DNA of 64,000 nucleotides from Salinibacter sp. 10B (GTDB lineage Bacteria > Bacteroidota > Rhodothermia > Rhodothermales > Salinibacteraceae). How positions within the stretch are numbered: position 1 is the stretch's first letter; each line of letters begins with the position of its first letter. The translations under genes were made by a program, and so were the position numbers. The stretch lies in NCBI RefSeq assembly GCF_002954405.1, contig NZ_MQWC01000004.1, positions 4,010,613 to 4,074,612 on the forward strand, in the 5' to 3' direction. The notes under the pieces were generated by a model. It did no database searches and was not told where the DNA came from. It saw only the letters and a program-made list of their open reading frames with translations. Shown here piece by piece: positions 1-64,000 of this stretch.

Positions 1-740
1 TTCCGGTGTTTGAGGCATTGGCCGATCGAGGAGCGGCGGCGGAGCGGCGAGACGTCATGCTGCTGCCGGGCATCGGGTTCGATGTGGTGCCGACCGATTG
101 TCTGGCGCGCTCGTTGGCTGAGGAGGGGGGCTCGGCGACGACGCTCGAATTGGCCGTCTATGGGTCGGGGGGAATTTCTAAAGGCACTCTCAAGTCTGTG
201 ATCGAGCACGCGGACGTTGGCGGGCGCGTGCGACGACAAGGAGCGCTCGTCGAGGTGCCCCTTGGGTGGAGTACGCGCACAGTCGATTTTGGGGACCGGA
301 CCCGCACGGTGGTGTCGATCCCCTGGGGAGACCTCGTAACGGCTCATCACAGTACCGGCATTCCGAATATAACGGTGTATGTGGCGCTGCCGCCGATCGG
401 GCGTCTGGCCTTTCGGATGGGCGAGTATCTAAAAGGACTGCTGGGGTGGCCTCCATTGAAGACGCTTCTGCAGCGGGGCGTGGATCGGTGGATGGACAAT
501 CCCTCTTCGGAGGCGCGCCGGAACGGGCGCACTCGCGTGTGGGCGTCCGTTCGGGAGGACACCGGCGAGCGTCGGACTGCTCGTCTTACAGGGCCGGAGG
601 CCTATACCTTTACGGCGCGGACCGCCGTGGAGGCGGCGGGGCGCGTCATGGAGGGCACAGCGCCGCCGGGCTTTCAAACGCCGTCGACGGCATTTGGGGC
701 GTCGTTCGTGGCCGACATAGAAGGTGTGGAGTGGGAATAG
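1..740 (+). CDS. Saccharopine dehydrogenase-like (trans-acting enoyl reductase type) oxidoreductase, 5'-truncated
   Basis: The reading frame is open from the left edge, so the N-terminus, including the expected NAD(P)-binding Rossmann motif, lies outside the window. The visible ~245 residues contain LPGIGFDVVPTDCLA, typical of the middle of saccharopine-dehydrogenase/enoyl-reductase family proteins, then SGGISKGTLKSVIEH, also seen in that family. The C-terminal part ends in a compact domain with no membrane segment. Members are cytosolic NAD(P)-dependent reductases, often of lipid or amino-acid metabolism; the substrate here cannot be told. The next gene converges from the minus strand 127 bases away. 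Confidence 0.75.
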   Translation, partial: PVFEALADRGAAAERRDVMLLPGIGFDVVPTDCLARSLAEEGGSATTLELAVYGSGGISKGTLKSVIEHADVGGRVRRQGALVEVPLGWSTRTVDFGDRTRTVVSIPWGDLVTAHHSTGIPNITVYVALPPIGRLAFRMGEYLKGLLGWPPLKTLLQRGVDRWMDNPSSEARRNGRTRVWASVREDTGERRTARLTGPEAYTFTARTAVEAAGRVMEGTAPPGFQTPSTAFGASFVADIEGVEWE

Positions 741-867
741 GGGATGTCGTGTCGACCGACTTGTGCATGGGCCAGCGTACCTGTATTCCCTTCGTCTGGG
801 TCCGTGCTTCGGATCGCACGAGTCTCGTGTGGTGGAGCGACTCTGCACCCATGGGGGCCGTTGGTCG

Positions 868-1299
868 TCAGGCCAGCAGCCGATCGTACGCCACCTTGAT
901 GCATCGATTGCGGACGTAGGGGAAGCCCGCCTCCGCGGCCAGCGTCTCTGCGGCCGAGCTTGATACCCCCAACTGGGTCCAAATTACCGGCTTTTTCCCG
1001 GTTTGGTGAGACCGGTCGACGGCCGTCTGCACCATGTCCGCCGTGTGCTGCGGGGCCCGGAAAATGTCGACAATGTCGATCTGAACGTCGTCAGGAATGC
1101 TGGGAAGGTCCGGATAGCAGGACTCGCCGAGTATCTCGTCGTAGTTGGGGTTCACCGGCACGATGCGGTAGCCCCGCTCCTGCATGTAGCGGGCAATCTT
1201 GTGACTGGTACGCATCGGCTGGGCCGAGCATCCCACGACGGCGATGGTTTCGGAGGACTCGAGGACGGAGCGAAGGTCAGGGGACTGAACGTCAGGCAT
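868..1299 (-). CDS. CoA-binding domain protein (YccU-like)
   Basis: This 143-residue cytosolic protein is a single CoA_binding (Rossmann-like) domain. The N-terminal strand-loop IAVVGCSAQPMRTSHKIARY fits the nucleotide-binding loop of the family, followed by the typical GYRIVPVNPNYDEILG and a VDIFRAP segment. Length matches stand-alone YccU-type proteins (about 130-145 residues). Such proteins bind CoA in vitro, but their physiological role is unknown. It is transcribed away from leuS across a 406-base divergent gap. Family call is firm; function is open. Confidence 0.85.
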   Translation of the reverse strand: MPDVQSPDLRSVLESSETIAVVGCSAQPMRTSHKIARYMQERGYRIVPVNPNYDEILGESCYPDLPSIPDDVQIDIVDIFRAPQHTADMVQTAVDRSHQTGKKPVIWTQLGVSSSAAETLAAEAGFPYVRNRCIKVAYDRLLA

Positions 1300-1705
1300 T
1301 GGAGGGAGGGGAGGAATCGTTACGATGTTCGGCGAGAAACGGGACGGCCGTGTGCTCCGTCTCCGAAACAGATGGATGGGTCAAGAGCATGAGGATTTCT
1401 GCACGTCTCTACGTTTCCGTGCTGTTGGTAGAGCGGCGGAATGCGAATCTCCGTCGTGACCATGCATTTCCACAGGACGGCCGGGCGGCGGGCATAGAAC
1501 AATTGAATTTTGGGCTTGAGGGTGGAGAGCGGAGAACACGGTCGGTACCCTGTTTTTGCCCGTTTTTGGCGCTCCCTCGGGGATCCTTTCCCTGGATGAG
1601 GGACGTAAAACACGGTTGTCGTTACGCATGGAGTCCCGGAAGAGTATTCCGCGGATCCGAAAGAGACGCATCGTCCATCCCTTGAATCCCCAACGTTGCA
1701 CGCCC
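1300..1705. other. Divergent intergenic region before leuS
   Basis: This 406-base gap separates the divergent CoA-binding gene and leuS. Open frames cross it on both strands but have no recognisable product. I see no T-box, leader peptide or convincing terminator. Promoters for both genes are expected here, but none could be assigned with confidence. Confidence 0.4.
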
Positions 1706-4312
<2,607 letters not shown>

Positions 4313-4368
4313 CAGTCCGTCGGGGGCGTTCCGGTTAACGGGCACAACGGAAGGATTGCGGCGTCCGG

Positions 4369-4596
4369 TTAATTTCTACCGGTGACCAGGTCGGGCCCCG
4401 GCGCGTCGCCGTGAAGCACGTACCAGACGAGCATCGCCTTATCGGTGTCGCCGTAGGGAGAGCCGACGTCTCGGTAGGCCTCCCACGCCTGGCGGTACAG
4501 GTTCAGGGCACACTGCTGCATGGCAGGCGAGAGGTCCGACGAAGGAGGGTTTTCGTCGCCCAGGGGGAGAAGAGGAAGCTCGTTGCGGTCGGGCAT
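4369..4596 (-). CDS. Small hypothetical protein (75 aa)
   Basis: No family recognised. The frame runs from an ATG at 4596 and gives an acidic, soluble-looking protein with ALNLYRQAWEAYRDVGSPYG, a helix-like aromatic stretch, and a C-terminal MLVWYVLHGDAPGPD. Its acidic composition resembles the real proteins here rather than the Arg/Ser-rich translations of shadow frames. It converges on leuS (56 bases apart) and is divergent from bshB1 (122 bases). It may be a lineage-specific protein. Moderate support only. Confidence 0.45.
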   Translation of the reverse strand: MPDRNELPLLPLGDENPPSSDLSPAMQQCALNLYRQAWEAYRDVGSPYGDTDKAMLVWYVLHGDAPGPDLVTGRN

Positions 4597-4718
4597 GAGT
4601 GCGGAGAGCGTGTGTCAATTGATCGGAAATCGAGACGATTACGGACGGGGAACCGATCCCGGCCGGCGTCCTCATTCATTTGCCAAAACTGTTCCATCCC
4701 TCATCCTTTACCGCTTCT

Positions 4719-5486
4719 ATGTCTAATGCCCCTTCGCTTGACGTTCTTGCCTTTGCCGCTCATCCCGACGACGTAGAGCTTTGTGCAGGAGGGACGATGT
4801 GTCTGCTTGCCCAGCAGGGCTATGACGTGGGCATTGTCGACTTCACGAAGGGCCAACTCGGCTCTCGCGGCACGCCGGAGCTGCGCATGGAAGAGGCAGA
4901 GCAGGCCTCAGAAATTATCGGGCTCTCGGCCCGTGAGAATCTCGGCATGATGGACGGGGACATCCAGAACACGAGAGCGAACCAGCGGGACGTGATCGAA
5001 GTGGTGCGCCGCTACCGCCCCGACATTGTGCTCACGAATGCCCCGGAAAGTCGACATCCCGATCATGAGGATGCGGCGGAGCTGTCGACCGACGCTCTGT
5101 ACTACAGCGGCTTGAAAGAGATTGAGACGACCGGTCCAGACGGGGCCTCGCAGGATCCCTGGCGCCCGCACCACGTGCTTCACTACATGCAGGCGGTGTC
5201 GTTTGACCCGACGCTGGTGGTGGACGTGACGGACGTGTGGGATCAGCGCATCGAGGCGCTTCAGGCCTTCAAATCGCAATTCCACAATCCCGATTATGAA
5301 CCGGACGACGATGAGCCGGAGACGTTTGTGTCCAACCCGCAGTTTTTTGAGTGGGTGAAGTCTAGGGCGCGCACGTATGGGTACAAAGTAGGCGCGACCT
5401 ACGGCGAACCGTTTCTCTATCGTCAGGGGCCCTTCGGCGTGACGGATTTGCCGGCCGTGCTCAGCAAAGAAAAGGAATTCCGGTAA
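4719..5486 (+). CDS. bshB1: Bacillithiol biosynthesis deacetylase BshB1
   Basis: Zinc-dependent LmbE/PIG-L deacetylase of 255 residues, predicted to remove the acetyl group from GlcNAc-malate in bacillithiol synthesis. The metal-binding AHPDD motif is near residue 14 and the second metal site ESRHPDHEDA is central; TKGQLGSRGT and a C-terminal GEPFLYRQGPFGVTD are characteristic of BshB1. An ATG 13 codons upstream is also in frame, but MSNAPSLDVLAFAAHPDD is the natural family N-terminus. Other bsh genes are not in the window, so pathway use is inferred from the family. Confidence 0.92.
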   Translation: MSNAPSLDVLAFAAHPDDVELCAGGTMCLLAQQGYDVGIVDFTKGQLGSRGTPELRMEEAEQASEIIGLSARENLGMMDGDIQNTRANQRDVIEVVRRYRPDIVLTNAPESRHPDHEDAAELSTDALYYSGLKEIETTGPDGASQDPWRPHHVLHYMQAVSFDPTLVVDVTDVWDQRIEALQAFKSQFHNPDYEPDDDEPETFVSNPQFFEWVKSRARTYGYKVGATYGEPFLYRQGPFGVTDLPAVLSKEKEFR

Positions 5487-5827
5487 CGAGGAGAGGGAGG
5501 AAGATTGTTCTTGCCGTGTCGTTCAGGAAGGCGGAAGACCCCGGGGGCACACTCATCTCCCGAAAAGGAAGAGATTCCCGAGGCCCTTCCCGTCTGTTCG
5601 GGGAGAAATGCAATCTACAAGGACACAGAGCTCTAATCCAACTCTAGCGGGGAGGAGAGTTCTCTGGAACAAGGGCAGTTATCGGAAAGCGGTTCCGGAA
5701 GGGAAAGAAAGCCGTACAATGGGTCCGTCGTCAATTCGTTCGATGTAGAAGGAGGAAGAAGCATTTTTCTACAGGGGATTGGTAAAGGGGAGGTCCGTTG
5801 GAATCGAATTGACGAACACCCAGAAAT
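5487..5827. other. Intergenic region upstream of ftsZ paralogue
   Basis: A 341-base purine-rich stretch. I see no conserved ORF or structured RNA, and no strong terminator for bshB1. The leader of the ftsZ paralogue probably lies here, but no clear promoter or Shine-Dalgarno sequence was found before its ATG. Confidence 0.4.
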
Positions 5828-7006
5828 ATGTTTGAACGCTTCTACAATCGGACGCTTCGACGGTTTTTTGGATCACGGTTCACGGGGGACGCTCGCATTG
5901 CGGTTGTTGGAGTCGGAGGCGGCGGGGGAAACGCGGTCAACAACATGGTTGAGAACGGAATCGAGGGCGTCGATTTTATCGCAGTCAACACCGATTCTCA
6001 GGTGCTCGCCACCAACAAAGCAGACCGCTGCATCCAGGTAGGAAAAGAAGCAACAGGGGGACTGGGAGCAGGGGCACGCCCCGAGGTAGGAGTAGATGCG
6101 GTAAAAGAGAGTCGGGACGTGATTGAGCATGCCATTCAACCGTACGACATGATGTTTATCACGGCGGGCATGGGAGGAGGCACCGGGACTGGAGGGGCGC
6201 CCGTTCTGGCCTCGATTGCTCAGGAGTTGGGCATCCTCACTGTAGGCATTGTAACCCGTCCCTTCGAATGTGAGGGCCCCCGCCGCCGACGGATTGCCGA
6301 TCAGGGCATTGAGCAGCTCCGCGAGCAGGCCGACACCCTGCTCGTGATTCCCAACGAGCGTCTGTTAGACCTTGCCAATGATGGGACCAGTCTCGAAGAG
6401 GCCTTTTGGATGGCCGATGAGGTGCTCTACGATGCGACCCGAGGCATCGTGAATCTCATTACCTACGAAGGGTTGATCAATCTGGATTTTGCCGACGTCG
6501 ATCGGACCATGAGGAACGGTGGGACCGCACTTCTCGGCATCTCCACGCAGTACAACATGCGTCAGCATCGGACGCCTCGGGGAAAGGCCCAAAAGACCGA
6601 TGGAGGGCGCAACGACACTGGCGAAACCACGAGTCGCCCCGAAGAAGCGGCGGTCGAGGCCATTTCAAGCCCACTTTTTGATGGGCGATCCATTGACGGA
6701 GCGGACAAGGTATTGGTCAATGTGACCGGAGGGCCGTCGCTTGGTTTTCGAGAAGCGATGTCAGTCGTGGAGGTGATTCAGGCCGAGGCAGGGGAGAACT
6801 GTGAGGTAATCTTTGGGGCGGTCACTGATGAAAGTATCGAGGGTCAGTTTCAGGTTACGGTGATTGCCACTGGGCTCGACGAAGAGCAGACCGCCAACCA
6901 CGCCGTACGGATTCCTTCTCAGGGGATAGATCAGATCAAAATCCCCAACAGCCACATCGTTGAGAGCGAATCTGTCCCTGTTGCCGCGGAAAACGGCAGG
7001 GGATAA
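5828..7006 (+). CDS. ftsZ: FtsZ-family tubulin-like GTPase (isolated paralogue)
   Basis: FtsZ polymerises with GTP into the division ring. The 392-residue protein has the N-terminal GVGGGGGNAVN loop, the tubulin signature GGGTGTG at 116-122, and the T7 synergy loop GLINLDFADVD near 215-225, so GTP binding and hydrolysis look intact. Two features are odd. A hydrophilic insert occupies about residues 241-275, between LLGIS and AISSPLF, where FtsZ normally has only a short linker. The tail also lacks the acidic/hydrophobic C-terminal peptide that binds FtsA/ZipA. No dcw genes (ftsA, ftsQ, mur) flank it; wide non-coding gaps lie on both sides. It may be a second FtsZ with a specialised role. Confidence 0.93.
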   Translation: MFERFYNRTLRRFFGSRFTGDARIAVVGVGGGGGNAVNNMVENGIEGVDFIAVNTDSQVLATNKADRCIQVGKEATGGLGAGARPEVGVDAVKESRDVIEHAIQPYDMMFITAGMGGGTGTGGAPVLASIAQELGILTVGIVTRPFECEGPRRRRIADQGIEQLREQADTLLVIPNERLLDLANDGTSLEEAFWMADEVLYDATRGIVNLITYEGLINLDFADVDRTMRNGGTALLGISTQYNMRQHRTPRGKAQKTDGGRNDTGETTSRPEEAAVEAISSPLFDGRSIDGADKVLVNVTGGPSLGFREAMSVVEVIQAEAGENCEVIFGAVTDESIEGQFQVTVIATGLDEEQTANHAVRIPSQGIDQIKIPNSHIVESESVPVAAENGRG

Positions 7007-7495
7007 GCACCATCGGAATCATTCCTTTTTGGACGCTCGCAGACCGTCTATTCCTGTACGGAAGTGAGCTGGCACGAGGAGTCCAATCGTTCTGCCACGG
7101 GCACGTCCCGCTCCACGGGGCCACGTCTGCCCCTGGCATGTCTGCATTTCCTGATTGAACCGCCATCTTTGTGTATCGTAGCGGTTCTGGCTCTGCGTTC
7201 AGCAGGGAGAAGGCATTCGAATATCGGTCTCCTCCGGCACCGAAAGGGAGCAGTCGATCCCTGGGAGAAGTCTCGGCGCCAGGAAAACGTGGCGTTGGAA
7301 CCAGTGAAGGAGGAGGCCTGCTGCCAGGTGAATTGTCGATGTCGGGTGGCCTACTCTGCAACAAAGAGTCGGCGTGCGACTTTAGAAAAAAGTCCCGTGG
7401 TTTGATGCCGATTCATCGGGACGAATTGACACCGCAGGCGGCGGCGCGGTATATTGCCTCCCGTCATCCTTCTCGAATGGAGCAACCACATCCGT
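7007..7495. other. Intergenic region between ftsZ paralogue and efp
   Basis: A 489-base gap. Its 3' end carries the efp promoter. The rest has short open frames on both strands with no recognisable product. A G+C-rich imperfect hairpin near 7097-7136 lacks a T-tract. No known riboswitch or small RNA consensus was recognised. Confidence 0.4.
7426..7455 (+). promoter_or_regulatory. Sigma70-like promoter of efp (-35 TTGACA, -10 TATATT)
   Basis: A consensus -35 hexamer TTGACA at 7426-7431 is followed, after 18 bases, by TATATT at 7450-7455. This is about 40 bases before the efp ATG at 7496, leaving a short 5' leader. Because efp, accB and accC run in the same direction, it could drive all three. 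Confidence 0.65.
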
Positions 7496-8080
7496 ATGGC
7501 GGATACGAGTGATTTCCGAAACGGCATGACCTTTATCTGGAAAGACGATCTCTGGGAGATCGTCGATTTCCTGCACGTGAAGCCCGGCAAGGGCGGGGCA
7601 TTCGTGCGCACCACCCTTAAGAATGTGAAGGACGGCCATGAGGTGGAGGAGACCTTCCGGGCCGGAGCCAAGGTCGACGAGGTACGCATCGAGCGGCGCC
7701 CGCACCAGTACCTCTATGAGGACGATTACGGCCTTCACTTCATGAATACCGAGAACTACGAGCAGTTCTCCATGCCCCCCGAACAGGTCGAGGGACGCGA
7801 GTACCTAAAGGAGGGCGGTGACGTCGACATTCTGTTTCGGACGGATACGGAAAAGCCGCTCCGCACCGAAGTGCCGATGAAGGTGGAGTTGGAGGTAGTC
7901 GACACGACGCCGGGGGTCAAGGGCGACACTGCACAAGGGGGCGACAAGCCGGCAACGCTCCAGAGCGGAGCCACCGTGGACGTGCCTCTCTTTATTAACG
8001 AGGGAGATGTTGTGCGCGTCAACACGAAGACGGGGGAGTATGAGACCCGGGTCTCGGAAGCGGAGGGGCCGACCGTGTGA
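7496..8080 (+). CDS. efp: Translation elongation factor P
   Basis: EF-P relieves ribosome stalling at polyproline. The 194-residue length is a little above the usual ~188. The KOW-like N-terminal domain contains KPGKGGAF with Lys32 at the loop tip that is modified in many bacteria; the OB domains end in the typical [17 protein letters not shown]. An in-frame upstream ATG exists, but [11 protein letters not shown] is the family start and sits just after the promoter. A short Asp/Gln-rich insert ([16 protein letters not shown]) fits halophilic composition. accB starts 58 bases downstream, the common efp-accB-accC arrangement. Confidence 0.95.
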
Positions 8081-8138
8081 CACTGTTCGTTCAGAAGGAT
8101 GCGTGCCCGCAGGTTTTTTCGCAGACATCCACCAGACG

Positions 8139-8795
8139 ATGAAGCTCTCGAAGATTCAGGAACTGCTGCGACTCGTTGCCGAAAGCGGCGTGTCGGAGGT
8201 TGAGATTGAAGAAGACGATTTTAAGCTCACCATCCGGCAGAACAGCCCGCAGGTGCTCATGCAACCAGCCGCCTATCCGGCCCAGCAGGGATACGGGGCC
8301 CCGCAGCACATGCAGCCCCAGGCGCCGCCCCAGCAGGCCCCTGCCCCTCCCCAGCAGCCAGCACCGCAGCCGCAGGCGCCTCAACAGCAGGCAGCCTCCG
8401 CGGGGGGACAGGCACAACAGCAGGCCCCGGCCGGAGGAGGACAGCAGGCGGCTGCTGGAAGTGCCGAACCGGAGGGCACCTCGTCCGCCGCATCGGCACA
8501 GGAGACGGCCGAAAACGGCACGGCCGAAGCGGATACGGACACGGCCGCCGAAGAGCATGTCGTGAAGGCGCCCATCGTGGGCACGTTCTACCGCGCACCG
8601 TCTCCTGACTCTGATCCGTTCGTGGACGTGGGGGATACCGTTTCTGAGGGCGACGTCCTCTGCATCATCGAGGCAATGAAGTTGATGAACGAGATTGAGT
8701 GCGAGACGTCAGGCACCATTCAGGAGATCCTGGTGGAGGACGCCGAGCCCGTCGAATTCGATCAGCCGCTCTTTGTGATCGAAGAAGAATCGTAA
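8139..8795 (+). CDS. accB: Biotin carboxyl carrier protein of acetyl-CoA carboxylase
   Basis: AccB carries CO2 on biotin between biotin carboxylase and carboxyltransferase in malonyl-CoA synthesis. The 218 residues start with the conserved [17 protein letters not shown] helix. A very long Pro/Gln/Ala linker (about 42-125, PQQ repeats) follows, then the biotinyl domain (about 140-218). Biotin attaches to Lys181 in the [10 protein letters not shown] motif. The linker is longer than in E. coli AccB (156 residues in total). The frame extends upstream into efp, but the ATG at 8139 gives the conserved N-terminus. accC follows after 179 bases. Confidence 0.96.
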
Positions 8796-8843
8796 CCACC
8801 GGCTGTTGCTTTTCCGGCGCCGGGGCGTGAGGAAGGCATATTC

Positions 8844-8876
8844 CGTATTGCGTGGAGTTGTGGGATACGCAATACG
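8844..8876. repeat. Intergenic hairpin (GCGTATT-type family), accB-accC gap
   Basis: Perfect 10-base arms, cgtattgcgt at 8844-8853 and acgcaatacg at 8867-8876, flank a 13-base loop. The same arm sequence recurs before guaA at 10850-10930. There is no T-tract, so it is not a simple terminator. It belongs to a small dispersed family in this window. Confidence 0.6.
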
Positions 8877-8974
8877 ACGTACGCACCGGCCCGCGTCGCA
8901 CCTTGTCTCGTTTCTCAGGACGTGCTTCAGCCGCAGACCGAGAGCCTGCCCGTCGAACCTGTTTCTGACTCCGA

Positions 8975-10336
8975 ATGAGTGACATCCGAAAAATCTTGAT
9001 TGCCAACCGCGGCGAGATTGCGCTGCGGATTATTCGCACCTGCCACGAGATGGGGATCAACACGGTCGCCGTCTACTCGACGATGGACCGAGACGCCCTG
9101 CACGTCCGCTTTGCCGATGAGGCGGTCTGCATCGGCCCCCCTGCCTCGGCCGATAGTTACCTGCGGCCCGACCGCATCATTGCGGCCGCGGAGGTGACCG
9201 GCGCTGATGCCATTCATCCCGGCTACGGCTTCCTCTCAGAAAACGCGGAGTTTAGCCAGATCTGTGCGGACAACGACATCGAGTTCATCGGCCCGAAGCC
9301 GGAAACCATGCGGCTAATGAGCAAGAAGGACGTCGCAAAGGAGACGATGGCCGAAGCGGGCGTCCCCATCGTGGAAGGGTCCGACGGTACGATCAGCGAC
9401 ATCGACGAGGCTCGGAGTCTGGCAGCTGACATTGGCTTTCCGGTGATGATTAAGGCGGCGTCGGGCGGCGGCGGTACCGGAATGCGCCTGGTGTGGGAAG
9501 AAGAGGAATTCGACAACAAGTTTAAGGGGGCGCGCTCGGAGGCCGACGCGGCCTTCGACGACCCGGAAGTCTACATCGAGAAGTTTGTCGAGAATCCACG
9601 TCACGTCGAGATCCAGCTTTTGGGGGACGGGAAGGGCAACGTTATGCACTTTGGAGAGCGCGAGTGCTCCATCCAGCGTCGTCACCAAAAGCTCGTGGAG
9701 GAGGCACCGTCGCCGATCATGGACGAGGAGCTTCGGCAGGAAATGGGCGAGGCCGCCGTCCGTGGCGCCGAAGCCGTCAACTACGAGGGCGCCGGCACGA
9801 TTGAGTTTCTCGTAGGGGCCGATCGCAATTTCTACTTCATGGAGATGAATACGCGGATTCAGGTGGAGCACCCCGTCACGGAGGAAGTGACGGACTGCGA
9901 CCTTGTAGAGTATCAGATTCGCGTGTCGATGGGGGAGACGGTGGAGCGCACGTCCGCCGAGATGGAGGGACATGCCATCGAGTGTCGAATTAATGCCGAG
10001 AACCCCTTCAAGAATTTCAGTCCGGCCCCTGGGGAAATTACGGCCTTCCACCAGCCGGGGGGGCACGGCGTACGCGTCGATACGGCGGCGTACGCGGGTT
10101 ACATGATCCCGCCCACCTACGACTCGATGATTGCAAAGCTCATCACGTACGGGAAGACCCGCGATCACGCGATTCGGAAGATGCGCCGGGCGCTCGACGA
10201 GTTCATCATTGAGGGCGTGGACACGACCATTCCGTTCCATCAGCAGCTCATGGACGATGAGCGTTTCCAGAACGGAAACTTCGACACCCGTTTCCTGGAT
10301 GACTTCGAAATGGAGCCAGCGCCCGCAGCGGCTTGA
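8975..10336 (+). CDS. accC: Biotin carboxylase subunit of acetyl-CoA carboxylase
   Basis: ATP-grasp enzyme that carboxylates biotin on AccB. The 453-residue length matches AccC (about 450). The N-terminal domain starts with [20 protein letters not shown]. The Gly-rich ATP loop is [14 protein letters not shown] (about 165-178). The catalytic region includes [20 protein letters not shown] and [14 protein letters not shown], and the C-terminal biotin-carboxylase domain ends near [14 protein letters not shown]. It contains no BCCP fusion, consistent with separate accB just upstream. Confidence 0.97.
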
Positions 10337-10356
10337 TCTCTGACTGGGATCTCACG

Positions 10357-10385
10357 TTGGGATTCCCCGCCGGGCATCGTATATT
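10357..10385 (+). promoter_or_regulatory. Sigma70-like promoter of gcvH (TTGGGA-17-TATATT)
   Basis: TTGGGA at 10357-10362 and TATATT at 10380-10385 are separated by 17 bases, 40 bases before the gcvH ATG at 10426. The gcvH gene is therefore probably transcribed on its own and not only by read-through from accC. Confidence 0.55.
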
Positions 10386-10425
10386 TTGCTGAATCGTTTT
10401 CTCAACACTTCCCTTTTCCAATCGG

Positions 10426-10800
10426 ATGGATACCCCCGACGATCTCTACTACACCGAGGACCACGAATGGCTGCAGGTCGACGACGGTACTGCCATTGTA
10501 GGCATCACTGATTTTGCTCAAAGTGAGCTCGGCGACATCGTCTTTGTCGAAATTGAGCCGGAGGGCACCGAGCTTGGGCAGGGCGAAGTCTTTGGAACTG
10601 TGGAAGCCGTAAAGACGGTTTCCGAATTGTACATGCCTGTGAGCGGCACCATTACTGCCTTCAATGACGAGCTCGAGTTGGAGCCGGAACTGGTAAACGA
10701 CGACCCCTACGGCGATGGCTGGATGGTGGAGATGGAGCTTGCCGATGAGAGCGAACTGGAGGACCTGATGGACGCCAGTGCGTACGACGAGTACATTTAA
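10426..10800 (+). CDS. gcvH: Glycine cleavage system H protein
   Basis: Lipoyl carrier that shuttles the aminomethyl group between GcvP, GcvT and Lpd. The 124 residues cover the full protein. The lipoyl-lysine is Lys63 in FGTVEAVKTVSELYMPVSG, and the N-terminal YTEDHEWLQVDDG is typical. The chain is very acidic. No gcvP or gcvT lies nearby, so the system is split. In some organisms GcvH also serves lipoate relay; nothing here tests that. Confidence 0.96.
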   Translation: MDTPDDLYYTEDHEWLQVDDGTAIVGITDFAQSELGDIVFVEIEPEGTELGQGEVFGTVEAVKTVSELYMPVSGTITAFNDELELEPELVNDDPYGDGWMVEMELADESELEDLMDASAYDEYI

Positions 10801-10849
10801 CCGGAGAGAGAAGACTCAGGCACTGGGAGAGTTGGGCTCAATGGCAGCG

Positions 10850-10930
10850 TATTGCGTGGTACGTATTGCGTAATGCGTATTCCGTAGTGTGTGAGCGTGG
10901 CCCCGAGTACGCAATACGAAATACGCAATA
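10850..10930. repeat. Long imperfect hairpin of GCGTATTGCGT units before guaA
   Basis: Left arm 10850-10871 and right arm 10909-10930 pair over 22 bases with three mismatches. Each arm holds two copies of the unit tattgcgt/acgcaata. The right arm ends 7 bases before the guaA ATG, so folding in the transcript would affect ribosome access. The unit matches the hairpin in the accB-accC gap. Confidence 0.6.
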
Positions 10931-10937
10931 GATCGAG

Positions 10938-12515
10938 ATGCACGAGAAGATTGTCATTCTGGACTTCGGGTCCCAGTACACTCAGCTCATTGCGCGTCGT
11001 GTGCGGGAAACAGGGGTCTACTCCGAAATCTATCCCTGCACAACGCCGACGGAGGAGATCGCGTCACTGAATCCGAAGGGAATTATTCTTTCTGGAGGGC
11101 CATGCTCGGTCTACGACGACGAGGCGCCTCAACTCGACCCCGACCTGTTGGAGCTGCGGCAGGACGACGGGCGGCCCGTGCCGGTTCTTGGCATTTGTTA
11201 CGGCCTTCAGGCCATGGCGCACCTGCTGGGAGGGCACGTACAGCGGGCTGAACGGCGCGAGTTTGGCCGAGCGCACATCCAGGTTGAGGGCGACGGGGCG
11301 GCGACCGATCTCTTTGCCGACGTGCCCGACGGGTCGACGGTCTGGATGAGCCATGGCGATCACCTCACCGAACTGCCCGACGGATACGAGGTCATAGCAA
11401 GCACCGAGAACGCGCCGGTGGCGGCCGTGCATGATACACAGGCGCCCCACTACGGCGTGCAATTTCATCCCGAAGTGGTGCACACCGACTTCGGACGGCA
11501 GATCCTAGAAAATTTTGCGTACAACATTTGCGGCTGTAGCGGCGATTGGTCGCCCGCCTCGTTCGTTGAAGAACAGGTTGCTGAGATTCGGGAGCGGGTG
11601 GGCGATCGGCACGTGATACTCGGCCTCTCTGGAGGGGTCGACTCGTCGGTGGCGGCAGCACTGTTGCACCGCGCCCTTGGCGATCAGCTCCACTGTATCT
11701 TTGTAAATAACGGTCTCCTCCGCAAAGGAGAGTGGGACCAGGTGCAGGACACCTTCCGGGGGCACTTTCAGATGGACCTCCATACGCAGGATGCCACGGA
11801 CCGATTTCTGGAGCGTCTGGAGGGGGTCGTCGATCCAGAGGAGAAGCGTGTTCTCATTGGCAACACGTTTATTGAGGTATTTGAGGAACAGACCGATGAA
11901 ATTGCCAGCGAACTGGGGCACCGGCCCGAGTTTTTGGCACAGGGGACCCTCTATCCGGACCTGATTGAGAGCGTGTCGTTTAAGGGGCCGTCGGAGACCA
12001 TTAAAACCCATCACAACGTGGGCGGCCTGCCGGAGGAACTCGACTTTGAGCTGATTGAGCCGTTTCGGGAGCTGTTCAAGGACGAGGTGCGCGAGATTGG
12101 GCGCCTTCTGGAGGTGCCGGAGCCGATTGTGGGACGGCATCCGTTTCCGGGACCCGGGCTGGCGATTCGCATTCTGGGGCCGGTGACCCGGGAGCGGCTG
12201 GCCCTCCTGCGCGAGGCCGACGCGATCTTTATTGACGAGCTGCGGGCCCGTGATCTCTACGACGAGGTCTGGCAGGCCTTTGCTGTGCTACTTCCGGTGC
12301 AGAGTGTAGGCGTGATGGGGGACGAGCGGACCTACGAGAACGTCTGTGCCTTGCGGGCCGTGACCAGTGTTGATGGCATGACGGCCGATTGGGCCCATCT
12401 TCCGCACGACTTCCTTGGGCACGTTTCGAACCGGATTGTGAACGAGGTGCGTGGCATTAATCGGACCGTGTATGACGTAAGCTCGAAACCGCCGGCTACA
12501 ATTGAGTGGGAGTAG
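10938..12515 (+). CDS. guaA: GMP synthase (glutamine-hydrolysing)
   Basis: Makes GMP from XMP, ATP and glutamine; 525 residues, the usual bacterial length. N-terminal class I glutamine amidotransferase: nucleophile Cys in GICYGLQAM and the His-Glu pair in QFHPEVVHT. Central PP-loop ATP pyrophosphatase: [15 protein letters not shown]. The C-terminal dimerisation domain ends in the conserved KPPATIEWE. The start is fixed by [21 protein letters not shown]. The hairpin repeat just upstream may influence expression. Confidence 0.97.
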
Positions 12516-12593
12516 GCCGATTTGAATGACAATGTCGTGCCCTGCTGCTGGAAGGAAGCGGTGGGGGAGAGCGTGTGCCTCCGTGCTTCTTGT

Positions 12594-12707
12594 TCATCGT
12601 CGGGAGCGCCTGTCCGTGTGCATGGGCGGGTGATAGGCCCGGGTGCCCATTCCGTCCAGTCGCAGATACGCAATCATCTCTTCCGCTGTGAACTTCTTTC
12701 TTTGCAT
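12594..12707 (-). pseudogene. Short ORF resembling an IS3-type OrfA N-terminus (possible remnant)
   Basis: A 37-codon frame begins at ATG 12707 on the minus strand, its start codon overlapping that of the gene on the plus strand. Its first residues, MQRKKFTAEEMIAYLR, resemble the helix-turn-helix start of IS3-family OrfA proteins (RxRFTEEQIIxxL). It stops before the rest of an OrfA, and no OrfB or inverted repeats are visible. The 3' end of guaA is a known integration hotspot in other bacteria, which makes a remnant conceivable, but chance resemblance is not excluded. Confidence 0.25.
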
Positions 12708-14361
12708 GACGAGTCGAGCATCCCTCGCCGTTCGCGCTGTCCTCGTGATCTTCTGTGCCGGTCTGCTGGCTGGTCCGTCCGTGGTGCAGGGACAGGTGCA
12801 AGACACCGTCCCCCGCAATTCGGACGCCGAACTCATGTTCGAGCAGGGCCTAGCGGCGTTCGAACAGGGACAATACCAGCGGGCGGCTGAGCGCTTTCGC
12901 CTGGTGAACGACTACCAGCTGAATCGGAAAACCACAGCGGCCCTGGTGATGCAGGGCAAGGCGCTTCTTCGGCTCGGCCGGTTTCAGGAGACCGTCGACG
13001 TGCTGACCACGCTCCTCGATCGGTATCCGCAAACCTCCTACCAAGGGGAAGCCGAACGCATTCTCGATGTCGCCCGCACGCAGCTCCGCCGTCAGGGTCA
13101 ACGCGTTGACACCCTTCGTATCGGCATTGCCCTCCCGATGACCGACAGGGCGGTAGGCCTCACCCAAGCAATGTTCAACGGCATTCGGCTGGCGGTGGAC
13201 GGGCACAATGGACTGACGCGACGCTACGTCCCCCCACCGGGACTTCGGGCCTCTGTCGACTCCTTTGGGGTTGCCCGCACGGCCGAGGTGTACGGGGACA
13301 GTCTCGCCGAGGCAGAGGGGCGCACGACGGTCACGACCCGGACCGACACAATTCGCGTCGACTCGCTCCAGATCCTGACCGAGCAGCAAGGACAGCCGAA
13401 CTGGGTCGCCAAGATGCATTTTCGTCGCGTGAAGGATCGTCCAGAGTCGGCCCGAGCAGCGGTCGATTCCCTCGTCCGCATAGACAATGTAGATGTGATT
13501 GTCGGGCCCTTGTACAGTGAGACGGCTCGAGTTGCAGGGGCCGCGGCGGAGGAGGCACGGATTCCGCTGATTGCTCCCCTTGCTACGGATGAGAGTGTGT
13601 CCGCGGGGCGAGACTACGTCTTCCAGGCCAATCCCACGATTCCGCTTCGGGGGCGCATCATGGCCCGTTTCGCTTCGGAGGGCCTTCTCACCGAGAGTGT
13701 GTCGATGATTTATGAGAAAGGCGCGCCCTACAGCAGGCGAATGGCCGATGCCTTTCGGGACGAGGCACGACGCCGAGGGCTCACTACCCCATTTACGCTG
13801 GAGTTGGATAATCCACGTCAGTGGTCGCAGCTGCCTGAGGCCTTGGAGGCAGATTCCACCATAACGGACTCTATGTTTGCGGCCACAGAAGCCTTCTATC
13901 TGCCCATTTCGGGTCAAAACGCCACCGGGAAAATTCAGGATGCTCTCACGGGGTTCGGGCGTCTCAATACGACTGCTCGGATTCTCGGAAACTCCAGCTG
14001 GCACGACCTAACGGTGGTCGAAAAGGCCAGTGCCTTTACGACTACGTACGCCACGGATTTCAACGTGCAGACGAAACGGCCCGACGTTCAAGACTTCATT
14101 CGGCAATACCGGCTTCTGACTGGCAATACTCCCGACCAGCTGTCCGTGCGGGGACAGCGATTGGCGTACACCGGCTACGACATCGCCCATTTCCTTCTAT
14201 CCACCGTCGACCCGTCGCCTCCGCCCCCGAGCCCACAGGACTTACGAGAGGCTGGGACCTACGAGGGACTGGGCGTGCGTCTTGACTTTCAGGAGGGCAA
14301 TGTGAATCGGGCCATGTTTTTTCAGCGGTACCGCAACAATCGAGTAGAGCGTATCCGGTAG
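12706..14361 (+). CDS. Exported TPR plus type-1 periplasmic-binding-fold protein (LpoA/LivK-like)
   Basis: 551 residues. A signal peptide occupies about residues 1-28 (LAVRAVLVIFCAGLLAG...VVQGQ). It is followed by TPR-like helices (LMFEQGLAAFEQGQYQRAAE, about 45-130) and a type-1 periplasmic binding fold from DTLRIGIALPMTD to the C-terminus, with DNVDVIVGPLYSETARVAG and IPLIAPLATDE as in branched-chain amino-acid receptors. TPR plus this fold is the architecture of LpoA/YraM, an outer-membrane activator of PBP1A; ABC ligand receptors are the alternative. There is no lipobox. ABC transporter genes are absent, and the envelope gene bamD follows, which favours an envelope role. Confidence 0.8.
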   Translation: MTSRASLAVRAVLVIFCAGLLAGPSVVQGQVQDTVPRNSDAELMFEQGLAAFEQGQYQRAAERFRLVNDYQLNRKTTAALVMQGKALLRLGRFQETVDVLTTLLDRYPQTSYQGEAERILDVARTQLRRQGQRVDTLRIGIALPMTDRAVGLTQAMFNGIRLAVDGHNGLTRRYVPPPGLRASVDSFGVARTAEVYGDSLAEAEGRTTVTTRTDTIRVDSLQILTEQQGQPNWVAKMHFRRVKDRPESARAAVDSLVRIDNVDVIVGPLYSETARVAGAAAEEARIPLIAPLATDESVSAGRDYVFQANPTIPLRGRIMARFASEGLLTESVSMIYEKGAPYSRRMADAFRDEARRRGLTTPFTLELDNPRQWSQLPEALEADSTITDSMFAATEAFYLPISGQNATGKIQDALTGFGRLNTTARILGNSSWHDLTVVEKASAFTTTYATDFNVQTKRPDVQDFIRQYRLLTGNTPDQLSVRGQRLAYTGYDIAHFLLSTVDPSPPPPSPQDLREAGTYEGLGVRLDFQEGNVNRAMFFQRYRNNRVERIR

Positions 14362-14585
14362 GGGGCGTGCGCCGTGGACAAATCGCGTGACGGTTCGGGG
14401 AGGTCTCCAGGAGACTAATGTTTAGCGGCTTTTGGATGGATTGGGAACGTAGAGAGGAACAGACCCTACCCGGTGCCGTTTCGGCTCCGCGTCATTGATT
14501 AGGGCCGTCTCCAGCATTCTGGGGAGGGTCCGAGAAATGTGGCGTGACCGGCCTTTCATTGATCTTGCGGACTGTGCTTACGTCT

Positions 14586-15446
14586 ATGCGTCTTTCGGTT
14601 CTCTCGTCGGTGTTGAGCCTGGCCCTTCTCATCGGACTGGTCGGCTGTTCGGGCAGTCAGGGCATTACGACCAGCGGCCCGCAGGATGCCTACGAAAAAG
14701 GGGTTGCTGAGTATGAGGAGGAGGACTATGATCGGGCCATTCGCTACTTTCGATCCGTGCTCAACTATGGGCGGGGCAACGAGTGGGCCCCCGACGCCCA
14801 ATTCAAGCTGGCCATGGCCCAGCGGAAGAAAGGGAAGTATCTCGTAGCGGCAAACGAGTTTAGGCGATTCACGCAGCTCTACCGCAACAACCAGATGGTG
14901 CCGCGTGCCGAGTATGAACAGGCGCGTGCGTACTATGCCCGTTCTCCTGGCTATCATCTCGATCAAACCGACACGCGGAAGGCCATCGAACTCTTCCAGC
15001 TCTTCCGGGACCGACATCCGGACCACAAACTTGCCCCGAAGGCGCAGGACAAAATCGATGAGCTTCGGGCAAAGCTTGCCCATAAGCAGTTCGACGCCGC
15101 CAAGTTGTATGAGCGTCGCGATATGTGGCCGGCCGCTACGGTGGCATACGAGTCAGTCTTTGACCAGTATCCGGATACTCCCTGGGCCGACGATGCCCTT
15201 CTCGGAGCTCTACGCTCTTACATCCGATACGCCGATCGCAGCATTCAAGAGAAGCAGGCCGAGCGATATCAGCAGGCTCTTGATCAGTATGCTCGTCTGC
15301 AGCAGCTTTTCCCCGAGAGTCCGGTGTTGGAGCAGGCCGAGCCGCTGCGGGCAGAGGCCCGGCGCAAGCTGAAGGAAGTGCGATCACAAGAGCAGCGCAC
15401 ACAGTCGCTTGCGCGAGAAGGGGGAAGCGCTGACAGCGCAAACTAA
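14586..15446 (+). CDS. bamD: Outer-membrane assembly lipoprotein BamD
   Basis: TPR lipoprotein of the BAM complex, which inserts beta-barrel proteins in the outer membrane. The 286 residues begin with a lipoprotein signal ending in the lipobox LVGC (about residue 21). TPR pairs follow: AYEKGVAEYEEEDYDRAIRY, then AQFKLAMAQRKKGKYLVAA, then LFQLFRDRHPDH, the BamD/YfiO pattern. The ATG at 14586 was chosen because it gives a short signal peptide; a start 14 codons upstream is in frame but unlikely. nadD begins 88 bases after the stop. TonB receptors elsewhere in the window would depend on BAM. Confidence 0.9.
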   Translation: MRLSVLSSVLSLALLIGLVGCSGSQGITTSGPQDAYEKGVAEYEEEDYDRAIRYFRSVLNYGRGNEWAPDAQFKLAMAQRKKGKYLVAANEFRRFTQLYRNNQMVPRAEYEQARAYYARSPGYHLDQTDTRKAIELFQLFRDRHPDHKLAPKAQDKIDELRAKLAHKQFDAAKLYERRDMWPAATVAYESVFDQYPDTPWADDALLGALRSYIRYADRSIQEKQAERYQQALDQYARLQQLFPESPVLEQAEPLRAEARRKLKEVRSQEQRTQSLAREGGSADSAN

Positions 15447-15534
15447 ACGGAGGAGGTCGGTCCTGAAGATAACTGTTCAGGGCGTACCCGTCGGATGGGG
15501 GGAGGCAGAAGTCGTTTTCAACTGGCGCCACGTC

Positions 15535-16134
15535 ATGGACATCGGTCTGTTTGGGGGTTCGTTCAATCCGCCACACGTGGCTCATCTCGTCGTTGCGGAA
15601 ATCGCGCGGGACCAGCTTGGGTTTGACGAGGTGTGGTGGATTCCCAATGCGACCCCCCCACACAAGTCTCACGACGAACTGGCCGCCGTGGAGCACCGTC
15701 TGGCGATGACGCGCCGTGCGATTGCCGATAATCCGTCCTTTCGAGTCTCCGAGATCGAAGTAGGGCGAGAGGGGGTCTCCTATACTGTGGATACGCTTCG
15801 GGTTTTGCAGGACGAACACCCCGATACTGACTTTGGGCTTCTCCTGGGCAGCGACAGTCTCGATCATTTCGGGGAGTGGCACCGGCCCGACGAAATTATG
15901 GAGCGGGTTCCGTTGGTTGTGTACAAACGGCCGGGCATCATCGAGGACGTTCCCGAGCCGCGCTTCGCCAACCGCGTACGGTTCGTCTCGGCCCCCGTAA
16001 TGGAAGTCTCCGGTACCGAAATCCGGTCCCGCCGCCGTGCGGGACGATCAATTCGGTACCTCGTGCCTGAAACCGTGCGCTCCTACATCCGCGAGCATAA
16101 TCTTTATCGGGGGACGGAGATGGACGGGGAGTAA
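15535..16134 (+). CDS. nadD: Nicotinate-nucleotide adenylyltransferase
   Basis: Converts nicotinate mononucleotide and ATP to deamido-NAD in NAD synthesis. 199 residues. The nucleotidyltransferase motif GGSFNPPHVAHL is at the N-terminus, with WIPNATPPHKSH in the middle and the C-terminal ISSTxIR-type motif present as VSGTEIRSRRRAG. The frame is open further upstream and overlaps bamD, but MDIGLFGGSFNPPH is the family N-terminus. Spacing suggests co-transcription with bamD. Confidence 0.95.
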   Translation: MDIGLFGGSFNPPHVAHLVVAEIARDQLGFDEVWWIPNATPPHKSHDELAAVEHRLAMTRRAIADNPSFRVSEIEVGREGVSYTVDTLRVLQDEHPDTDFGLLLGSDSLDHFGEWHRPDEIMERVPLVVYKRPGIIEDVPEPRFANRVRFVSAPVMEVSGTEIRSRRRAGRSIRYLVPETVRSYIREHNLYRGTEMDGE

Positions 16135-16315
16135 ACCGCTCTCTTCGAAGTCAAGCGGCTGAGATAGGTAGACGGGGGAATATTTACGCCGCGTAACACG
16201 ACGTTGCGTCTTCCCTCCGAACCTCGGCGTGCAGGAAAAGTAAGAGACAGTAGCGAAGTCTCAGGGCAATTCTCGTCTGCTTTCCATACTCTGTAAAACC
16301 GGATCCGACGTTGCA

Positions 16316-16909
16316 ATGGCTGTTACTGAATCGACGATGATGGAGTTGGGGCAGGAGGCGCCCTCTTTTACCCTTCCAGCCGCCAATCCGGAGGTGGATG
16401 ACCGTGGCGACGAACAGCGGTCTCTCGAGGACTATGCCGACGCCGAGGCCCTCGTCCTTGTGTTCACATGCAACCACTGCCCATACGCCCAGCATGTGGA
16501 GGAGGCTATGATCGATATGGCCCGCGAGTATCAGGAGAACGGTGTGCAGTTTCTCGCCATCTGCTCGAACGACCCGGAGAATTATCCGGAGGACTCGTTC
16601 GAGAACATGGCTGAGCGGGCGGCAGCGAAGGACTATCCCTTTCCCTACCTTCAGGACGAGAGCCAGGAGGTCGCCACGGCATACCAGGCGGCCTGTACGC
16701 CCGACTTCTACGTGTTCGATTCCGATCGAACGCTTGCCTACCGCGGTCGCTTCGACGACACGCGACCGGATCACGGCGAGGCCCACGGCGGCGACTTGCA
16801 AGAGGCCCTGGAGGAGCTTTTGGAAAGTGGCACCGTGAACATGGAACAGAAGCCGTCCATGGGATGCAACATCAAGTGGAAGCCGGGACAAAAACCGGCA
16901 CATGCGTAA
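16316..16909 (+). CDS. Thioredoxin-like (AhpC/TSA-fold) protein with CxxC
   Basis: 197 residues, no signal peptide. The redoxin domain starts with LGQEAPSFTLPA, and VLVFTCNHCPYAQHVEEAM gives a CNHC site (Cys52, Cys55). The cis-proline side is represented by ACTPDFYVFDSD. The family is known in Bacteroidota and other phyla as resA-like 'thioredoxin family protein', with a likely thiol-disulfide or peroxide role in the cytosol. The C-terminus ends GQKPAHA at a TAA; the frame beyond that stop remains coding-like into the next gene (see 17060). Confidence 0.88.
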   Translation: MAVTESTMMELGQEAPSFTLPAANPEVDDRGDEQRSLEDYADAEALVLVFTCNHCPYAQHVEEAMIDMAREYQENGVQFLAICSNDPENYPEDSFENMAERAAAKDYPFPYLQDESQEVATAYQAACTPDFYVFDSDRTLAYRGRFDDTRPDHGEAHGGDLQEALEELLESGTVNMEQKPSMGCNIKWKPGQKPAHA

Positions 16910-17059
16910 CGCCCGTCGGTCCGTGCCGGTTGCTGGGAGTGCGGCGGGACCTACCAGCCCGAGCAGATCAACGCCTGGGATCGTTCTCCGAGCCCGTCCC
17001 TGAAGGAGGATCATCTGCCGGTCTCGGATTTGCTGTCTCCCCTCACTCCTTCCAATGGT

Positions 17060-17299
17060 ATGTTTGACGGACGGGCCTTCCGGTCCTGGGGACACATAAT
17101 TGCCGGGGCATGTGTCGTTGCTGGACTCTTTCTTGGAATTATGCTTATGGCCGAAGAGGTCGTGGGCAATGGAGCGCGGCTCACGCGGGCTGCCGTGACG
17201 ATTGCGCTCGCGGCGTTTTTCGGCTATGTGGGCACGGCTTGGATCATACGGCTCGATCTGTCGGTGGACGAGGGGCTGGGGGACGGGACGGGGTGGTAG
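17060..17299 (+). CDS. Small two-TM membrane protein with possible CxxC extension upstream
   Basis: No family recognised. From the ATG at 17060 the protein has 79 residues and two hydrophobic segments (IIAGACVVAGLFLGIMLMA and AAVTIALAAFFGYVGTAWII). The same frame is open back to 16910, immediately after the thioredoxin-like gene's TAA, and is clearly coding-like there: it reads CWECGGTYQPEQINAWD, with G+C-rich third positions and a CxxC knuckle. No ATG, GTG or TTG precedes that stretch in frame; the ATG at 16902 is out of frame. A TTG at 17030 is an alternative start. The full gene may carry a frameshift, or be fused to the preceding gene by read-through. Confidence 0.6.
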   Translation: MFDGRAFRSWGHIIAGACVVAGLFLGIMLMAEEVVGNGARLTRAAVTIALAAFFGYVGTAWIIRLDLSVDEGLGDGTGW

Positions 17300-17372
17300 A
17301 ATCATGTCCCTACAAAAGGCGTTTCAGCAGTGGTCTCTTTTGTCGAGAGGACCACGACCTTTACTTATGATG

Positions 17373-17388
17373 TTGGAAGCGCTTCCAA
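17373..17388. promoter_or_regulatory. LacI/Cre-type palindromic operator before phhA
   Basis: A perfect 16-base palindrome, ttggaagcgcttccaa, lies 43 bases before the phhA ATG and directly after a TATGAT hexamer (17366-17371) that could be its -10 box. The core TGGAAGCGCTTCCA fits operators of LacI-family regulators. An almost identical palindrome sits before the EF-G paralogue at 41264-41279. No LacI-type regulator is encoded in the window. Confidence 0.5.
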
Positions 17389-17430
17389 AGTTATCGTCTC
17401 TTTCGTTCATTCAATACTGACCCGCTAGCC

Positions 17431-18270
17431 ATGAATGACAACCCCCATGATACGACGACTCCGGACGAGGAGCGCTCGGCTTTCGAAAAGGCCCAAGAAG
17501 AGCAGGAGGACGTAGATCCGCGCACGATTCCCCAGCGCTTGGAAGAGCCGCCGCCCGTGGGAGAGGAAATCGAGTACCCGGACTACTCGGCAGAGGATCA
17601 TGAGACCTGGCAGATTCTCGTCGAGCGTCAGATGGAGCAATTGCCGGGCCGGGCCTGTGAGGCCTATATGCGGGGACAGGACGTGTTGCAGCTTGAGGCG
17701 GACCAGATCCCAAGCCTTGCCAATCTGAGCCGCCGCCTTAGCGCAGAAACGGACTGGACTGTCGCGAATGTCCCCGGTCTGATCCACGAAAAGAATTTCT
17801 TTGAGCTCCTGGCCGACCGCAAGTTTCCCTCGACCAATTACGTTCGGGGACGCGATGAGCTTGACTACACGCCCGCACCGGACTGCTTCCACGACATCTT
17901 CGGTCACATGCCGATGCTTACGCAGCCGGATTTTGCTGATTTCTATCAGCTATTTGGGCGGGCAGCCCTGAATGCTGAGGGTGCGGATCGTCCTCGCCTC
18001 GAACGCTTCCACTGGTTTACCGTGGAGTTTGGACTCATTCGGGAAGAGGGAGAGAAGCGTATTTTTGGGGCCGGCATCGTCTCCTCCAATGAGGAGGTCA
18101 CGCATGCCCTTTCCGACGAAGTGACACTCCATCCGTTCGATCCGGCCCACATCGTGGAGAAGGACGATTATGAGGTGTACAACCTGCAAGATGAGCTCTT
18201 TGTGCTCGATTCCTTTGAGCAATTGGTTGACGGCTTCCGCAGCTGGACCAAGAGCCGGGGACTTCTCTGA
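17431..18270 (+). CDS. phhA: Phenylalanine-4-hydroxylase
   Basis: Pterin- and Fe(II)-dependent aromatic amino-acid hydroxylase converting phenylalanine to tyrosine. 279 residues, typical of monomeric bacterial enzymes with no N-terminal ACT domain. The iron ligands are visible: His154 and His159 in FHDIFGHMP and Glu199 in WFTVEFGL. YTPAPDCFHD and VTHALSDEV are family signatures. The N-terminal ~45 residues are very acidic. The palindromic operator upstream suggests substrate- or carbon-responsive control. Confidence 0.95.
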   Translation: MNDNPHDTTTPDEERSAFEKAQEEQEDVDPRTIPQRLEEPPPVGEEIEYPDYSAEDHETWQILVERQMEQLPGRACEAYMRGQDVLQLEADQIPSLANLSRRLSAETDWTVANVPGLIHEKNFFELLADRKFPSTNYVRGRDELDYTPAPDCFHDIFGHMPMLTQPDFADFYQLFGRAALNAEGADRPRLERFHWFTVEFGLIREEGEKRIFGAGIVSSNEEVTHALSDEVTLHPFDPAHIVEKDDYEVYNLQDELFVLDSFEQLVDGFRSWTKSRGLL

Positions 18271-18429
18271 CAATTCCGTTGTTGAAGCGAGGGAAACCCT
18301 TGACGAGACAGGCGCTTATCAAAAAACACCGATCTGTGCGGGTGGAGTCGGGCCTGTGTTCGAGGGGGCTGACGGGTCCAGCTATTCTTGGGGATCTGTA
18401 CGGATCGGTGCTCACTGGTCCAAATGTGA

Positions 18430-18735
18430 ATGAGTTCTCCCGGAGTTATGGAAACGGATACGCAGGAACGACTCTCCGCTCAAATCGAAGGGCGGGTACA
18501 AGGCGTGGGCTTCCGCAACTTTACCCAGATGCGCGCCCGGCAACTGGGCGTCACGGGCTGGGTCCGCAATGAACAGGACGGCTCCGTGCGTCTGGAGGCC
18601 GAAGGGCCGCGGGCCGCGCTCGAAGAGTTGCTGGAGGCCGTGCACGAGGGGCCACGAATGGCTCAGGTTGAGAGTGTGGAGGCCGAGTGGGCCGGCGCGA
18701 ACGATGAGTATGAGGGGTTTCGCGTGCGCCGATAG
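18430..18735 (+). CDS. acyP: Acylphosphatase
   Basis: Small cytosolic enzyme hydrolysing acyl-phosphates. 101 residues, slightly longer than the usual 90-95. The catalytic Arg is in GRVQGVGFRNFTQMRA and the conserved Asn in GVTGWVRNEQDGSVRLEAEG, both intact. A second ATG at residue 7 would give a more typical length. prmC starts 28 bases after the stop, so the two probably share a transcript. Confidence 0.93.
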   Translation: MSSPGVMETDTQERLSAQIEGRVQGVGFRNFTQMRARQLGVTGWVRNEQDGSVRLEAEGPRAALEELLEAVHEGPRMAQVESVEAEWAGANDEYEGFRVRR

Positions 18736-18763
18736 CGGGTTTGTATCCACGCATCGTCAGTCG

Positions 18764-19657
18764 ATGGCACAATCTGAGCTCCCAAACGACTCGCGGCAGG
18801 CCCTACTGGAATGGGCACAGCAACGGCTTCGGGCGGCCGAGCAGGACGCTCCCCGTCGCACAGCCGAATGGGTGTTGATCGACGTGCTTGGAATCGATCG
18901 GGGGCAGTTGTACGCCCGCGCCCGAACGCCGGTGGCCCCGGACGCCGCGCAGGAGTTCCGCACAATGGTGGAGCGCTGCCTGGAGGGGGAACCGCTCCAG
19001 CATGTGCTTGGCTACACCTCCTTTCGGGGGCTCCGCATCGACGTGTCGCCTGCCGTTATGATTCCGCGGCCCGAGACGGAAGAGGTCGTGGAAGCGGCCC
19101 TCCGGGCCGTCTCGTCCGTGGAAGCGCCCCAGGTGCTCGACGTCGGGACGGGGAGCGGCTGTATTGCCCTTGCCCTGAAGCACGAGCGCCCCGATGCACA
19201 GGTCGAAGGATGGGACGTGAGTGCCGAGGCTCTTGCGGTTGCCCGCCGCAATGCCGACCGGCTGGACATGGATGTTCATTTCGCTGAGGTGGATCTGTTT
19301 GCGGCACAGGTTGGAGACCAATTGGCCCGTCCGGTCGATCTTCTGATCTCCAATCCGCCGTACATTCCGAACGAAGAGGCCCAAACGCTCCCGGCCGTCG
19401 TCCGCGAGTACGACCCGCCGGAGGCGCTCTTCTCGGGAGAGGATCCCCTTCGATTCTATCGCACACTTGCCACCTGTGCCTCCGTCGTCTGCGCGCCGGG
19501 GGCGGCGATTGTGCTGGAGACGCACGCCGACTACGCCGAGGAAGCAGCAGCGGTGCTACGAGAAGCAGGGCTTGCGAAGGTATGCGTCGAGACCGATCTC
19601 AGCGACCGCCCCCGTATTCTAACTGCCCGCTATCGGGGACCAACGGAACGCGAGTAA
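18764..19657 (+). CDS. prmC: Peptide chain release factor N5-glutamine methyltransferase
   Basis: Methylates the GGQ glutamine of RF1/RF2 using S-adenosylmethionine. 297 residues: an N-terminal helical domain (RQALLEWAQQRL...), then LQHVLGYTSFRG and IPRPETEEVVE, the SAM-binding VLDVGTGSGCIALAL, and the substrate motif LISNPPYIPN. The frame runs upstream into acyP, but the ATG at 18764 gives the family length. It converges with the MltD gene 63 bases further on. Confidence 0.95.
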   Translation: MAQSELPNDSRQALLEWAQQRLRAAEQDAPRRTAEWVLIDVLGIDRGQLYARARTPVAPDAAQEFRTMVERCLEGEPLQHVLGYTSFRGLRIDVSPAVMIPRPETEEVVEAALRAVSSVEAPQVLDVGTGSGCIALALKHERPDAQVEGWDVSAEALAVARRNADRLDMDVHFAEVDLFAAQVGDQLARPVDLLISNPPYIPNEEAQTLPAVVREYDPPEALFSGEDPLRFYRTLATCASVVCAPGAAIVLETHADYAEEAAAVLREAGLAKVCVETDLSDRPRILTARYRGPTERE

Positions 19658-19720
19658 ACGGACCTCTTCGGGAGCGGGGCATCGCTCGCTCGTCGGTGTA
19701 TGCCGGGGGATGGGGAGAGC

Positions 19721-21508
19721 CTACTCTGAAATCTGCAATCGCTGTCCCGGATAGATGCGGCTGCCGTTGAGATCGTTCCAGGCGCGCAACTGGCGCACCG
19801 AGATTCCGAAGCGCTCCGCAATGCCGCCGAGCGTATCGCCCTGCTGAACGCGGTAGACCGATGACACTTCGTCGGTGGAGCCCGAAGAGGAAGATCGGGC
19901 GGCCACGGTGCTTGGGGAGGCGGAGGCAGACGTTGTCGCCTCAGTGGATTGCGTCTCAGAGGTTGTGTCGATCGGGTCCAGGGGGCGAACGGGCGTCGAC
20001 GTGCCGTATTGCACCCGCATTGGGCGGTCGTTCTCGGCTTCTGTGGTGAGGGCCCCGTCGTAATCATTGACGGGCACCACCAGGTGTTGTCCCTGTCGGA
20101 TGAGCGTGTTGTCGAGGCCGTTGAGACGCTGGAGCACGTCGGTCGACGTGCCGAACCGCTGGGCAATTTCAGACAGAGTGTCCCCGGAGCGCACCCGATA
20201 GGTGGTGGCCGGCTGCTTTTGGGGGGCGGGCAGCTCAGCATAGTTCCAAACGAACCGGGGATAGCTGCCCAGCGGAATGCGCAGATGGTACCGGTCTTTC
20301 GACGGCGGAATGCGGCCGCGCCGAAGTTCTGGATTCAAGGATTCGAGAACACTGCGCTTCGTTCCGGACAAGTCCGCCAGGGTGCTGAGCGAGAGCATGC
20401 TGCCGTGCACGGCCACGTAGTCGTACGAAAATGCCGGGGTGGGCGGGGCCGGTTCAAAGCCGTATGCCTCGGGGTTTTGCATCACGTGGGCTGCGGCGAT
20501 AAACATGGGTACGTAGCCTCGCGTCTCACGGGGGAGGTAGTCGTAGGCATCCCAGTAGGACGGGTCCGGTTCGTCGGCCCGGCGAATGGCACGGCGGACG
20601 CACCCGGCGCCGCAGTTAAAGGCGGCCATGGCAAGATGCCAGTCCTCAAATTCCTCATAAAGGTCCCGCAGGTGTCGTGCGGCAGCACGAGTGGCTTTTT
20701 CCGGATCGCGCCGTTCGTCGACCCAGGCGTTAATGGACAGGCCGTAGCGGCGTCCGGTGGACGGCATAAACTGCCACATGCCCACAGCGCCCGCCCAGCT
20801 GCGCGCGTTCGGATTCAGTCCACTTTCGGCCATGGCGAGATAGCGGAGTTCAAGCGGGACATTTTCCTCCGCGAGGATGTGATCGATCATCGGCCCATAC
20901 ACCTGTACGCGTCGGAGCCAGCGCTCCACGTGCCCGTCCGGCTCGTCCTGCAGATAACGGATGGTCTCGTTGACCAAGCGGTTGGAGGTCATTGGAATCT
21001 CAGTGCCCGTGACCTCGGTGTTTTCCACAGGGGGGGATTCCTCCAGCAGGGGGTTGTCAAGCGCGTTGAGGGAGGAGAAGAGCTGGGCCCGCACCGAGAA
21101 AATCTGCCCGCGGGCCATTTGCAGGGAGTCCGGATCGTTGCCGTAGCCGTGGTAGCGGCGATACTCCGTCGTAAGGCCGCTGTAGAGATCGCGTACAGCA
21201 TTGTCTTCCAAGGCGTTCGGCTGCTCACGAAGAAAGGTCGCGAGCTCCGACATGGCTTGATTCAGCAGTTGAGCCCGGCGGGTGCTGTCCTCCGTCGAGA
21301 GGATTTCGGCCTCCAGGGCGTAGAGACGAGCGACCTCCGGGCGCAGAGAAGTGGTGTCGTTGGTTGTCACCACGACGGTGTCCTTGGGAATCCGCTTCGT
21401 CTCTGTTTCAGTCGGCAAGACGGAGGAGGCGGTTCCACAACCGGACAGCAGGGCTACGCACAGCACGATGGCCGCGCCGATCACTGTCGTCTTATCAAGA
21501 GGGAGCAT
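19721..21508 (-). CDS. Membrane-bound lytic murein transglycosylase (MltD-like) with LysM repeats
   Basis: Predicted lipoprotein cleaving peptidoglycan glycan strands. 595 residues. Signal with lipobox LLSGC at Cys24; N-terminal helical region; SLT goose-lysozyme-like domain about 205-340 with the catalytic Glu228 in YLAMAESGLNPNARSWAGAV and VGMWQFMPSTGRRYG. At least two LysM domains follow, near 425-470 (TYRVRSGDTLSEIAQRFG) and at the C-terminus (VYRVQQGDTLGGIAERFG), joined by a Ser/Thr-rich linker. It ends at 19721, facing prmC. Close to E. coli MltD in architecture. Confidence 0.93.
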   Translation of the reverse strand: MLPLDKTTVIGAAIVLCVALLSGCGTASSVLPTETETKRIPKDTVVVTTNDTTSLRPEVARLYALEAEILSTEDSTRRAQLLNQAMSELATFLREQPNALEDNAVRDLYSGLTTEYRRYHGYGNDPDSLQMARGQIFSVRAQLFSSLNALDNPLLEESPPVENTEVTGTEIPMTSNRLVNETIRYLQDEPDGHVERWLRRVQVYGPMIDHILAEENVPLELRYLAMAESGLNPNARSWAGAVGMWQFMPSTGRRYGLSINAWVDERRDPEKATRAAARHLRDLYEEFEDWHLAMAAFNCGAGCVRRAIRRADEPDPSYWDAYDYLPRETRGYVPMFIAAAHVMQNPEAYGFEPAPPTPAFSYDYVAVHGSMLSLSTLADLSGTKRSVLESLNPELRRGRIPPSKDRYHLRIPLGSYPRFVWNYAELPAPQKQPATTYRVRSGDTLSEIAQRFGTSTDVLQRLNGLDNTLIRQGQHLVVPVNDYDGALTTEAENDRPMRVQYGTSTPVRPLDPIDTTSETQSTEATTSASASPSTVAARSSSSGSTDEVSSVYRVQQGDTLGGIAERFGISVRQLRAWNDLNGSRIYPGQRLQISE

Positions 21509-21654
21509 AAGGAAGAGTGAGTAGCTGAAATCAAGCAGGATGGGTACGAGGCGGCGCCATGCGTAAACGGAGCAAGGAAGCAGGGACGGCGGCCACCTAT
21601 GGATGAATATTGAATTTCCGGGTCATCGTCAACAGAAGCAGGGCGTAGCCCCTG

Positions 21655-21698
21655 ACATGAAAAGCCGGACGCCCCCCAAACGGACGAGTCGGGGGGCG
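21655..21698 (-). terminator. Probable terminator downstream of the CDF transporter
   Basis: Read on the minus strand, gcccccc (21698-21692) and ggggggc (21678-21672) form a perfect 7-bp stem, extended imperfectly on both sides. It is followed by gtccggctttt, a short T-run. It lies 95 bases beyond the stop of the cation transporter gene and before mltD. Confidence 0.5.
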
Positions 21699-21792
21699 GT
21701 TCGGGTACGAAAAAGACATCTCAAGGAGCAAAGGGGCGCCCTAGCGCGCAGATGCAACTTCTGCAACGATTTCGGGCCAACCTGAGTGGGCA

Positions 21793-22764
21793 TCAGGTTG
21801 AGGAGGACTCCTGAGCGGCTCGGCGTCCCGTCAGGCTTTCGGCCTCAATAAAGATGAACTGGACGGGAGCGTGCCTCTTTCGAATTTCTTGCTCGATGCG
21901 GTCGATGGCCGCCGCGACTTCCTCCGCATTGAGGGACTCGTCGAATTGAAGGTCCATATTGAGAACCAGCGTATTCGGGCCCATATAGAGCGTCATCATC
22001 CGATGGACGTCGGCCACCGTGCCATCCTCGCGGGCAATGCGACGGATATCGGCGCGCATCTCCGGATCGGCCGCCTCGCCCAGCAGCAGTTTTTTGCTCT
22101 CCCACACCAGAAAAGAGGCGACGGCGCAGAGGATGAGGCCGATGAGGATCGACGCGATGCCGTCAATGATGGGCATGTGGAGCGCCTCCGTGAGGTGGAC
22201 GCCGAGGAGGGCCACGATGAGCCCGGCCATGGCGGCACTGTCCTCAAAGAGCACAGTGAACGTCGTCGGGTCTTTGCTTGATCGGATGGCGTCCAAAAGG
22301 CCCTGATCCCCGCGCACTTTGTTGAATTCCTGCCAGGCTGTGCGGAAGGCAAAGCCTTCGAAAATGATGGCGGAGACGAGCACGATGGTATTGAGCGTCA
22401 GACCGCCGATTGTATAGCCAAACACCGTGGCGCCGGTGGGCCCCCCGTGGCCCGGGTCGAGCGTGTGCAGAATGCCTTCGTACAATGAGATGCCCCCGCC
22501 GAGGCCGAAGATGAGGACGGCAACGATCAGGGTATAAAAGTAAAGAGACTTCCCGTAGCCGTAGGGGTGCTGCTCGTCGGGGGGGCGTTTGCTGCGGCGG
22601 ATGCCAAGGAGAAGCAGGCCGCCGTTGCCGGTATCGACGAGGGAGTGGATGCCCTCCGTGAGCATTGCTGAGCTTCCACTCACCGCGGCGCCGAGAAACT
22701 TTGTGACGGCAATCGCGAAGTTGCCGAGGATGGCGGCGTAGATTGCTTTTTTCGAGGAGGCCAT
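21793..22764 (-). CDS. Cation diffusion facilitator (CDF) metal transporter
   Basis: Inner-membrane efflux of divalent metals (Zn, Fe, Co, Mn) in exchange for protons. 323 residues with about six TM helices. The N-terminal ATGxxxSxAM-like segment is FLGAAVSGSSAMLTEGIHSLVDTGNG, with metal-site Asp in SLVDTGN, followed by HPYGYGK; the second site is in FEDSAAMAGL. The cytoplasmic C-terminal domain ends with a Ser-rich tail. The frame continues upstream without a stop, but MASSKKAIYAAILGNF at 22764 is the family start. Metal specificity cannot be assigned. Confidence 0.92.
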   Translation of the reverse strand: MASSKKAIYAAILGNFAIAVTKFLGAAVSGSSAMLTEGIHSLVDTGNGGLLLLGIRRSKRPPDEQHPYGYGKSLYFYTLIVAVLIFGLGGGISLYEGILHTLDPGHGGPTGATVFGYTIGGLTLNTIVLVSAIIFEGFAFRTAWQEFNKVRGDQGLLDAIRSSKDPTTFTVLFEDSAAMAGLIVALLGVHLTEALHMPIIDGIASILIGLILCAVASFLVWESKKLLLGEAADPEMRADIRRIAREDGTVADVHRMMTLYMGPNTLVLNMDLQFDESLNAEEVAAAIDRIEQEIRKRHAPVQFIFIEAESLTGRRAAQESSST

Positions 22765-22933
22765 GTTTGCTGCTGAGCGTGGGAGATAGAGAGACTGGAG
22801 AACGGGCGAATGAGATGAGGAAGGAGCACTCGGACGCACGAGGTGAAGAAAGTCTCGACACGCCCATGTTCCTGCGCTCTCAAACCAGTTTGCGGAGGCA
22901 CTCTGTACAGGAGAGAGCGAAATTGATAGAGCG

Positions 22934-23581
22934 TCAATCGGCCTTGAAATCAACCTCACTGTGGCTTCCGTCGCAGAACGGCTTGCTGCCGGAGGCCCCG
23001 CAGCGGCAGAGGGCGCCGCGAGAGCCTGAGATCTCCTCATCGGCCCCTGTAATTGAGACCGGACCCTCGACCACGAACGGTCCGTCCTCGGTGGCGCGAA
23101 TGCGAAGCGGACCGCTTTCGTCGGCGTCGTCCGGTGTGGAAAGAAGGTTGACCGCGATGTGCCCGTCGGCCGCAAAGCCCTCGTCGTGGCTGCCGTCGCA
23201 GAGCGGTTTGTTATCGGACAGGCCACAGCGGCAGAGGGCCATGCGCGTATCCGTGAGCAGCGTCTCGCCGTCGCTGTCGATGAGTTCGGCGTCGGCGTGG
23301 ACGTAGAGGGGGCCGTTTGGGGAAATGGAGATGCGGTTTGCGTCGGGCGTGGGCTCCGGGTTGGTGTCGTTGCGGGTGAGGTGGAGTGCACCGGTGGGAC
23401 AGTGGGGCACGACGGCTTCCACGGCGTCGGCCTCGGCCTGGTCGGGTTCGATCCAGGGGCGCCGGTTCGGGTCGAACACGCTGGGCAGTCCCTTCACGCA
23501 GGCCTCGGCGTGGATGCAGCGCGCGCGGTCCCAGGTGACCGTGACCTCGTCGCCCTCGTAGGTGTAGACGTTGGTATCCAT
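22934..23581 (-). CDS. Iron-sulfur protein: YjdI-like mono-cluster domain plus two CDGSH zinc-finger-type domains
   Basis: 215 residues, soluble. Residues 5-70 match the divergent 4Fe-4S mono-cluster (YjdI) domain: CIHAEACVKGLPSVFD, RPWI and PHCPTGALH. Two CDGSH-type 2Fe-2S motifs follow: CRCGLSDNKPLCDGSH (Cys117, 119, 128, His132) and CRCGASGSKPFCDGSH (Cys192, 194, 203, His207). Each has the 3Cys-1His ligand set. Electron transfer or cluster storage is likely; the partner is unknown. Three potential clusters in 215 residues is unusual. Start at ATG 23581; a longer open frame upstream is not protein-like. Confidence 0.9.
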   Translation of the reverse strand: MDTNVYTYEGDEVTVTWDRARCIHAEACVKGLPSVFDPNRRPWIEPDQAEADAVEAVVPHCPTGALHLTRNDTNPEPTPDANRISISPNGPLYVHADAELIDSDGETLLTDTRMALCRCGLSDNKPLCDGSHDEGFAADGHIAVNLLSTPDDADESGPLRIRATEDGPFVVEGPVSITGADEEISGSRGALCRCGASGSKPFCDGSHSEVDFKAD

Positions 23582-23666
23582 AATGGAAGGAGGTACGTGG
23601 AGGAGAGTGGAGGAACCGTCGTTGGTACGACCCGAATCCGGAGGCGTTCGGTGGTGGCTCCGGACG

Positions 23667-23990
23667 CTACGATGGTGAGGGCACTTCTTCTCGGAGGGAT
23701 CCGATCGCCACGAGTTGATCGTGCATGGAGGCGTCATTGTCAAGCGGGTGGCACTGCTTTTGCCACAAGACGTAGGCCTCCTCGGCAAGGGGGATGATGT
23801 GCTGATGGTAGTGGTCAGTGAGCAGGACGTAGTCTCGTTCGAACTCCACCTCCACCAGGCGTTGTTCACCGCCAGAGAGAGTGCATGCCTTCTGATCGTT
23901 CGGGCACAGTGGGGACTTGGTATAGGCATAGGACGTTTGCCCGCGTCATTCTCACTGTCGGATGTGCTCGATGTCCAAGGCCGTTTCCAT
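23667..23990 (-). pseudogene. Small gene interrupted near its 5' end (METALDIEHIRQ ... frame)
   Basis: A protein-like frame runs from an ATG at 23990, meets two in-frame TGA codons at codons 13 and 15, then stays open with coding-like codons to a TAG at 23667. The 3' part includes CPNDQKACTLSGGEQ and VEFERDYVLLTDHYHQH. A one-base shift bypasses both stops and restores SENDAGK, so two compensating indels are a possible cause. If intact translation begins at a GTG at 23855, only a 62-residue protein (VEVEFERDYVLL...) is made. No family recognised. Confidence 0.4.
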
Positions 23991-24041
23991 GACGTTGATT
24001 TTCCCATTCGCATCCCAAGACGATATCCCCGTGTGGCGTCG

Positions 24042-24251
24042 TCAGAACCAGTAGAAAGACCCGAACCAGAAGCAGACACCCAGGAAGGTGGCGATGAAGC
24101 CATTAGCGAGTTCGGGCACGTGATTTGTCCAAACGCCCTTGTTTCCGGTGCTAGAGTCGCCGGTGATTCCCTTTTTCAACGAGTCATATCCGAAGTAGAG
24201 GAAAACAGTACCGAGTACGTTCATGCAGAGAAAGACCGCTGGATCGTTCAT
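24042..24251 (-). CDS. Small hydrophobic membrane protein (69 aa)
   Basis: Unrecognised. The chain starts at ATG 24251 and has two hydrophobic helices: AVFLCMNVLGTVFLYFGYDSL and ANGFIATFLGVCFWFGSFYWF, joined by a short polar loop rich in Gly/Ser/Lys. The aromatic-rich C-terminus ends at the stop. Composition is that of a genuine small inner-membrane protein. It is transcribed toward the interrupted gene at 23667-23990. Function unknown. Confidence 0.55.
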   Translation of the reverse strand: MNDPAVFLCMNVLGTVFLYFGYDSLKKGITGDSSTGNKGVWTNHVPELANGFIATFLGVCFWFGSFYWF

Positions 24252-24336
24252 AGCGGGGCATCGTGCGCCGTTTCGAGAAGAGCGAATCTCAAGGGGATGG
24301 AGTCACCTACGAAGAACGAGAGCTGATCCTCGAATG

Positions 24337-24510
24337 TCAATCTGTTTCATCCTCTTGTAAATGATCGTCCACCAAGGGTGAGAGGGTCTCGCGCGTAAAA
24401 AGGCCGCGGAAACCGGCGATCGCGTACGTTCGTGCCGATCCTTTCCGACTGTAGTGTGTTGACTCGTACGCCTCTCTGCTCCACGAAGATGGGCAGTTCA
24501 AGGAGGAGCT
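24337..24510 (-). pseudogene. Frameshifted remnant of an unidentified coding sequence
   Basis: On the minus strand a stretch of ~58 codons without a usable start has coding-like composition and ends at 24337 with FTRETLSPLVDDHLQEDETD. Upstream, protein-like sequence continues in a different frame (IPIKLLLELPIFVEQ), as if one base had been inserted near 24476. No family recognised. The remaining gap up to recQ (24511-24631) is G/C-tract rich and has nothing else recognisable. Confidence 0.3.
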
Positions 24511-24631
24511 TTATCGGGATAGTGGGATGACGCCGACACCCACAACCCGAGCCCCGGTTGGATAGGGGCGGCCCTTTTCGCCCCCCCCCCATTTTGACCT
24601 CACCTCTAGACGCTCAACCCTGCACGTATGT

Positions 24632-26470
24632 ATGGACGTCACCGGCACCGATCCTCAGCACGTCCTCCAGTCCGTCTTTGGGTACGAGTCGTTTCGCCCG
24701 TACCAGGAGCCCATCATTCGCCGGGTTATTGAGGGCGGCGACGCGGCAGTCGTTATGCCCACGGGGGGCGGCAAGTCGATCTGCTACCAGATTCCGGCGC
24801 TCGTGCGGTCGGGGTGCGGCGTCATCGTCTCGCCCCTCATCTCGCTGATGCAGGATCAAGTCGATGCCCTTCAGCAGCTTGGCGTGCGGGCGGCCGTCCT
24901 CAATTCGAGCCTTAGCCCCGACGATCGCCGCGCGGTGGAGGAGCAACTCACCCATGGCCGCCTCGACCTTTGCTACGTGGCGCCGGAACGCGCCAACCGC
25001 CCACGGTTCAAGCAAATGCTCCGCAAAGCAAATCCGGCTCTTCTTGCCATTGACGAGGCCCACTGCATCTCGCAGTGGGGGCATGACTTTCGGCCCGAGT
25101 ATATGGCCCTTGCAGACCTTCGGGAAGAGTTTGCCCAGGTGCCGTGCATCGGCGTCACGGCCACCGCCGATCCCCCCACGCAACAGGTCATCCTTGATCG
25201 GCTGGGCATGACGGAGGAGGATTTGTTTGTTGCCGGCTTCGACCGCCCCAACATCCGCTACGTAGTGGTGCCCAAGCAGAGCCGCCCGCGCCGCCAACTG
25301 CACAACTTCATTCAAGAAGAGCACCCCGGGCAGAACGGCATTGTGTACTGCTTGAGCCGCAACGGCGTCGAGACGACCGCCGACTGGTTGAACGATCACG
25401 GCCATACCGCCGTCCCGTACCACGCTGGTCTCACGGGCGACACGCGAGAGGAGCATCAGCAGCGATTTCTGCGGGAGGAGGGCCTGATCGTCGTGGCGAC
25501 CGTGGCCTTTGGTATGGGCATCGACAAGCCCGACGTGCGCTTTGTGGCCCACCTCGACGTGCCGAAGACGCTGGAAGCCTACTATCAGGAAACCGGCCGG
25601 GCCGGGCGGGACGGCCGGCCTGCGACGGCCTGGATGGCCTACCGCCGCGGCGATGTGGTGCGGATGCGCCAGCTTATCGATGACTCCTCCGAAAACGATG
25701 AGCACCGCTGGACGCAGCGGCACAAGCTGAATGCGTTGCTCGGGTACTGCGAGGCGCCGGATTGCCGTCGCAAGGTGCTTCTAAACTACTTCGGTGAGGA
25801 GATGGAGGGAGAGACGTGTGGCAACTGTGATAACTGTGAGCATCCTCCGGAGACCTGGGACGGCACAGTGCCTGCGCAAAAGGCCCTTTCCTGTATTGCA
25901 CGCACCGGGCAGCGGTTTGGCAGTGGGCATGTGACGGACGTGCTTTTGGGCAAGGATACTGAAAAGATTCGCCGTCATGATCACGATGAGGTGTCGACCT
26001 ATGGGATTGGAGAGGACCGGTCGAAGGCCGAGTGGCGCACCATCATCCGCCAGCTAGTGGCCAAGGGGATGGTTGAGGTCGATGTGATGGGGTACGGCGC
26101 GCTCACCCTCACGGAGGCGTGTCGGCCTGTACTTCGGGGAGAACACGACGTCGTCTTTCGGGAAACGGAATCGGCCCAGTCGGCGTCTTCATCATCCTCA
26201 ATGAAGCAGGCGTCTCCCGACTCGGTTCCGGTGGAGGGGCCGGAGCGCGACCTCTTTGAAACGCTGCGTGAGCGACGCTTGGCGCTGGCACGGGAGCAGG
26301 ATGTACCGCCCTACGTTATTTTCAACGACAAAACACTTCGGGCCATGGTGGAGCATCGTCCACAGACCGCTCGGGAGTTTCGAGCGCTCCACGGGGTTGG
26401 CGACGTGAAGTTGGATCGCTACGGCGATACCTTCCTCTCCATTCTCCAAGATTTTGAAGAGCAGGTGTAA
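24632..26470 (+). CDS. recQ: ATP-dependent DNA helicase RecQ
   Basis: Superfamily 2 3'-5' helicase of recombination and replication-fork repair. 612 residues. Walker A is PTGGGKS (43-49) and the DEAH box is at 141-144 in [19 protein letters not shown]. Helicase C contains [14 protein letters not shown] and ETGRAGRDG. The RecQ zinc-binding cysteines lie in [13 protein letters not shown]...CGNCDNC. The winged-helix region and C-terminal HRDC domain (about 530-605, [20 protein letters not shown]) are complete. Same architecture and length as E. coli RecQ (609). Confidence 0.96.
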
Positions 26471-26537
26471 CGTTCAGGGGTACTATTGCGGCTATATCCA
26501 TCCATTTCTTTTTCGGTACTTTAGAGGCCGTTTATCC

Positions 26538-27881
26538 ATGACTCGCACCTTGGTTATCCTCGTGGCAGGGCTTTCGCTATTATGCTTCTCGGTGGAACCG
26601 GGGTACGCCCAACAGGCGGATTCCGTTGCTGCAGACACGTCCGCTGTCGAGGCGCGTCGAGGGCAGGGAAGCGGGACGGTTGCGCTCACAGACTGGCCGA
26701 CGTCGTTGGGGCAACTTCTCGATGAAATGGGACGGAGGGCCCCGTATCTGCTCCCTAAGATCGATTCCCTTGCGCTCGACTATCGGTACGCCGCCAACGA
26801 CTCTACGTCGCAATGGTCATTCGTCTTGGGGTGGCAACCAGGCACCCGCGTGCTGTACAAAGGCAACGTGCTTTCGCGCCGGTCGGGCCCGGCGAACGTG
26901 CGCATGGTGAATGTGGAACTCCGGGCACAGGTGCATGCGGACGGTCGGCACGTAGGGGATATGATCGTTGCCGTGGATAGTATGACGCTGGCGCCCCTGC
27001 CGGGCATTTACTCGTTTGAGGTGACGGTGGGGCACAGCCGGGTCTTTCTGGAGGGATCGGCGGCAACGGCTCGCCAGGCATTGCTTGAGGGAGCCACGCT
27101 CGACAGCCTCGTTGTGGAACGGATGGGCTTCGTGACGGATCGTCCGTCTAGTTCGCAGCGCCGCCGTCCGGACGTTCAAGAGCGCCGGCCGGTGCCGGGT
27201 CCGGAGCCGAGTATCTACGAGCCCCGGACGCGCATCTTCATCGGCTGGCGGGTGGCCCCGCGGCCCTACTACGTAGCAGAGCGGAACGGCAAGCGTACGG
27301 TACAGCGCCGTGAGGCAACAATTGGCCGCGGATCGACCGATGAGGGGCGACAGGACCGTACGGCGACGCGGCGAGGGGCAACAGCCGCGGAGGAGGGCGG
27401 GCGGAAAAGTGGACGATCCAAAGAGGAGAAAGAGGACGAGGAGGATGACGATACCAGTCTGCGGGGACCGGCCCTCGGGGCTGCGATGGCGGTCGGCCTC
27501 GTGGCAATGGTTGGGGGAACGGTGGGGCTCTACGGACGGGGAGACACGCCCCTCGGACTCGCTGCCGGATACACAGATCCGCGAGGGGGAGTCCAGCTTC
27601 AGGCCGCAATTAATGGGGCCGTCATTCGAGATGACCCCGGCCAAAAACTGACGATGAAAGCATTCGGCTTCTACGACGTATTTGCGTCTCGTGTCCAGCC
27701 CGCCTTGGGACTGGGGCTGCAGGTGGATCCCTCGACGGACGGATCTGTGTCACCGGCGATCTCTCTGGGACTGGCGGCCAACTTTGGGAGCATCGTTCTT
27801 TTTGGGGGGGGAGATGTGGTCGAAGGGACGCCTGAACTTGGAATGGCGTATAACTTTCGGTATCGGTCGGGGCGCAACTAG
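26538..27881 (+). CDS. Exported protein of unknown function with internal hydrophobic segment
   Basis: 447 residues, family not recognised. A signal peptide (LVILVAGLSLLCFSVEPGYAQQ) is followed by a ~200-residue alpha/beta region, then a low-complexity Arg/Glu/Gly-rich stretch (about 230-320). A hydrophobic Gly/Ala segment (ALGAAMAVGLVAMVGGTVGL) comes next, and finally a beta-rich C-terminal part ending ELGMAYNFRYRSGRN with alternating residues, suggestive of outer-membrane strands. The frame extends 28 codons upstream, but the signal sequence supports 26538. It may be an outer-membrane protein; no neighbour helps. Confidence 0.7.
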   Translation: MTRTLVILVAGLSLLCFSVEPGYAQQADSVAADTSAVEARRGQGSGTVALTDWPTSLGQLLDEMGRRAPYLLPKIDSLALDYRYAANDSTSQWSFVLGWQPGTRVLYKGNVLSRRSGPANVRMVNVELRAQVHADGRHVGDMIVAVDSMTLAPLPGIYSFEVTVGHSRVFLEGSAATARQALLEGATLDSLVVERMGFVTDRPSSSQRRRPDVQERRPVPGPEPSIYEPRTRIFIGWRVAPRPYYVAERNGKRTVQRREATIGRGSTDEGRQDRTATRRGATAAEEGGRKSGRSKEEKEDEEDDDTSLRGPALGAAMAVGLVAMVGGTVGLYGRGDTPLGLAAGYTDPRGGVQLQAAINGAVIRDDPGQKLTMKAFGFYDVFASRVQPALGLGLQVDPSTDGSVSPAISLGLAANFGSIVLFGGGDVVEGTPELGMAYNFRYRSGRN

Positions 27882-28070
27882 TCCTGATTTCGAATCCTGC
27901 TGCAGACTTCAGGGAGGAGGTACGGCGACGCAAAAGCCTCTCGTATCGTCGGCACCGGCAAGGAGTGGCCCCAGAAGCGTCGTTGGATTGTGGCGTTACG
28001 AGATTAATCGCAGGACCGACATGCCGTGACACTGGATCGGTCGTTTTCGAAAAAGGTCAATATCCTCTGT

Positions 28071-28099
28071 GTAGCGTCGTTGGACTCCAACGACGCTAC
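28071..28099. repeat. Perfect 13-bp stem hairpin upstream of bioB
   Basis: gtagcgtcgttgg (28071-28083) and ccaacgacgctac (28087-28099) are exact inverse complements with a 3-base loop. No T-run follows on either strand. The arm core agcgtcgttgg recurs as a direct repeat 95 bases upstream. It could be a protein-binding dyad or a transcript-stability hairpin. Confidence 0.6.
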
Positions 28100-28211
28100 G
28101 GACGCCTGTTTCTTACCGGAATAGAGCTTCCGGAGTTGGTATGAAAAGGACGTGGGCGACCCGCGAAGCCGACCGTCGAGTGAGGACGGAGCGAGTTCAC
28201 ATATCCTAGAC

Positions 28212-28240
28212 TTGGGTCTGGCAAACCTGAGTTCTATCTT
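28212..28240 (+). promoter_or_regulatory. Sigma70-like promoter of bioB (TTGGGT-17-TATCTT)
   Basis: TTGGGT at 28212-28217 and TATCTT at 28235-28240 are 17 bases apart, and the -10 box ends 39 bases before the bioB ATG. Arrangement and spacing closely match the gcvH promoter at 10357-10385. Confidence 0.5.
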
Positions 28241-28279
28241 GGCAGTGCGCATGATTCTTCTTCACGACCTTCCGTACGA

Positions 28280-29311
28280 ATGCCGACGGACTGGACTGCT
28301 CTCGCCGATACTGTTTTGGATGGGTCTCCCTTGACTCGTGATGAGGCCCTGGAGGTGGCCGCGGCGCCCGACGACGAACTGCTGGCCCTCTTGCACGCGG
28401 CCTTTCGGGTGCGTCGGGCGTATCACGGACGAGAGGTGCGCGTGCACGTCCTTCAGAATGCCAAAAGCGGGGTCTGCGCTGAGGATTGTGCCTTCTGCAG
28501 CCAGTCGCTTCACTTCGAGAGTGAGGTGCCGCAATACGGCATGCAGAGTGTCGACGAGCTGGTGGCGGGAGCGGCGGAGGCCCATGAGATGGGCGCTGTT
28601 ACGTATTGCATTGTCACTGCCACTCGCGGGCCCACTCACGATGAGGTCGACACGGTGTGTGAGGCAGCACGTCGGATCAAGGACCGATGGTCGATGGACG
28701 TCTGCGCCTCGCTCGGGTTGCTGAAGGAGGGACAGGCCGAGCGGTTGGCCGAGGCTGGGGTTGATCGCTACAACCACAACCTGGAAACGTCGGAGAACCA
28801 CTTCTCCGAGATCGTACAGACACACGATTGGGCGGACCGCGTGGCGACCGTGCAACGGGCGAAGAGGGCGGGCATGGAGGCTTGTTGCGGGGGCATTGTG
28901 GGCATGCGGGAGGCGGTGGAGGATCGAGTGGACCTAGCACTGGCGCTCCGTGACATCGGTGTGGAGTCGGTGCCCATCAATTTGCTGAATCCGCGGCCCG
29001 GCACTCCGCTGGAAGCAGTGGAGCCGCTCTCGCCGCCAGAGGCATTGAAGACGCTGGCTCTCTTTCGTTTTGTGCACCCCGAGGCTGACGTTCGCATTGC
29101 GGGGGGGCGGGAAGAAATTCTGCAGCAGATGCAGCCGTTGGCGCTCTACCCCGCCAACTCCATGTTTACGGATGGGTACCTTACGACCCCTGGGCAGGAG
29201 GAGTCTGAAGACTATCGCATGATCAAGCAGGCAGGCTTTCGCCCAGCGGTGGTGGGGGAAGAAGCAGCGCCGGGGGCCAGGGGGCCGTGTGCACAGAACG
29301 GGCATGCCTAG
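28280..29311 (+). CDS. bioB: Biotin synthase
   Basis: Radical-SAM enzyme inserting sulfur into dethiobiotin. 343 residues. The radical-SAM cysteines are Cys66, Cys70 and Cys73 in SGVCAEDCAFCSQS; further conserved residues lie in YNHNLETSENHF, CCGGIVGMRE and NPRPGTPLE. The IAGGRE motif supplies the Arg ligand of the 2Fe-2S cluster. No other bio genes are adjacent. The product is the cofactor of AccB at 8.1 kb. Confidence 0.95.
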   Translation: MPTDWTALADTVLDGSPLTRDEALEVAAAPDDELLALLHAAFRVRRAYHGREVRVHVLQNAKSGVCAEDCAFCSQSLHFESEVPQYGMQSVDELVAGAAEAHEMGAVTYCIVTATRGPTHDEVDTVCEAARRIKDRWSMDVCASLGLLKEGQAERLAEAGVDRYNHNLETSENHFSEIVQTHDWADRVATVQRAKRAGMEACCGGIVGMREAVEDRVDLALALRDIGVESVPINLLNPRPGTPLEAVEPLSPPEALKTLALFRFVHPEADVRIAGGREEILQQMQPLALYPANSMFTDGYLTTPGQEESEDYRMIKQAGFRPAVVGEEAAPGARGPCAQNGHA

Positions 29312-29488
29312 TGGATGTCCCACCCCTCGACTTGTCTCCTCGTGCAACTACTCTGATACCCGTGAACGCGATCGTCGACAGCCGACGTTCGGGCCTTTGG
29401 GTAATTGCGAACTGATACCTTCCCTCACAGGATTCAGGGATTGGAGACGATCTCGGGGCGGCAATAAAGGCTGCGGCTGTGCAGAAAA

Positions 29489-29523
29489 CAAAAAGAGGCC
29501 GGCCCGAGAACGGACCGGCCTCC
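29489..29523 (-). terminator. Rho-independent terminator of the 94-aa gene
   Basis: Read on the minus strand, the arms ggaggccggtcc and ggccggcctc form a strong ~10-bp stem, followed by tttttgttttc. It lies just 29 bases beyond the stop of the minus-strand gene at 29552, which supports that gene being real and separately transcribed. Confidence 0.75.
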
Positions 29524-29551
29524 ATTTCCGACGAAAAGAGGGAGTTCCACG

Positions 29552-29836
29552 CTAGGGCTTTTCCGTTGCTACAAAGTCGGCTCGTTCGCCGGAAGGCGTA
29601 CTAATGACGTCGGTGACCTCAACCGAAAAGCTTTTTTCGCGCTCCCGGCTTCGGTCGTAGAGAATGCCTTCGAACGTCGCATCCTCGTCCTCATCGGCCA
29701 ACTGCTCGATGGCGTCTCCATTTTCGCCGAAGAACACGCCCTTGTAGGATTTGCCGTATACGGTCTTTTGGGAATAGGCAAAGCCTTCGCCTTCCATTTC
29801 ATTCAACTTTGCATTGTGCAGGTCGTACAGGCTCAT
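29552..29836 (-). CDS. Small hypothetical protein (94 aa) with its own terminator
   Basis: Unrecognised. From ATG 29836 it encodes an acidic soluble protein beginning MSLYDLHNAKLNEMEGEGF, with SQKTVYGKSYKGVFFGENGD and a C-terminal beta-rich part VEVTDVISTPSGERADFVA. A good terminator follows the stop. The frame is open further upstream, but that part is Arg/Pro-rich and not protein-like. It is divergent from the ECF sigma gene across 303 bases. Confidence 0.65.
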   Translation of the reverse strand: MSLYDLHNAKLNEMEGEGFAYSQKTVYGKSYKGVFFGENGDAIEQLADEDEDATFEGILYDRSREREKSFSVEVTDVISTPSGERADFVATEKP

Positions 29837-30139
29837 AGTCGTATAGTCGGAGGTTGAGTGGAACAACGTTCGGGTGGCAGGAGGCCCGACACAAACGCCG
29901 GAAGGGCCGGCTCTGCTGCCGCCGGTTACGTGGTAAAGTACGCCCCCGGTGAACTCCCTCAGAGACCGGGACTGCAACCGTATCCGTGGTTAATGGGGGC
30001 ACCCACGAAGGAATGATAAACACGCCCCTCTTGTACGGAACGAACAGCGGTCGGTTCGCATCTAGTCACAGGATTAAATTGGGGAGAGGTTAATCCTGGC
30101 ATCCGAGAATCACGTCATTTGCTGTCGGGGCTTTCCTCT
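29837..30139. other. Divergent intergenic region before the ECF sigma gene
   Basis: 303 bases between the 94-aa gene and the sigma factor. It contains the dyad at 30071-30096. Otherwise I see no RNA consensus or coding frame. Confidence 0.4.
30071..30096. promoter_or_regulatory. Dyad GGATTAA-N12-TTAATCC upstream of the ECF sigma gene
   Basis: Perfect 7-base arms (30071-30077 and 30090-30096) are separated by 12 bases, 43 bases before the sigma-factor ATG. Geometry suits a dimeric regulator. No candidate regulator is encoded nearby, and the arms do not match the Fur consensus. Confidence 0.4.
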
Positions 30140-30691
30140 ATGGCTGATCCTTCTTTTGATCCCGCCCAAGTCCGCCGTGCCCAGGATGGGGACGAGCAGG
30201 CATGGAACGACCTACTCCGGCGCCTCGAGCCCGTGTTGCGGGGGTACTTCATCAAGCGGATTGGGAAAGAACCCGACGTGGATGACCTCGTGCAGAACAC
30301 GCTCATGCGGCTGCACAAGGGACTAGAGGACCTCGAAAAGCCCGGTAGTCTGAAGTCGTTTGCCATGAAGGCGGCGCTCTTTGAATTGCAAGACTACTAT
30401 CGGGGGCGGTACGACATGAAAGAAACGCTGTATGACCCGGAATTGCCCTCAAAGCGTACGACAGAGCCGGAGGATCGGAGTGCCCACGTGGACGTGGAGA
30501 AAGCCTTGGAGGCCTTGACCCCGAAAGCTCGACGGATCATGGAACTCCGGGAGTACGGGTACCTCTACCGAGAAATTGCTCAAATGCTCGACACCACGGA
30601 GGCGGCTGTAAAGATGCAGGTAAAGCGGGCCTTCGAGACGATGCGCGATGCCCTGGGGGTATTGTTAACGCTTCTTTGGTTTGGCTTTTGA
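30140..30691 (+). CDS. ECF RNA polymerase sigma factor (FecI-type)
   Basis: 183 residues with regions sigma2 and sigma4. Sigma2 carries GYFIKRIGKEPDVDDLVQNTLMRLH (in two halves, the DDLVQ motif near residue 55). Sigma4 is LTPKARRIMELREYGYLYRE and IAQMLDTTEAAVKMQVKRAF, a helix-turn-helix for -35 recognition. A TTG-initiated 190-residue form is possible, but the ATG at 30140 is better. It is followed by a FecR-like anti-sigma, a TonB receptor with STN domain and DUF4249, the standard cell-surface signalling set of Bacteroidota. Confidence 0.9.
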   Translation: MADPSFDPAQVRRAQDGDEQAWNDLLRRLEPVLRGYFIKRIGKEPDVDDLVQNTLMRLHKGLEDLEKPGSLKSFAMKAALFELQDYYRGRYDMKETLYDPELPSKRTTEPEDRSAHVDVEKALEALTPKARRIMELREYGYLYREIAQMLDTTEAAVKMQVKRAFETMRDALGVLLTLLWFGF

Positions 30692-30703
30692 AAACGAGGA
30701 ATG

Positions 30704-30725
30704 TGTTACAGTCCGAATTGTAACA
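30704..30725. promoter_or_regulatory. Dyad TGTTACA-N8-TGTAACA between sigma and anti-sigma genes
   Basis: Perfect 7-base arms at 30704-30710 and 30719-30725, centred 24 bases after the sigma gene's stop and about 165 bases before the fecR ATG. There is no T-run, so an operator is more likely than a terminator. It may allow separate control of the anti-sigma/receptor part. Confidence 0.4.
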
Positions 30726-30880
30726 TTTGTATGAATGTCCCGTTTCCCGTTACTTTTCCGCTAGGCAAAGCGCCTACATAAGCACACGACCCCCGTGCAC
30801 AATTCTGGAGGAGACCTCTTTTCCCAGGCTCTCCTCCGTTGCCGGGGACATCGACCTACGGATGGACTGGCTGGAGACTC

Positions 30881-32089
30881 ATGGAGGACATTTTCGATAC
30901 TCTTCTTTTTGGCAACCCCACGGAAGATGAGCGCACCGTGCTCCGTGAGCGGTTTGAGGAGGAGCCCGCTCTTGCGGAGGCCTGGGCCCACTGGCGGGCT
31001 GCGCGCCGTCGCGTCCGGGAGCGGCTTCGGGACCAGCTCTCTGATCGTCGGCTCCTCGTGCTCTATGTGCTGGAGCAGGAGGGCGATGAAGAGGTGCTCA
31101 CCCCGTCGGAGCAGGAGGCCCTTGCTGAGGCTCGGGACGATATTGCCCGGGCCATCGACATCATTCCTGCGCTCGAACGGGTCGTCGAACGCATCCGAGA
31201 GGAACGCACCGACTTCAACGAACTCTGGGAGACCCACGCGGACGATCTGGTTGAAGGAGAGGCGGCGTCAGGCGGAGGGGCGCAGGACGGTCGAGCACCA
31301 CAGCGGAATGAGCGCGCGCCTCGCCCGCCTCAGTCGCAGCAGGGGACATCCGTTCAGCGGTGGGCACGTCGCCTCGCGGGCGCGGCCACCGTCGTTGCCC
31401 TTGCCGTGATGGCGGTCTTCTTCTGGCCGCAGGAACCAGAAGAGGCGATGAATACGGTGACGGTGGCCGACGGAACGGTGCGCACCGTGGCTTTGGAGGA
31501 TGGATCCACAGTGCGTCTAGTCGGGCCCGCCACGCTGCACCACCCCGCCCAGCCGTCTCAGACGACGCGGCGTGTTACCCTCGACCGCGGACGGGCCTTC
31601 TTCGACGTGCAGCAAACGACGACCTCGTTCGTAGTGAACACCCCTACGGCGACGGCGACGGTGCTCGGTACGCAGTTTGGCGTCACCACCGCGGCCGACA
31701 CGACGGAAGTGGTCCTCGCCGAGGGCTCGGTTCGGGTCGGAGCCGCAGCGTCGAGTGGAGAATCCGTTGTTCTACAACCGGGACAGAAGAGTTGGGTCGC
31801 GATAGGAGAAGCGCCCGCCTCGCCCTCCTCCGTGGATTTGACGACTGCGCTGGAGTGGACCGGGCTCTTTGTCTTCCGGTCGGTGCCGATGGAGACCGTT
31901 GCCCAACGGCTCAGTCAACGCTACGACGTGCCCATCTCCGTTTCGAAGGACCTGGCCAGCGAACCGGTCACCGGTACCTTTGAACGCGAGCAGCCCGTGC
32001 AGCAGGTGCTTCGTGCCCTCGCGGCCACATTGGGGGCGAGCGTGCAGCAAGACGACGACGGGCACTACCAACTGGTGCCGACTTCGTAA
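30881..32089 (+). CDS. FecR-family anti-sigma factor
   Basis: 402 residues. A long charged cytoplasmic N-terminal region (about 1-150) would hold the sigma factor. A single TM helix (ARRLAGAATVVALAVMAVFFW) follows near residues 166-187. The periplasmic FecR domain contains TVADGTVRTVALEDGSTVRL, RGRAFFDVQQTTTSFVVNTP and VLGTQFGVTT. The C-terminal STN-like/DUF4974 domain (VPMETVAQRLSQRYDVPISV) contacts the receptor's signalling domain. The cytosolic part is longer than the ~85 residues of E. coli FecR. ATG 30881 starts the acidic MEDIFDTLLFGN. The TonB receptor follows after 182 bases. Confidence 0.88.
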   Translation: MEDIFDTLLFGNPTEDERTVLRERFEEEPALAEAWAHWRAARRRVRERLRDQLSDRRLLVLYVLEQEGDEEVLTPSEQEALAEARDDIARAIDIIPALERVVERIREERTDFNELWETHADDLVEGEAASGGGAQDGRAPQRNERAPRPPQSQQGTSVQRWARRLAGAATVVALAVMAVFFWPQEPEEAMNTVTVADGTVRTVALEDGSTVRLVGPATLHHPAQPSQTTRRVTLDRGRAFFDVQQTTTSFVVNTPTATATVLGTQFGVTTAADTTEVVLAEGSVRVGAAASSGESVVLQPGQKSWVAIGEAPASPSSVDLTTALEWTGLFVFRSVPMETVAQRLSQRYDVPISVSKDLASEPVTGTFEREQPVQQVLRALAATLGASVQQDDDGHYQLVPTS

Positions 32090-32271
32090 TGCCGATCCGC
32101 CCGTTTTCAGCGGAAGGCGATTGGCGTTCTCGCCAGGACGGATGGGTGCCGTGGGGGAAAAGAAGGGGAGGTCAATCCTTCGTAACTCTTCCCCCACCCT
32201 CCGAACAGATGAAGCCTGTCGTGAGTTGAAGCGGCTCTGGTTTCATTCCCGGATCATCCGAGGCTTTTGTC

Positions 32272-34911
32272 GTGCATCGTGTGGCCGCTTACATCATTGC
32301 CCTCGCGGTGCTGGGCGGGATGTGGGGAGGAACGGGGGTGCAGGCGCAACCTCAATTTCGCCTGGAGATGGATGAGGTCCCGCTGCGAGAGGCCCTCAGT
32401 ACTGTGCGTGCCCAGACCGGGCTTGATCTCGTGTATGCAGAGCGACTTGTGGCAAGCCGCACGTCGACCTGCACCTACTCAGGAACGGGTCGGAAGCAGG
32501 CCCTCCAGTGCGTCTTGGAGGGAACGGGACTAGAGGCCCAGCGGGTGCGGCGGCGTCAGTACGTGCTCGTGAAGGCGCCGAAGAGAGAGGTACGGGGCCG
32601 CGTTGCTCTTTCCGGCTACGTCGTGGATGAGGAGACGGGCGAACGGCTGCCTGGGGCTCACGTGTATCTCACGGATCTGCAGGCTGGGACCACGACGAAT
32701 CGGGATGGCTACTTTGTTCTGTCCGCTCTTCCCTCCGGCGCGTACAACGTTCGCATCTCGTATCTTGGGTTCGAAACCCTCGATACGACCCTCACAGCGG
32801 GACGGTCCCCGGCTCGCATTGCTCTCGCTCCGGCCCCCATCGAGTCCGATGAAGTGCTTGTCCAAGCCGGATCGACGAGCGCAGAGGATGTCTCCCGGGT
32901 TCCCGGCATGACGTCCGTCGATCTCGGTCGACTCGATCGGCTGCCCTCGTTTACCGAACCGGACCTGTTCCGGGCGTTGCAGTGGACGCCCGGCATTCGG
33001 AAGACAGGCGCCGTGAACGGCGGACTCAGCGTGCGGGGGGCCGATCCGGACCAGAACCTTTATCTGCTCGATGGAGCCCCGGTTTACCATCCGTGGCACG
33101 CCTTCAGCCTCATCTCTACGTTTCAAACCGGCACCCTCAAGAACACCAATCTGTACCGGGGGGCGTTTCCGGTGGAATACGGCGGTCGGCTGTCCTCCGT
33201 TCTCGACGCCCAGATGAAGGACGGGAGCCGACAAAAGCCGTCCGCCACCGCTGGATTTGGGGTGCTGAGTGGTCGCTTTCGGATCGAGGCCCCTCTGTCC
33301 GAAAGCACCTCGTTTATGTTTTCGGGGCGGCGCTCCTACATCGACAAACTCATCGGACGAACGCATCCGGTAACCGACGAGAGTGGGCGTCGTGACACCC
33401 TTCGCACTGGGTACTACTTCTACGACACAAGTGCAAAGATTGCTCACCGATTCAACGAAAAGCACCGTCTTACCCTGAGTTACTACCACGGGCGGGACGA
33501 TCTGGACCTGCGCCTCCCCTTTGATCTCTCGCTAGACGTTGATTCTTGGCTTCGTCCCACGGATCTCTTTTTCGAAGTAGAACAGAACTGGGAGAATCGC
33601 GTCTTGAGTGCCCAGCACCAACACCTTCTGAGTGAGGATTTTTTTGTGCGGAGTACGGCCTACTACTCGGGCTATCGGGCCCAGGAGGCCTCGTACGTAC
33701 AACCGACCACAACAGCGTCTCTCGCGTCCGATTATTCGGTTCAACTCCACGATGCCGGGCTCAAGGTCGACCTCAACTATCATCACTCAGTGAGCCACGA
33801 GGTGTCAGGGGGGATAAAGCTGTCGACCCTTCAGTTTGAGAGCACTCTCGATAGCGAGCTCTTGCGGTCGGCAACCATCGCGCGTCGCCGTCAGCAAGAG
33901 AGTGAGTTGGGCGCAGTGCAGATCAGTGGGTATCTCCAGGACGTGTGGAGCCCGACGCCCGAGTGGAGCGTGCAGCCCGGCATTCGGGCTAGCTACTTCA
34001 GTGGCGGGCAACACGTGCGGGTCGCGCCGCGCATGAGTGCACAGTACGTGGTGCACCCCACTTGGCTTGTGCTTCGGGGAAGTGCGGGCATGCATGTGCA
34101 GTATCTACACCGCCTTCGCGATCGCCACTCTCTTGCCTACGATTTGGTATCGAGTCGATGGGTGCCGTCCAGTGCCCGCGTCCAGCCCTCAACGGGCCTC
34201 CAGTTTGGGTTTGAGGCCCGGACGCATCCCTGGTCCGGGTTGTCTGTTGAGCTTGATTCGTACATCCGAAGCACGAGCGACGTGCTTGTGCCGTCGGATG
34301 TCTTTCAAGAAAAAGATGAGATTGAGGGGCCGGGCATCAATGTCGGGGCCTTGCTCGGCCAGTATACTCAGGGAGAAGAACGGGCGGTCGGGACGGAACT
34401 GAGTGCCGTATACGGACGAGGAAGATGGACCGCCCGGCTCGGCCTCGGAACTGGGCGCACGATGGTGCGGGCGCCGGGACGCGTTCAGTCGGGCCTTCGC
34501 TGGCGGCCGTCGGACCTCGACATTCCCTTCTCCCTTCGGGGGGCGCTGGGATGGGCCGACGCGTCCTGGAATGCGACCCTCGCGACGGAGTGGCGGAGCG
34601 GCTACCCTATTTCCGCGCCGGTGGCCCGCTATCAAGTGGGGGATCCCGTAGAACGTGATCCAGTCACGTATCTCTATCGTCCCCGTCTCAACAATGACCG
34701 GCTGTCTCCCTACTTTCGCGTCGATCTAACCCTCGGATACTCGTTTCAGTTTCTCTCTGCCGACTGGACGGCTACGCTCACCCTCTTCAATGTGACGAGT
34801 CGAGAAAACGAACTCAGCCGCTCCTACGAACCTACGCCCACGGGGGTGAATGTGCAGTCGCAGCGGGGACTTCCGTTTTTGCCATTGCTGGAGGTGGAGA
34901 TGCGAATTTAA
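32272..34911 (+). CDS. TonB-dependent receptor with STN signalling and carboxypeptidase-regulatory-like domains
   Basis: 879-residue outer-membrane beta-barrel. Signal peptide (AAYIIALAVLGGMWGGTGVQAQ); STN domain about 28-100; carboxypeptidase D regulatory-like domain about 113-180 (SGYVVDEETGERLPGAHVYL, DGYFVLSALPSGAYNV). The plug follows (PGIRKTGAVNGGLSVRGADP, NLYLLDGAPVYHPWH), then the barrel ending LLEVEMRI. The start is GTG at 32272. STN plus the upstream sigma/anti-sigma pair implies substrate-induced autoregulation. The substrate is not evident; iron chelate or a peptide/glycan are options. Confidence 0.92.
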   Translation: MHRVAAYIIALAVLGGMWGGTGVQAQPQFRLEMDEVPLREALSTVRAQTGLDLVYAERLVASRTSTCTYSGTGRKQALQCVLEGTGLEAQRVRRRQYVLVKAPKREVRGRVALSGYVVDEETGERLPGAHVYLTDLQAGTTTNRDGYFVLSALPSGAYNVRISYLGFETLDTTLTAGRSPARIALAPAPIESDEVLVQAGSTSAEDVSRVPGMTSVDLGRLDRLPSFTEPDLFRALQWTPGIRKTGAVNGGLSVRGADPDQNLYLLDGAPVYHPWHAFSLISTFQTGTLKNTNLYRGAFPVEYGGRLSSVLDAQMKDGSRQKPSATAGFGVLSGRFRIEAPLSESTSFMFSGRRSYIDKLIGRTHPVTDESGRRDTLRTGYYFYDTSAKIAHRFNEKHRLTLSYYHGRDDLDLRLPFDLSLDVDSWLRPTDLFFEVEQNWENRVLSAQHQHLLSEDFFVRSTAYYSGYRAQEASYVQPTTTASLASDYSVQLHDAGLKVDLNYHHSVSHEVSGGIKLSTLQFESTLDSELLRSATIARRRQQESELGAVQISGYLQDVWSPTPEWSVQPGIRASYFSGGQHVRVAPRMSAQYVVHPTWLVLRGSAGMHVQYLHRLRDRHSLAYDLVSSRWVPSSARVQPSTGLQFGFEARTHPWSGLSVELDSYIRSTSDVLVPSDVFQEKDEIEGPGINVGALLGQYTQGEERAVGTELSAVYGRGRWTARLGLGTGRTMVRAPGRVQSGLRWRPSDLDIPFSLRGALGWADASWNATLATEWRSGYPISAPVARYQVGDPVERDPVTYLYRPRLNNDRLSPYFRVDLTLGYSFQFLSADWTATLTLFNVTSRENELSRSYEPTPTGVNVQSQRGLPFLPLLEVEMRI

Positions 34912-34958
34912 CGCCTCCTCTGTTTTGTCCCGTGGATCATGTTGTCTGGTCTGTTCCT

Positions 34959-35906
34959 ATGCGTGTATTTCTGAAGATCATTCTGGGCGCGGGACTTCTG
35001 TTGGGACTCGTGAGGTGTGACTGGGGGCCCACGCCCGTGGATGAACAATCCCTGGTCGTGGAAGCATTTTTGGATACCGGCGCCCCGGCCCCTCCCGTCA
35101 TCCTTCGACGAACCGCGCCCCTGCAACAGGGCGATGCTCATCTGCAGGATGCCGCGTCGGAGGGGCAGGTGGTGGTTACGCTGGGAGGAACGGAGATTCC
35201 CTATGAGGAGGCGGGCGGGCAGCCCGGCCGATACCAACCGACCCGCGACACCGTCGTGCCGCCGCAGGCGGCGTGGAGCCTGAGGGCCGAGTGGAGCGGA
35301 GAAACCGCTCGTGCCTCCGGACGCACCCCGATGGCCATTTCGATCGACGAGGTGTGTATCGACGTGCCGGCCCAGCCCGCAGAGGCCATTCAGGTCGATT
35401 CTCTCCGTCGCGACTCTCTCGATATCCCTGCTGATCAGGGCTACATCTATCCCATCGACGTGGCGGTGCGATGGCAAGCGAGGCCTGTGCCTCAAGAGAT
35501 CGATTCGTCGACCTGGGTGCGGGCACAGCTCCGGCCGGATGCGTCTTCGTTCTCATCGGAGGTGGTTGAGTTTTTTCTGGAACCGGCCGAGATTCAACAG
35601 GAGCTAAGGTACCCGCAGGCCGACGGGGCTCGGCAGTGGAAAGGGGTGTATGCCGTCCCTGTCGATAGTAGCACGGCCCCGCTCCCGCGTCACCTGTTGA
35701 CCACGTCCGTCACACGAGGCGACACTGCTTTTGCCTCCTTTGCCCAAACACGAACGGATCCGGATCGTCGGGAGCCCATCTCAAACGTAGACGGGGGGCT
35801 GGGCGTGGCCCTGGCAGTGTCGGTGGATTCTCTCTCCCGAAGTGTTGCCGACACGCTCGCCCGGGACGATAGACGGCGGTGCTGGGAGCCGGATCAAGCT
35901 CCGTAG
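34959..35906 (+). CDS. DUF4249-type lipoprotein-like partner of the TonB receptor
   Basis: 315 residues. N-terminal signal with Cys20 in LLLGLVRCDWG, a possible lipobox although Arg at -1 is atypical. The start of the mature part (VDEQSLVVEAFLDTGAPAPP) fits DUF4249, a family routinely found directly after FecIR-controlled TonB receptors in Bacteroidota and predicted to sit on the outer-membrane surface. Position (47 bases after the receptor) supports the call. Function within uptake is not established. Confidence 0.75.
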   Translation: MRVFLKIILGAGLLLGLVRCDWGPTPVDEQSLVVEAFLDTGAPAPPVILRRTAPLQQGDAHLQDAASEGQVVVTLGGTEIPYEEAGGQPGRYQPTRDTVVPPQAAWSLRAEWSGETARASGRTPMAISIDEVCIDVPAQPAEAIQVDSLRRDSLDIPADQGYIYPIDVAVRWQARPVPQEIDSSTWVRAQLRPDASSFSSEVVEFFLEPAEIQQELRYPQADGARQWKGVYAVPVDSSTAPLPRHLLTTSVTRGDTAFASFAQTRTDPDRREPISNVDGGLGVALAVSVDSLSRSVADTLARDDRRRCWEPDQAP

Positions 35907-36041
35907 GCGTTTTAAACGGGCAATTCCTTCCAGTACAGGGCAAGTCGATTGGGGCTGTAGGAGGCGCTCGGAAGAGGGAATCCAGCGGGCGGAGGTGTCG
36001 TACAACACGAATGATGTCTCTTCAGGACCTTTCGTTTCATC

Positions 36042-36704
36042 ATGGATGATGACGTTGTAGCCGGGACCATCACGGCCATCGAGGCTCAGAAGACCAATGA
36101 CAATCGTGCCTCCGTCTTTGTGGACGGGGAGTTTGCGTTTGGTGTGCATCAAGACGTCGTAGTGAAGCATGGCCTTCGGGTGGGGCAGACCCTTACCCCG
36201 GAGGAGCAGCAAAAGGTGGAGCACGATGAGCAGTACGTTCAGGCCAAACAACGAGCGCTCGATTACCTTGCGCACAAGCCACGGACCGAGACGGAGGTGC
36301 GCCGGACGCTTCGCCGCGACGAGGTGCCGGAGATGGTGATTGAGGACGTGGTGGACCGTCTGTACGAGCTGGATTATCTCGACGATGCGTCCTACGCCGA
36401 AGACTATGTGCGAAATCGATTTGCCAGTAAGAAGTACGGCCCGGACCGCATCCGACGTGAACTCGTGGAACGGGGCATTGACCGGCACATTGCCGATGAT
36501 GCAGTGCACGATCTTTTTGCCGACAAGGACCTGCTCTCGGTTGCCCGAGAGCACGCAGAGAAGCGTTGGGCGCGCCTGGCGGACGAGGACGACCCGCGGC
36601 GGCGCAAGCAGAAGCTGTACCGGTACCTTCGTCGGCGAGGCTTTACGTCGAGCACCATCTCCCCGCTGATTGACGAGTTGGAGCGGGAGGCTCCGTTGTC
36701 GTAA
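36042..36704 (+). CDS. recX: RecX-family regulatory protein
   Basis: 220 residues with tandem three-helix RecX repeats. The N-terminal ~60 residues form a beta extension (GTITAIEAQKTNDNRASVFV) common in Bacteroidota members. ALDYLAHKPRTETEVRRTL, YLDDASYAEDYVRNRF, YGPDRIRRELVERGI and a final YLRRRGFTSSTISPLIDEL are the family signature. RecX binds RecA filaments. The product is most likely a modulator of RecA; recA is not in the window. ATG 36042. Confidence 0.92.
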   Translation: MDDDVVAGTITAIEAQKTNDNRASVFVDGEFAFGVHQDVVVKHGLRVGQTLTPEEQQKVEHDEQYVQAKQRALDYLAHKPRTETEVRRTLRRDEVPEMVIEDVVDRLYELDYLDDASYAEDYVRNRFASKKYGPDRIRRELVERGIDRHIADDAVHDLFADKDLLSVAREHAEKRWARLADEDDPRRRKQKLYRYLRRRGFTSSTISPLIDELEREAPLS

Positions 36705-36741
36705 TCGGGTCGTTCGATTTTCACCGCAACCGCCGCGCTGT

Positions 36742-37977
36742 ATGCCAGACGATGCGACTCCTTCGGCGCCGTCGACGAAACACGACCGGCAGGACGGCTC
36801 GCGAGACGACTCTTCCTCTAACGCACAGGGCGAATCTGCCGGCCCTGCGCTTTATCAGCGCATCGGGACGGGCGGGGGCGTACCGTCCGCTGCCGAAACG
36901 GGATCGTCGGTCTATACCGTTGATCGAGTCGTGCGCTTTGTGTTAGGGGCCACGGGCGTGGCCCTCGCGGGGGGACTGCTCTGGTACTTCGCTGGGTTGG
37001 TGCTGTACCTCGTGGTGGGCGGTGTGCTAGCCTACTTGCTTCGGCCCCTCGTCGATTGGCAGCAGCGCCTAGGGCTCGGTCGAGTGCCTGCCATTCTCGT
37101 CACCTTTGTGTTGGGATTGGGGGGCATGGGGTTTGTACTCACTTCCATCGTCCCCTTCGTGGGAGAGCAGGTGCGAGAGCTCAGTCAGCTCATCAGTATC
37201 GATTTGGCCAAGGACGTGGCTACCTACCTCGAGAATCGGGCGCGCCAGGTAGCTCCCATTGAGCAGGGGGTGCTCGTACGAAACGTCGAACGGATGGCCC
37301 AAGCCCTCGTGCAAGGCGATCTGGTGAAGGGCGACCAGATGGCCGAGACGGTTGGGTCGGTCGTTGCGGTCTTCACCAACATCGTCTATGCCGTCGTCAT
37401 CATTCCCTTCGTCACGTTCTTTTTGCTGAAGGATGGCCTCCAGATTCGCCGAAGTCTGATGCGCCTGGTTCCGAATCAGTACCTGGAGGTGACGCTTGCC
37501 ATTCTGGACAAGGTCGAGAGCAATATCGGACGGTACTTCTGGGCTCTGTTGGTACAGTGCACGTCCATAGCAATTATCTCCTCTATCCTCTTGTGGATTG
37601 TCGGGCTTCAGAATGCGATCGCGATTGGCATCTTCACCGGGCTCGCCAATACAATCCCATACTTCGGTCCCTTCTTGGGCTTTCTCTGTGGGACGCTCGT
37701 TGGCATTGCCCAAACCGGCAATTTGATCCTCGTGCCGTGGGTGGCCCTTGCCATGGCCCTCACGCAATTGGCGGACAACGTATTGCTCCAGCCCCTGATT
37801 TTTTCGCGTGCCGCCAAGGCGCACCCACTCGTCATTCTCTTCGTGGTCCTGATCGGCGCTCAGCTGGGGGGCATTATCGGAATGCTTGTCGCCATTCCGC
37901 TGACCACGACGGTCCGGGTGGTGGTGGAGCAGCTCCTGTGGAGCCTGCGCAACTACCGAATCCTGCGCAGTTCATAG
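36742..37977 (+). CDS. AI-2E family transporter (PerM/YdiK-like permease)
   Basis: 411 residues. A ~65-residue hydrophilic Asp/Ser-rich N-terminus precedes about eight TM helices. The family signatures are IPFVTFFLLKDGLQIRRSL and GLANTIPYFGPFLGFLCGTL followed by LADNVLLQPLIFSRAAKAHPL. Members export diverse small molecules or Na+/H+; AI-2 export is proven for few. The substrate here is unknown. The start at ATG 36742 is chosen over an upstream in-frame GTG/TTG that overlaps recX. Confidence 0.9.
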   Translation: MPDDATPSAPSTKHDRQDGSRDDSSSNAQGESAGPALYQRIGTGGGVPSAAETGSSVYTVDRVVRFVLGATGVALAGGLLWYFAGLVLYLVVGGVLAYLLRPLVDWQQRLGLGRVPAILVTFVLGLGGMGFVLTSIVPFVGEQVRELSQLISIDLAKDVATYLENRARQVAPIEQGVLVRNVERMAQALVQGDLVKGDQMAETVGSVVAVFTNIVYAVVIIPFVTFFLLKDGLQIRRSLMRLVPNQYLEVTLAILDKVESNIGRYFWALLVQCTSIAIISSILLWIVGLQNAIAIGIFTGLANTIPYFGPFLGFLCGTLVGIAQTGNLILVPWVALAMALTQLADNVLLQPLIFSRAAKAHPLVILFVVLIGAQLGGIIGMLVAIPLTTTVRVVVEQLLWSLRNYRILRSS

Positions 37978-38032
37978 CGCACACGTCATTGGCGTCCTTC
38001 CCTCTCATCCTCTACACAGTTCATCCACACTC

Positions 38033-38890
38033 ATGTATACGAAGTCGAGCCCAGAGGCGTACGACCAGGATCTTTCAATGGCCGTGGACATGCTGCGAGA
38101 GCGTGTTGCCCGTGCGCCGGAGATGGCCCTGATCTTGGGATCGGGATTGGGGGGGCTGGCGGAGGCTGCGAGCAATACGACGGTCGTCAATGGGGGAGAC
38201 ATTCCCGGGTATCCAGCGTCAACCGTAGAGGGGCACGAAGGGCGCCTCATCTTTGGAATGCTGGAGGACACGTCGGTGGTCTTTGTGCAGGGGCGCGTGC
38301 ATTTGTACGAGGGGTATCCGGTCCAGACGCTGACGATGCCGGTTCGTCTCGTCCACGCCCTTGGGGCGGAGCAGATGGTCGTGACCAACTCGGCCGGAGG
38401 CATTAATCGGACGTTCCAGCCGGGCACCCTGATGTTGATCACCGGCCACCTCAACGTGGCGTTTGCGAGTCCAGGGGTGGGGGCCGGCGTTGCACCCTGG
38501 CATCGGGCGAATGCTGACGCTGAGGAGCTTGAGGGAGACTACTACGACGCGGCCTGGACCGACCGGGCCGAACGGGCGGCGTTGGATTTGGGGGTCGACG
38601 TGCGGCGCGGCGTCTACGCCTGGATGCTGGGGCCAAACTACGAGACCCCGGCGGAGATTCGGGCGCTGGACCGAATGGGGGCCGATGCGGTGGGCATGAG
38701 CACAGTCCCCGAGGTCTTGCAGGCGCAGATGCTGGGCATGCAGGTCGTGGGCCTCTCGACAATCACCAACCCGGCGGCGGGACTGGCGGCCGGCGAACTC
38801 GATCACGACGATGTGCTGGATGTTGGGCAGCGCGTGCGGGGCGATCTGATGACGCTGGTGCGCCGCATCGTGCGGGTGGCGGAGGGGTAA
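38033..38890 (+). CDS. punA: Purine nucleoside phosphorylase
   Basis: Trimeric-type PNP cleaving purine nucleosides with phosphate (inosine/guanosine/xanthosine). 285 residues. Conserved segments are ALILGSGLGGLAEA, GYPASTVEGHEGRL, FVQGRVHLYEGY, VTNSAGGINRTFQPGTLML, GPNYETPAEIRALDRMGADAVGMS and TNPAAGL. The Asn in STITNPAAG and Glu in NYETPAE match base-binding residues. Start ATG 38033. Purine salvage complements guaA. Confidence 0.94.
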   Translation: MYTKSSPEAYDQDLSMAVDMLRERVARAPEMALILGSGLGGLAEAASNTTVVNGGDIPGYPASTVEGHEGRLIFGMLEDTSVVFVQGRVHLYEGYPVQTLTMPVRLVHALGAEQMVVTNSAGGINRTFQPGTLMLITGHLNVAFASPGVGAGVAPWHRANADAEELEGDYYDAAWTDRAERAALDLGVDVRRGVYAWMLGPNYETPAEIRALDRMGADAVGMSTVPEVLQAQMLGMQVVGLSTITNPAAGLAAGELDHDDVLDVGQRVRGDLMTLVRRIVRVAEG

Positions 38891-39103
38891 TACCGGGTCC
38901 GGAAGTAGACTTTAGCTATTGAGGGGAACGTCAGGACATCAGCACAGGCGTGCCCGTACTCCTCCGTCTCCGATTTCGGGGAAAAACCCTCTGGCGAACA
39001 ACGTCACACTGTTGCCGCTCTCCTGCTCACACCCGTTCGAGGTACGCAGAAAGGCGAGGCCCTCCGGGCCCCCCCACGAATGAAGTGAACTGCCCACGAC
39101 AGT

Positions 39104-41224
39104 TCACGCTGCCGCTTCCGCCGTAGCGTCATTGACCACCTCTTCCTGCACGTTGTCCGGCATGACGTCGTAGTGGCTGAACCGAGTCATATGGAGGCCG
39201 CGGCCGTGGGTGACCGAGCGGAGGGCCGTTGAGTATTTATGGAGCTCCGCCTCGGGGACCTCTGCCTTGATCTGTTGCAGCGGTCCCTGTGTGTTGATGC
39301 CCTGGATGCGCCCGCGTCGCGTGTTGAGGTCACTAATCACGTCGCCCGTGTAGTCGTCCGGCGTCGTGACCGTAACCTCCCGGATCGGCTCCATCAGGAC
39401 CGGCGACGCGTCGTGGAAGGCGTTGCGAAAGCACTCGTACGCCGCCCGCTTAAACGCCGCCTCGTTCGAGTCCACCGGGTGCATGCCGCCGTCGTAGATG
39501 CACACGCGAATGTCGCCGACGGGAAACCCGGCGACGGGACCTTCCTGCATTGCGTCGAGGACACCCTTTTGGATGGAGGAGAAGAACTTGTTCATGTCGA
39601 TGACACCGCCGACGATCGCGTTGACGAAATGAATCTCGGCGCCCCATTCGGTCTCCACTGTTTCCTCGTCTCGGACGTCGACGAAGTCGGGGGGATGAAA
39701 ATCGCCGTCTAGCGGCTCCACCAGCATCGAGATGTCCGCAAACTCGCCGGCGCCGCCCGACTGCTTCTTGTGCCGGTAGTCCGCCGTCGCTCGGTTTTTG
39801 ATGGCTTCGCGGTACGAGACGCGCGGCGTGCTGAATGTAACCTCTACCCCCGCCCGGCGCTGCAGGCGCGACTTTGCAATCTGGAGGTGGAGTTCTCCCT
39901 GGCCGCTCAGTGTGAGCTGGTTGAGGATGGGGTCGTGGTCGTAGACGAGCGACGGGTCCTCCGCGGTAATCTGGTGGAGGCCCTGTGCGAGTTTGTCTTC
40001 CTTCCCGGTTTCCGTAGCCTCCACGGCCATCGTGTAACGGGGACGCGGGAACTGAATGGGAGGAATGACCACGTCTGAGCCCGATTCCCGGAGGGTATCG
40101 TTCGTATTGGTATCATCCAGTTTCACGAGGGCGCCGAGGTCGCCGGCCACGAGGCGGGGCACGTTCTGCCGATCTTCGCCGTTGAGCACGTAGATCTGCC
40201 CGATGCGTTCGGTGGCGCCGGTCTCGGCGTTTTCCAGGTCCGATCCCGATTCGAGCGTGCCGTCGTATGCTCGGACGTAGGAGTACTCGCCCACGTGCTC
40301 CTGGGCCATCGTACGGTACACGAATCCGACCGTCTCGTCGTCGGCGTCGGCTATGAGCGTATCGCCGTTTTCCGTCTGGACCGGACGATCGGCAGGAGAG
40401 GGGCACACATTGTCGATGAAGCTCATGAGGCGCGAGACGCCAATCACCTCCGTCGCGCTCGTCACGAACACCGGAAACAATTCCCGCTCCAGCATGGCGG
40501 CCCGCAATCCATCGCGCATCTGCGCCTCCGTCAACTTGCCCTGCTCAAAATACGTCTCCATAAGGGCCTCGTCGTTGGCGGCGATGTCTTCGACGAGCGT
40601 CTCGTGGAGCTCGTTGGCTTCCTCAGCAAAGGCCTCGTCAATCGGCTGCACCTCCGGCTCCGAGCTGTTCTCCGGGTAGTAGAGCTGCTGCATCCGCAGC
40701 ACGTCGATGAGGGAACGCGTGCCCTCCCCCGCCGGAATCTGAACGACCGTGGCGCCGCGCCCGAAGCGGTCCTCAATTTCGTCGACGATGGTGCGGAAGT
40801 CCGAGGCCTGCTGGTCGATGTGGTTAACGACGAAGAGGGAGGGGGTCTCCTCCTGCTCGCCGTACGTCCACGCCATCTCGGTGCCCACCTCCACGCCCGA
40901 GCGCGCATCCATCACGTAGAGGGCCGTATCCGCAACCTTCATCGCAGCGATCACTTCACTTGCAAAGTCCGGATAGCCCGGCGTGTCGAGGATGTTGATC
41001 TTGTCGCCGTGCCACTCGGCGTGCAGCAGCGAGGTGAAAATCGACATCTGCCGATCTTTCTCGCTGGGGTGGTAGTCGCTCTGCGTGGTGCCTTCGTTCA
41101 CGGAGCCGGGCCGTCCAATTTCGCCGCTGGTGTAGAGCATAGCCTCGGCCAGGGCCGTCTTGCCGCTGCCCTGATGCCCGACGAGGGCGACGTTGCGGAG
41201 GTCGGTAGGGGAAGAGACAGTCAT
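39104..41224 (-). CDS. Elongation factor G-like translational GTPase (EF-G2 type paralogue)
   Basis: 706 residues with EF-G domains I-V. G1 is VGHQGSGKTALAEA, G3 is DTPGYPDF, but G4 is FVVNHIDQQ, that is N-H-I-D where EF-G has NKxD. Domain II carries RIGQIYVLNGEDRQNVPRL; domain IV contains HKKQSGGAGEFADISMLVEP; domain V ends DVISDLNTRRGRIQGI. The GHxGSGKT P-loop places it with the EF-G2/FusA2 group rather than the str-operon EF-G, and no rpsL/rpsG/tuf flank it. Role is uncertain: ribosome recycling or stress translation. It has its own promoter and a downstream palindromic operator. Confidence 0.88.
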   Translation of the reverse strand: MTVSSPTDLRNVALVGHQGSGKTALAEAMLYTSGEIGRPGSVNEGTTQSDYHPSEKDRQMSIFTSLLHAEWHGDKINILDTPGYPDFASEVIAAMKVADTALYVMDARSGVEVGTEMAWTYGEQEETPSLFVVNHIDQQASDFRTIVDEIEDRFGRGATVVQIPAGEGTRSLIDVLRMQQLYYPENSSEPEVQPIDEAFAEEANELHETLVEDIAANDEALMETYFEQGKLTEAQMRDGLRAAMLERELFPVFVTSATEVIGVSRLMSFIDNVCPSPADRPVQTENGDTLIADADDETVGFVYRTMAQEHVGEYSYVRAYDGTLESGSDLENAETGATERIGQIYVLNGEDRQNVPRLVAGDLGALVKLDDTNTNDTLRESGSDVVIPPIQFPRPRYTMAVEATETGKEDKLAQGLHQITAEDPSLVYDHDPILNQLTLSGQGELHLQIAKSRLQRRAGVEVTFSTPRVSYREAIKNRATADYRHKKQSGGAGEFADISMLVEPLDGDFHPPDFVDVRDEETVETEWGAEIHFVNAIVGGVIDMNKFFSSIQKGVLDAMQEGPVAGFPVGDIRVCIYDGGMHPVDSNEAAFKRAAYECFRNAFHDASPVLMEPIREVTVTTPDDYTGDVISDLNTRRGRIQGINTQGPLQQIKAEVPEAELHKYSTALRSVTHGRGLHMTRFSHYDVMPDNVQEEVVNDATAEAAA

Positions 41225-41263
41225 GACAGTCCGGGGCTGGAGAGGAGAAATGCACAGAGATTG

Positions 41264-41279
41264 ACGGAAGCGCTTCCGT
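41264..41279. promoter_or_regulatory. LacI/Cre-type palindromic operator in the EF-G paralogue leader
   Basis: Perfect 16-base palindrome acggaagcgcttccgt, sharing the 12-base core GGAAGCGCTTCC with the phhA site at 17373-17388. It lies about 35 bases downstream of the -10 box at 41314-41319 and 40 bases before the start codon. A bound repressor here would act as a roadblock. Confidence 0.5.
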
Positions 41280-41313
41280 TCCGCAGGTGCCTATTGTGGA
41301 GGGAGGGACTTTA

Positions 41314-41341
41314 AAGATAGAAAACGTGAAGTGGGTGTCAA
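41314..41341 (-). promoter_or_regulatory. Sigma70-like promoter of the EF-G paralogue (TTGACA-16-TATCTT)
   Basis: On the minus strand TTGACA (41341-41336) and TATCTT (41319-41314) are 16 bases apart. The start codon is at 41224, giving a ~80-base leader that contains the palindrome at 41264-41279. Confidence 0.55.
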
Positions 41342-41587
41342 GGGCTGTTCCGCAGTCGTTGCGTCCCGCCAGACTCACGGCGTATGAAAGGAAACGAGCT
41401 TCTAAGTGTCCATTGTCATTGGGGTATAAAGGCGTTCGTGGACATTTGGATCTCTCCGGCCTGCTTCTGAGACGATGGAATGTGATATACTCCTGCGATA
41501 GAGTGACGGGGAAATATAGAGAGACTGCCATTCTGTAGCAGGAATGACCCTGTACAGCCATACACGTCTGGCAGCGGGGATAGCTTA
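41342..41587. other. Intergenic remainder between EF-G paralogue and SCO gene
   Basis: With the promoter and operator this forms a 363-base gap. The rest has no convincing ORF, RNA or terminator. It is A+T-richer than its surroundings near 41460-41530. Confidence 0.35.
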
Positions 41588-42460
41588 CTATTCAGCAGCT
41601 GCCACCGCCTGCATCACGTCCGTCGGGGTCCACTCGTTGCCGCGAAACAGGCGCTCGACCGTCCCGTCGGAGCCGACCACGGCTGTCACCAGATTATGGG
41701 TGATTTCCCCGTCACCCTGCGAGGTGTACACCCCGAAGAGGCTCGTCGCCCGGCGCACCTGCGACGAATCGCCCGTCGCAAACGTCCAGGTATCGAGCCG
41801 GTCCGTGTAGCGAGAGGCATAGTCCTGGAGCACGGCCGGGGTGTCGTGTGCCGGGTCGAAGCTGATGGACAGCAACTGCACTCTCTCGCCGTATTCCGCT
41901 CGGAGCTTCGGCTGGAGGGTCGCGAAATGCTTCGACATGCGAGGGCAGTAGTTTGGAATGGGGCACCGCGTGTAGATGAACGTGAGCACCAGTATGTCGC
42001 CGCGACAGTCCCCAATCCGCAATGAGTCGCCCGCCTGACTCATCAGGGTGAGGTCGGCCGGTACGCGGTCGCCCTCACTGACGGTCGAGGCCGTAGGGCC
42101 GCGCGTTGGGGCCTGCATCGAGCTGTTTTGGGCGGGGTCTTGCGCTACCAGACTGTCCGCAATCGCCCACAATTCTACAATTTCGGCCCGTTCTTCAGAG
42201 ACCCTCAGCCGAAATTGAATGGCGTCTCCCATGTCGAGGCCATTCAGCAGGCCAGCATCCCGCACAGGCAACGGCATCGTCATCGGGGGCATGTAGCCGG
42301 GAATTCGCTCGTGCTCGACGAAGAGCGTCGTGTCGTTCTTGAATCCGGCGACGCGCCCCTGTACGTCGTAGGTTTGATTGTCGAAAATCATCGTGTAGGC
42401 GAACGTCCCCATCGCTAGGATGAGGCCGATCCCCAGAAGGGGGCGTAGTGTCTTCATCAT
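41588..42460 (-). CDS. SCO1/SenC-family copper chaperone fused to an N-terminal CusF-like domain
   Basis: 290 residues with an N-terminal TM anchor (LLGIGLILAMGTFAYTMIF). Residues 31-100 resemble the CusF_Ec copper-binding domain: VAGFKNDTTLFVEHERIPGY with MPPMTMPLPV (Met/His ligands). Residues 130-290 are the SCO thioredoxin fold with Cys166 and Cys172 in TRCPIPNYCPRMS and the distal ligand His254 in ITHNLV. SCO proteins deliver Cu to cytochrome oxidase CuA; the fused CusF part could hand copper over. The gene lies after a TonB receptor and a His/Cys-rich exported protein on the same strand. Confidence 0.9.
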   Translation of the reverse strand: MMKTLRPLLGIGLILAMGTFAYTMIFDNQTYDVQGRVAGFKNDTTLFVEHERIPGYMPPMTMPLPVRDAGLLNGLDMGDAIQFRLRVSEERAEIVELWAIADSLVAQDPAQNSSMQAPTRGPTASTVSEGDRVPADLTLMSQAGDSLRIGDCRGDILVLTFIYTRCPIPNYCPRMSKHFATLQPKLRAEYGERVQLLSISFDPAHDTPAVLQDYASRYTDRLDTWTFATGDSSQVRRATSLFGVYTSQGDGEITHNLVTAVVGSDGTVERLFRGNEWTPTDVMQAVAAAE

Positions 42461-42567
42461 CGTGGGAGGGGGGAAATGCCGGGAACGAAAAATTAGAGCC
42501 GACCGCTTCCGTCAGAGTGTGCGTGCTCCGGGCTTCTGAACCGGAATCGTCGGGCGTCCAGGGTCGA

Positions 42568-42632
42568 AAACCATCCCAGGAGACGTACGGAACGCCGCCT
42601 TCGGGGGGAGGGCGGCAGTCCGTACGTCTGGG
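42568..42632 (-). terminator. Strong hairpin between TonB receptor and SCO genes
   Basis: Arms 42575-42599 and 42611-42632 pair over ~20 bases (agacgtacgga/tccgtacgtct and gccgcc/ggcggc blocks). On the minus strand the stem is followed by tggttttcg, a weak T-run. It lies 18 bases beyond the receptor's stop and 115 bases before the SCO start, so it may terminate or attenuate read-through within the copper cluster. Confidence 0.5.
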
Positions 42633-42649
42633 CATTCTCGCAGGAGAAA

Positions 42650-45022
42650 TTAGAACCGAACGGTCAGGTCCGTCGTGAATACGCGGCCGGGCTCCGGAAT
42701 GGGCGTCCCGACGTACGGATTTTTTGCGTTGAGGTGGTTCACGTAGTTTGTGTCCGTGAGATTGCACACGCCGCCGTCGAGCGACACACCGTATCCCAGC
42801 TCTACCCCGGCGCTGAGGTTCCACGTGACGTAGCCCTCCGTCGGCGTTTCGCCAAGCACTGTCGCCACTCGATCTTGCTCCACGGCGGCGTTCAGCGTGC
42901 TTTCGATGTAGTAGCGTCCCCGGGGCGGCTCCCAGCGAAGCCGCAGGTCGCCGTGCAGCGGAGAGAGGCCCAAGGCGGGCTGATTCGTTTCCAGGTTTTT
43001 CCCCCAGAGGTAGCTCCCCCGTACGCGGGCCGTGAGCGATGGGAGCACCGCGACCGACGCCGTAGTTTCGCCGCCGTAAAAGTGTGCGGTGCCGTTTGCG
43101 TAGCGGAACGGGCCCTCCGCAAAGATTGGAAGAGGGAGCATCGGTTCCACGTCCGGCGCGTTTCGGAGCGTGATGTAGTTGGAGATGCGGCGGGCAAAGC
43201 CGCTGACTTTGACGGCGACACGATCATAGCGCGCCTCCAGTTCAAAGTCGGTTTGCCAAGAGCGCTCCGGATCCAGGCGCGGGTTGCCGATGAACTCGGC
43301 GCTCGTCTGCGCCTTGTTCGAGGGAAAGCGGTCGGCAAAGCGCTCCAGTGCACTGGCCGTTCGTACGGCCGTGCCCCCGCCCACCGAGAGGGACCACGCG
43401 GGCGAGAGGGGCACCGAGAGCATCAGCGCCCCGCTCACGTTGAGCTCCTGCTGGTTGAGGGCGTTCACGTCGAGCGACCCGTCGCCCGGGGCGGCGATGT
43501 CGAGGTACACGTCCGTGACCTGAGACTCATCGGCTCCGGTCCAAACGGCGTCGGTGCGCACCGTGCCGGTGGCTTCGACACTCCCGAACAGGCGTGTGGC
43601 CTGGGCAAAGATGCCCGCGTCGGCGATGGAGACGCCCGGCCAGATTTGGTTGCTCTCGTAGAAGGGGGGCGTCATCGGCGTCCCGTTCATGACGACCTGG
43701 AAGGGCCGCTCTGCGTCGCGGTAGGCCCGGTAGCCGTCGACCCCAACCGTGAGGCGGAGGTCCGAAGCGGGCGCCATTTCCGTCGCGAATCGTCCCCCGA
43801 CCGTTGTGATGTCGGAATGGACCGAGACGCGCAACGGGGGGCCGGGAAAATCCTCAGAGGCGTAGGTGACCTTGCCCTCATTATTCATCGTGTGGAGGGT
43901 TTGGTAGCCGTACGCCTTCGCGGTGACGGAGCGCACGAGGCCCTGGCCCGAGGCATATTCGTACCCAAGCCGTGCCCGTCCGCTCTTGAAGACCGTCGCG
44001 TTCAGCAGCCGGCCCGGGTAGTTCACGTCGTCCTGTTGCTGATACCCGCCCCCGGCCGTGAGGCGCTGGTTATCGTCGATCTTGTAGCCGACCTTGGCGC
44101 GGAGCTCGCGGTTCAAGAAGTCCGCCGGGACCGACGTTCCGTCTCCGGCGTCGTAGTCATTCCCTTCACGATAGGCGCCATCGATGCGGTACGCGAACGA
44201 ACCGCGTCGCCCATTCGCGGTGCCGGTGACGTCGTAGGAGCCGAAATTTGTGTCATAGCCACTTTTAACCTGCCCACTCACCGGCTCGTCCCGTGGTACG
44301 CGGAAGAGGTCGTTCGTCTCGACCCGAATGGCACTGAGTTGACCGCCGCCCCAGGTGAGCGCGTACGGTCCTTTCGCTACCTCGATGCTCTGCATGGTCG
44401 AGGGGCCGGTGTGACTCAGCGGCGAGTCCATGCGGGCCGGGCCGGCGGGAAAGGTGCGCATGCCGTCGACGTAGACGCCGACTTGTGTTGCGCGCAGACC
44501 CCGTACGACGGGATCGAGGCCGATGGGCCCGCGCCGGACGGCATCGGTCCCGGGGAGGGTGCGCATCAGTTCTCCGGCATCACGGGGACTCGCTTCCTGA
44601 ATGCCGGCTTTTCGGACCTTTTCGGCGGCTTCGCGGGCCCGACGTTCGGCTGTGACCTCCACCGCTTCGAGGCCGACGGTCCGTGATGAGAGCGAGAGTT
44701 CAAGGCGGACTGTTTCGCCCGCGACCACGCGGAGGTCGCGTGAGAGGGGGGCATAGCCGACGAAGCGGGCCTGTATCGTGTATTGGCCGGGCGGGAGATC
44801 CTCCACGACGAAGCGACCTTCAGGTCCGGTACTCGTCCCGCGCCGGATGTCGTTAGCGGTTCCTTTCACCAGTACATTCACACTGGGCAAGGGGCGGCCC
44901 GTCTCCGCGTTGATCGTACGCCCGCTCACGGCACCGGTCGATTGGGCGAACACCGGGGCGCTTCCGACAACAGAAAGGATGAAAAGTACAGTGAGGGTAC
45001 AGAGGGTACGAATGGGTCTCAT
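42650..45022 (-). CDS. TonB-dependent receptor, probably copper-related (OprC/NosA-like)
   Basis: 790-residue outer-membrane receptor from ATG 45022 (a start 5 codons earlier is possible). Signal peptide (LTVLFILSVVGSAPVFAQ), carboxypeptidase-regulatory-like domain (SGRTINAETGRPLPSVNVLV), plug (DAGELMRTLPGTDAVRRGPI, VVRGLRATQVGVYVDGMRTF), 22-strand-type barrel ending PGRVFTTDLTVRF. The plug motif with RGPIGLDPVVRG resembles copper receptors of the NosA/OprC group. The SCO-CusF gene downstream and His/Cys-rich protein upstream strengthen a copper role. No STN domain, so it is not FecI-controlled. Confidence 0.88.
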   Translation of the reverse strand: MRPIRTLCTLTVLFILSVVGSAPVFAQSTGAVSGRTINAETGRPLPSVNVLVKGTANDIRRGTSTGPEGRFVVEDLPPGQYTIQARFVGYAPLSRDLRVVAGETVRLELSLSSRTVGLEAVEVTAERRAREAAEKVRKAGIQEASPRDAGELMRTLPGTDAVRRGPIGLDPVVRGLRATQVGVYVDGMRTFPAGPARMDSPLSHTGPSTMQSIEVAKGPYALTWGGGQLSAIRVETNDLFRVPRDEPVSGQVKSGYDTNFGSYDVTGTANGRRGSFAYRIDGAYREGNDYDAGDGTSVPADFLNRELRAKVGYKIDDNQRLTAGGGYQQQDDVNYPGRLLNATVFKSGRARLGYEYASGQGLVRSVTAKAYGYQTLHTMNNEGKVTYASEDFPGPPLRVSVHSDITTVGGRFATEMAPASDLRLTVGVDGYRAYRDAERPFQVVMNGTPMTPPFYESNQIWPGVSIADAGIFAQATRLFGSVEATGTVRTDAVWTGADESQVTDVYLDIAAPGDGSLDVNALNQQELNVSGALMLSVPLSPAWSLSVGGGTAVRTASALERFADRFPSNKAQTSAEFIGNPRLDPERSWQTDFELEARYDRVAVKVSGFARRISNYITLRNAPDVEPMLPLPIFAEGPFRYANGTAHFYGGETTASVAVLPSLTARVRGSYLWGKNLETNQPALGLSPLHGDLRLRWEPPRGRYYIESTLNAAVEQDRVATVLGETPTEGYVTWNLSAGVELGYGVSLDGGVCNLTDTNYVNHLNAKNPYVGTPIPEPGRVFTTDLTVRF

Positions 45023-45085
45023 AAGAGAGTCCTCCACGAATCAGTCAGTCCCATGCCCGGATCCTGACGGGACACGGGATCCTAT

Positions 45086-45547
45086 TCAGGCAAAAGAAGA
45101 GGCCTGCAGGATCGGATCAGGCCGGTCGGGGGCCTGAGGTCGTGGAGGATGAAAGACATCGTCGCCCGTCCGCTGCGATGATCGCGTGACGGAGGTGGAG
45201 CGGTGGACGATCGGTCGAGGACGAGGCCCCGGAAGTACTTCCGGGGACGGCGGTCTCCACTTCGGGGACGTGGCCGTAAGGAGGGCCGTCGAGGGGACCG
45301 AGGGGCAAGACTGGAGGGTGGGCTCGTCAGGCGTGTCCGAGGAGCTATGACTGCACTGGCATGGCCCGTCCGGATTCATGGGACAGTAGCCTGCAGGATG
45401 GGAGCACTCGTGGTGGGCCTGCGCAGGCTGGAAATGGTGTACGAGGGTATGGATCGGGAGGCCCTGCGCCCCGATGGCACAGACCAGGAGCAATACAAGT
45501 ACTTGCCCCCATCCGGATCGGCAAAATGCGAAGGACCAACTCGGCAT
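45086..45547 (-). CDS. Exported His/Cys-rich putative metal-binding protein
   Basis: 153 residues, no family recognised. A signal/TM segment (GQVLVLLLVCAIGAQGLP, about 14-31) is followed by a compact metal-ligand region, residues 33-67, with HTLVHHF, HHECSHPAGYCPMNP and CQCSHSS: six His and four Cys in 35 residues. The rest is Pro/Ser-rich and probably disordered. It is the first gene of a minus-strand cluster with a TonB receptor (64 bases downstream) and a SCO-CusF protein. Inference: a periplasmic copper-binding or -sensing protein. Confidence 0.65.
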   Translation of the reverse strand: MPSWSFAFCRSGWGQVLVLLLVCAIGAQGLPIHTLVHHFQPAQAHHECSHPAGYCPMNPDGPCQCSHSSSDTPDEPTLQSCPSVPSTALLTATSPKWRPPSPEVLPGPRPRPIVHRSTSVTRSSQRTGDDVFHPPRPQAPDRPDPILQASSFA

Positions 45548-45695
45548 GGTGGCCCGGAAAGCCTAGGAAACAGCGGGATACTTTAACCCGACCATCGAGA
45601 AGAGGATCAGTCCGTTACGTCGAAGAAACAATGAGAATAGCGGACCGCAGGCTCAGGAATTGCGAAAAGGAAGCGCGTTCATCCGAGCGCAGCGG

Positions 45696-45974
45696 CTAGC
45701 AAATGGACCCGTCCTCCTCGATGTAGCAGGCGTCAGACTGGAATCGATTCCAGTCCCGCATCAATTTCTGCAATTTCTCGATGTGATCGTTCAGGGCCTC
45801 CGGGTCCGTCACGACCTGCTCGTCGTCCCGAAGGGCGGGAAGGGAGGGCACGTCGGCGGGCAGTGCCGCGTCGGGGGCAACCACCTCGGTTTCGTAGGCA
45901 ATCACCATCTCGTCGAGTGCCTCCTGAATCGCGTCGGCCGGGGCGGAATCGGGGCGACGGTAGAGCGTAATCAT
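45696..45974 (-). CDS. Glutaredoxin/GST N-terminal-fold protein without the active-site CxxC
   Basis: 92 residues. The N-terminus MITLYRRPDSAPADAIQEAL has the beta-loop-helix of glutaredoxin or GST-N domains, but RRPDSAPAD replaces the CPYC site. VPSLPALRDDEQVVTDPEAL fits the cis-Pro strand and the 'eS' region of GST-N. Two Cys occur only at the C-terminus (CYIEEDGSIC). Cytosolic; thiol chemistry by the usual site is unlikely. The epimerase gene follows 48 bases downstream on the same strand. Confidence 0.7.
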   Translation of the reverse strand: MITLYRRPDSAPADAIQEALDEMVIAYETEVVAPDAALPADVPSLPALRDDEQVVTDPEALNDHIEKLQKLMRDWNRFQSDACYIEEDGSIC

Positions 45975-46022
45975 AAGCAGGAGGGGGCAGGGGAAGGAGG
46001 GCGAGAAGGGGCGGGAAACGAA

Positions 46023-46964
46023 TTACATCCGCTGTGCCCAGTGCCAGTCCAGGGTCTTGCGGACGGCCGTCTCATACGGCGTTACATTTTGGCCAAAGGC
46101 ATCTTCAAACTTGCTCGTGTCCATCACGAAGGGGGCGTCAAACTGGTAGAGCACCTCGCGGGCTTCCCACACCTGCGCGTCGAACAGTCCGGCCAGGGTC
46201 AGTGCCCAGTAGCCGTAGGCCCGCATCGACGGATCGCGCCCGGCCTGATGGTACACCATCTCGATGAAGTGTCGTCCCGTGATGGGATCGTTGCTGGGCA
46301 GATGCCAGATCTCTCCCAAGGCCTTCTCATTCATGCCCAGAGTGACAAGGCCCCATGCGAAATCCGGAAGGTACGACAGAGTGTGAGGGGCATCGAGCGA
46401 GCCGAGCCAGGCCGCTGTCGAGTCGTCCAGGGCGGCCTCAAAGACAAGCTCACGGGTAGACGAATGTGCGTGCGGCCCGTAAAAGTCAGATGCCCGTCCA
46501 ATGGCGACCCGGGCCCGTCCCGTCTCATGCGCCTCCATGAACGTTTCTTCCATTTCAGCGCGGAGTGTCCCCTTCGGGCCCGTAGGCGTCCGGGGAGTGT
46601 CTTCCGTCATTGGCCCGTCCGTTGGGCCGTACATGTAGAGATTGTCCGCAACGATGAGGGGGGCGTCAGCGTAGGCGGCAGCAGCAATGCTATTTTCGGT
46701 GAGGACGGGCAAGAGGTCGGCCCACTGGGAGTACGGGACGTTCATGCAGTGGTAGATGGCCGCGGCGTCTTTGCAGGCGGCCCGGGCAGCGACGGCATCG
46801 GTACAATCTGCCGACACCACCTCAACGGCATCCGGAAGGCCGGGCGTTTCGCTTCGGCTGACGGCCCGGACCGGCTGGTTGCGGTCCACGAGTTCTTGAA
46901 CAACGGCGCGACCGGCGCCCCCGGTGGCCCCGAGGACGACGTGAGGAGAGGAATCGGCAGGCAT
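46023..46964 (-). CDS. NAD(P)-dependent epimerase/reductase (extended SDR)
   Basis: 313 residues. Rossmann motif HVVLGATGGAGRAVVQEL at the N-terminus (GATGGAGR rather than GxxGxxG), AIYHCMNVPYSQW in the NAD pocket, and DNLYMYGPTDGPMTEDTP where Tyr but not the YxxxK Lys is evident. RASDFYGPHAH resembles the substrate region of NAD-dependent epimerases. The substrate is unknown. A longer in-frame N-terminus overlaps the kinase gene and is not protein-like; ATG 46964 is the start, 8 bases after the kinase-like gene's stop, suggesting one operon. Confidence 0.85.
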   Translation of the reverse strand: MPADSSPHVVLGATGGAGRAVVQELVDRNQPVRAVSRSETPGLPDAVEVVSADCTDAVAARAACKDAAAIYHCMNVPYSQWADLLPVLTENSIAAAAYADAPLIVADNLYMYGPTDGPMTEDTPRTPTGPKGTLRAEMEETFMEAHETGRARVAIGRASDFYGPHAHSSTRELVFEAALDDSTAAWLGSLDAPHTLSYLPDFAWGLVTLGMNEKALGEIWHLPSNDPITGRHFIEMVYHQAGRDPSMRAYGYWALTLAGLFDAQVWEAREVLYQFDAPFVMDTSKFEDAFGQNVTPYETAVRKTLDWHWAQRM

Positions 46965-46972
46965 GGTGAAGG

Positions 46973-48082
46973 CTAGTCGGATGGGGCGGAGGGAGTAGTG
47001 CGGGAGGCGGGGGCGCCCGTGGGGGAAGAGGCTGTGGCGGAATCCGTAATGGGGGCACACCAGAGCACCCCCTGGGGCAGGAGCGACAGTTCGGCCTTGT
47101 TGCCGAAGTGACTCCGGAGGCGAGCGTAGAGGTCGGCAATGCCAGAGCCGCGGCGGAGCACAGTGTCGGGGTCTGTGGTGTCGAAGCCGGGACCGGTGTC
47201 AAGTACGGCGAGGCAGAGCCGATCGTCGTCGTGCCGACCCGTGATCGTGATGGTGCAGGGCTCGTTGAGCTTTCCGGCGCCGTGCTCGACGGCATTCTCC
47301 AGAAGCGGAATCAGTGTAAGCCGGGGCACCGGGACTGAGAGCAACGAGTCGGGCACGTCGAAGCCGACCTCCAGGTCATCACCGGACTGCATTTGTACAA
47401 GCTCAACGTACCAGAGCGCGGCTTCAATCTCGTCGGACAGGGGCACCAACTCGTCCCCAGCGGCTTGTCGACGATAGGTGAGCAGGGACTGTAGTTGATG
47501 GAGAAGGGGCCGGGCCGCCTCTGGCTTCTGGTCCAGAAGGGTCTGTGCCAGGTCCAGAGTCTCGAAGAGAACCGGGGGGCAGCACTGGGTCCGCAGGCGA
47601 CGCATTCGGGCCTCCCAGCCTTCCGCATGGTCCTGTCGGTCGCGTCGGTAGTAGGCTTGTAATGCCTGGACCCCCGTACTCCCCCCCACGATAAGAGCCG
47701 CACCCGTCCCAATTCCAAGCAACAGGATCCAGGAGGTCGGGAAGGCCGTGCCGAGAAGGGCCTTAAGACCGGCGGTCAAGCCCAGGAAGATGAGCAGGGT
47801 CCCCCCGGCGGGGGCAAGGGCGTGAAGGACGATGTCTCCCTCCGACTGCACGGGCACGAAGGCCTCCATTACGATCTGTATGATGCGGGTGGTGGCATCA
47901 ATAACAGCCACGTACAGGACCCCCACCAGCACGCTGTTGCCGAGGACGACGGGGGACCAGGAGCTGAATTCAAACCCCCCAGGTCCGCTCACATACACGG
48001 CGAGTCCAGCGACGGCACCGATGAGGAACACGAACCCGGCTCGGCGCAGGCCGTCGGCGATGGAAGACACCAGGGTGGACAT
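46973..48082 (-). CDS. LytS-type sensor histidine kinase-like protein, phospho-acceptor site degenerate
   Basis: 369 residues. Four TM helices in the first ~135 residues (GFVFLIGAVAGLAVYV, VVLGNSVLVGVLYVAVI, GGTLLIFLGLTAGL, WILLLGIGTGAALIVG). The His_kinase region reads RTQCCPPVLFETLDLAQ (about 164-180) where LytS kinases have AQxxPHFLFNxLN; the His is replaced by Pro170 and a Cys pair is present. The GHKL ATPase is intact: N-box ENAVEHG (262-268), GPGFD (297-301) and RGSGIADLYARL. No response regulator adjoins. Autophosphorylation at the usual site looks impossible; it may be a pseudokinase or use another residue. Confidence 0.82.
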   Translation of the reverse strand: MSTLVSSIADGLRRAGFVFLIGAVAGLAVYVSGPGGFEFSSWSPVVLGNSVLVGVLYVAVIDATTRIIQIVMEAFVPVQSEGDIVLHALAPAGGTLLIFLGLTAGLKALLGTAFPTSWILLLGIGTGAALIVGGSTGVQALQAYYRRDRQDHAEGWEARMRRLRTQCCPPVLFETLDLAQTLLDQKPEAARPLLHQLQSLLTYRRQAAGDELVPLSDEIEAALWYVELVQMQSGDDLEVGFDVPDSLLSVPVPRLTLIPLLENAVEHGAGKLNEPCTITITGRHDDDRLCLAVLDTGPGFDTTDPDTVLRRGSGIADLYARLRSHFGNKAELSLLPQGVLWCAPITDSATASSPTGAPASRTTPSAPSD

Positions 48083-48095
48083 GCTGAGGGAAGGG

Positions 48096-48146
48096 GTGAT
48101 GCGTGAGGGAGGACGGATTCACTGTCAATCACGTATCACGCATCAC
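48096..48146. repeat. Intergenic hairpin (GTGATGCGTGA-type family)
   Basis: Perfect 11-base arms, gtgatgcgtga (48096-48106) and tcacgcatcac (48136-48146), with a 29-base loop, fill the 85-base gap between the kinase-like gene and the membrane protein gene. Related arms occur at 56577-56632. No T-run is present. Confidence 0.6.
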
Positions 48147-48167
48147 GTTCCAGGGCGTCTTGTCCCT

Positions 48168-49034
48168 TCAGTTGGAGATGTCGGCGAGCTTGGCGTGGAG
48201 GTCCCACAGCCCCAGCGCCCCGAGAAGGGCCAGGTCCACGAAGAGGAGGGGAGCAAAGACCGGCGCCCCGAAGCGCAGAGCATCCCAGAGTCCCCTTTCC
48301 AGCGCCCCCTCATGGAAGAGCGGAGCCACGTGCAGACCGAATCCGAGCAGCCCGGTTGCCCCCTGAAGGAGCAGCACACCGTACCCAACGAGAATCACGA
48401 GCCGGGTGGGCGGCCGGAGGATAATTGCCCCGAAGAGGCCGACCGCCAGCGCGCTCACCACAACTGGAATCCACTCTGTCCAGTAGAAAAAGGCGTTCTG
48501 CGCATGATCGATGAGAGAGAGGGCAAAATTCCCAATGAAGCCGCCCAGGGCAAGGAAGGAGACCCACTGCCCCCATACCGGAGAGTCCGGGTCTTCCATT
48601 CGGTTGAGGAGGAGCAGGCAGCCGAGCCCGGCAAATGCGAGCGGGGCCACGAATGGAGCAGAGTAGACGAGGCTTTTGAGGGTGACGGATTCGAAAAACC
48701 AGCCCTCAAGGTGCCACACAAGTCCGGCCAGCCCCACCAGAATGGACGCCCATCCGACGGCGAGGCCAATCCAGCGGGCCTGCCCCGTTCGGCGCTGATA
48801 TTCCTGCCAGATCGCGAAGCCGAGCACGGCCGTCCCGCCGATGGAGAAGTACACCGGGATCCATTCGGCCCAGTGGGCAAAGTCGTTGAAGGAATGCGCT
48901 AAGTAGACATCCAGAATCAGGAAGAACAGGTTTGAGAGCACGAACACCTCCAGCAGAAACGGACGGCTGAGAGACAACTCCGCCCATTTTTGGAGGAGAG
49001 GCGTGTCGGTCGTCGTCTCAGTCGCTTGGGTCAT
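48168..49034 (-). CDS. Polytopic membrane protein of two similar four-helix halves, coupled to the octaheme cytochrome
   Basis: 288 residues, about eight TM helices; family not recognised. Two segments repeat a motif: FNDFAHWAEWIPVYFSIGG near residue 55 and AQNAFFYWTEWIPVVVSALA near 190, indicating an internal duplication. Conserved-looking His residues lie at helix ends (VYLAHSF, FAHW, WHLEGW, LIDHAQN, FGLHVAPLFHEG), which could ligate b-haems or bind quinone, though this is inference. Its start overlaps the end of the octaheme cytochrome gene by 17 bases, implying translational coupling and a shared complex. Start ATG 49034. Confidence 0.75.
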   Translation of the reverse strand: MTQATETTTDTPLLQKWAELSLSRPFLLEVFVLSNLFFLILDVYLAHSFNDFAHWAEWIPVYFSIGGTAVLGFAIWQEYQRRTGQARWIGLAVGWASILVGLAGLVWHLEGWFFESVTLKSLVYSAPFVAPLAFAGLGCLLLLNRMEDPDSPVWGQWVSFLALGGFIGNFALSLIDHAQNAFFYWTEWIPVVVSALAVGLFGAIILRPPTRLVILVGYGVLLLQGATGLLGFGLHVAPLFHEGALERGLWDALRFGAPVFAPLLFVDLALLGALGLWDLHAKLADISN

Positions 49035-50262
49035 GGGAGCGGAGCTCCTTAGCCTTTTCTTTAAGGTGTACGAAGCGGGCCAGCAGTTCATAGTTTCCAT
49101 GCCACTGCACATAGTCGGGTCCTCCCATGAAGGCCCCGTGCTTTGCCGTGCGGCCGTAATAGTGCCAGTAGTCAAAGATCTCAAACTCTAGCGGTTCGTC
49201 GAACGGCGTCGGCGTGAGGTGCCCTTCGGCCCGCAGGGAGTCGACGATGTTCATGTAGTTGTTGACCTTTTCGTTGGTGGCCCGCACGACACTCTCGGCG
49301 TCGTCATAGTACTCGTTGGTGTGTTCGGCGGTATGGCAGTTGTTGCAGGCCCGCTTCATGGCGGCCTGGTTGGCAGCGTAGTTTGGCCGTTTTTCCGAGA
49401 CGGGAGCGAACAGGTACCAGGAAAGTCGCTTGCTCACATTGTGGGTGACCGCGAGGCCGCCTTGCCCGCTCATGTGGCAGGTGGCGCAGGTGGGGGAGGG
49501 CATGTCACGTACTGTCAACTCTTCCGGCTCGGCGTCCATGTTGTACTCATCCCCATTCGTCTCGAAGAGCACGCCGTGCTTCGACTCCTCGAAGATCTCG
49601 ATCTGAGCGTGATCGGGACCCATGTGGCATTGGCCGCACGTACGGGGTTCGCGGGCGAGCTCCACGGAGGCTTCGTGGCGGCCGTGACACTGCGTGCAAG
49701 ACCCGATGGACCCATCCGGGTTCGGCTTGCCGATGTCGTGACAGCCCTGGCATCCCACCTCCCGAGCCGCCTCTCCCTCCAGTTGGGCCAATCGATTGGC
49801 CGGGCGGGCCACCGCCCCCTCGTGATACTGCTCCGCAAACGCAATTTGCTCCTGCGTGAAATCCGTTGAGCCCTGTACTGCGGCCCAGGCGGGGGCGGCA
49901 TGCCGACTGCGCAGGAATTGTCGATTTTCCTCGGCATGGCACTGACTGCAGTTTTTCGCCGTGAGCGATGTGGCCAGTGTAAACCCCCTATGCTCAAAAG
50001 ACTCTTGTCCGTCTTGCGGCTGGTGACAGTCGAGACAATTCGTCCCTTCTTGAACGTGCTCGCTGCGCTCATATTCTTCTACGATGGCGGGCGTCTCACG
50101 GCGATGGCACGAAGCGCACTTCCCCGTCGCCTTCACGAGTTCCGCGCTCGGCTGCTCGGTCGCCACATGGGGGCGCTGGGCCTGGAGAAAGAACGCTCCA
50201 ACGACGAGGGCCCCGGCAATGGTGAGTGCAATGAATACGGACTTAAAGGAGTCCAACTCCAT
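49018..50262 (-). CDS. Membrane-anchored octaheme cytochrome c, hydroxylamine oxidoreductase (HAO) family
   Basis: 414 residues. One N-terminal TM anchor (SVFIALTIAGALVVGAFFLQ) precedes eight CxxCH sites starting at residues 49, 76, 105, 171, 189, 209, 259 and 306, the count and spacing of HAO-type octaheme proteins. The C-terminal FDYWHYYGRTAKHGAFMGG and PDYVQWHGNYELL are HAO-like, with Tyr391 near where the P460 cross-linking Tyr is expected. Possible reactions are hydroxylamine oxidation or reductive N-oxide chemistry. ATG 50262 was chosen over a GTG 8 codons upstream. A good promoter lies 66 bases before it. Confidence 0.88.
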   Translation of the reverse strand: MELDSFKSVFIALTIAGALVVGAFFLQAQRPHVATEQPSAELVKATGKCASCHRRETPAIVEEYERSEHVQEGTNCLDCHQPQDGQESFEHRGFTLATSLTAKNCSQCHAEENRQFLRSRHAAPAWAAVQGSTDFTQEQIAFAEQYHEGAVARPANRLAQLEGEAAREVGCQGCHDIGKPNPDGSIGSCTQCHGRHEASVELAREPRTCGQCHMGPDHAQIEIFEESKHGVLFETNGDEYNMDAEPEELTVRDMPSPTCATCHMSGQGGLAVTHNVSKRLSWYLFAPVSEKRPNYAANQAAMKRACNNCHTAEHTNEYYDDAESVVRATNEKVNNYMNIVDSLRAEGHLTPTPFDEPLEFEIFDYWHYYGRTAKHGAFMGGPDYVQWHGNYELLARFVHLKEKAKELRSHDPSD

Positions 50263-50327
50263 GGTAATTGTGGCGCGGGGACCCACGCTTGGTTTATGGA
50301 AGTGTAGGTCGCGTGAAGTGAAAGGGT

Positions 50328-50356
50328 ATTGTAAGGAAGCAGAGGTGGGAATGCAA
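50328..50356 (-). promoter_or_regulatory. Sigma70-like promoter of the octaheme cytochrome operon (TTGCAT-17-TACAAT)
   Basis: On the minus strand TTGCAT (50356-50351) and TACAAT (50333-50328) are separated by 17 bases. The start codon is at 50262. No FNR- or NsrR-like dyad was recognised around it. Confidence 0.55.
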
Positions 50357-50631
50357 CGAAGGTGATAATTTTCGAAGATCCAGGAAGCGAGGAGGACTTA
50401 GTAGATTTTAGGGGCACGATTTGCGCAACTGGGGGAGCGATCAATAATAAAATGCTCTGCTACGACTACGGAGCGGCCGGAGAACAGGAGGCTGCCGACG
50501 CCTCTGGAGTCTGGAGAAGTGGTCGCTATGGTCGTCCTTCGGGAAGACTGACGGCGAAATTCTCAGGGCCGGTGCGCGTGTTGGTAGGACCTCCCCCTTT
50601 CGGCGTTTTTATCTGAACTCATTTCCTTGCA
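50357..50631. other. Divergent gap between octaheme cytochrome and carotene dioxygenase genes
   Basis: The plus strand carries a weaker promoter-like pair, TTGCGC at 50421-50426 and TAATAA at 50445-50450 (18-base spacer), about 180 bases before the dioxygenase ATG. An 84-codon GTG frame from 50362 exists but does not look like a protein. Nothing else recognised. Confidence 0.35.
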
Positions 50632-51597
50632 ATGCCTGTGGCCGACTCTCCCACGCTTCGTTCGTCACGCATCTACATCCCGGTCGTTGGCCTCACGGCG
50701 CTCACGGTTGTTGTCGGACTTTGGAATGGATCCGTTCTCAATACGGCTGCCATCGGGATTCTCCTCATTGCCGTCGTTCTTACTGGCATGCCGCACGGAG
50801 CCATCGACCATCTTGTGGCAACCGAACTCTATTCCCTCCGTGCCACCTGGAGGGACCAGGCCAAGTTCTACGGCGGCTACCTTGCCCTCATGGCGCTCTA
50901 CGGGGCGTTCTGGGCAGTAGCGCCTGTCGGGTCGCTGGTCGTGTTTCTCGGAATGACAATGTACCACTTTGGACAGGCCGATCTGGCCTACTGGGACTTG
51001 TCTCCGCTTGGGGCTCGACTCGTGTACGTGTCTCGGGGCTTGTTTTTGATCGGGCTTCCCATTGCCGCATTTCCGATGCAGGTAGATCCGATCTTTGACG
51101 CGATCGCGGGCGTGCAGCCGTCGACGTGGCCCCTATTGTCGTCGCATCCGACGGCTGTGTGTGTGGCCCTGGTCCTTCAGCATGGAGTCGTGCTGGGGAT
51201 TGCCTCTCTGGGCGCGAACGTTGCTGCATGGAAGCAGGGCCGAGAAGCCCTCAATGTGATGGTCCTCGGGGCTCTGTTCGGATTCGTGCATCCACTGGCA
51301 GCCTTTGCAGTGTACTTCGGGCTTTGGCACTCCTTCGGACACATTTTGGAGCTTCTCCGGTTCTTTCGTCGTCAGGACAGTACGCCGGCCACACTCACGG
51401 CGTTTTATGGGAAGGCTGCTCTGTTTACTCTTCTTCCGTTCGTAGGGCTTGGGGGATTATACTGGGCGACGCAGGCGTTCGGCTCCACGGACCAGATGAT
51501 TGCGCTCCTCTTCATCATTATTGCTGTAATGACGCTGCCCCACATGATCATTGTGGAGCGGCTGTATCGAGAGCGGGAGGAGCGACGAGTTGCATAA
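50632..51597 (+). CDS. blh: Brp/Blh-family beta-carotene 15,15'-dioxygenase
   Basis: Integral membrane enzyme cleaving beta-carotene to two retinal molecules, the chromophore of microbial rhodopsins. 321 residues, about eight TM helices. The family's iron-site His motifs are present: TGMPHGAIDHLVA near residue 52, TMYHFGQADLAYWD near 108, LWHSFGHILELLR near 240 and TLPHMIIVERLYRE near 305. No rhodopsin or carotenoid gene is adjacent, so the rhodopsin must lie elsewhere if present. Confidence 0.92.
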   Translation: MPVADSPTLRSSRIYIPVVGLTALTVVVGLWNGSVLNTAAIGILLIAVVLTGMPHGAIDHLVATELYSLRATWRDQAKFYGGYLALMALYGAFWAVAPVGSLVVFLGMTMYHFGQADLAYWDLSPLGARLVYVSRGLFLIGLPIAAFPMQVDPIFDAIAGVQPSTWPLLSSHPTAVCVALVLQHGVVLGIASLGANVAAWKQGREALNVMVLGALFGFVHPLAAFAVYFGLWHSFGHILELLRFFRRQDSTPATLTAFYGKAALFTLLPFVGLGGLYWATQAFGSTDQMIALLFIIIAVMTLPHMIIVERLYREREERRVA

Positions 51598-51636
51598 AAA
51601 ATCCCCGCTCCACCGCACGAGGCGATGAAGCGGGGA
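51596..51636 (-). terminator. Rho-independent terminator of the fasciclin gene
   Basis: On the minus strand agcgggga-type arms (51636-51629 and 51609-51602, tccccgct/agcgggga) form an 8-bp stem, followed by tttttta. It lies 31 bases beyond the fasciclin stop and overlaps the last codons of the dioxygenase gene, so the converging units are insulated. Confidence 0.7.
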
Positions 51637-51667
51637 GAGCGTTCAGGAGAGAGGTCCTCCTTTCTCC

Positions 51668-52198
51668 TTATTTGTCCGACGTTTGCATCTCCTTCGGCGG
51701 CATGAGGACCGTATCAATGACGTGAATAACCCCATTCGAAGCGGCAATGTCGGTGGTCGTCACGGTGGCTTCGTTATCGCCACTGAGCGTGACCGTCCCG
51801 TCCATCGTCTGGATCCCGATCATGGATCCCTCCAGCGTTTCGGCTTCCGACAGTCCCGTGACGTCTTTGGCCATTACCTTTCCCGAAATGACGTGATACT
51901 TGAGGATGGCCTGAAGTTGAGACTTGTTCTCCGGTTTCAGTAGGTTCTCCAGGGTGCCGTCCGGCAGGGCCGCGAAGGCCTCATCGGTAGGGGCAAACAC
52001 TGTAAAGGGGCCTTCGCCCTTCAGGGCCGATACGAGATCGCCGGCCTTGAGGGCAGTGACCAAGGTCTCAAAGCTCCCGGCGTTCTGCGCCGTTTGCACA
52101 ATGTCAGCCGTCTGGGTCTTGTCCTGGGCCTGGGCGGGGAGGGCAACGATAGCGAGGGTAAGAGCAGCAGAGAGTAGGTGCGGCAGGAAGCGATACAT
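51668..52198 (-). CDS. Secreted fasciclin (FAS1) domain protein
   Basis: 176 residues. A signal peptide ([18 protein letters not shown]) is followed by one FAS1 domain: [56 protein letters not shown] and the C-terminal [19 protein letters not shown]1 domains mediate surface adhesion or matrix binding; single-domain exported forms are common in halophiles and Bacteroidota. The start ATG 52198 gives a normal signal peptide. A terminator follows. Confidence 0.93.
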
Positions 52199-52466
52199 GG
52201 ATAGGGCACGCGTTGGTTGTAGAAAGTAATGAATGCGTCCGTGCAACGCTCGGAGGCCCCATCTTATTCAGCAAAACAGTGAACCTGACCAGTCTGTCAC
52301 AATTTGACGAGAAGAAGTGCCCAAGGTGGAGGGGCAGGGGGGCTGTTGGAGTACCGGGAAGTTCGGGGCTGGTCCTACTCCAGAGGGGAAGTTCCCCCTT
52401 CTTCCTTGAGAATGAATTTCTACTCACGACTGAGGTCGTCCCTATTTCCACTGTCGTTGGTGCACA

Positions 52467-52976
52467 ATGCCCAAAATTCGAGATGGTCGCCCCTCGGATG
52501 CCGCTTCCATTGCCGCCATTTACAATGAGTCGATCGCGGCTCGGGACAGCACCATGCAAACGACACCGGTAGTGCCCGAAAGGGTGGCGGCCCGCATTCG
52601 AGGGCTCGGCCCCCGGGAGGCACTGCTCGTGATGGTGGCCTCCACGGGCGTTTTGGGATATGGCATGCTCAAGCAGTACAGTGATCGGAACGGGTACCGC
52701 TATACCGCCGAGACCTCCGTATATCTGCGTCGGGCCCGGACGGGAGAGGGATTGGGATCGAAGATTCAAGAGGCGCTCATCCGGCGGGCACGATCGGCAG
52801 ACTACCATCATCTGGTGGCCAAGCTGTGGGCCGACAACGAGCGGAGCCGGGCGCTCCACCGCAAGTTCGGGTACGAACTCGTGGGGATACAGCAAGAGGT
52901 TGGGTTCGTGGAGGGAGAGTGGCGCGATATTGCCATTTTGCAGAAGGTACTGGGGGAGGAGAGCGTTGGAGAATAG
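52467..52976 (+). CDS. GNAT N-acetyltransferase (phosphinothricin acetyltransferase-like)
   Basis: 169 residues, one GNAT domain. IRDGRPSDAASIAAIYNESI is typical of the PAT/YncA group; the acetyl-CoA loop is RARTGEGLGSKIQEALI (Q/RxxGxG/A form), followed by ADNERSRALHRKFGYELVG. The mid-segment TAETSVYL gives beta4. The acceptor is unknown; amino-acid or antibiotic acylation is typical of the group. ATG 52467; a 131-base spacer precedes slyD-like. Confidence 0.88.
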   Translation: MPKIRDGRPSDAASIAAIYNESIAARDSTMQTTPVVPERVAARIRGLGPREALLVMVASTGVLGYGMLKQYSDRNGYRYTAETSVYLRRARTGEGLGSKIQEALIRRARSADYHHLVAKLWADNERSRALHRKFGYELVGIQQEVGFVEGEWRDIAILQKVLGEESVGE

Positions 52977-53107
52977 TCGGGGGAATACAGAGACGAATCA
53001 AATCTTCGAAGGCACGGCCACACGGGGCGAACACTGTCTGCTAAGGTGCGTTATAGATTCTGAATTGTTCGAATCACCGCCTTTTTGTACCAAACCGACT
53101 TAACGTC

Positions 53108-53587
53108 GTGGCACAAGCGAAAGAAGGAGATGAGGTCCAAGTCCACTATACCGGCAAACTAGAGGACGGGACCGTATTTGACACCTCGGAAGACGGGGAG
53201 CCGCTCAGCTTCACCATTGGTGAGAATCGCGTGATCCCCGGGTTTGAGGAGGCCGTGACTGGCATGGAGCCGGGCGATTCGAAGACCACAGAGGTTGAGC
53301 CCGAGCAGGCCTACGGAGAGCACCGGGAAGACATGGTCATGGAAATGGAACGCGACCAGATTCCCGACGATGTCGATCCGGAGGTGGGCCAGCAGCTCCA
53401 GCTGCGCCTCGAAAACGGCCAGACGGTTCCGGTTCTCATCACGGCGCTCGGGGAAGAGACCGTGACGATCGACGCCAATCATCCTCTTGCCGGGCGCAAG
53501 CTTCTCTTCGAGATTGAACTCGTGGACGTTGGAGAGGGCGCAGGCGGTGGGGCCGACGACGAGGGTGGCAACATTGTGACCCCGTAG
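53108..53587 (+). CDS. FKBP-type peptidyl-prolyl isomerase, SlyD-like
   Basis: 159 residues, cytosolic. FKBP core starts QVHYTGKLEDGTVFDTSEDG and continues FTIGENRVIPGFEEAVTGME; the inserted-flap (IF) chaperone domain lies about 70-120 (MEMERDQIPDDVDPEVGQQL), then NHPLAGRKLLFEIELVDV. It has no His-rich nickel tail; the C-terminus is Gly/Asp-rich. The start is GTG at 53108, the only sensible one. A terminator follows at 53622-53655. Confidence 0.93.
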   Translation: MAQAKEGDEVQVHYTGKLEDGTVFDTSEDGEPLSFTIGENRVIPGFEEAVTGMEPGDSKTTEVEPEQAYGEHREDMVMEMERDQIPDDVDPEVGQQLQLRLENGQTVPVLITALGEETVTIDANHPLAGRKLLFEIELVDVGEGAGGGADDEGGNIVTP

Positions 53588-53621
53588 TCCTCGAGCGTCC
53601 ATTCCGGATGCAGACTTCCCT

Positions 53622-53655
53622 GCCCCTGCATGGCTTTGCCGTGTAGGGGCTTTTT
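53622..53655 (+). terminator. Rho-independent terminator after the SlyD-like gene
   Basis: gcccctgcatgg and ccgtgtaggggc form an ~11-bp stem with two G-U pairs around a ctttg loop, directly followed by ttttt. It lies 35 bases beyond the stop codon. Confidence 0.8.
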
Positions 53656-54005
53656 GTGTGGCCATGCCCCAAGAAACACATTGGAGTTTTCCATGAAGGA
53701 AGCGCTTCGGGACGTAATCTGCGGGAAAATGTCCGGGCAAAGAATTGCACCGAAGGGGCACCTTGTCTACGTTAACGTTCAGTGAGGATGACACGGTGGA
53801 AGTGTTCAGCGGGGCGGACTGGTGGTTCGTCAAGCTGAGGATGCCGAATGCTGAATTAAACACCCTGTGTTGAATCCGGCATTCGACAGCCTGAGTACCG
53901 TCCACAATTCAGCGTGCTACCTGACGGGGGAAACAGGCGCCACTAGGCCCGCCCCGACATTCTCGCTGCGCACTGGTTTTCGAACTTGATTTCCGCGACG
54001 CAAAC
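53656..54005. other. Non-coding gap before serC with partial operator core and imperfect hairpin
   Basis: Two signals are visible. At 53698-53708 ggaagcgcttcg repeats most of the LacI-type core found at 17373 and 41264, but one half is degraded. At 53844-53886 an 18-base imperfect inverted repeat (ccgaatgctgaattaaac / gttgaatccggcattcga) surrounds a 7-base loop. No ORF was recognised. Either could influence serC. Confidence 0.4.
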
Positions 54006-55130
54006 ATGGATGACGACGTGGCTCAACCCGACGCAAAGAGCACCCCGGCGGATCGAGGGGAGCGCCTCTATAACTTCTCGGCCGGGCCTGCGGCTCTACC
54101 GGAGGAGACGCTTCTGGAGGCCAAGGAGGAACTGCCGGTGTACGACCATGCCGGGGCTTCTGTCATGGAGATTAGTCACCGCTCGGCGGCCTACGACAAG
54201 ATTGAGGAGGCTGCCCGGGAGCACATCAAATCCCTCCTGGACATCGGTGACGAGTGGAATGTGCTCTTCTTGCAAGGCGGGGCCTCGATGCAGTTCTATC
54301 AGGCCCCCCTCAACTTCCTGTCGGAGGACGGATCGGCCGATTACATCATCACCGGCCGGTGGGGGACGAAGGCCATTCGGGAAGCGCGTCTCGTCGGCGA
54401 CGTGAACGTCGCCGCTTCGACTGAAGACGACGACTTCACGCACGTGCCGGATCCGGCGGACTGGGACCTCAACCCGGAGGCCGACTACGTGTACCTCACC
54501 ACCAACGAGACGGTGAACGGCAACCAGATTACGCAGGATCCGGTGCTCGATGCGCCAATCGTGGCGGACGCGTCCAGTGAGTTTCTGAGCCGCCCGATGG
54601 ATCTGGACGGCTACGGCCTGATTTTCGCGGGGGCCCAGAAGAATGTGGGACCTGCGGGGGTGACCATTGTGCTCGTGCACGACGACTTCCTTGAGCAGAA
54701 GAAGGACGGGCTGCCCACGATGCTCGACTACGGCACCCACGTCCGCAAGCGATTCAACACGCCGCCCATCTTCCCGATCTACATGGTTGAGAAGGTGACC
54801 CGGTGGCTTCTCAATATTGGGGGGCTCGACGCCATCCATGCCGTCAACAAGCGGAAGGCCCGCAAGCTCTACGATCGCATCGAGCAGTCGGACTTCTACT
54901 ACTGCACGGTCGACGAGGGCTCCCGCTCGATGATGAACGTGACGTTCCGTCTCCAGGATGCAGACCTCGAAGATCTCTTCCTGAAGCAGGCGGAGCAGCA
55001 CGGGCTCATGGACCTTGCGGGACACCGTACCGTCGGGGGCGTGCGAGCCTCCATCTACAATGCCATGCCGGAGGAAGGAGTGGACGCACTCATCCAGTTC
55101 ATGGATGAGTTCGAACAGGCCCACCGCTAG
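54006..55130 (+). CDS. serC: Phosphoserine aminotransferase
   Basis: PLP enzyme converting 3-phosphohydroxypyruvate to phosphoserine (serine synthesis; also the pyridoxal pathway). 374 residues with a ~17-residue acidic N-terminal extension before ERLYNFSAGPAALPEE. GGASMQFYQAPLNFL and the PLP-lysine region GLIFAGAQKNVGPAGVTIV are intact, as is GHRTVGGVRASIYNAMP near the end. Start ATG 54006. serA and serB are not nearby. Confidence 0.95.
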   Translation: MDDDVAQPDAKSTPADRGERLYNFSAGPAALPEETLLEAKEELPVYDHAGASVMEISHRSAAYDKIEEAAREHIKSLLDIGDEWNVLFLQGGASMQFYQAPLNFLSEDGSADYIITGRWGTKAIREARLVGDVNVAASTEDDDFTHVPDPADWDLNPEADYVYLTTNETVNGNQITQDPVLDAPIVADASSEFLSRPMDLDGYGLIFAGAQKNVGPAGVTIVLVHDDFLEQKKDGLPTMLDYGTHVRKRFNTPPIFPIYMVEKVTRWLLNIGGLDAIHAVNKRKARKLYDRIEQSDFYYCTVDEGSRSMMNVTFRLQDADLEDLFLKQAEQHGLMDLAGHRTVGGVRASIYNAMPEEGVDALIQFMDEFEQAHR

Positions 55131-55234
55131 AGGAGTGGCAGCCCCCAGTCATGGACTCTTGGCCACAGCGCTTCTACTTTCTCGCCTCACTGCCGATTGA
55201 GCCCATGACAACAGATTCTTAACGAAATACGGAG

Positions 55235-55268
55235 AGGGGCGCCGCTTGCGTGCGGCGTCCCTCGTTCG
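55235..55268 (+). terminator. Rho-independent terminator after serC
   Basis: aggggcgccgc and gcggcgtccct form an 11-bp stem with one wobble around a ttgcgt loop, followed by cgttcgtttc. It lies 105 bases beyond the serC stop. Confidence 0.6.
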
Positions 55269-55407
55269 TTTCTTGGCGGAATCGAAGAGTGAGTGTTTCG
55301 TGAACGCCATCTGAGAACGTATCGTCCCAGGTCACCCGCAGTACCGCGATGCTGGTACTGCCGGGACCGTCACCGTAGAGTCACGCTTGACACGATCCCA
55401 CCACGAA

Positions 55408-56571
55408 ATGGCCTTTACGATTGGCATTCCACGCGAGACCGAAGCGGATGAGACGCGCGTCAGCCTTGTTCCTGAGGTAGCCTCCCGGCTTCTGAAGATG
55501 CGGGAGGGGCTCGACATTGTCGTTGAGTCCGGGGCGGGAGCGAAGGCGTTCCACCGCGATGACGCGTACGAAGAGGCAGGGTGTACGGTCGTCGACCGTG
55601 CGGACGCCTTTGATGCCGACCTTGTTGCCAAGGTGGCGCCGCCCTCTGAAGACGAGCTTGACTTCTTCTCGGAGGGGCAAGCGCTCGTCGGCTTGCTTGA
55701 TCCGCTCAACCGCCCCGAGGCGGCACAGACCCTTGCGGAGCGAGGCGTCACGAGCTTCGCGATGGAACTTGTCCCCCGCATCTCTCGGGCGCAAAAAATG
55801 GACGCGCTCTCGGCCATGAGTTCAATTGGGGGGTACCGGGCGGCTGTACTTGCCGCCGAACGGCTGCCGCGGTTCTTTCCCCTTCTCACCACCGCGGCTG
55901 GCACTGTGAAACCGGCACAGGTCCTCGTTCTTGGGGCGGGAGTGGCCGGACTGCAGGCCATTGCCACCGCCAAACGACTCGGGGCCAGGGTGTTTGGGTA
56001 CGACATCCGCGAGCCCACTCGCGAGGAGGTTGAGAGCTTGGGTGCCAAGTTTGTGGAACTGGAGGTGGACATTGACGGCGACCAGGATGAAAGCGGCTAC
56101 GCCGAGGAGCTGGAAAAAGAAAAGCAGGAGCGGCAGCCCGAACTCCTGAAGCCCCATCTTGCTGAGGCCGACGTGGTAATTTCAACGGCCCTCATTCCCG
56201 GACGACCCGCTCCGTTGCTCATCAACGAGAATGCGGTGGCGGCCATGGATCCCGGCTCCGTCATCGTCGATCTTGCGGCTCCGAACGGAGGCAACTGTGC
56301 CCACACCCAAGCGGGAGAGACGGTGGTGAAAGAGGAGGTCCGCATCATGGGCCCCACCAATCTGCCCGCGCAGATGCCGGTGCACGCCAGCCAGCTCTAC
56401 GCGAAAACGATCTCGGCCACCATCGAGGAGTTCGTCGAAGACGGTACGATCACGCCGGACTTCGACGACGAGATCTTCGACGGGGCGTGCCTCACCCACG
56501 ACGGAGAGGTTCGCAATGAGCGGGTTCGCGAGGCCCTTGGTCTTGGCGAACCGGCGACAGAAGAGGAGTGA
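55408..56571 (+). CDS. pntAA: NAD(P) transhydrogenase subunit alpha part 1 (soluble NAD(H)-binding domain)
   Basis: 387-residue domain I of the proton-translocating transhydrogenase. AFTIGIPRETEADETRVSLV is the family N-terminus; RISRAQKMDALSAMSSIGGYRA and the Rossmann motif VLVLGAGVAGLQAIATAKRLGA follow; VISTALIPGRPAP and MGPTNLPAQMPVHASQLYAK are conserved. It ends before the TM part, which is encoded separately downstream, as in the three-gene form. ATG 55408 is preferred over a TTG 7 codons upstream. Confidence 0.93.
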   Translation: MAFTIGIPRETEADETRVSLVPEVASRLLKMREGLDIVVESGAGAKAFHRDDAYEEAGCTVVDRADAFDADLVAKVAPPSEDELDFFSEGQALVGLLDPLNRPEAAQTLAERGVTSFAMELVPRISRAQKMDALSAMSSIGGYRAAVLAAERLPRFFPLLTTAAGTVKPAQVLVLGAGVAGLQAIATAKRLGARVFGYDIREPTREEVESLGAKFVELEVDIDGDQDESGYAEELEKEKQERQPELLKPHLAEADVVISTALIPGRPAPLLINENAVAAMDPGSVIVDLAAPNGGNCAHTQAGETVVKEEVRIMGPTNLPAQMPVHASQLYAKTISATIEEFVEDGTITPDFDDEIFDGACLTHDGEVRNERVREALGLGEPATEEE

Positions 56572-56576
56572 TGTGT

Positions 56577-56632
56577 GAGACGTGATGCGTGAAGGGGGCA
56601 TCTCACGTAGCCCGGTCCCCACATCACGCCTC
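56577..56632. repeat. Intergenic hairpin (GTGATGCGTGA-type family) between pntAA and pntAB
   Basis: Arms gagacgtgatg (56577-56587) and catcacgcctc (56622-56632) pair at 10 of 11 positions. The gatgcgtga core resembles the perfect hairpin at 48096-48146. It fills most of the 127-base gap inside the operon. Confidence 0.5.
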
Positions 56633-56698
56633 GCGCGCTTGGATTTTATCGTGAGATGCGGCACCAATCCGCAGTTCGTTCCAGCCACCTAGACCGCC

Positions 56699-57019
56699 AT
56701 GCTAAACAACCTCATCATCTTCGTCCTCGCGGCGTTCGTCGGCACCGAAATTCTGACGAAAGTGCCACAGACGCTCCACACCCCGCTAATGTCCGGGGCG
56801 AACGCGATCAGTGGCATTACCATTGTCGGGGCGCTCGTCGCCGCCGGAATGACGACCGACCCGTGGTCGGGTTGGATCGGCTTTGCGGCCCTCATCGTCG
56901 CCACGATCAACGTGGTGGGGGGCTTTCTGGTCACCGACCGGATGCTGGAGATGTTCGGGGAAAAGAAATCTTCCGGAGCCGGGCAGGCGGCGCAGCGGAC
57001 AAACGGCACTCCCGGTTGA
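56699..57019 (+). CDS. pntAB: NAD(P) transhydrogenase subunit alpha part 2 (membrane domain)
   Basis: 106 residues, three TM helices: NNLIIFVLAAFVGTEIL, ISGITIVGALVAAGM and WIGFAALIVATINVVGGFLV. KVPQTLHTPLMSGANAISG and TDRMLEMF are diagnostic of the PntA membrane part. The C-terminal ~17 residues are polar. Together with PntAA and PntB it forms the proton channel coupled to hydride transfer from NADH to NADP+. Confidence 0.93.
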   Translation: MLNNLIIFVLAAFVGTEILTKVPQTLHTPLMSGANAISGITIVGALVAAGMTTDPWSGWIGFAALIVATINVVGGFLVTDRMLEMFGEKKSSGAGQAAQRTNGTPG

Positions 57020-57091
57020 GCACGAAGGGGCCCTTGAGGAGGCAATTGGTTCCTGAAAGGTCCGGAACCGAAAGACGAACAACGTGCGCAG

Positions 57092-57153
57092 TGCGTATTT
57101 CGTCCCCCTGATTCGGCGTCCCGCAGCAAGGAGGCCCGGTGACGGAATGCGCA
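57092..57153. repeat. Imperfect hairpin (GCGTATT-type) between pntAB and pntB
   Basis: tgcgtatttcgtc (57092-57104) and gacggaatgcgca (57141-57153) pair at about 10 of 13 positions. The arm is similar to those at 8844 and 10850. The 174-base gap has no ORF. Confidence 0.4.
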
Positions 57154-57193
57154 ACATGAAATAGAAATACTCTCTCCACCGACGGTTTTGCCC

Positions 57194-58624
57194 ATGAAAA
57201 CCGCAATTATCGACCTTACGTATCTGCTTTCGGCCGTGTTGTTTATTTTCGGGCTGAAGCGTATGCAGTCGCCCGTCACGGCCCGCTCGGGAAACGTCCT
57301 GGCGTCTCTTGGAATGCTCGTGGCCGTCGTCGCTACGCTCTTTTTGAAGGAGATCTTATCGTGGCCCATGATTATCGCCGGGGTTGTGATCGGCGGTGGG
57401 ATAGGACTCGTTCTGGCTCGCAAGGTTGAGATGACGGCGATGCCGGAACTGGTGGCCGTGTTTAACGGATTTGGTGGGCTTGCGTCCGCCCTCGTGTCGG
57501 GGGCCGAGCTTTCACAGCACATTGCGGGCACGGCCTCTTCTACCTTCGGTCTCGTCTCGGCCATCACCATCTCGCTTTCTATTCTCATCGGGACGGTCAC
57601 CTTTTCGGGAAGCATTGTGGCCAACGGGAAGCTGAGCGGCTGGATTACCGGGAGTCCGATTTCCTTTCCCGGACTGCGAGTACTCACGGTGCTTCTGCTT
57701 ATTGGGGCCGGAGGGGCCATGGGCGTCATGATTGCGATGGCGGATGCCTTTCCGGAGCTCGCTGCGCCTACGATTCAAGCAGCGGCCGGCCTGGGGGCGT
57801 CGGCCCTACTTCTCGGCATCCTGCTCGTGATTCCAATCGGGGGAGCGGACATGCCGGTGGTGGTGTCACTCCTGAACTCCTATTCGGGCCTCGCTGCCGC
57901 CACGACGGGTTTTGTGCTGAACAACACGGCTCTGATCGTGAGTGGGACGCTGGTGGGGGCAGCCGGGATGATCCTCACCGTCATCATGTGTGATGCCATG
58001 AATCGCTCCCTCGCGAATGTCATCCTCGGGGGCTTTGGCGGAGACGACGGGGCAGTGGGCGGCCCAGACGTGCCGGAAGGGAAGACTGTAAACGAAACGT
58101 CGCCGGACGATACCGCGATTCTTGCCAGCTATGCCGAGAAGGTGGTCATCGTGCCCGGGTACGGGCTTGCCGTCGCCCAGGCGCAGCACGAGGTGCGCGA
58201 GATGGCCGATCAGTTGGAGGCGCAGGGAGTGGAGGTGAAGTACGCGATTCATCCCGTGGCCGGGCGCATGCCGGGCCACATGAACGTGCTGCTGGCAGAG
58301 GCCAACGTCTCGTACGAGAAGCTCTACGAGATGGATGAGATCAATCCGGAGTTTCCGACGACGGACCTCGCTATTGTCGTGGGCGCGAACGACGTGGTGA
58401 ATCCGGCAGCCCGTGAGGATGAGGGTAGTCCCATCTACGGGATGCCCATCCTGAACGTGGATGAGGCGGAGACCGTGGTCGTGATCAAGCGGAGCCTCAG
58501 TCCCGGGTACTCCGGCGTGCCGAACAATCTCTTCTATGCTGACAACACGAAAATGCTCTTCAGCGATGCGAAGGAGGCGGTGGCCGGCATTACGGAATCC
58601 ATCAAGGAAATGCAGGAGGCCTGA
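57194..58624 (+). CDS. pntB: NAD(P) transhydrogenase subunit beta
   Basis: 476 residues. About nine TM helices in the first ~270 residues (LTYLLSAVLFIFGLKRM, GNVLASLGMLVAVVATL, VAVFNGFGGLASALVSGAEL) carry the proton path, followed by the NADP(H)-binding domain III: VVIVPGYGLAVAQAQHEVRE, HPVAGRMPGHMNVLLAEANV, VVGANDVVNPAAR and YSGVPNNLFYADNTKMLFSD. ATG 57194 is preferred over a TTG two codons earlier. A terminator follows. NADPH from this enzyme would support biosynthesis and bacillithiol recycling. Confidence 0.95.
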   Translation: MKTAIIDLTYLLSAVLFIFGLKRMQSPVTARSGNVLASLGMLVAVVATLFLKEILSWPMIIAGVVIGGGIGLVLARKVEMTAMPELVAVFNGFGGLASALVSGAELSQHIAGTASSTFGLVSAITISLSILIGTVTFSGSIVANGKLSGWITGSPISFPGLRVLTVLLLIGAGGAMGVMIAMADAFPELAAPTIQAAAGLGASALLLGILLVIPIGGADMPVVVSLLNSYSGLAAATTGFVLNNTALIVSGTLVGAAGMILTVIMCDAMNRSLANVILGGFGGDDGAVGGPDVPEGKTVNETSPDDTAILASYAEKVVIVPGYGLAVAQAQHEVREMADQLEAQGVEVKYAIHPVAGRMPGHMNVLLAEANVSYEKLYEMDEINPEFPTTDLAIVVGANDVVNPAAREDEGSPIYGMPILNVDEAETVVVIKRSLSPGYSGVPNNLFYADNTKMLFSDAKEAVAGITESIKEMQEA

Positions 58625-58680
58625 GAATCCAGTTGGACTGGGGGGGGGGCGGAGATCAGCCATTGTCCTGGTGGCTCAGG

Positions 58681-58713
58681 GCCCGACGGTCCGTGACGGC
58701 CGTCGGGCTTTTT
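58681..58713 (+). terminator. Rho-independent terminator of the pnt operon
   Basis: gcccgacgg (58681-58689) and ccgtcgggc (58700-58708) form a perfect 9-bp stem, followed by ttttt. It lies 57 bases after the pntB stop. Confidence 0.85.
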
Positions 58714-58758
58714 GCATACGCTCGTCGTTTCCCCCGCGAATCGTTAGGGGCGGAGTGC

Positions 58759-59544
58759 TCACGTCCCGTCGTACCGCCGGATCATGCGGCGAAAGAGACT
58801 CGGAACGAACCGCTTGGCGTAGACGCCGGTAATTTCCCAGCCCCCGATGTAGACTTCATCTTTTCCCCTCTCAATGGCGTCGGCAATCGTTTCGGCACAC
58901 TTGGGGGCCGGCATGCCTTTGTCCCGTCCCGCCTCGCCCTGCGGAGTGCCGTCGGCGCTTAGGGCGTTGGTGGCCACGTTTGTTTTGACGAATCCCGGGC
59001 AAATCATCGTCACGCCGATGCCCTCATCGTGTACCTCCGCGCGGAGCGAGTCGAACCAGCCATGTAGGGCATGCTTGGAGGCCGCATAGGAAGAGCGCTT
59101 CGGTGTGCCGAACTTGCCGACGATACTGCTCACGACGGCAATTTGCCCTGCTTCACGTTTCTGCATGGTGGGCAACACGGCTTTCGTGAGTTGGACAGTG
59201 CCGAAGAAGTTGACCTCCATGATGCGCCGCACCACGTCCATCTCTGCCTCGGCGGCCGTACTCCGCTGGCTGATGCCTCCGTTATTGATAAGCACATCGA
59301 CGGGGCCGACGTCGTGCTGCACGGTCTCAGCGGCCTGTTGTAGGGAGGCGGGATCGGCAAGATCGAGTGTCTGGACCCTGTGCTCTTCGGGACGGGGACA
59401 CTGCGTGCGGACCTCATGGAGTGTTTCTTCACGGCGAGAGGAGAGCACAAGCTGAGCACCGCGCTGGCTGCACTCGTAGGCGAGGGCTTCGCCGATGCCG
59501 GAGGAGGCACCCGTGATCCAGACGAGACGGTTGCGGAGGTTCAT
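58759..59544 (-). CDS. Short-chain dehydrogenase/reductase
   Basis: 261 residues, classical SDR. TGASSGIGEAL is the cofactor motif (residues 11-21), NNGGIS the structural motif, and the catalytic Ser...Tyr-x-x-x-Lys is in VVSSIVGKFG and SYAASKHAL. Preference for NADP(H) is suggested by SSRREETL after beta2. The C-terminus (KRFVPSLFRRMIRRYDGT) is basic and may be membrane-associated, as in DHRS7-like proteins. Substrate unknown. Faces the pnt operon. Confidence 0.92.
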   Translation of the reverse strand: MNLRNRLVWITGASSGIGEALAYECSQRGAQLVLSSRREETLHEVRTQCPRPEEHRVQTLDLADPASLQQAAETVQHDVGPVDVLINNGGISQRSTAAEAEMDVVRRIMEVNFFGTVQLTKAVLPTMQKREAGQIAVVSSIVGKFGTPKRSSYAASKHALHGWFDSLRAEVHDEGIGVTMICPGFVKTNVATNALSADGTPQGEAGRDKGMPAPKCAETIADAIERGKDEVYIGGWEITGVYAKRFVPSLFRRMIRRYDGT

Positions 59545-59775
59545 GAGCGGGGAGAGCGTTGAGACGAAACGAGGGGAAGTCTAAATGTAGGGAGAGAGAT
59601 GCGGGAATGGAAGCGCGGAGCTCTTCAGCGTTGGGAGCAGAAACCAGTGCGCCCGTTCCTTTGCCCCGTCGCCGAAAAGGACCACATTCGCGGCAGGCAC
59701 TCACTGTCGAATCACCCTGAAATGGGGAGAATATCAGTAAACGCACACACCATCCGACGGAACTGAGATCAATTC

Positions 59776-61140
59776 ATGAGTCAGGAGTCTCCCATTGAGG
59801 ATGTCGATGTCCATCAGGGGGGAGAGCTGGAGCGAACACTGGGGCTCACACAGGCGCTTGCCATCGGCACAGGGACCATGGTGGGGGCTGGGATTTTTGT
59901 CTTTCCGGGGCTGGCGGCGGGCGAGGCTGGGCCAGCCGCCATGCTTTCGTTCGCCATCGGGGCCGTAATTGCTCTGTTGGTTGCATTGCCGACCTCCGAG
60001 CTGGCGACGGCGATGCCTGAAAGTGGAGGGGGATATTACTTCGTCTCGCGCAGCCTGGGCACTCTGTTTGGGTGTATGGTCGGGCTTGGGCAGTGGCTCG
60101 GCCTTGTGTTTGCCTCGGCCTTTTACTTGATGGGGTTTGGGCATTACCTGTCAGATCTCCTTCGTGAAACTGGAGTGGACATATCAATGCCGGTGGCGGG
60201 CATTGCGTTGGGCACGGCCGTCTTATTGACAGGCATCAGCATTACGGGCACTGAGAACACCGGGGATCTGCAGAACTGGATCGTTGGCACACTGCTCGTA
60301 ATCCTTGCTGGCTTTTTGGGACATGGGGGGCTGGATGTGATTGGGGTGTTTGGACGCGAGCGAGTGCCGGAGACGTTCTTCCCGTACGGAACGATGCCGG
60401 TATTCACGACTGCTGCCCTTGTCTTTACGTCCTATCTTGGATTCGTCCAGATCGCCACGGTGGCTGGGGAAATCAAAAATCCGTCGCGCAACCTGCCGCG
60501 CTCGATGATCGGAAGTGTACTGCTCGTAGGGACATTGTACGTCTTTACAATTTTCGTTGGGACCAGTGTGCTTGGCAGCGAACAGCTATCCACCTTGGGC
60601 GAGACGGCCGTTGTGAGCGTCGGGCGTGCGCTGTTCGGGACGTTTGGGGCAGCGGCCATTCTGGGCGGCGGTCTCTTGGCAACGCTGTCCAGCGCCAACG
60701 CCTCCATTCTTAGCGCCTCACGGTCCATTTACGCCCTTAGCCGCGACAATCTCGTGCCCAAAGCGGCTCAACGCCTGAACGAGCGGTACCGGACGCCCCA
60801 CGTCGCCCTCTTGCTTGCAGGAGGGCCCATCGTGGGGCTGATCCTGTACGGGCGAGTTGAAGTGTTGGCCGAGGTGGCCTCGTTGCTTCACCTCGTCATG
60901 TACGGGCTCATCTGCGTGGCCTTGCTCGTGCTTCGGCACTACGATCCGGCCGGGTACGAGCCGAGCTTCCGGTGCCCGGGGACTCCGATTGTGCCCGGCC
61001 TGGGAGCGGTGGCCAGCTTTGGCCTGATCGGGTTTATGAACCCACTCTCCATCGGGCTTGGCTTCGGCGTGCTCGGAGGAGCCGTGGGGTGGTATTTCTA
61101 CTATGCACGCAGCGTCACGCTGTCCGAGATTGAGGCATAA
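59776..61140 (+). CDS. APC-family amino-acid permease
   Basis: 454 residues, 12 TM helices. The N-terminal GLTQALAIGTGTMVGAGIFVFPGLAAG carries the APC substrate motif (GTMVGAGIF). AMPESGGGYYFVSRSLG, SYLGFVQIATVAGEIKNPSRNLP and ASRSIYALSRDNLVPKAAQRL are family signatures. An amino acid or polyamine is the probable substrate. A universal stress protein gene follows after 88 bases, the arrangement of many haloarchaeal permeases. Start ATG 59776. Confidence 0.92.
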   Translation: MSQESPIEDVDVHQGGELERTLGLTQALAIGTGTMVGAGIFVFPGLAAGEAGPAAMLSFAIGAVIALLVALPTSELATAMPESGGGYYFVSRSLGTLFGCMVGLGQWLGLVFASAFYLMGFGHYLSDLLRETGVDISMPVAGIALGTAVLLTGISITGTENTGDLQNWIVGTLLVILAGFLGHGGLDVIGVFGRERVPETFFPYGTMPVFTTAALVFTSYLGFVQIATVAGEIKNPSRNLPRSMIGSVLLVGTLYVFTIFVGTSVLGSEQLSTLGETAVVSVGRALFGTFGAAAILGGGLLATLSSANASILSASRSIYALSRDNLVPKAAQRLNERYRTPHVALLLAGGPIVGLILYGRVEVLAEVASLLHLVMYGLICVALLVLRHYDPAGYEPSFRCPGTPIVPGLGAVASFGLIGFMNPLSIGLGFGVLGGAVGWYFYYARSVTLSEIEA

Positions 61141-61228
61141 CTACACGCGTCGTGCGGCTGCCTAGGCCCTTCAGGCGGTCGTCCGGAACGACGTCATTCC
61201 ACCACAGTCACGAACATATCGGTACGTC

Positions 61229-61996
61229 ATGACACGCACCGAAACTGCGCCGTCGTCCATTCTTGTGGACGTCGAATTGCCGAATCCTGCGCCCTTGTCC
61301 CCTGCGCTCGTGGATCTTCTGTCATCCCTCCGCGTCGTTCTCGTGGGCTGGTACGCCGTGCCGGAGCAGACGTCTCCCGAGCAGGCACGAGATCAGTTTG
61401 AACAACAGGCCCTCGCAGCCCTCGATACGATTGCGGAGCCCTTTGAGAAGGCCGGCGGCGAGGTGGTTCAGCGACTAGTGTTTACCGGCGATCAGTTGGA
61501 TACGATTCGTCGCATTAGCAGTGAGGAGGACTGCGACGCGGTCCTCATCCCGGCTGAGATGTCCCACCTGGAGCGCATTCTCGTGCCGCTTCGTGGGCTT
61601 CCCAATGCTCGTCGCATTGCGCCGCTTGTGGCTGATCTTGTGCGGGATGGGACCACCGACGTGACGCTGTTGCACGTCCTTGAAGAAGAGGAGTCGGAGG
61701 CCACGTCTCGTGAGCACGTGCTTCGGCCTGCCGCCGACCTAATGACCGGGCAGGGCATTGATGCGGGCCTGTTGCGGCTTGAGACGGTTACCGCTGACGA
61801 TCCAGCCCACACGATTGTTGATATTGCTGCCGACTACGACGCCGTTGTTCTTGGGGAAACGAAGCCGTCGGTTCGAGAAATTCTGTTCGGGAGCGTCCCG
61901 GAACAGGTTGTGGAATCGGTGCGAGTGCCGGTGATTATGGTGCGGCACGGGCACGACGATGTTCAAGTAGCCGAACGGGCTGTCCAGGCGGACTAG
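61229..61996 (+). CDS. Universal stress protein (UspA family), permease-associated
   Basis: 255 residues. Two Usp-like halves are discernible: the first (about 1-110) is divergent, starting ILVDVELPNPAPLSPALVDL. The second (about 110-245) has RILVPLRGLPNARRIAPLVA, VTLLHVLEEEES, ADYDAVVLGETKPSVREILF and GSVPEQVVESVRVPVIMVRHG, with the G-2x-G-9x-G(S/T)-like ATP loop only partly evident. Adjacent Usp proteins are thought to modulate APC permeases. Cytosolic. Confidence 0.88.
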   Translation: MTRTETAPSSILVDVELPNPAPLSPALVDLLSSLRVVLVGWYAVPEQTSPEQARDQFEQQALAALDTIAEPFEKAGGEVVQRLVFTGDQLDTIRRISSEEDCDAVLIPAEMSHLERILVPLRGLPNARRIAPLVADLVRDGTTDVTLLHVLEEEESEATSREHVLRPAADLMTGQGIDAGLLRLETVTADDPAHTIVDIAADYDAVVLGETKPSVREILFGSVPEQVVESVRVPVIMVRHGHDDVQVAERAVQAD

Positions 61997-62064
61997 AATT
62001 GAGGAAAAGGATGGCGGTCTAATGCGGGGCGATGGTCGGAGACGTGGTAGGGGCAAACGCAAAA

Positions 62065-62097
62065 CGCCGGACGGCCTTTTGGCAAGGCCGCCCGGCG
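62065..62097. terminator. Bidirectional terminator between the Usp gene and pckA
   Basis: cgccggacggcctt and aaggccgcccggcg form a ~13-bp stem with one mismatch and a ttggc loop. An A-run (gcaaacgcaaaa) precedes it, and thus a T-run follows on the minus strand; the plus strand has atttgc. It is 68 bases after the Usp stop. Confidence 0.65.
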
Positions 62098-62521
62098 ATT
62101 TGCAATCCCCCGATGCGAGAGGGAGCGATGTCTCCCCTACGCAGGAGCATAGCGCGTTGTATGCTTCTCTCCGTTTTCCAGTCAGCTGTACTCGCCAAGC
62201 AAAGAGAACGATCACCGATTCATCCCGAATCGGCCGAGTCGCGGAACACGATGGCGCTACCCTCGCACCGGTTTCACCCCCTTCGGTGAAAGAGAAAGAC
62301 CTCTGAGGAAGGCGTCCTATTCTTCCTTCAGCAGAGCTGGCGGAAGGGAGCAATCAGAAGCCAGTTTGAGGGTACGGCGGGCCGTCGGATTTTGAGTGGA
62401 CAAATCGCGCATCGGGCGCAGGGGGTTTGACTCCTCTCCTGGTGCTCCACGCCACGATCCATGAAGCGTGGGGAATCCCGGGGGAGGCGGATGCATCTTG
62501 CGCGCCTCATCACATGATGGG
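62098..62521. other. Intergenic remainder downstream of pckA
   Basis: Over 400 bases without a recognisable gene. A small hairpin, ttcacc/ggtgaa near 62274-62289, is present. Short frames exist on both strands but are not protein-like. No RNA consensus recognised. Confidence 0.35.
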
Positions 62522-64000
62522 CTAGGCCATCTGTAACTGGGGACCCGCTTCGAGAATTTCCGACGAGGCCATGTCCTCGTACTGTTCAAAGTGCTCGTTG
62601 AAGAGCCGGACGAGTTCTTCAGCCTGTTCGTCGTAGGCGGCCGGGTCATCCCAGGTCTCGCGCGGCATCAGCAGGTCGTCGGGCACGCCGGGACACTGCT
62701 CGGGCACGTCCAGACCGAAGACCGGCTCCGTCACTTTCGAGGTTTCCAGTAGCGATCCGTCGTGGATGGCGTCGATCATCGCCCGGGTATATTTGAGCGG
62801 GACCCGTTTGCCCGTGCCGTAGGGGCCGCCGGTAATGCCGGTGTTTACGAGCCAGACCTCGGCGTCGTGCTTGCGAATTTTCTCGGCTAGCATCTCCGCG
62901 TATTTGGCCGGGGGCCACACCAGGAAGGCGGCTCCGAAACAGGCCGAGAAGGTGGCCTGTGGCTCATCGACGCCCATCTCCGTGCCCGCCACCTTTGCCG
63001 TGTAGCCGCTGATGAAGTGATACATCGCCTGCTCGGGCGTCAGCTTGCTTACCGGCGGCATCACACCGAACGCATCGTAGGTGAGGAAAATGATGTTGTC
63101 CGGGTGGTCGCCCACCGCGGGAATCTTCGCGTTGTCAATATACTCCAGCGGGTATGATGCCCGGGTATTGACTGTTATGGACGTGTCGTCGTAGTCGACT
63201 TTGCGCGTTTCCTCATCGTAGACGACATTTTCCAGAATGGTACCGTACTGGATGGCGTTGTAGATTTCGGGCTCGTCTTCGGGAGAGAGCCCGATGGCCT
63301 TAGCGTAGCATCCGCCTTCGATGTTGAAGACGCCCGTATCGCTCCAGCAATGCTCATCGTCGCCGATGAGTTTGCGGTTTGGGTCGGCAGACAGCGTCGT
63401 TTTACCGGTGCCGCTGAGACCGAAGAAGAGAGAGACGTCGCCGTCCTCACCTTCGTTGGCCGAGCAGTGCATCGACAAGACATTGCGCTTCGGCATCAAG
63501 TAGTGCATCACCGTAAAGATGCCCTTCTTCATCTCGCCGGCGTACTGCGTGCCAAGGATTACCATCTCCTGGTTTTCAAACGAGAGGTCCACACTCGTTT
63601 TTGAACTCATGTGTTCGGTACGCCGGTTGGCCGGAAACTCACCCGAGTTGTAAATTACGAAGTCCGGCTCACCGAAATTGTCTAGCTCCTCCTGCGACGG
63701 CCGAATCAGCATGTTGTGCATGAAGAGGGCATGGTAGGGCCGAGACGCGATAATTCGCACCTTGAGGCGGTGCTCCGGATCCCAGCCGGCGAACCCATCG
63801 GTCACGTAGATCCGCTTTCGGGTGTTCAGATAGTCCTGAGCCCGTTCTCGATTGATATGGAATGTGTGATCGTCGATTCCCATGTTGATCGGTCCCCACC
63901 AGATGTCATCTTCACTCTCGGGGTTACGAACAATGCGCTTGTCGGCGGGACTGCGGCCGGTTTTCTTGCCGGAGCGGATGGTGAGGGCTCCGCTGTCGGT
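62522..64000 (-). CDS. pckA: Phosphoenolpyruvate carboxykinase (ATP), N-terminus beyond window
   Basis: Gluconeogenic enzyme converting oxaloacetate and ATP to PEP. 492 residues are visible; the frame is open to the right edge, starting with [19 protein letters not shown], so about 40 N-terminal residues are missing. The kinase P-loop is [14 protein letters not shown], with [21 protein letters not shown] and [14 protein letters not shown]. Lys/His/Asp metal residues fit ATP-type PckA, with [15 protein letters not shown]. The C-terminus ends LQMA. Essentially complete catalytic domain. Confidence 0.96.

Follow-up and report, generated by a model that had tools for sequence, protein, structure and literature searches.

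A membrane-anchored octaheme cytochrome and a duplicated membrane protein form a conserved two-gene system, possibly for quinol-linked reduction of a small nitrogen compound

Which redox partner, and which direction of electron flow, should be expected for an HAO-like octaheme cytochrome whose gene adjoins that of a polytopic membrane protein without a named family? The question is raised by a locus of Salinibacter sp. 10B, located within a stretch of 64,000 nucleotides that is called the window here. All features described below lie on its minus strand. The octaheme gene (49018..50262) runs from an ATG at 50262 to the stop at 49018 and encodes 414 amino acids with an N-terminal membrane anchor; an alternative GTG further upstream at 50286 would extend the product to 422 amino acids. 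The second gene (48168..49034), with an AAGGAG upstream of its reading frame, encodes a membrane protein of 288 amino acids with about 8 predicted transmembrane helices (TM). The two reading frames share exactly 17 bases (49018..49034), and in 38 of 56 loci the script-chosen start of the membrane gene falls within the octaheme gene. A first-pass annotation of the window had described this layout, including the eight CxxCH motifs of the 414-residue protein, the 17-base overlap with a 288-residue polytopic protein, the motif AEWIPV in one half and TEWIPV in the other half of the latter, and His residues at its predicted helix ends, and all of these are borne out. Its proposed promoter fared differently: the letters TTGCAT and TACAAT, 17 bases apart, are present, but they match the sigma-70 consensus at about 8 of 12 positions, which is not above chance, and a scan of positions 48050-50650 yielded no site at its threshold (shuffles yield 0.6 by chance).

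The octaheme begins with a predicted transmembrane anchor (residues about 5-25; 50188..50250), and in most relatives the first CxxCH lies 45 residues past the script-chosen start. The octaheme alignment places the heme motifs at CASCH (residues 49-53; 50104..50118; C, C, and H invariant in 55/55 sequences), CLDCH (76-80; 50023..50037), CSQCH (105-109; 49936..49950), CQGCH (171-175; 49738..49752), CTQCH (189-193; 49684..49698), CGQCH (209-213; 49624..49638), CATCH (259-263; 49474..49488), and CNNCH (306-310; 49333..49347). The fourth motif is aligned with the active-site heme motif of NeHAO, which we take to be that of the P460 heme. GPDH (215-218; 49609..49620) stands opposite GVDH of NeHAO, whose Asp and His are presumably active-site residues of the heme-4 pocket; the corresponding D217 and H218 are invariant (55/55). 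Equally invariant are M379 and W387 (49102..49128), a Trp at the position of the HAO cross-link Tyr with a Met eight residues before it. The MAFFT alignment puts W387 opposite Y467 of NeHAO, whereas a phmmer alignment of a related octaheme would put the preceding residue there instead. Since position 386 is occupied by Gln in 54 of the 55 octahemes and by His in the other one, and the next two positions are Trp and His throughout (W387 and H388, each 55/55), the cross-link Tyr is absent in either register.

The window copy matches PF13447 (E 5.2e-26), and HAO-superfamily structures in the PDB match it as well, 4qo5 being the best (4.6e-52 with profile). Judged by its eight CxxCH motifs and the profile match, the octaheme belongs to the HAO superfamily. 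The earlier refuting condition, a position outside the HAO clade, gave a mixed outcome: the protein is a member of the superfamily but lies outside the branch holding the PDB HAO entries 4fas, 4n4j, and 6h5l, in a tree whose deep branches lack resolution. A single clade of all membrane-protein-linked octahemes received a p-AU of 0.377. The tree included no named epsilon-HAO sequence, and the soluble octahemes L023 and L024, which have no Met at minus eight, are no stand-in for one. A Trp at the Tyr site with a Met eight residues before it is the epsilon-HAO signature, as quoted in PMC8940962, and HAOs without the cross-link are predicted to be reductive (PMC12758564, PMC8940962). At the level of its residues, the octaheme therefore bears a signature of the reductive type in all 55 sequences. 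These observations weigh heavily on the idea that the unit is a hydroxylamine (or hydrazine) dehydrogenase feeding the quinone pool via the membrane protein. Membership in the HAO superfamily and the Asp-His pocket would fit such an enzyme, but the Trp in place of Tyr and the prediction for HAOs lacking the cross-link argue against it, and we regard it as very improbable. Hydroxylamine oxidation in particular was rejected as a likely role because the cross-linking Tyr is missing and the protein falls outside the branch of the PDB HAO entries.

The membrane protein of the window has no match in Pfam or NCBIfam and no credible match among PDB sequences, two hits near E 0.5 being taken as noise. 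The Pfam families matched by 51 members of its family (E 0.1) did not include NrfD, NapC/NrfH, NarI, or cytochrome b561. Weak Pfam/NCBIfam matches of one to three members to Zip, Ceramidase, ComEC (seen in NCBIfam only), and others were dismissed as noise, and kinship with cytochrome b was rejected on the basis of an hhalign probability of 0.1% against six octaheme-linked cytochromes b. The internal duplication is real: a profile comparison found the two halves to be homologous (probability 98.6, E 5.5e-16, 101 columns). Repeat 1 (residues 25-150; 48585..48962) and repeat 2 (residues 151-280; 48195..48584) comprise about 4 TM each and carry one His pair each, H47 (48894-48896) and H108 (48711-48713) in the former and H177 (48504-48506) and H235 (48330-48332) in the latter. 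All four are invariant in 78/78 alignment rows, so that the claim of conserved His pairs withstood its test. The loops bearing them are predicted to be periplasmic because they are poorer in Lys and Arg than the other loops. A quinone-linked b-type module is thus possible. Usual diheme cytochromes b have one heme near each membrane face; with all four His on one predicted side, they may alternatively form a quinol site without a cofactor, or bind a metal.

The two genes belong together. At 57 of the 61 loci with a membrane-protein gene, the octaheme gene immediately precedes it; the remaining four hold truncated copies, and homologs of the membrane protein are hence not widespread without the cytochrome. 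Conversely, in 198 genomes of Planctomycetia the membrane gene lies directly downstream of all 20 octahemes of this type (five of them already among the loci of the first scan), and in 244 genomes of Rhodothermia seven of eight non-decayed octahemes of this type adjoin it, the eighth being split between contigs. Pairwise identities of the two proteins are correlated (r 0.86; 1431 pairs from 54 loci, kinship-uncorrected). Judged by their record titles, the carrier loci belong to about a dozen phyla, and conservation of the pair across them is far more than chance. The octaheme and membrane genes thus form a conserved two-gene system with two-way co-occurrence. The earlier suggestion that the duplicated membrane protein is the redox partner appears right, given an unnamed family that accompanies the octaheme at every complete locus and has invariant His residues; its remark that an aerobic heterotrophic halophile is an unexpected host is not supported, because many phyla contain the unit, including groups of aerobic heterotrophs. 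Neighbor clustering of the 61 loci revealed no third conserved gene; besides the pair it gave scattered small groups, antisense artefacts, and a Verrucomicrobia set. A search for plasmid copies gave no match.

The genomic surroundings bear on the substrate. In Verrucomicrobia, a qNOR gene follows the unit in three loci and an Hcp gene precedes it in one, all within a single closely related group. Together with the unit's patchy distribution inside a genus and a relative whose copy has decayed, these neighbors would fit a scavenger of NO or hydroxylamine that operates under micro-oxic conditions without energy conservation. Hcp, however, is not linked to the unit (6/20 carriers versus 5/20 non-carriers), and qNOR is limited to 8 of the 50 carrier genomes. 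FNR-type boxes upstream provide no evidence either, because 6 of 53 regions contained one with at most two mismatches compared with 4.2 expected from shuffles. Such detoxification appears unlikely to us. NrfA was found in 1 of 69 carrier genome records (kinship-uncorrected); within Planctomycetia it occurs in 1/20 carriers versus 9/20 non-carriers (p 0.008, kinship-uncorrected). It is absent from 44 further carriers and from five same-genus non-carriers of Rhodothermia as well; many of the carriers are MAGs of unknown completeness. NirK exceeded the cut-off in 3/5 Rhodothermia carriers versus 0/5 same-genus non-carriers (p 0.17) and in none of 40 Planctomycetia. The genome of the window has its own NirK, so that conversion of nitrite to NO by the octaheme would be redundant there.

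We propose that both products assemble into a single complex of the inner membrane in which the quinol pool supplies the electrons for reducing a small nitrogen compound; we assign this reading about equal chances of being right or wrong. The octaheme would be the catalytic subunit, anchored through its N-terminal helix and with every heme on the periplasmic side. Heme 4, the Asp-His pair, and the Trp in place of Tyr may support reduction of nitrite, and possibly of NO or hydroxylamine as well, to ammonium or NO. Electron input would be the task of the duplicated 8-TM protein, which would oxidise (mena)quinol close to the periplasmic face and hand the electrons to the octaheme, probably via a b heme with two His ligands in each repeat (H47/H108 and H177/H235), thereby filling the place taken elsewhere by NapC/NrfH, NrfD, or Rieske/cytochrome b. 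The complex itself, quinol oxidation, heme b, the substrate, and the direction of electron flow are what we infer here. The qNOR and Hcp neighbors in Verrucomicrobia and the scarcity of NrfA among Planctomycetia carriers count in favor of this reading, whereas the confinement of those neighbors to one group, the low qNOR count, the lack of a link with Hcp, and the absence of NarG count against it.

Related octahemes have a cytochrome b gene (PF00033/PF13631) just upstream in 9 of 10 loci, which indicates that anchored members of this kin are indeed paired with quinol-oxidising modules. The two-gene unit could, in view of these loci, also be read as a quinol:cytochrome c (or extracellular) electron conduit in which the octaheme takes the place of cytochrome c1/f. 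Some carrier groups are aerobic heterotrophs, and NarG was found in none of 50 genomes, 25 tested carriers among them (NapA was outside the search). In two Rieske/cytochrome b complexes of Kuenenia, a hexa- or octaheme cytochrome replaces cytochrome f (PMC12954380). For the HAO-like octaheme inside such a complex, conversion of nitrite to NO has been proposed (PMC12954380), though activity of this octaheme is yet to be demonstrated (PMC12485887). Against a conduit, heme 4, the Asp-His pair, and the Met/Trp signature are conserved without exception, a constraint for which a mere wire would have no use, and neighbor clustering found no oxidase or c-type acceptor gene conserved beside the unit. 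We therefore consider the conduit rather improbable, if less so than detoxification.

The proposed quinol-linked reductase can be taken one step further. The 8-TM protein may found a new class of quinol-oxidising membrane cytochrome, in which a duplicated four-helix module with a periplasmic bis-His heme b per repeat is wired directly to the anchored octaheme. Multiheme N-oxide reductases would then have one more way of receiving quinol electrons beside NapC/NrfH, NrfD, and Rieske/cytochrome b, and the unit could take over the role of NrfA in Planctomycetota, Acidobacteriota, Verrucomicrobiota, Neomarinimicrobiota, and others. We put forward this extended version tentatively, as somewhat more likely to fail than to hold. 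If the unit is a quinol-linked nitrite or NO reductase, it would add an unrecognised nitrogen-cycle step to heterotrophs from soil and sea in about a dozen phyla and open a new family of membrane electron carriers to testing. Genome surveys label HAO-like octahemes of non-nitrifiers simply 'hao' or 'Onr' (PMC11266412, PMC10732223). In hypersaline mats, no nitrogen-cycle genes were more abundant than hao and hcp, and the Trp/Met signature was present in 38 of 52 hao products (PMC8940962). Some of these octahemes may belong to the two-gene unit. The membrane gene could serve as a marker separating this octaheme type from nitrifier HAO.

How does the unit compare with known systems? Oxidative HAO/HDH have the cross-linking Tyr where the window octaheme has Trp. 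The partner of epsilon-HAO is a NapC/NrfH-family tetraheme, whereas the membrane protein adjacent to the window octaheme has neither a heme motif nor a NapC/NrfH match; the octaheme itself, with 414 amino acids, is membrane-anchored and paired with the duplicated 8-TM protein. ONR, the octaheme nitrite reductase, has the active-site heme motif CxxCK, whereas all eight window motifs are CxxCH. The best PDB match, 4qo5 ('Hypothetical multiheme protein'), is presumably the Ignicoccus hospitalis octaheme Igni_0955, but it has Val at the position of the His of the Asp-His pair and Phe at the Trp site, and we know of no membrane partner of this kind for it. According to PMC4429474, Igni_0955 is present in both soluble and membrane fractions. 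The Met/Trp signature is common to the window octaheme and epsilon-HAO, which is reductive (PMC8940962). By proposed role, the membrane protein can be likened to NrfD/PsrC-type quinol subunits, likewise polytopic quinone-interacting partners of a peripheral enzyme. PsrC has 8 TM in two four-helix bundles. NrfD-like subunits are described in PMC8076601 as having no redox cofactors, whereas the membrane protein has four invariant His and none of its 51 members matches NrfD. The octahemes of loci L116-L120 and L122-L125 possess the anchor, the Met/Trp signature, and the Asp-His pair as in the window, with a cytochrome b as partner, and the Kuenenia R/b-3 complex with Kuste4574 likewise combines an HAO-like octaheme with a quinol-oxidising membrane module, which there is again a cytochrome b.

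The unit comprises two genes on the minus strand of the window, an octaheme cytochrome gene (50262-49018) and a membrane protein gene (49034-48168; AAGGAG upstream of the start), which overlap by 17 bases. The octaheme has 414 amino acids, eight CxxCH motifs and a hydrophobic helix at its N-terminus, whereas the membrane protein has 288 amino acids. The octaheme matched PF13447 (5.2e-26), and a profile of its relatives matched PDB entry 4qo5 (4.6e-52), which we take to be the octaheme of Ignicoccus hospitalis, as well as the hydroxylamine oxidoreductase (HAO) chains 1fgj, 4fas, and 6m0p (about 2e-33 to 3e-33). In the window's genome the octaheme had a single match, and PF13447 likewise had only one in total; the closest named relative of the window copy (88% identity) belongs to a Salinivenus MAG (Rhodothermia). 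The letters of the promoter that the first-pass annotation assigned to the unit were found in the sequence, yet at a level not above chance. Divergent from the octaheme gene lies a gene for a Brp/Blh beta-carotene 15,15'-dioxygenase (50632-51597, plus strand; PF15461, 1.2e-64), and the Salinivenus locus likewise has a Brp/Blh-like gene close to the unit. A histidine kinase gene (46973-48082, minus strand; PF06580) follows the membrane gene on the same strand after 85 bases; a similar gene follows the Salinivenus unit, and none was seen by eye among the nearest genes at other loci. A TonB-dependent receptor gene (42650-45547, minus strand) and a small Cys/His-rich ORF just upstream of it are possibly a metal uptake pair.

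A profile built from seven membrane proteins was run against named genomes, among which records close to the window's own genome may be missing, and yielded 61 membrane protein loci. In 57 of them the next gene upstream, in the same orientation, is an octaheme gene (56 detected by ORF scan, plus L057, in which a contig end truncates the octaheme). At the remaining four loci the membrane protein is truncated: a contig end falls within or beside the membrane gene, on its upstream side, in L026 and L081, and L079 and L084 are fragments near the opposite contig end with no octaheme in roughly 6 kb upstream. With membrane gene starts chosen by script, the two genes overlap in 38 of 56 loci, and the pairwise identities of the two proteins correlate (r = 0.86; 54 loci, kinship not corrected). 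Carriers are mostly MAGs, which according to the genome records represent the Rhodothermota, Bacteroidota, Neomarinimicrobiota, Planctomycetota, Acidobacteriota, Verrucomicrobiota, Gemmatimonadota, Zixiibacteriota, Poribacteria, Hydrogenedentota, KSB1, Myxococcota, an uncultured proteobacterium, and the Chloroflexota.

Within the Rhodothermia, the class of the window, 10 of 244 genomes had an octaheme match (1e-20), comprising eight of this octaheme type, one decayed (G009), and one of a distant soluble type (G044). The membrane gene adjoins the octaheme gene in seven of the eight; in the eighth (G005) both genes are present at the ends of different contigs. The decayed copy in G009, a genome of the same genus, consists of octaheme residues about 21-121 fused to membrane protein residues about 223-285 (L009/L022), and the unit is therefore being lost in one relative. 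In a Planctomycetia sample (198 genomes from the class of G134, Singulisphaera), an octaheme match was obtained for 37 genomes, and all 20 octahemes with E < 1e-200 adjoin a membrane gene; five of these 20 loci were already part of the first scan.

In an alignment of 51 membrane proteins no member had a credible Pfam or NCBIfam match, and comparison of the family profile with the PDB returned nothing credible. The two halves of the protein are homologous (hhalign probability 98.6, E = 5.5e-16, 101 columns), each with about four TM helices, a repeated H-x2-N-x-F-x4-E pattern, and a second His ending the third helix, TM number and topology being derived from hydropathy and charge only. H47, H108, H177, and H235 are invariant in all 78 rows (77 relatives and the window, with the truncated L026, L079, L081, and L084 left out), about 73 of which are distinct, as five rows from Planctomycetia are identical over long stretches to first-scan rows. 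The same holds for A46, E57, P60, G101, G104, P127, P131, D176, A178, W188, and G231, and D42 varies only once. Since the loops carrying invariant residues are poorer in Lys and Arg (mean 0.2-1.2 per loop) than the others (1.4-3.8), these residues are predicted to face the periplasm, the same side as the hemes of the octaheme. Heme b pockets may be present in the membrane protein and are a candidate feature.

In an alignment with 4fas, presumably the HAO of Nitrosomonas, motif 4 of the octaheme falls on the motif of the heme that we take to be P460, and GPDH is placed opposite GVDH, presumably the active-site Asp-His. Both residues of the pair, D217 and H218, are invariant across all 55 sequences. 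MAFFT placed the invariant W387 opposite the cross-linking Tyr467, with an invariant Met (M379) eight residues ahead, whereas in the phmmer alignment of another octaheme (L024) the residue preceding that Trp occupies the Tyr position. The exact register at this site is unsure because of this shift, the invariant H388 adjoining W387, and the His that PMC12758564 gives at the key site of reductive ancestors; none of the 55 sequences examined has a Tyr at Q386, W387 or H388. Tyr-less HAOs are predicted to be reductive (PMC12758564), and Kuenenia HAOr reduces nitrite to NO (PMC12485887).

A tree of 74 rows was calculated; its four PDB rows are partial and have long branches, and the joins of such rows may be false. 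The PDB HAO rows 4fas, 4n4j, and 6h5l and the soluble octahemes L023 and L024 were separated (100/99) from the membrane-protein-linked octahemes, the cytochrome-b-linked octahemes, and 4qo5. Based on this placement, the sequences identify the octaheme as a member of the HAO superfamily but not an HAO in the strict sense. All 59 membrane-protein-linked rows may form a single clade (p-AU 0.377); in the free tree, these rows and the five HAO-side rows were separated from 4qo5 and the cytochrome-b-linked octahemes with a support of only 69/63. L023 and L024 (G044 and G051, same order) carry the Trp in place of Tyr but not the Met eight positions before it, and the stretch examined around them contained no copy of the new membrane protein and no cytochrome b.

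A link of the unit with nitrogen metabolism is favored by its neighbors in four closely related Verrucomicrobia loci, where a qNOR gene follows after about 150-170 bp in three (assigned by PF22085 and COX1 in L063; L062 and L068 belong to the same cluster) and the fourth carries Hcp (PF03063) 28 bp ahead of the unit, by CcmE and CcmF after the unit in one Chloroflexota locus, and by the counts of NrfA (PF02335, E 1e-20). In the Planctomycetia, NrfA was detected in 1 of 20 carriers versus 9 of 20 non-carriers, the latter being the first listed among genomes without any octaheme match (Fisher p = 0.008, kinship and missing MAG pieces not corrected). It was absent from five Rhodothermia carriers and five same-genus non-carriers, from 44 additional carriers, drawn from the 49 genomes of the qNOR survey, and from 16 genomes with more distant octahemes, giving 1 of 69 carrier records overall, with Roseithermus probably counted twice. 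NrfA and anchored octahemes are possibly mutually exclusive, kinship not being corrected. Points against the link are, besides this uncorrected comparison, qNOR above the cut-off in only 8 of 50 carriers, Hcp in 6 of 20 carriers versus 5 of 20 non-carriers, NarG in none of 50 genomes, and FNR-type boxes upstream of the unit in 6 of 53 cases versus 4.2 expected, which is no enrichment. The window's genome contains NirK, which makes nitrite reduction to NO a weaker explanation for the presence of the unit in this genome; reduction of nitrite, NO or hydroxylamine towards ammonium would be the more useful reaction.

No description of the octaheme-membrane protein pair was found in the accessible portions of the open-access literature. 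Phycisphaerae octahemes are recorded as Onr/Hao hits (PMC11266412), 'hao' of Planctomycetota and KSB1 is recorded (PMC10732223), and 52 HAO genes without Tyr are reported from hypersaline mats (PMC8940962); the accessible parts of these three sources contain no mention of a membrane partner. The unit combines a reductive-type HAO-superfamily octaheme with an apparently undescribed membrane module.

The more distant Planctomycetia octahemes lack the membrane gene beside them in all ten fetched loci (L116-L125). In nine of these loci the octaheme gene is instead closely preceded, in the same orientation and at a distance of up to about 0.6 kb, by a cytochrome b gene (six assigned by Pfam, and L117, L118, and L124 by a profile of those six). 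Their octahemes also possess the anchor, the Asp-His pair, and the Met/Trp signature in all nine rows compared, the broken frame of L121 being left out. The anchored HAO-like octahemes downstream of cytochrome b (L116-L120 and L122-L125) form a putative Rieske/cytochrome b-octaheme unit in the Planctomycetia, which is not the class of the anammox bacteria ('Candidatus Brocadiia'). The membrane protein was also considered as a relative of cytochrome b, which was rejected because profile comparison revealed no relation. These data are most naturally read as anchored octahemes of a single kind that are served by two different electron donors in the membrane. Among known systems, epsilon-HAO is characterized by Trp at the Tyr site and Met at minus eight (PMC8940962), a signature also present in the octaheme described here (W387, M379). 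Kuenenia has an HAO-like octaheme within a Rieske/cytochrome b complex, for which reduction of nitrite to NO is proposed (PMC12954380) and, according to PMC12485887, is a proposal only; the octaheme of that complex is HAO-like, as here, but the membrane protein of the present unit is unrelated to cytochrome b.
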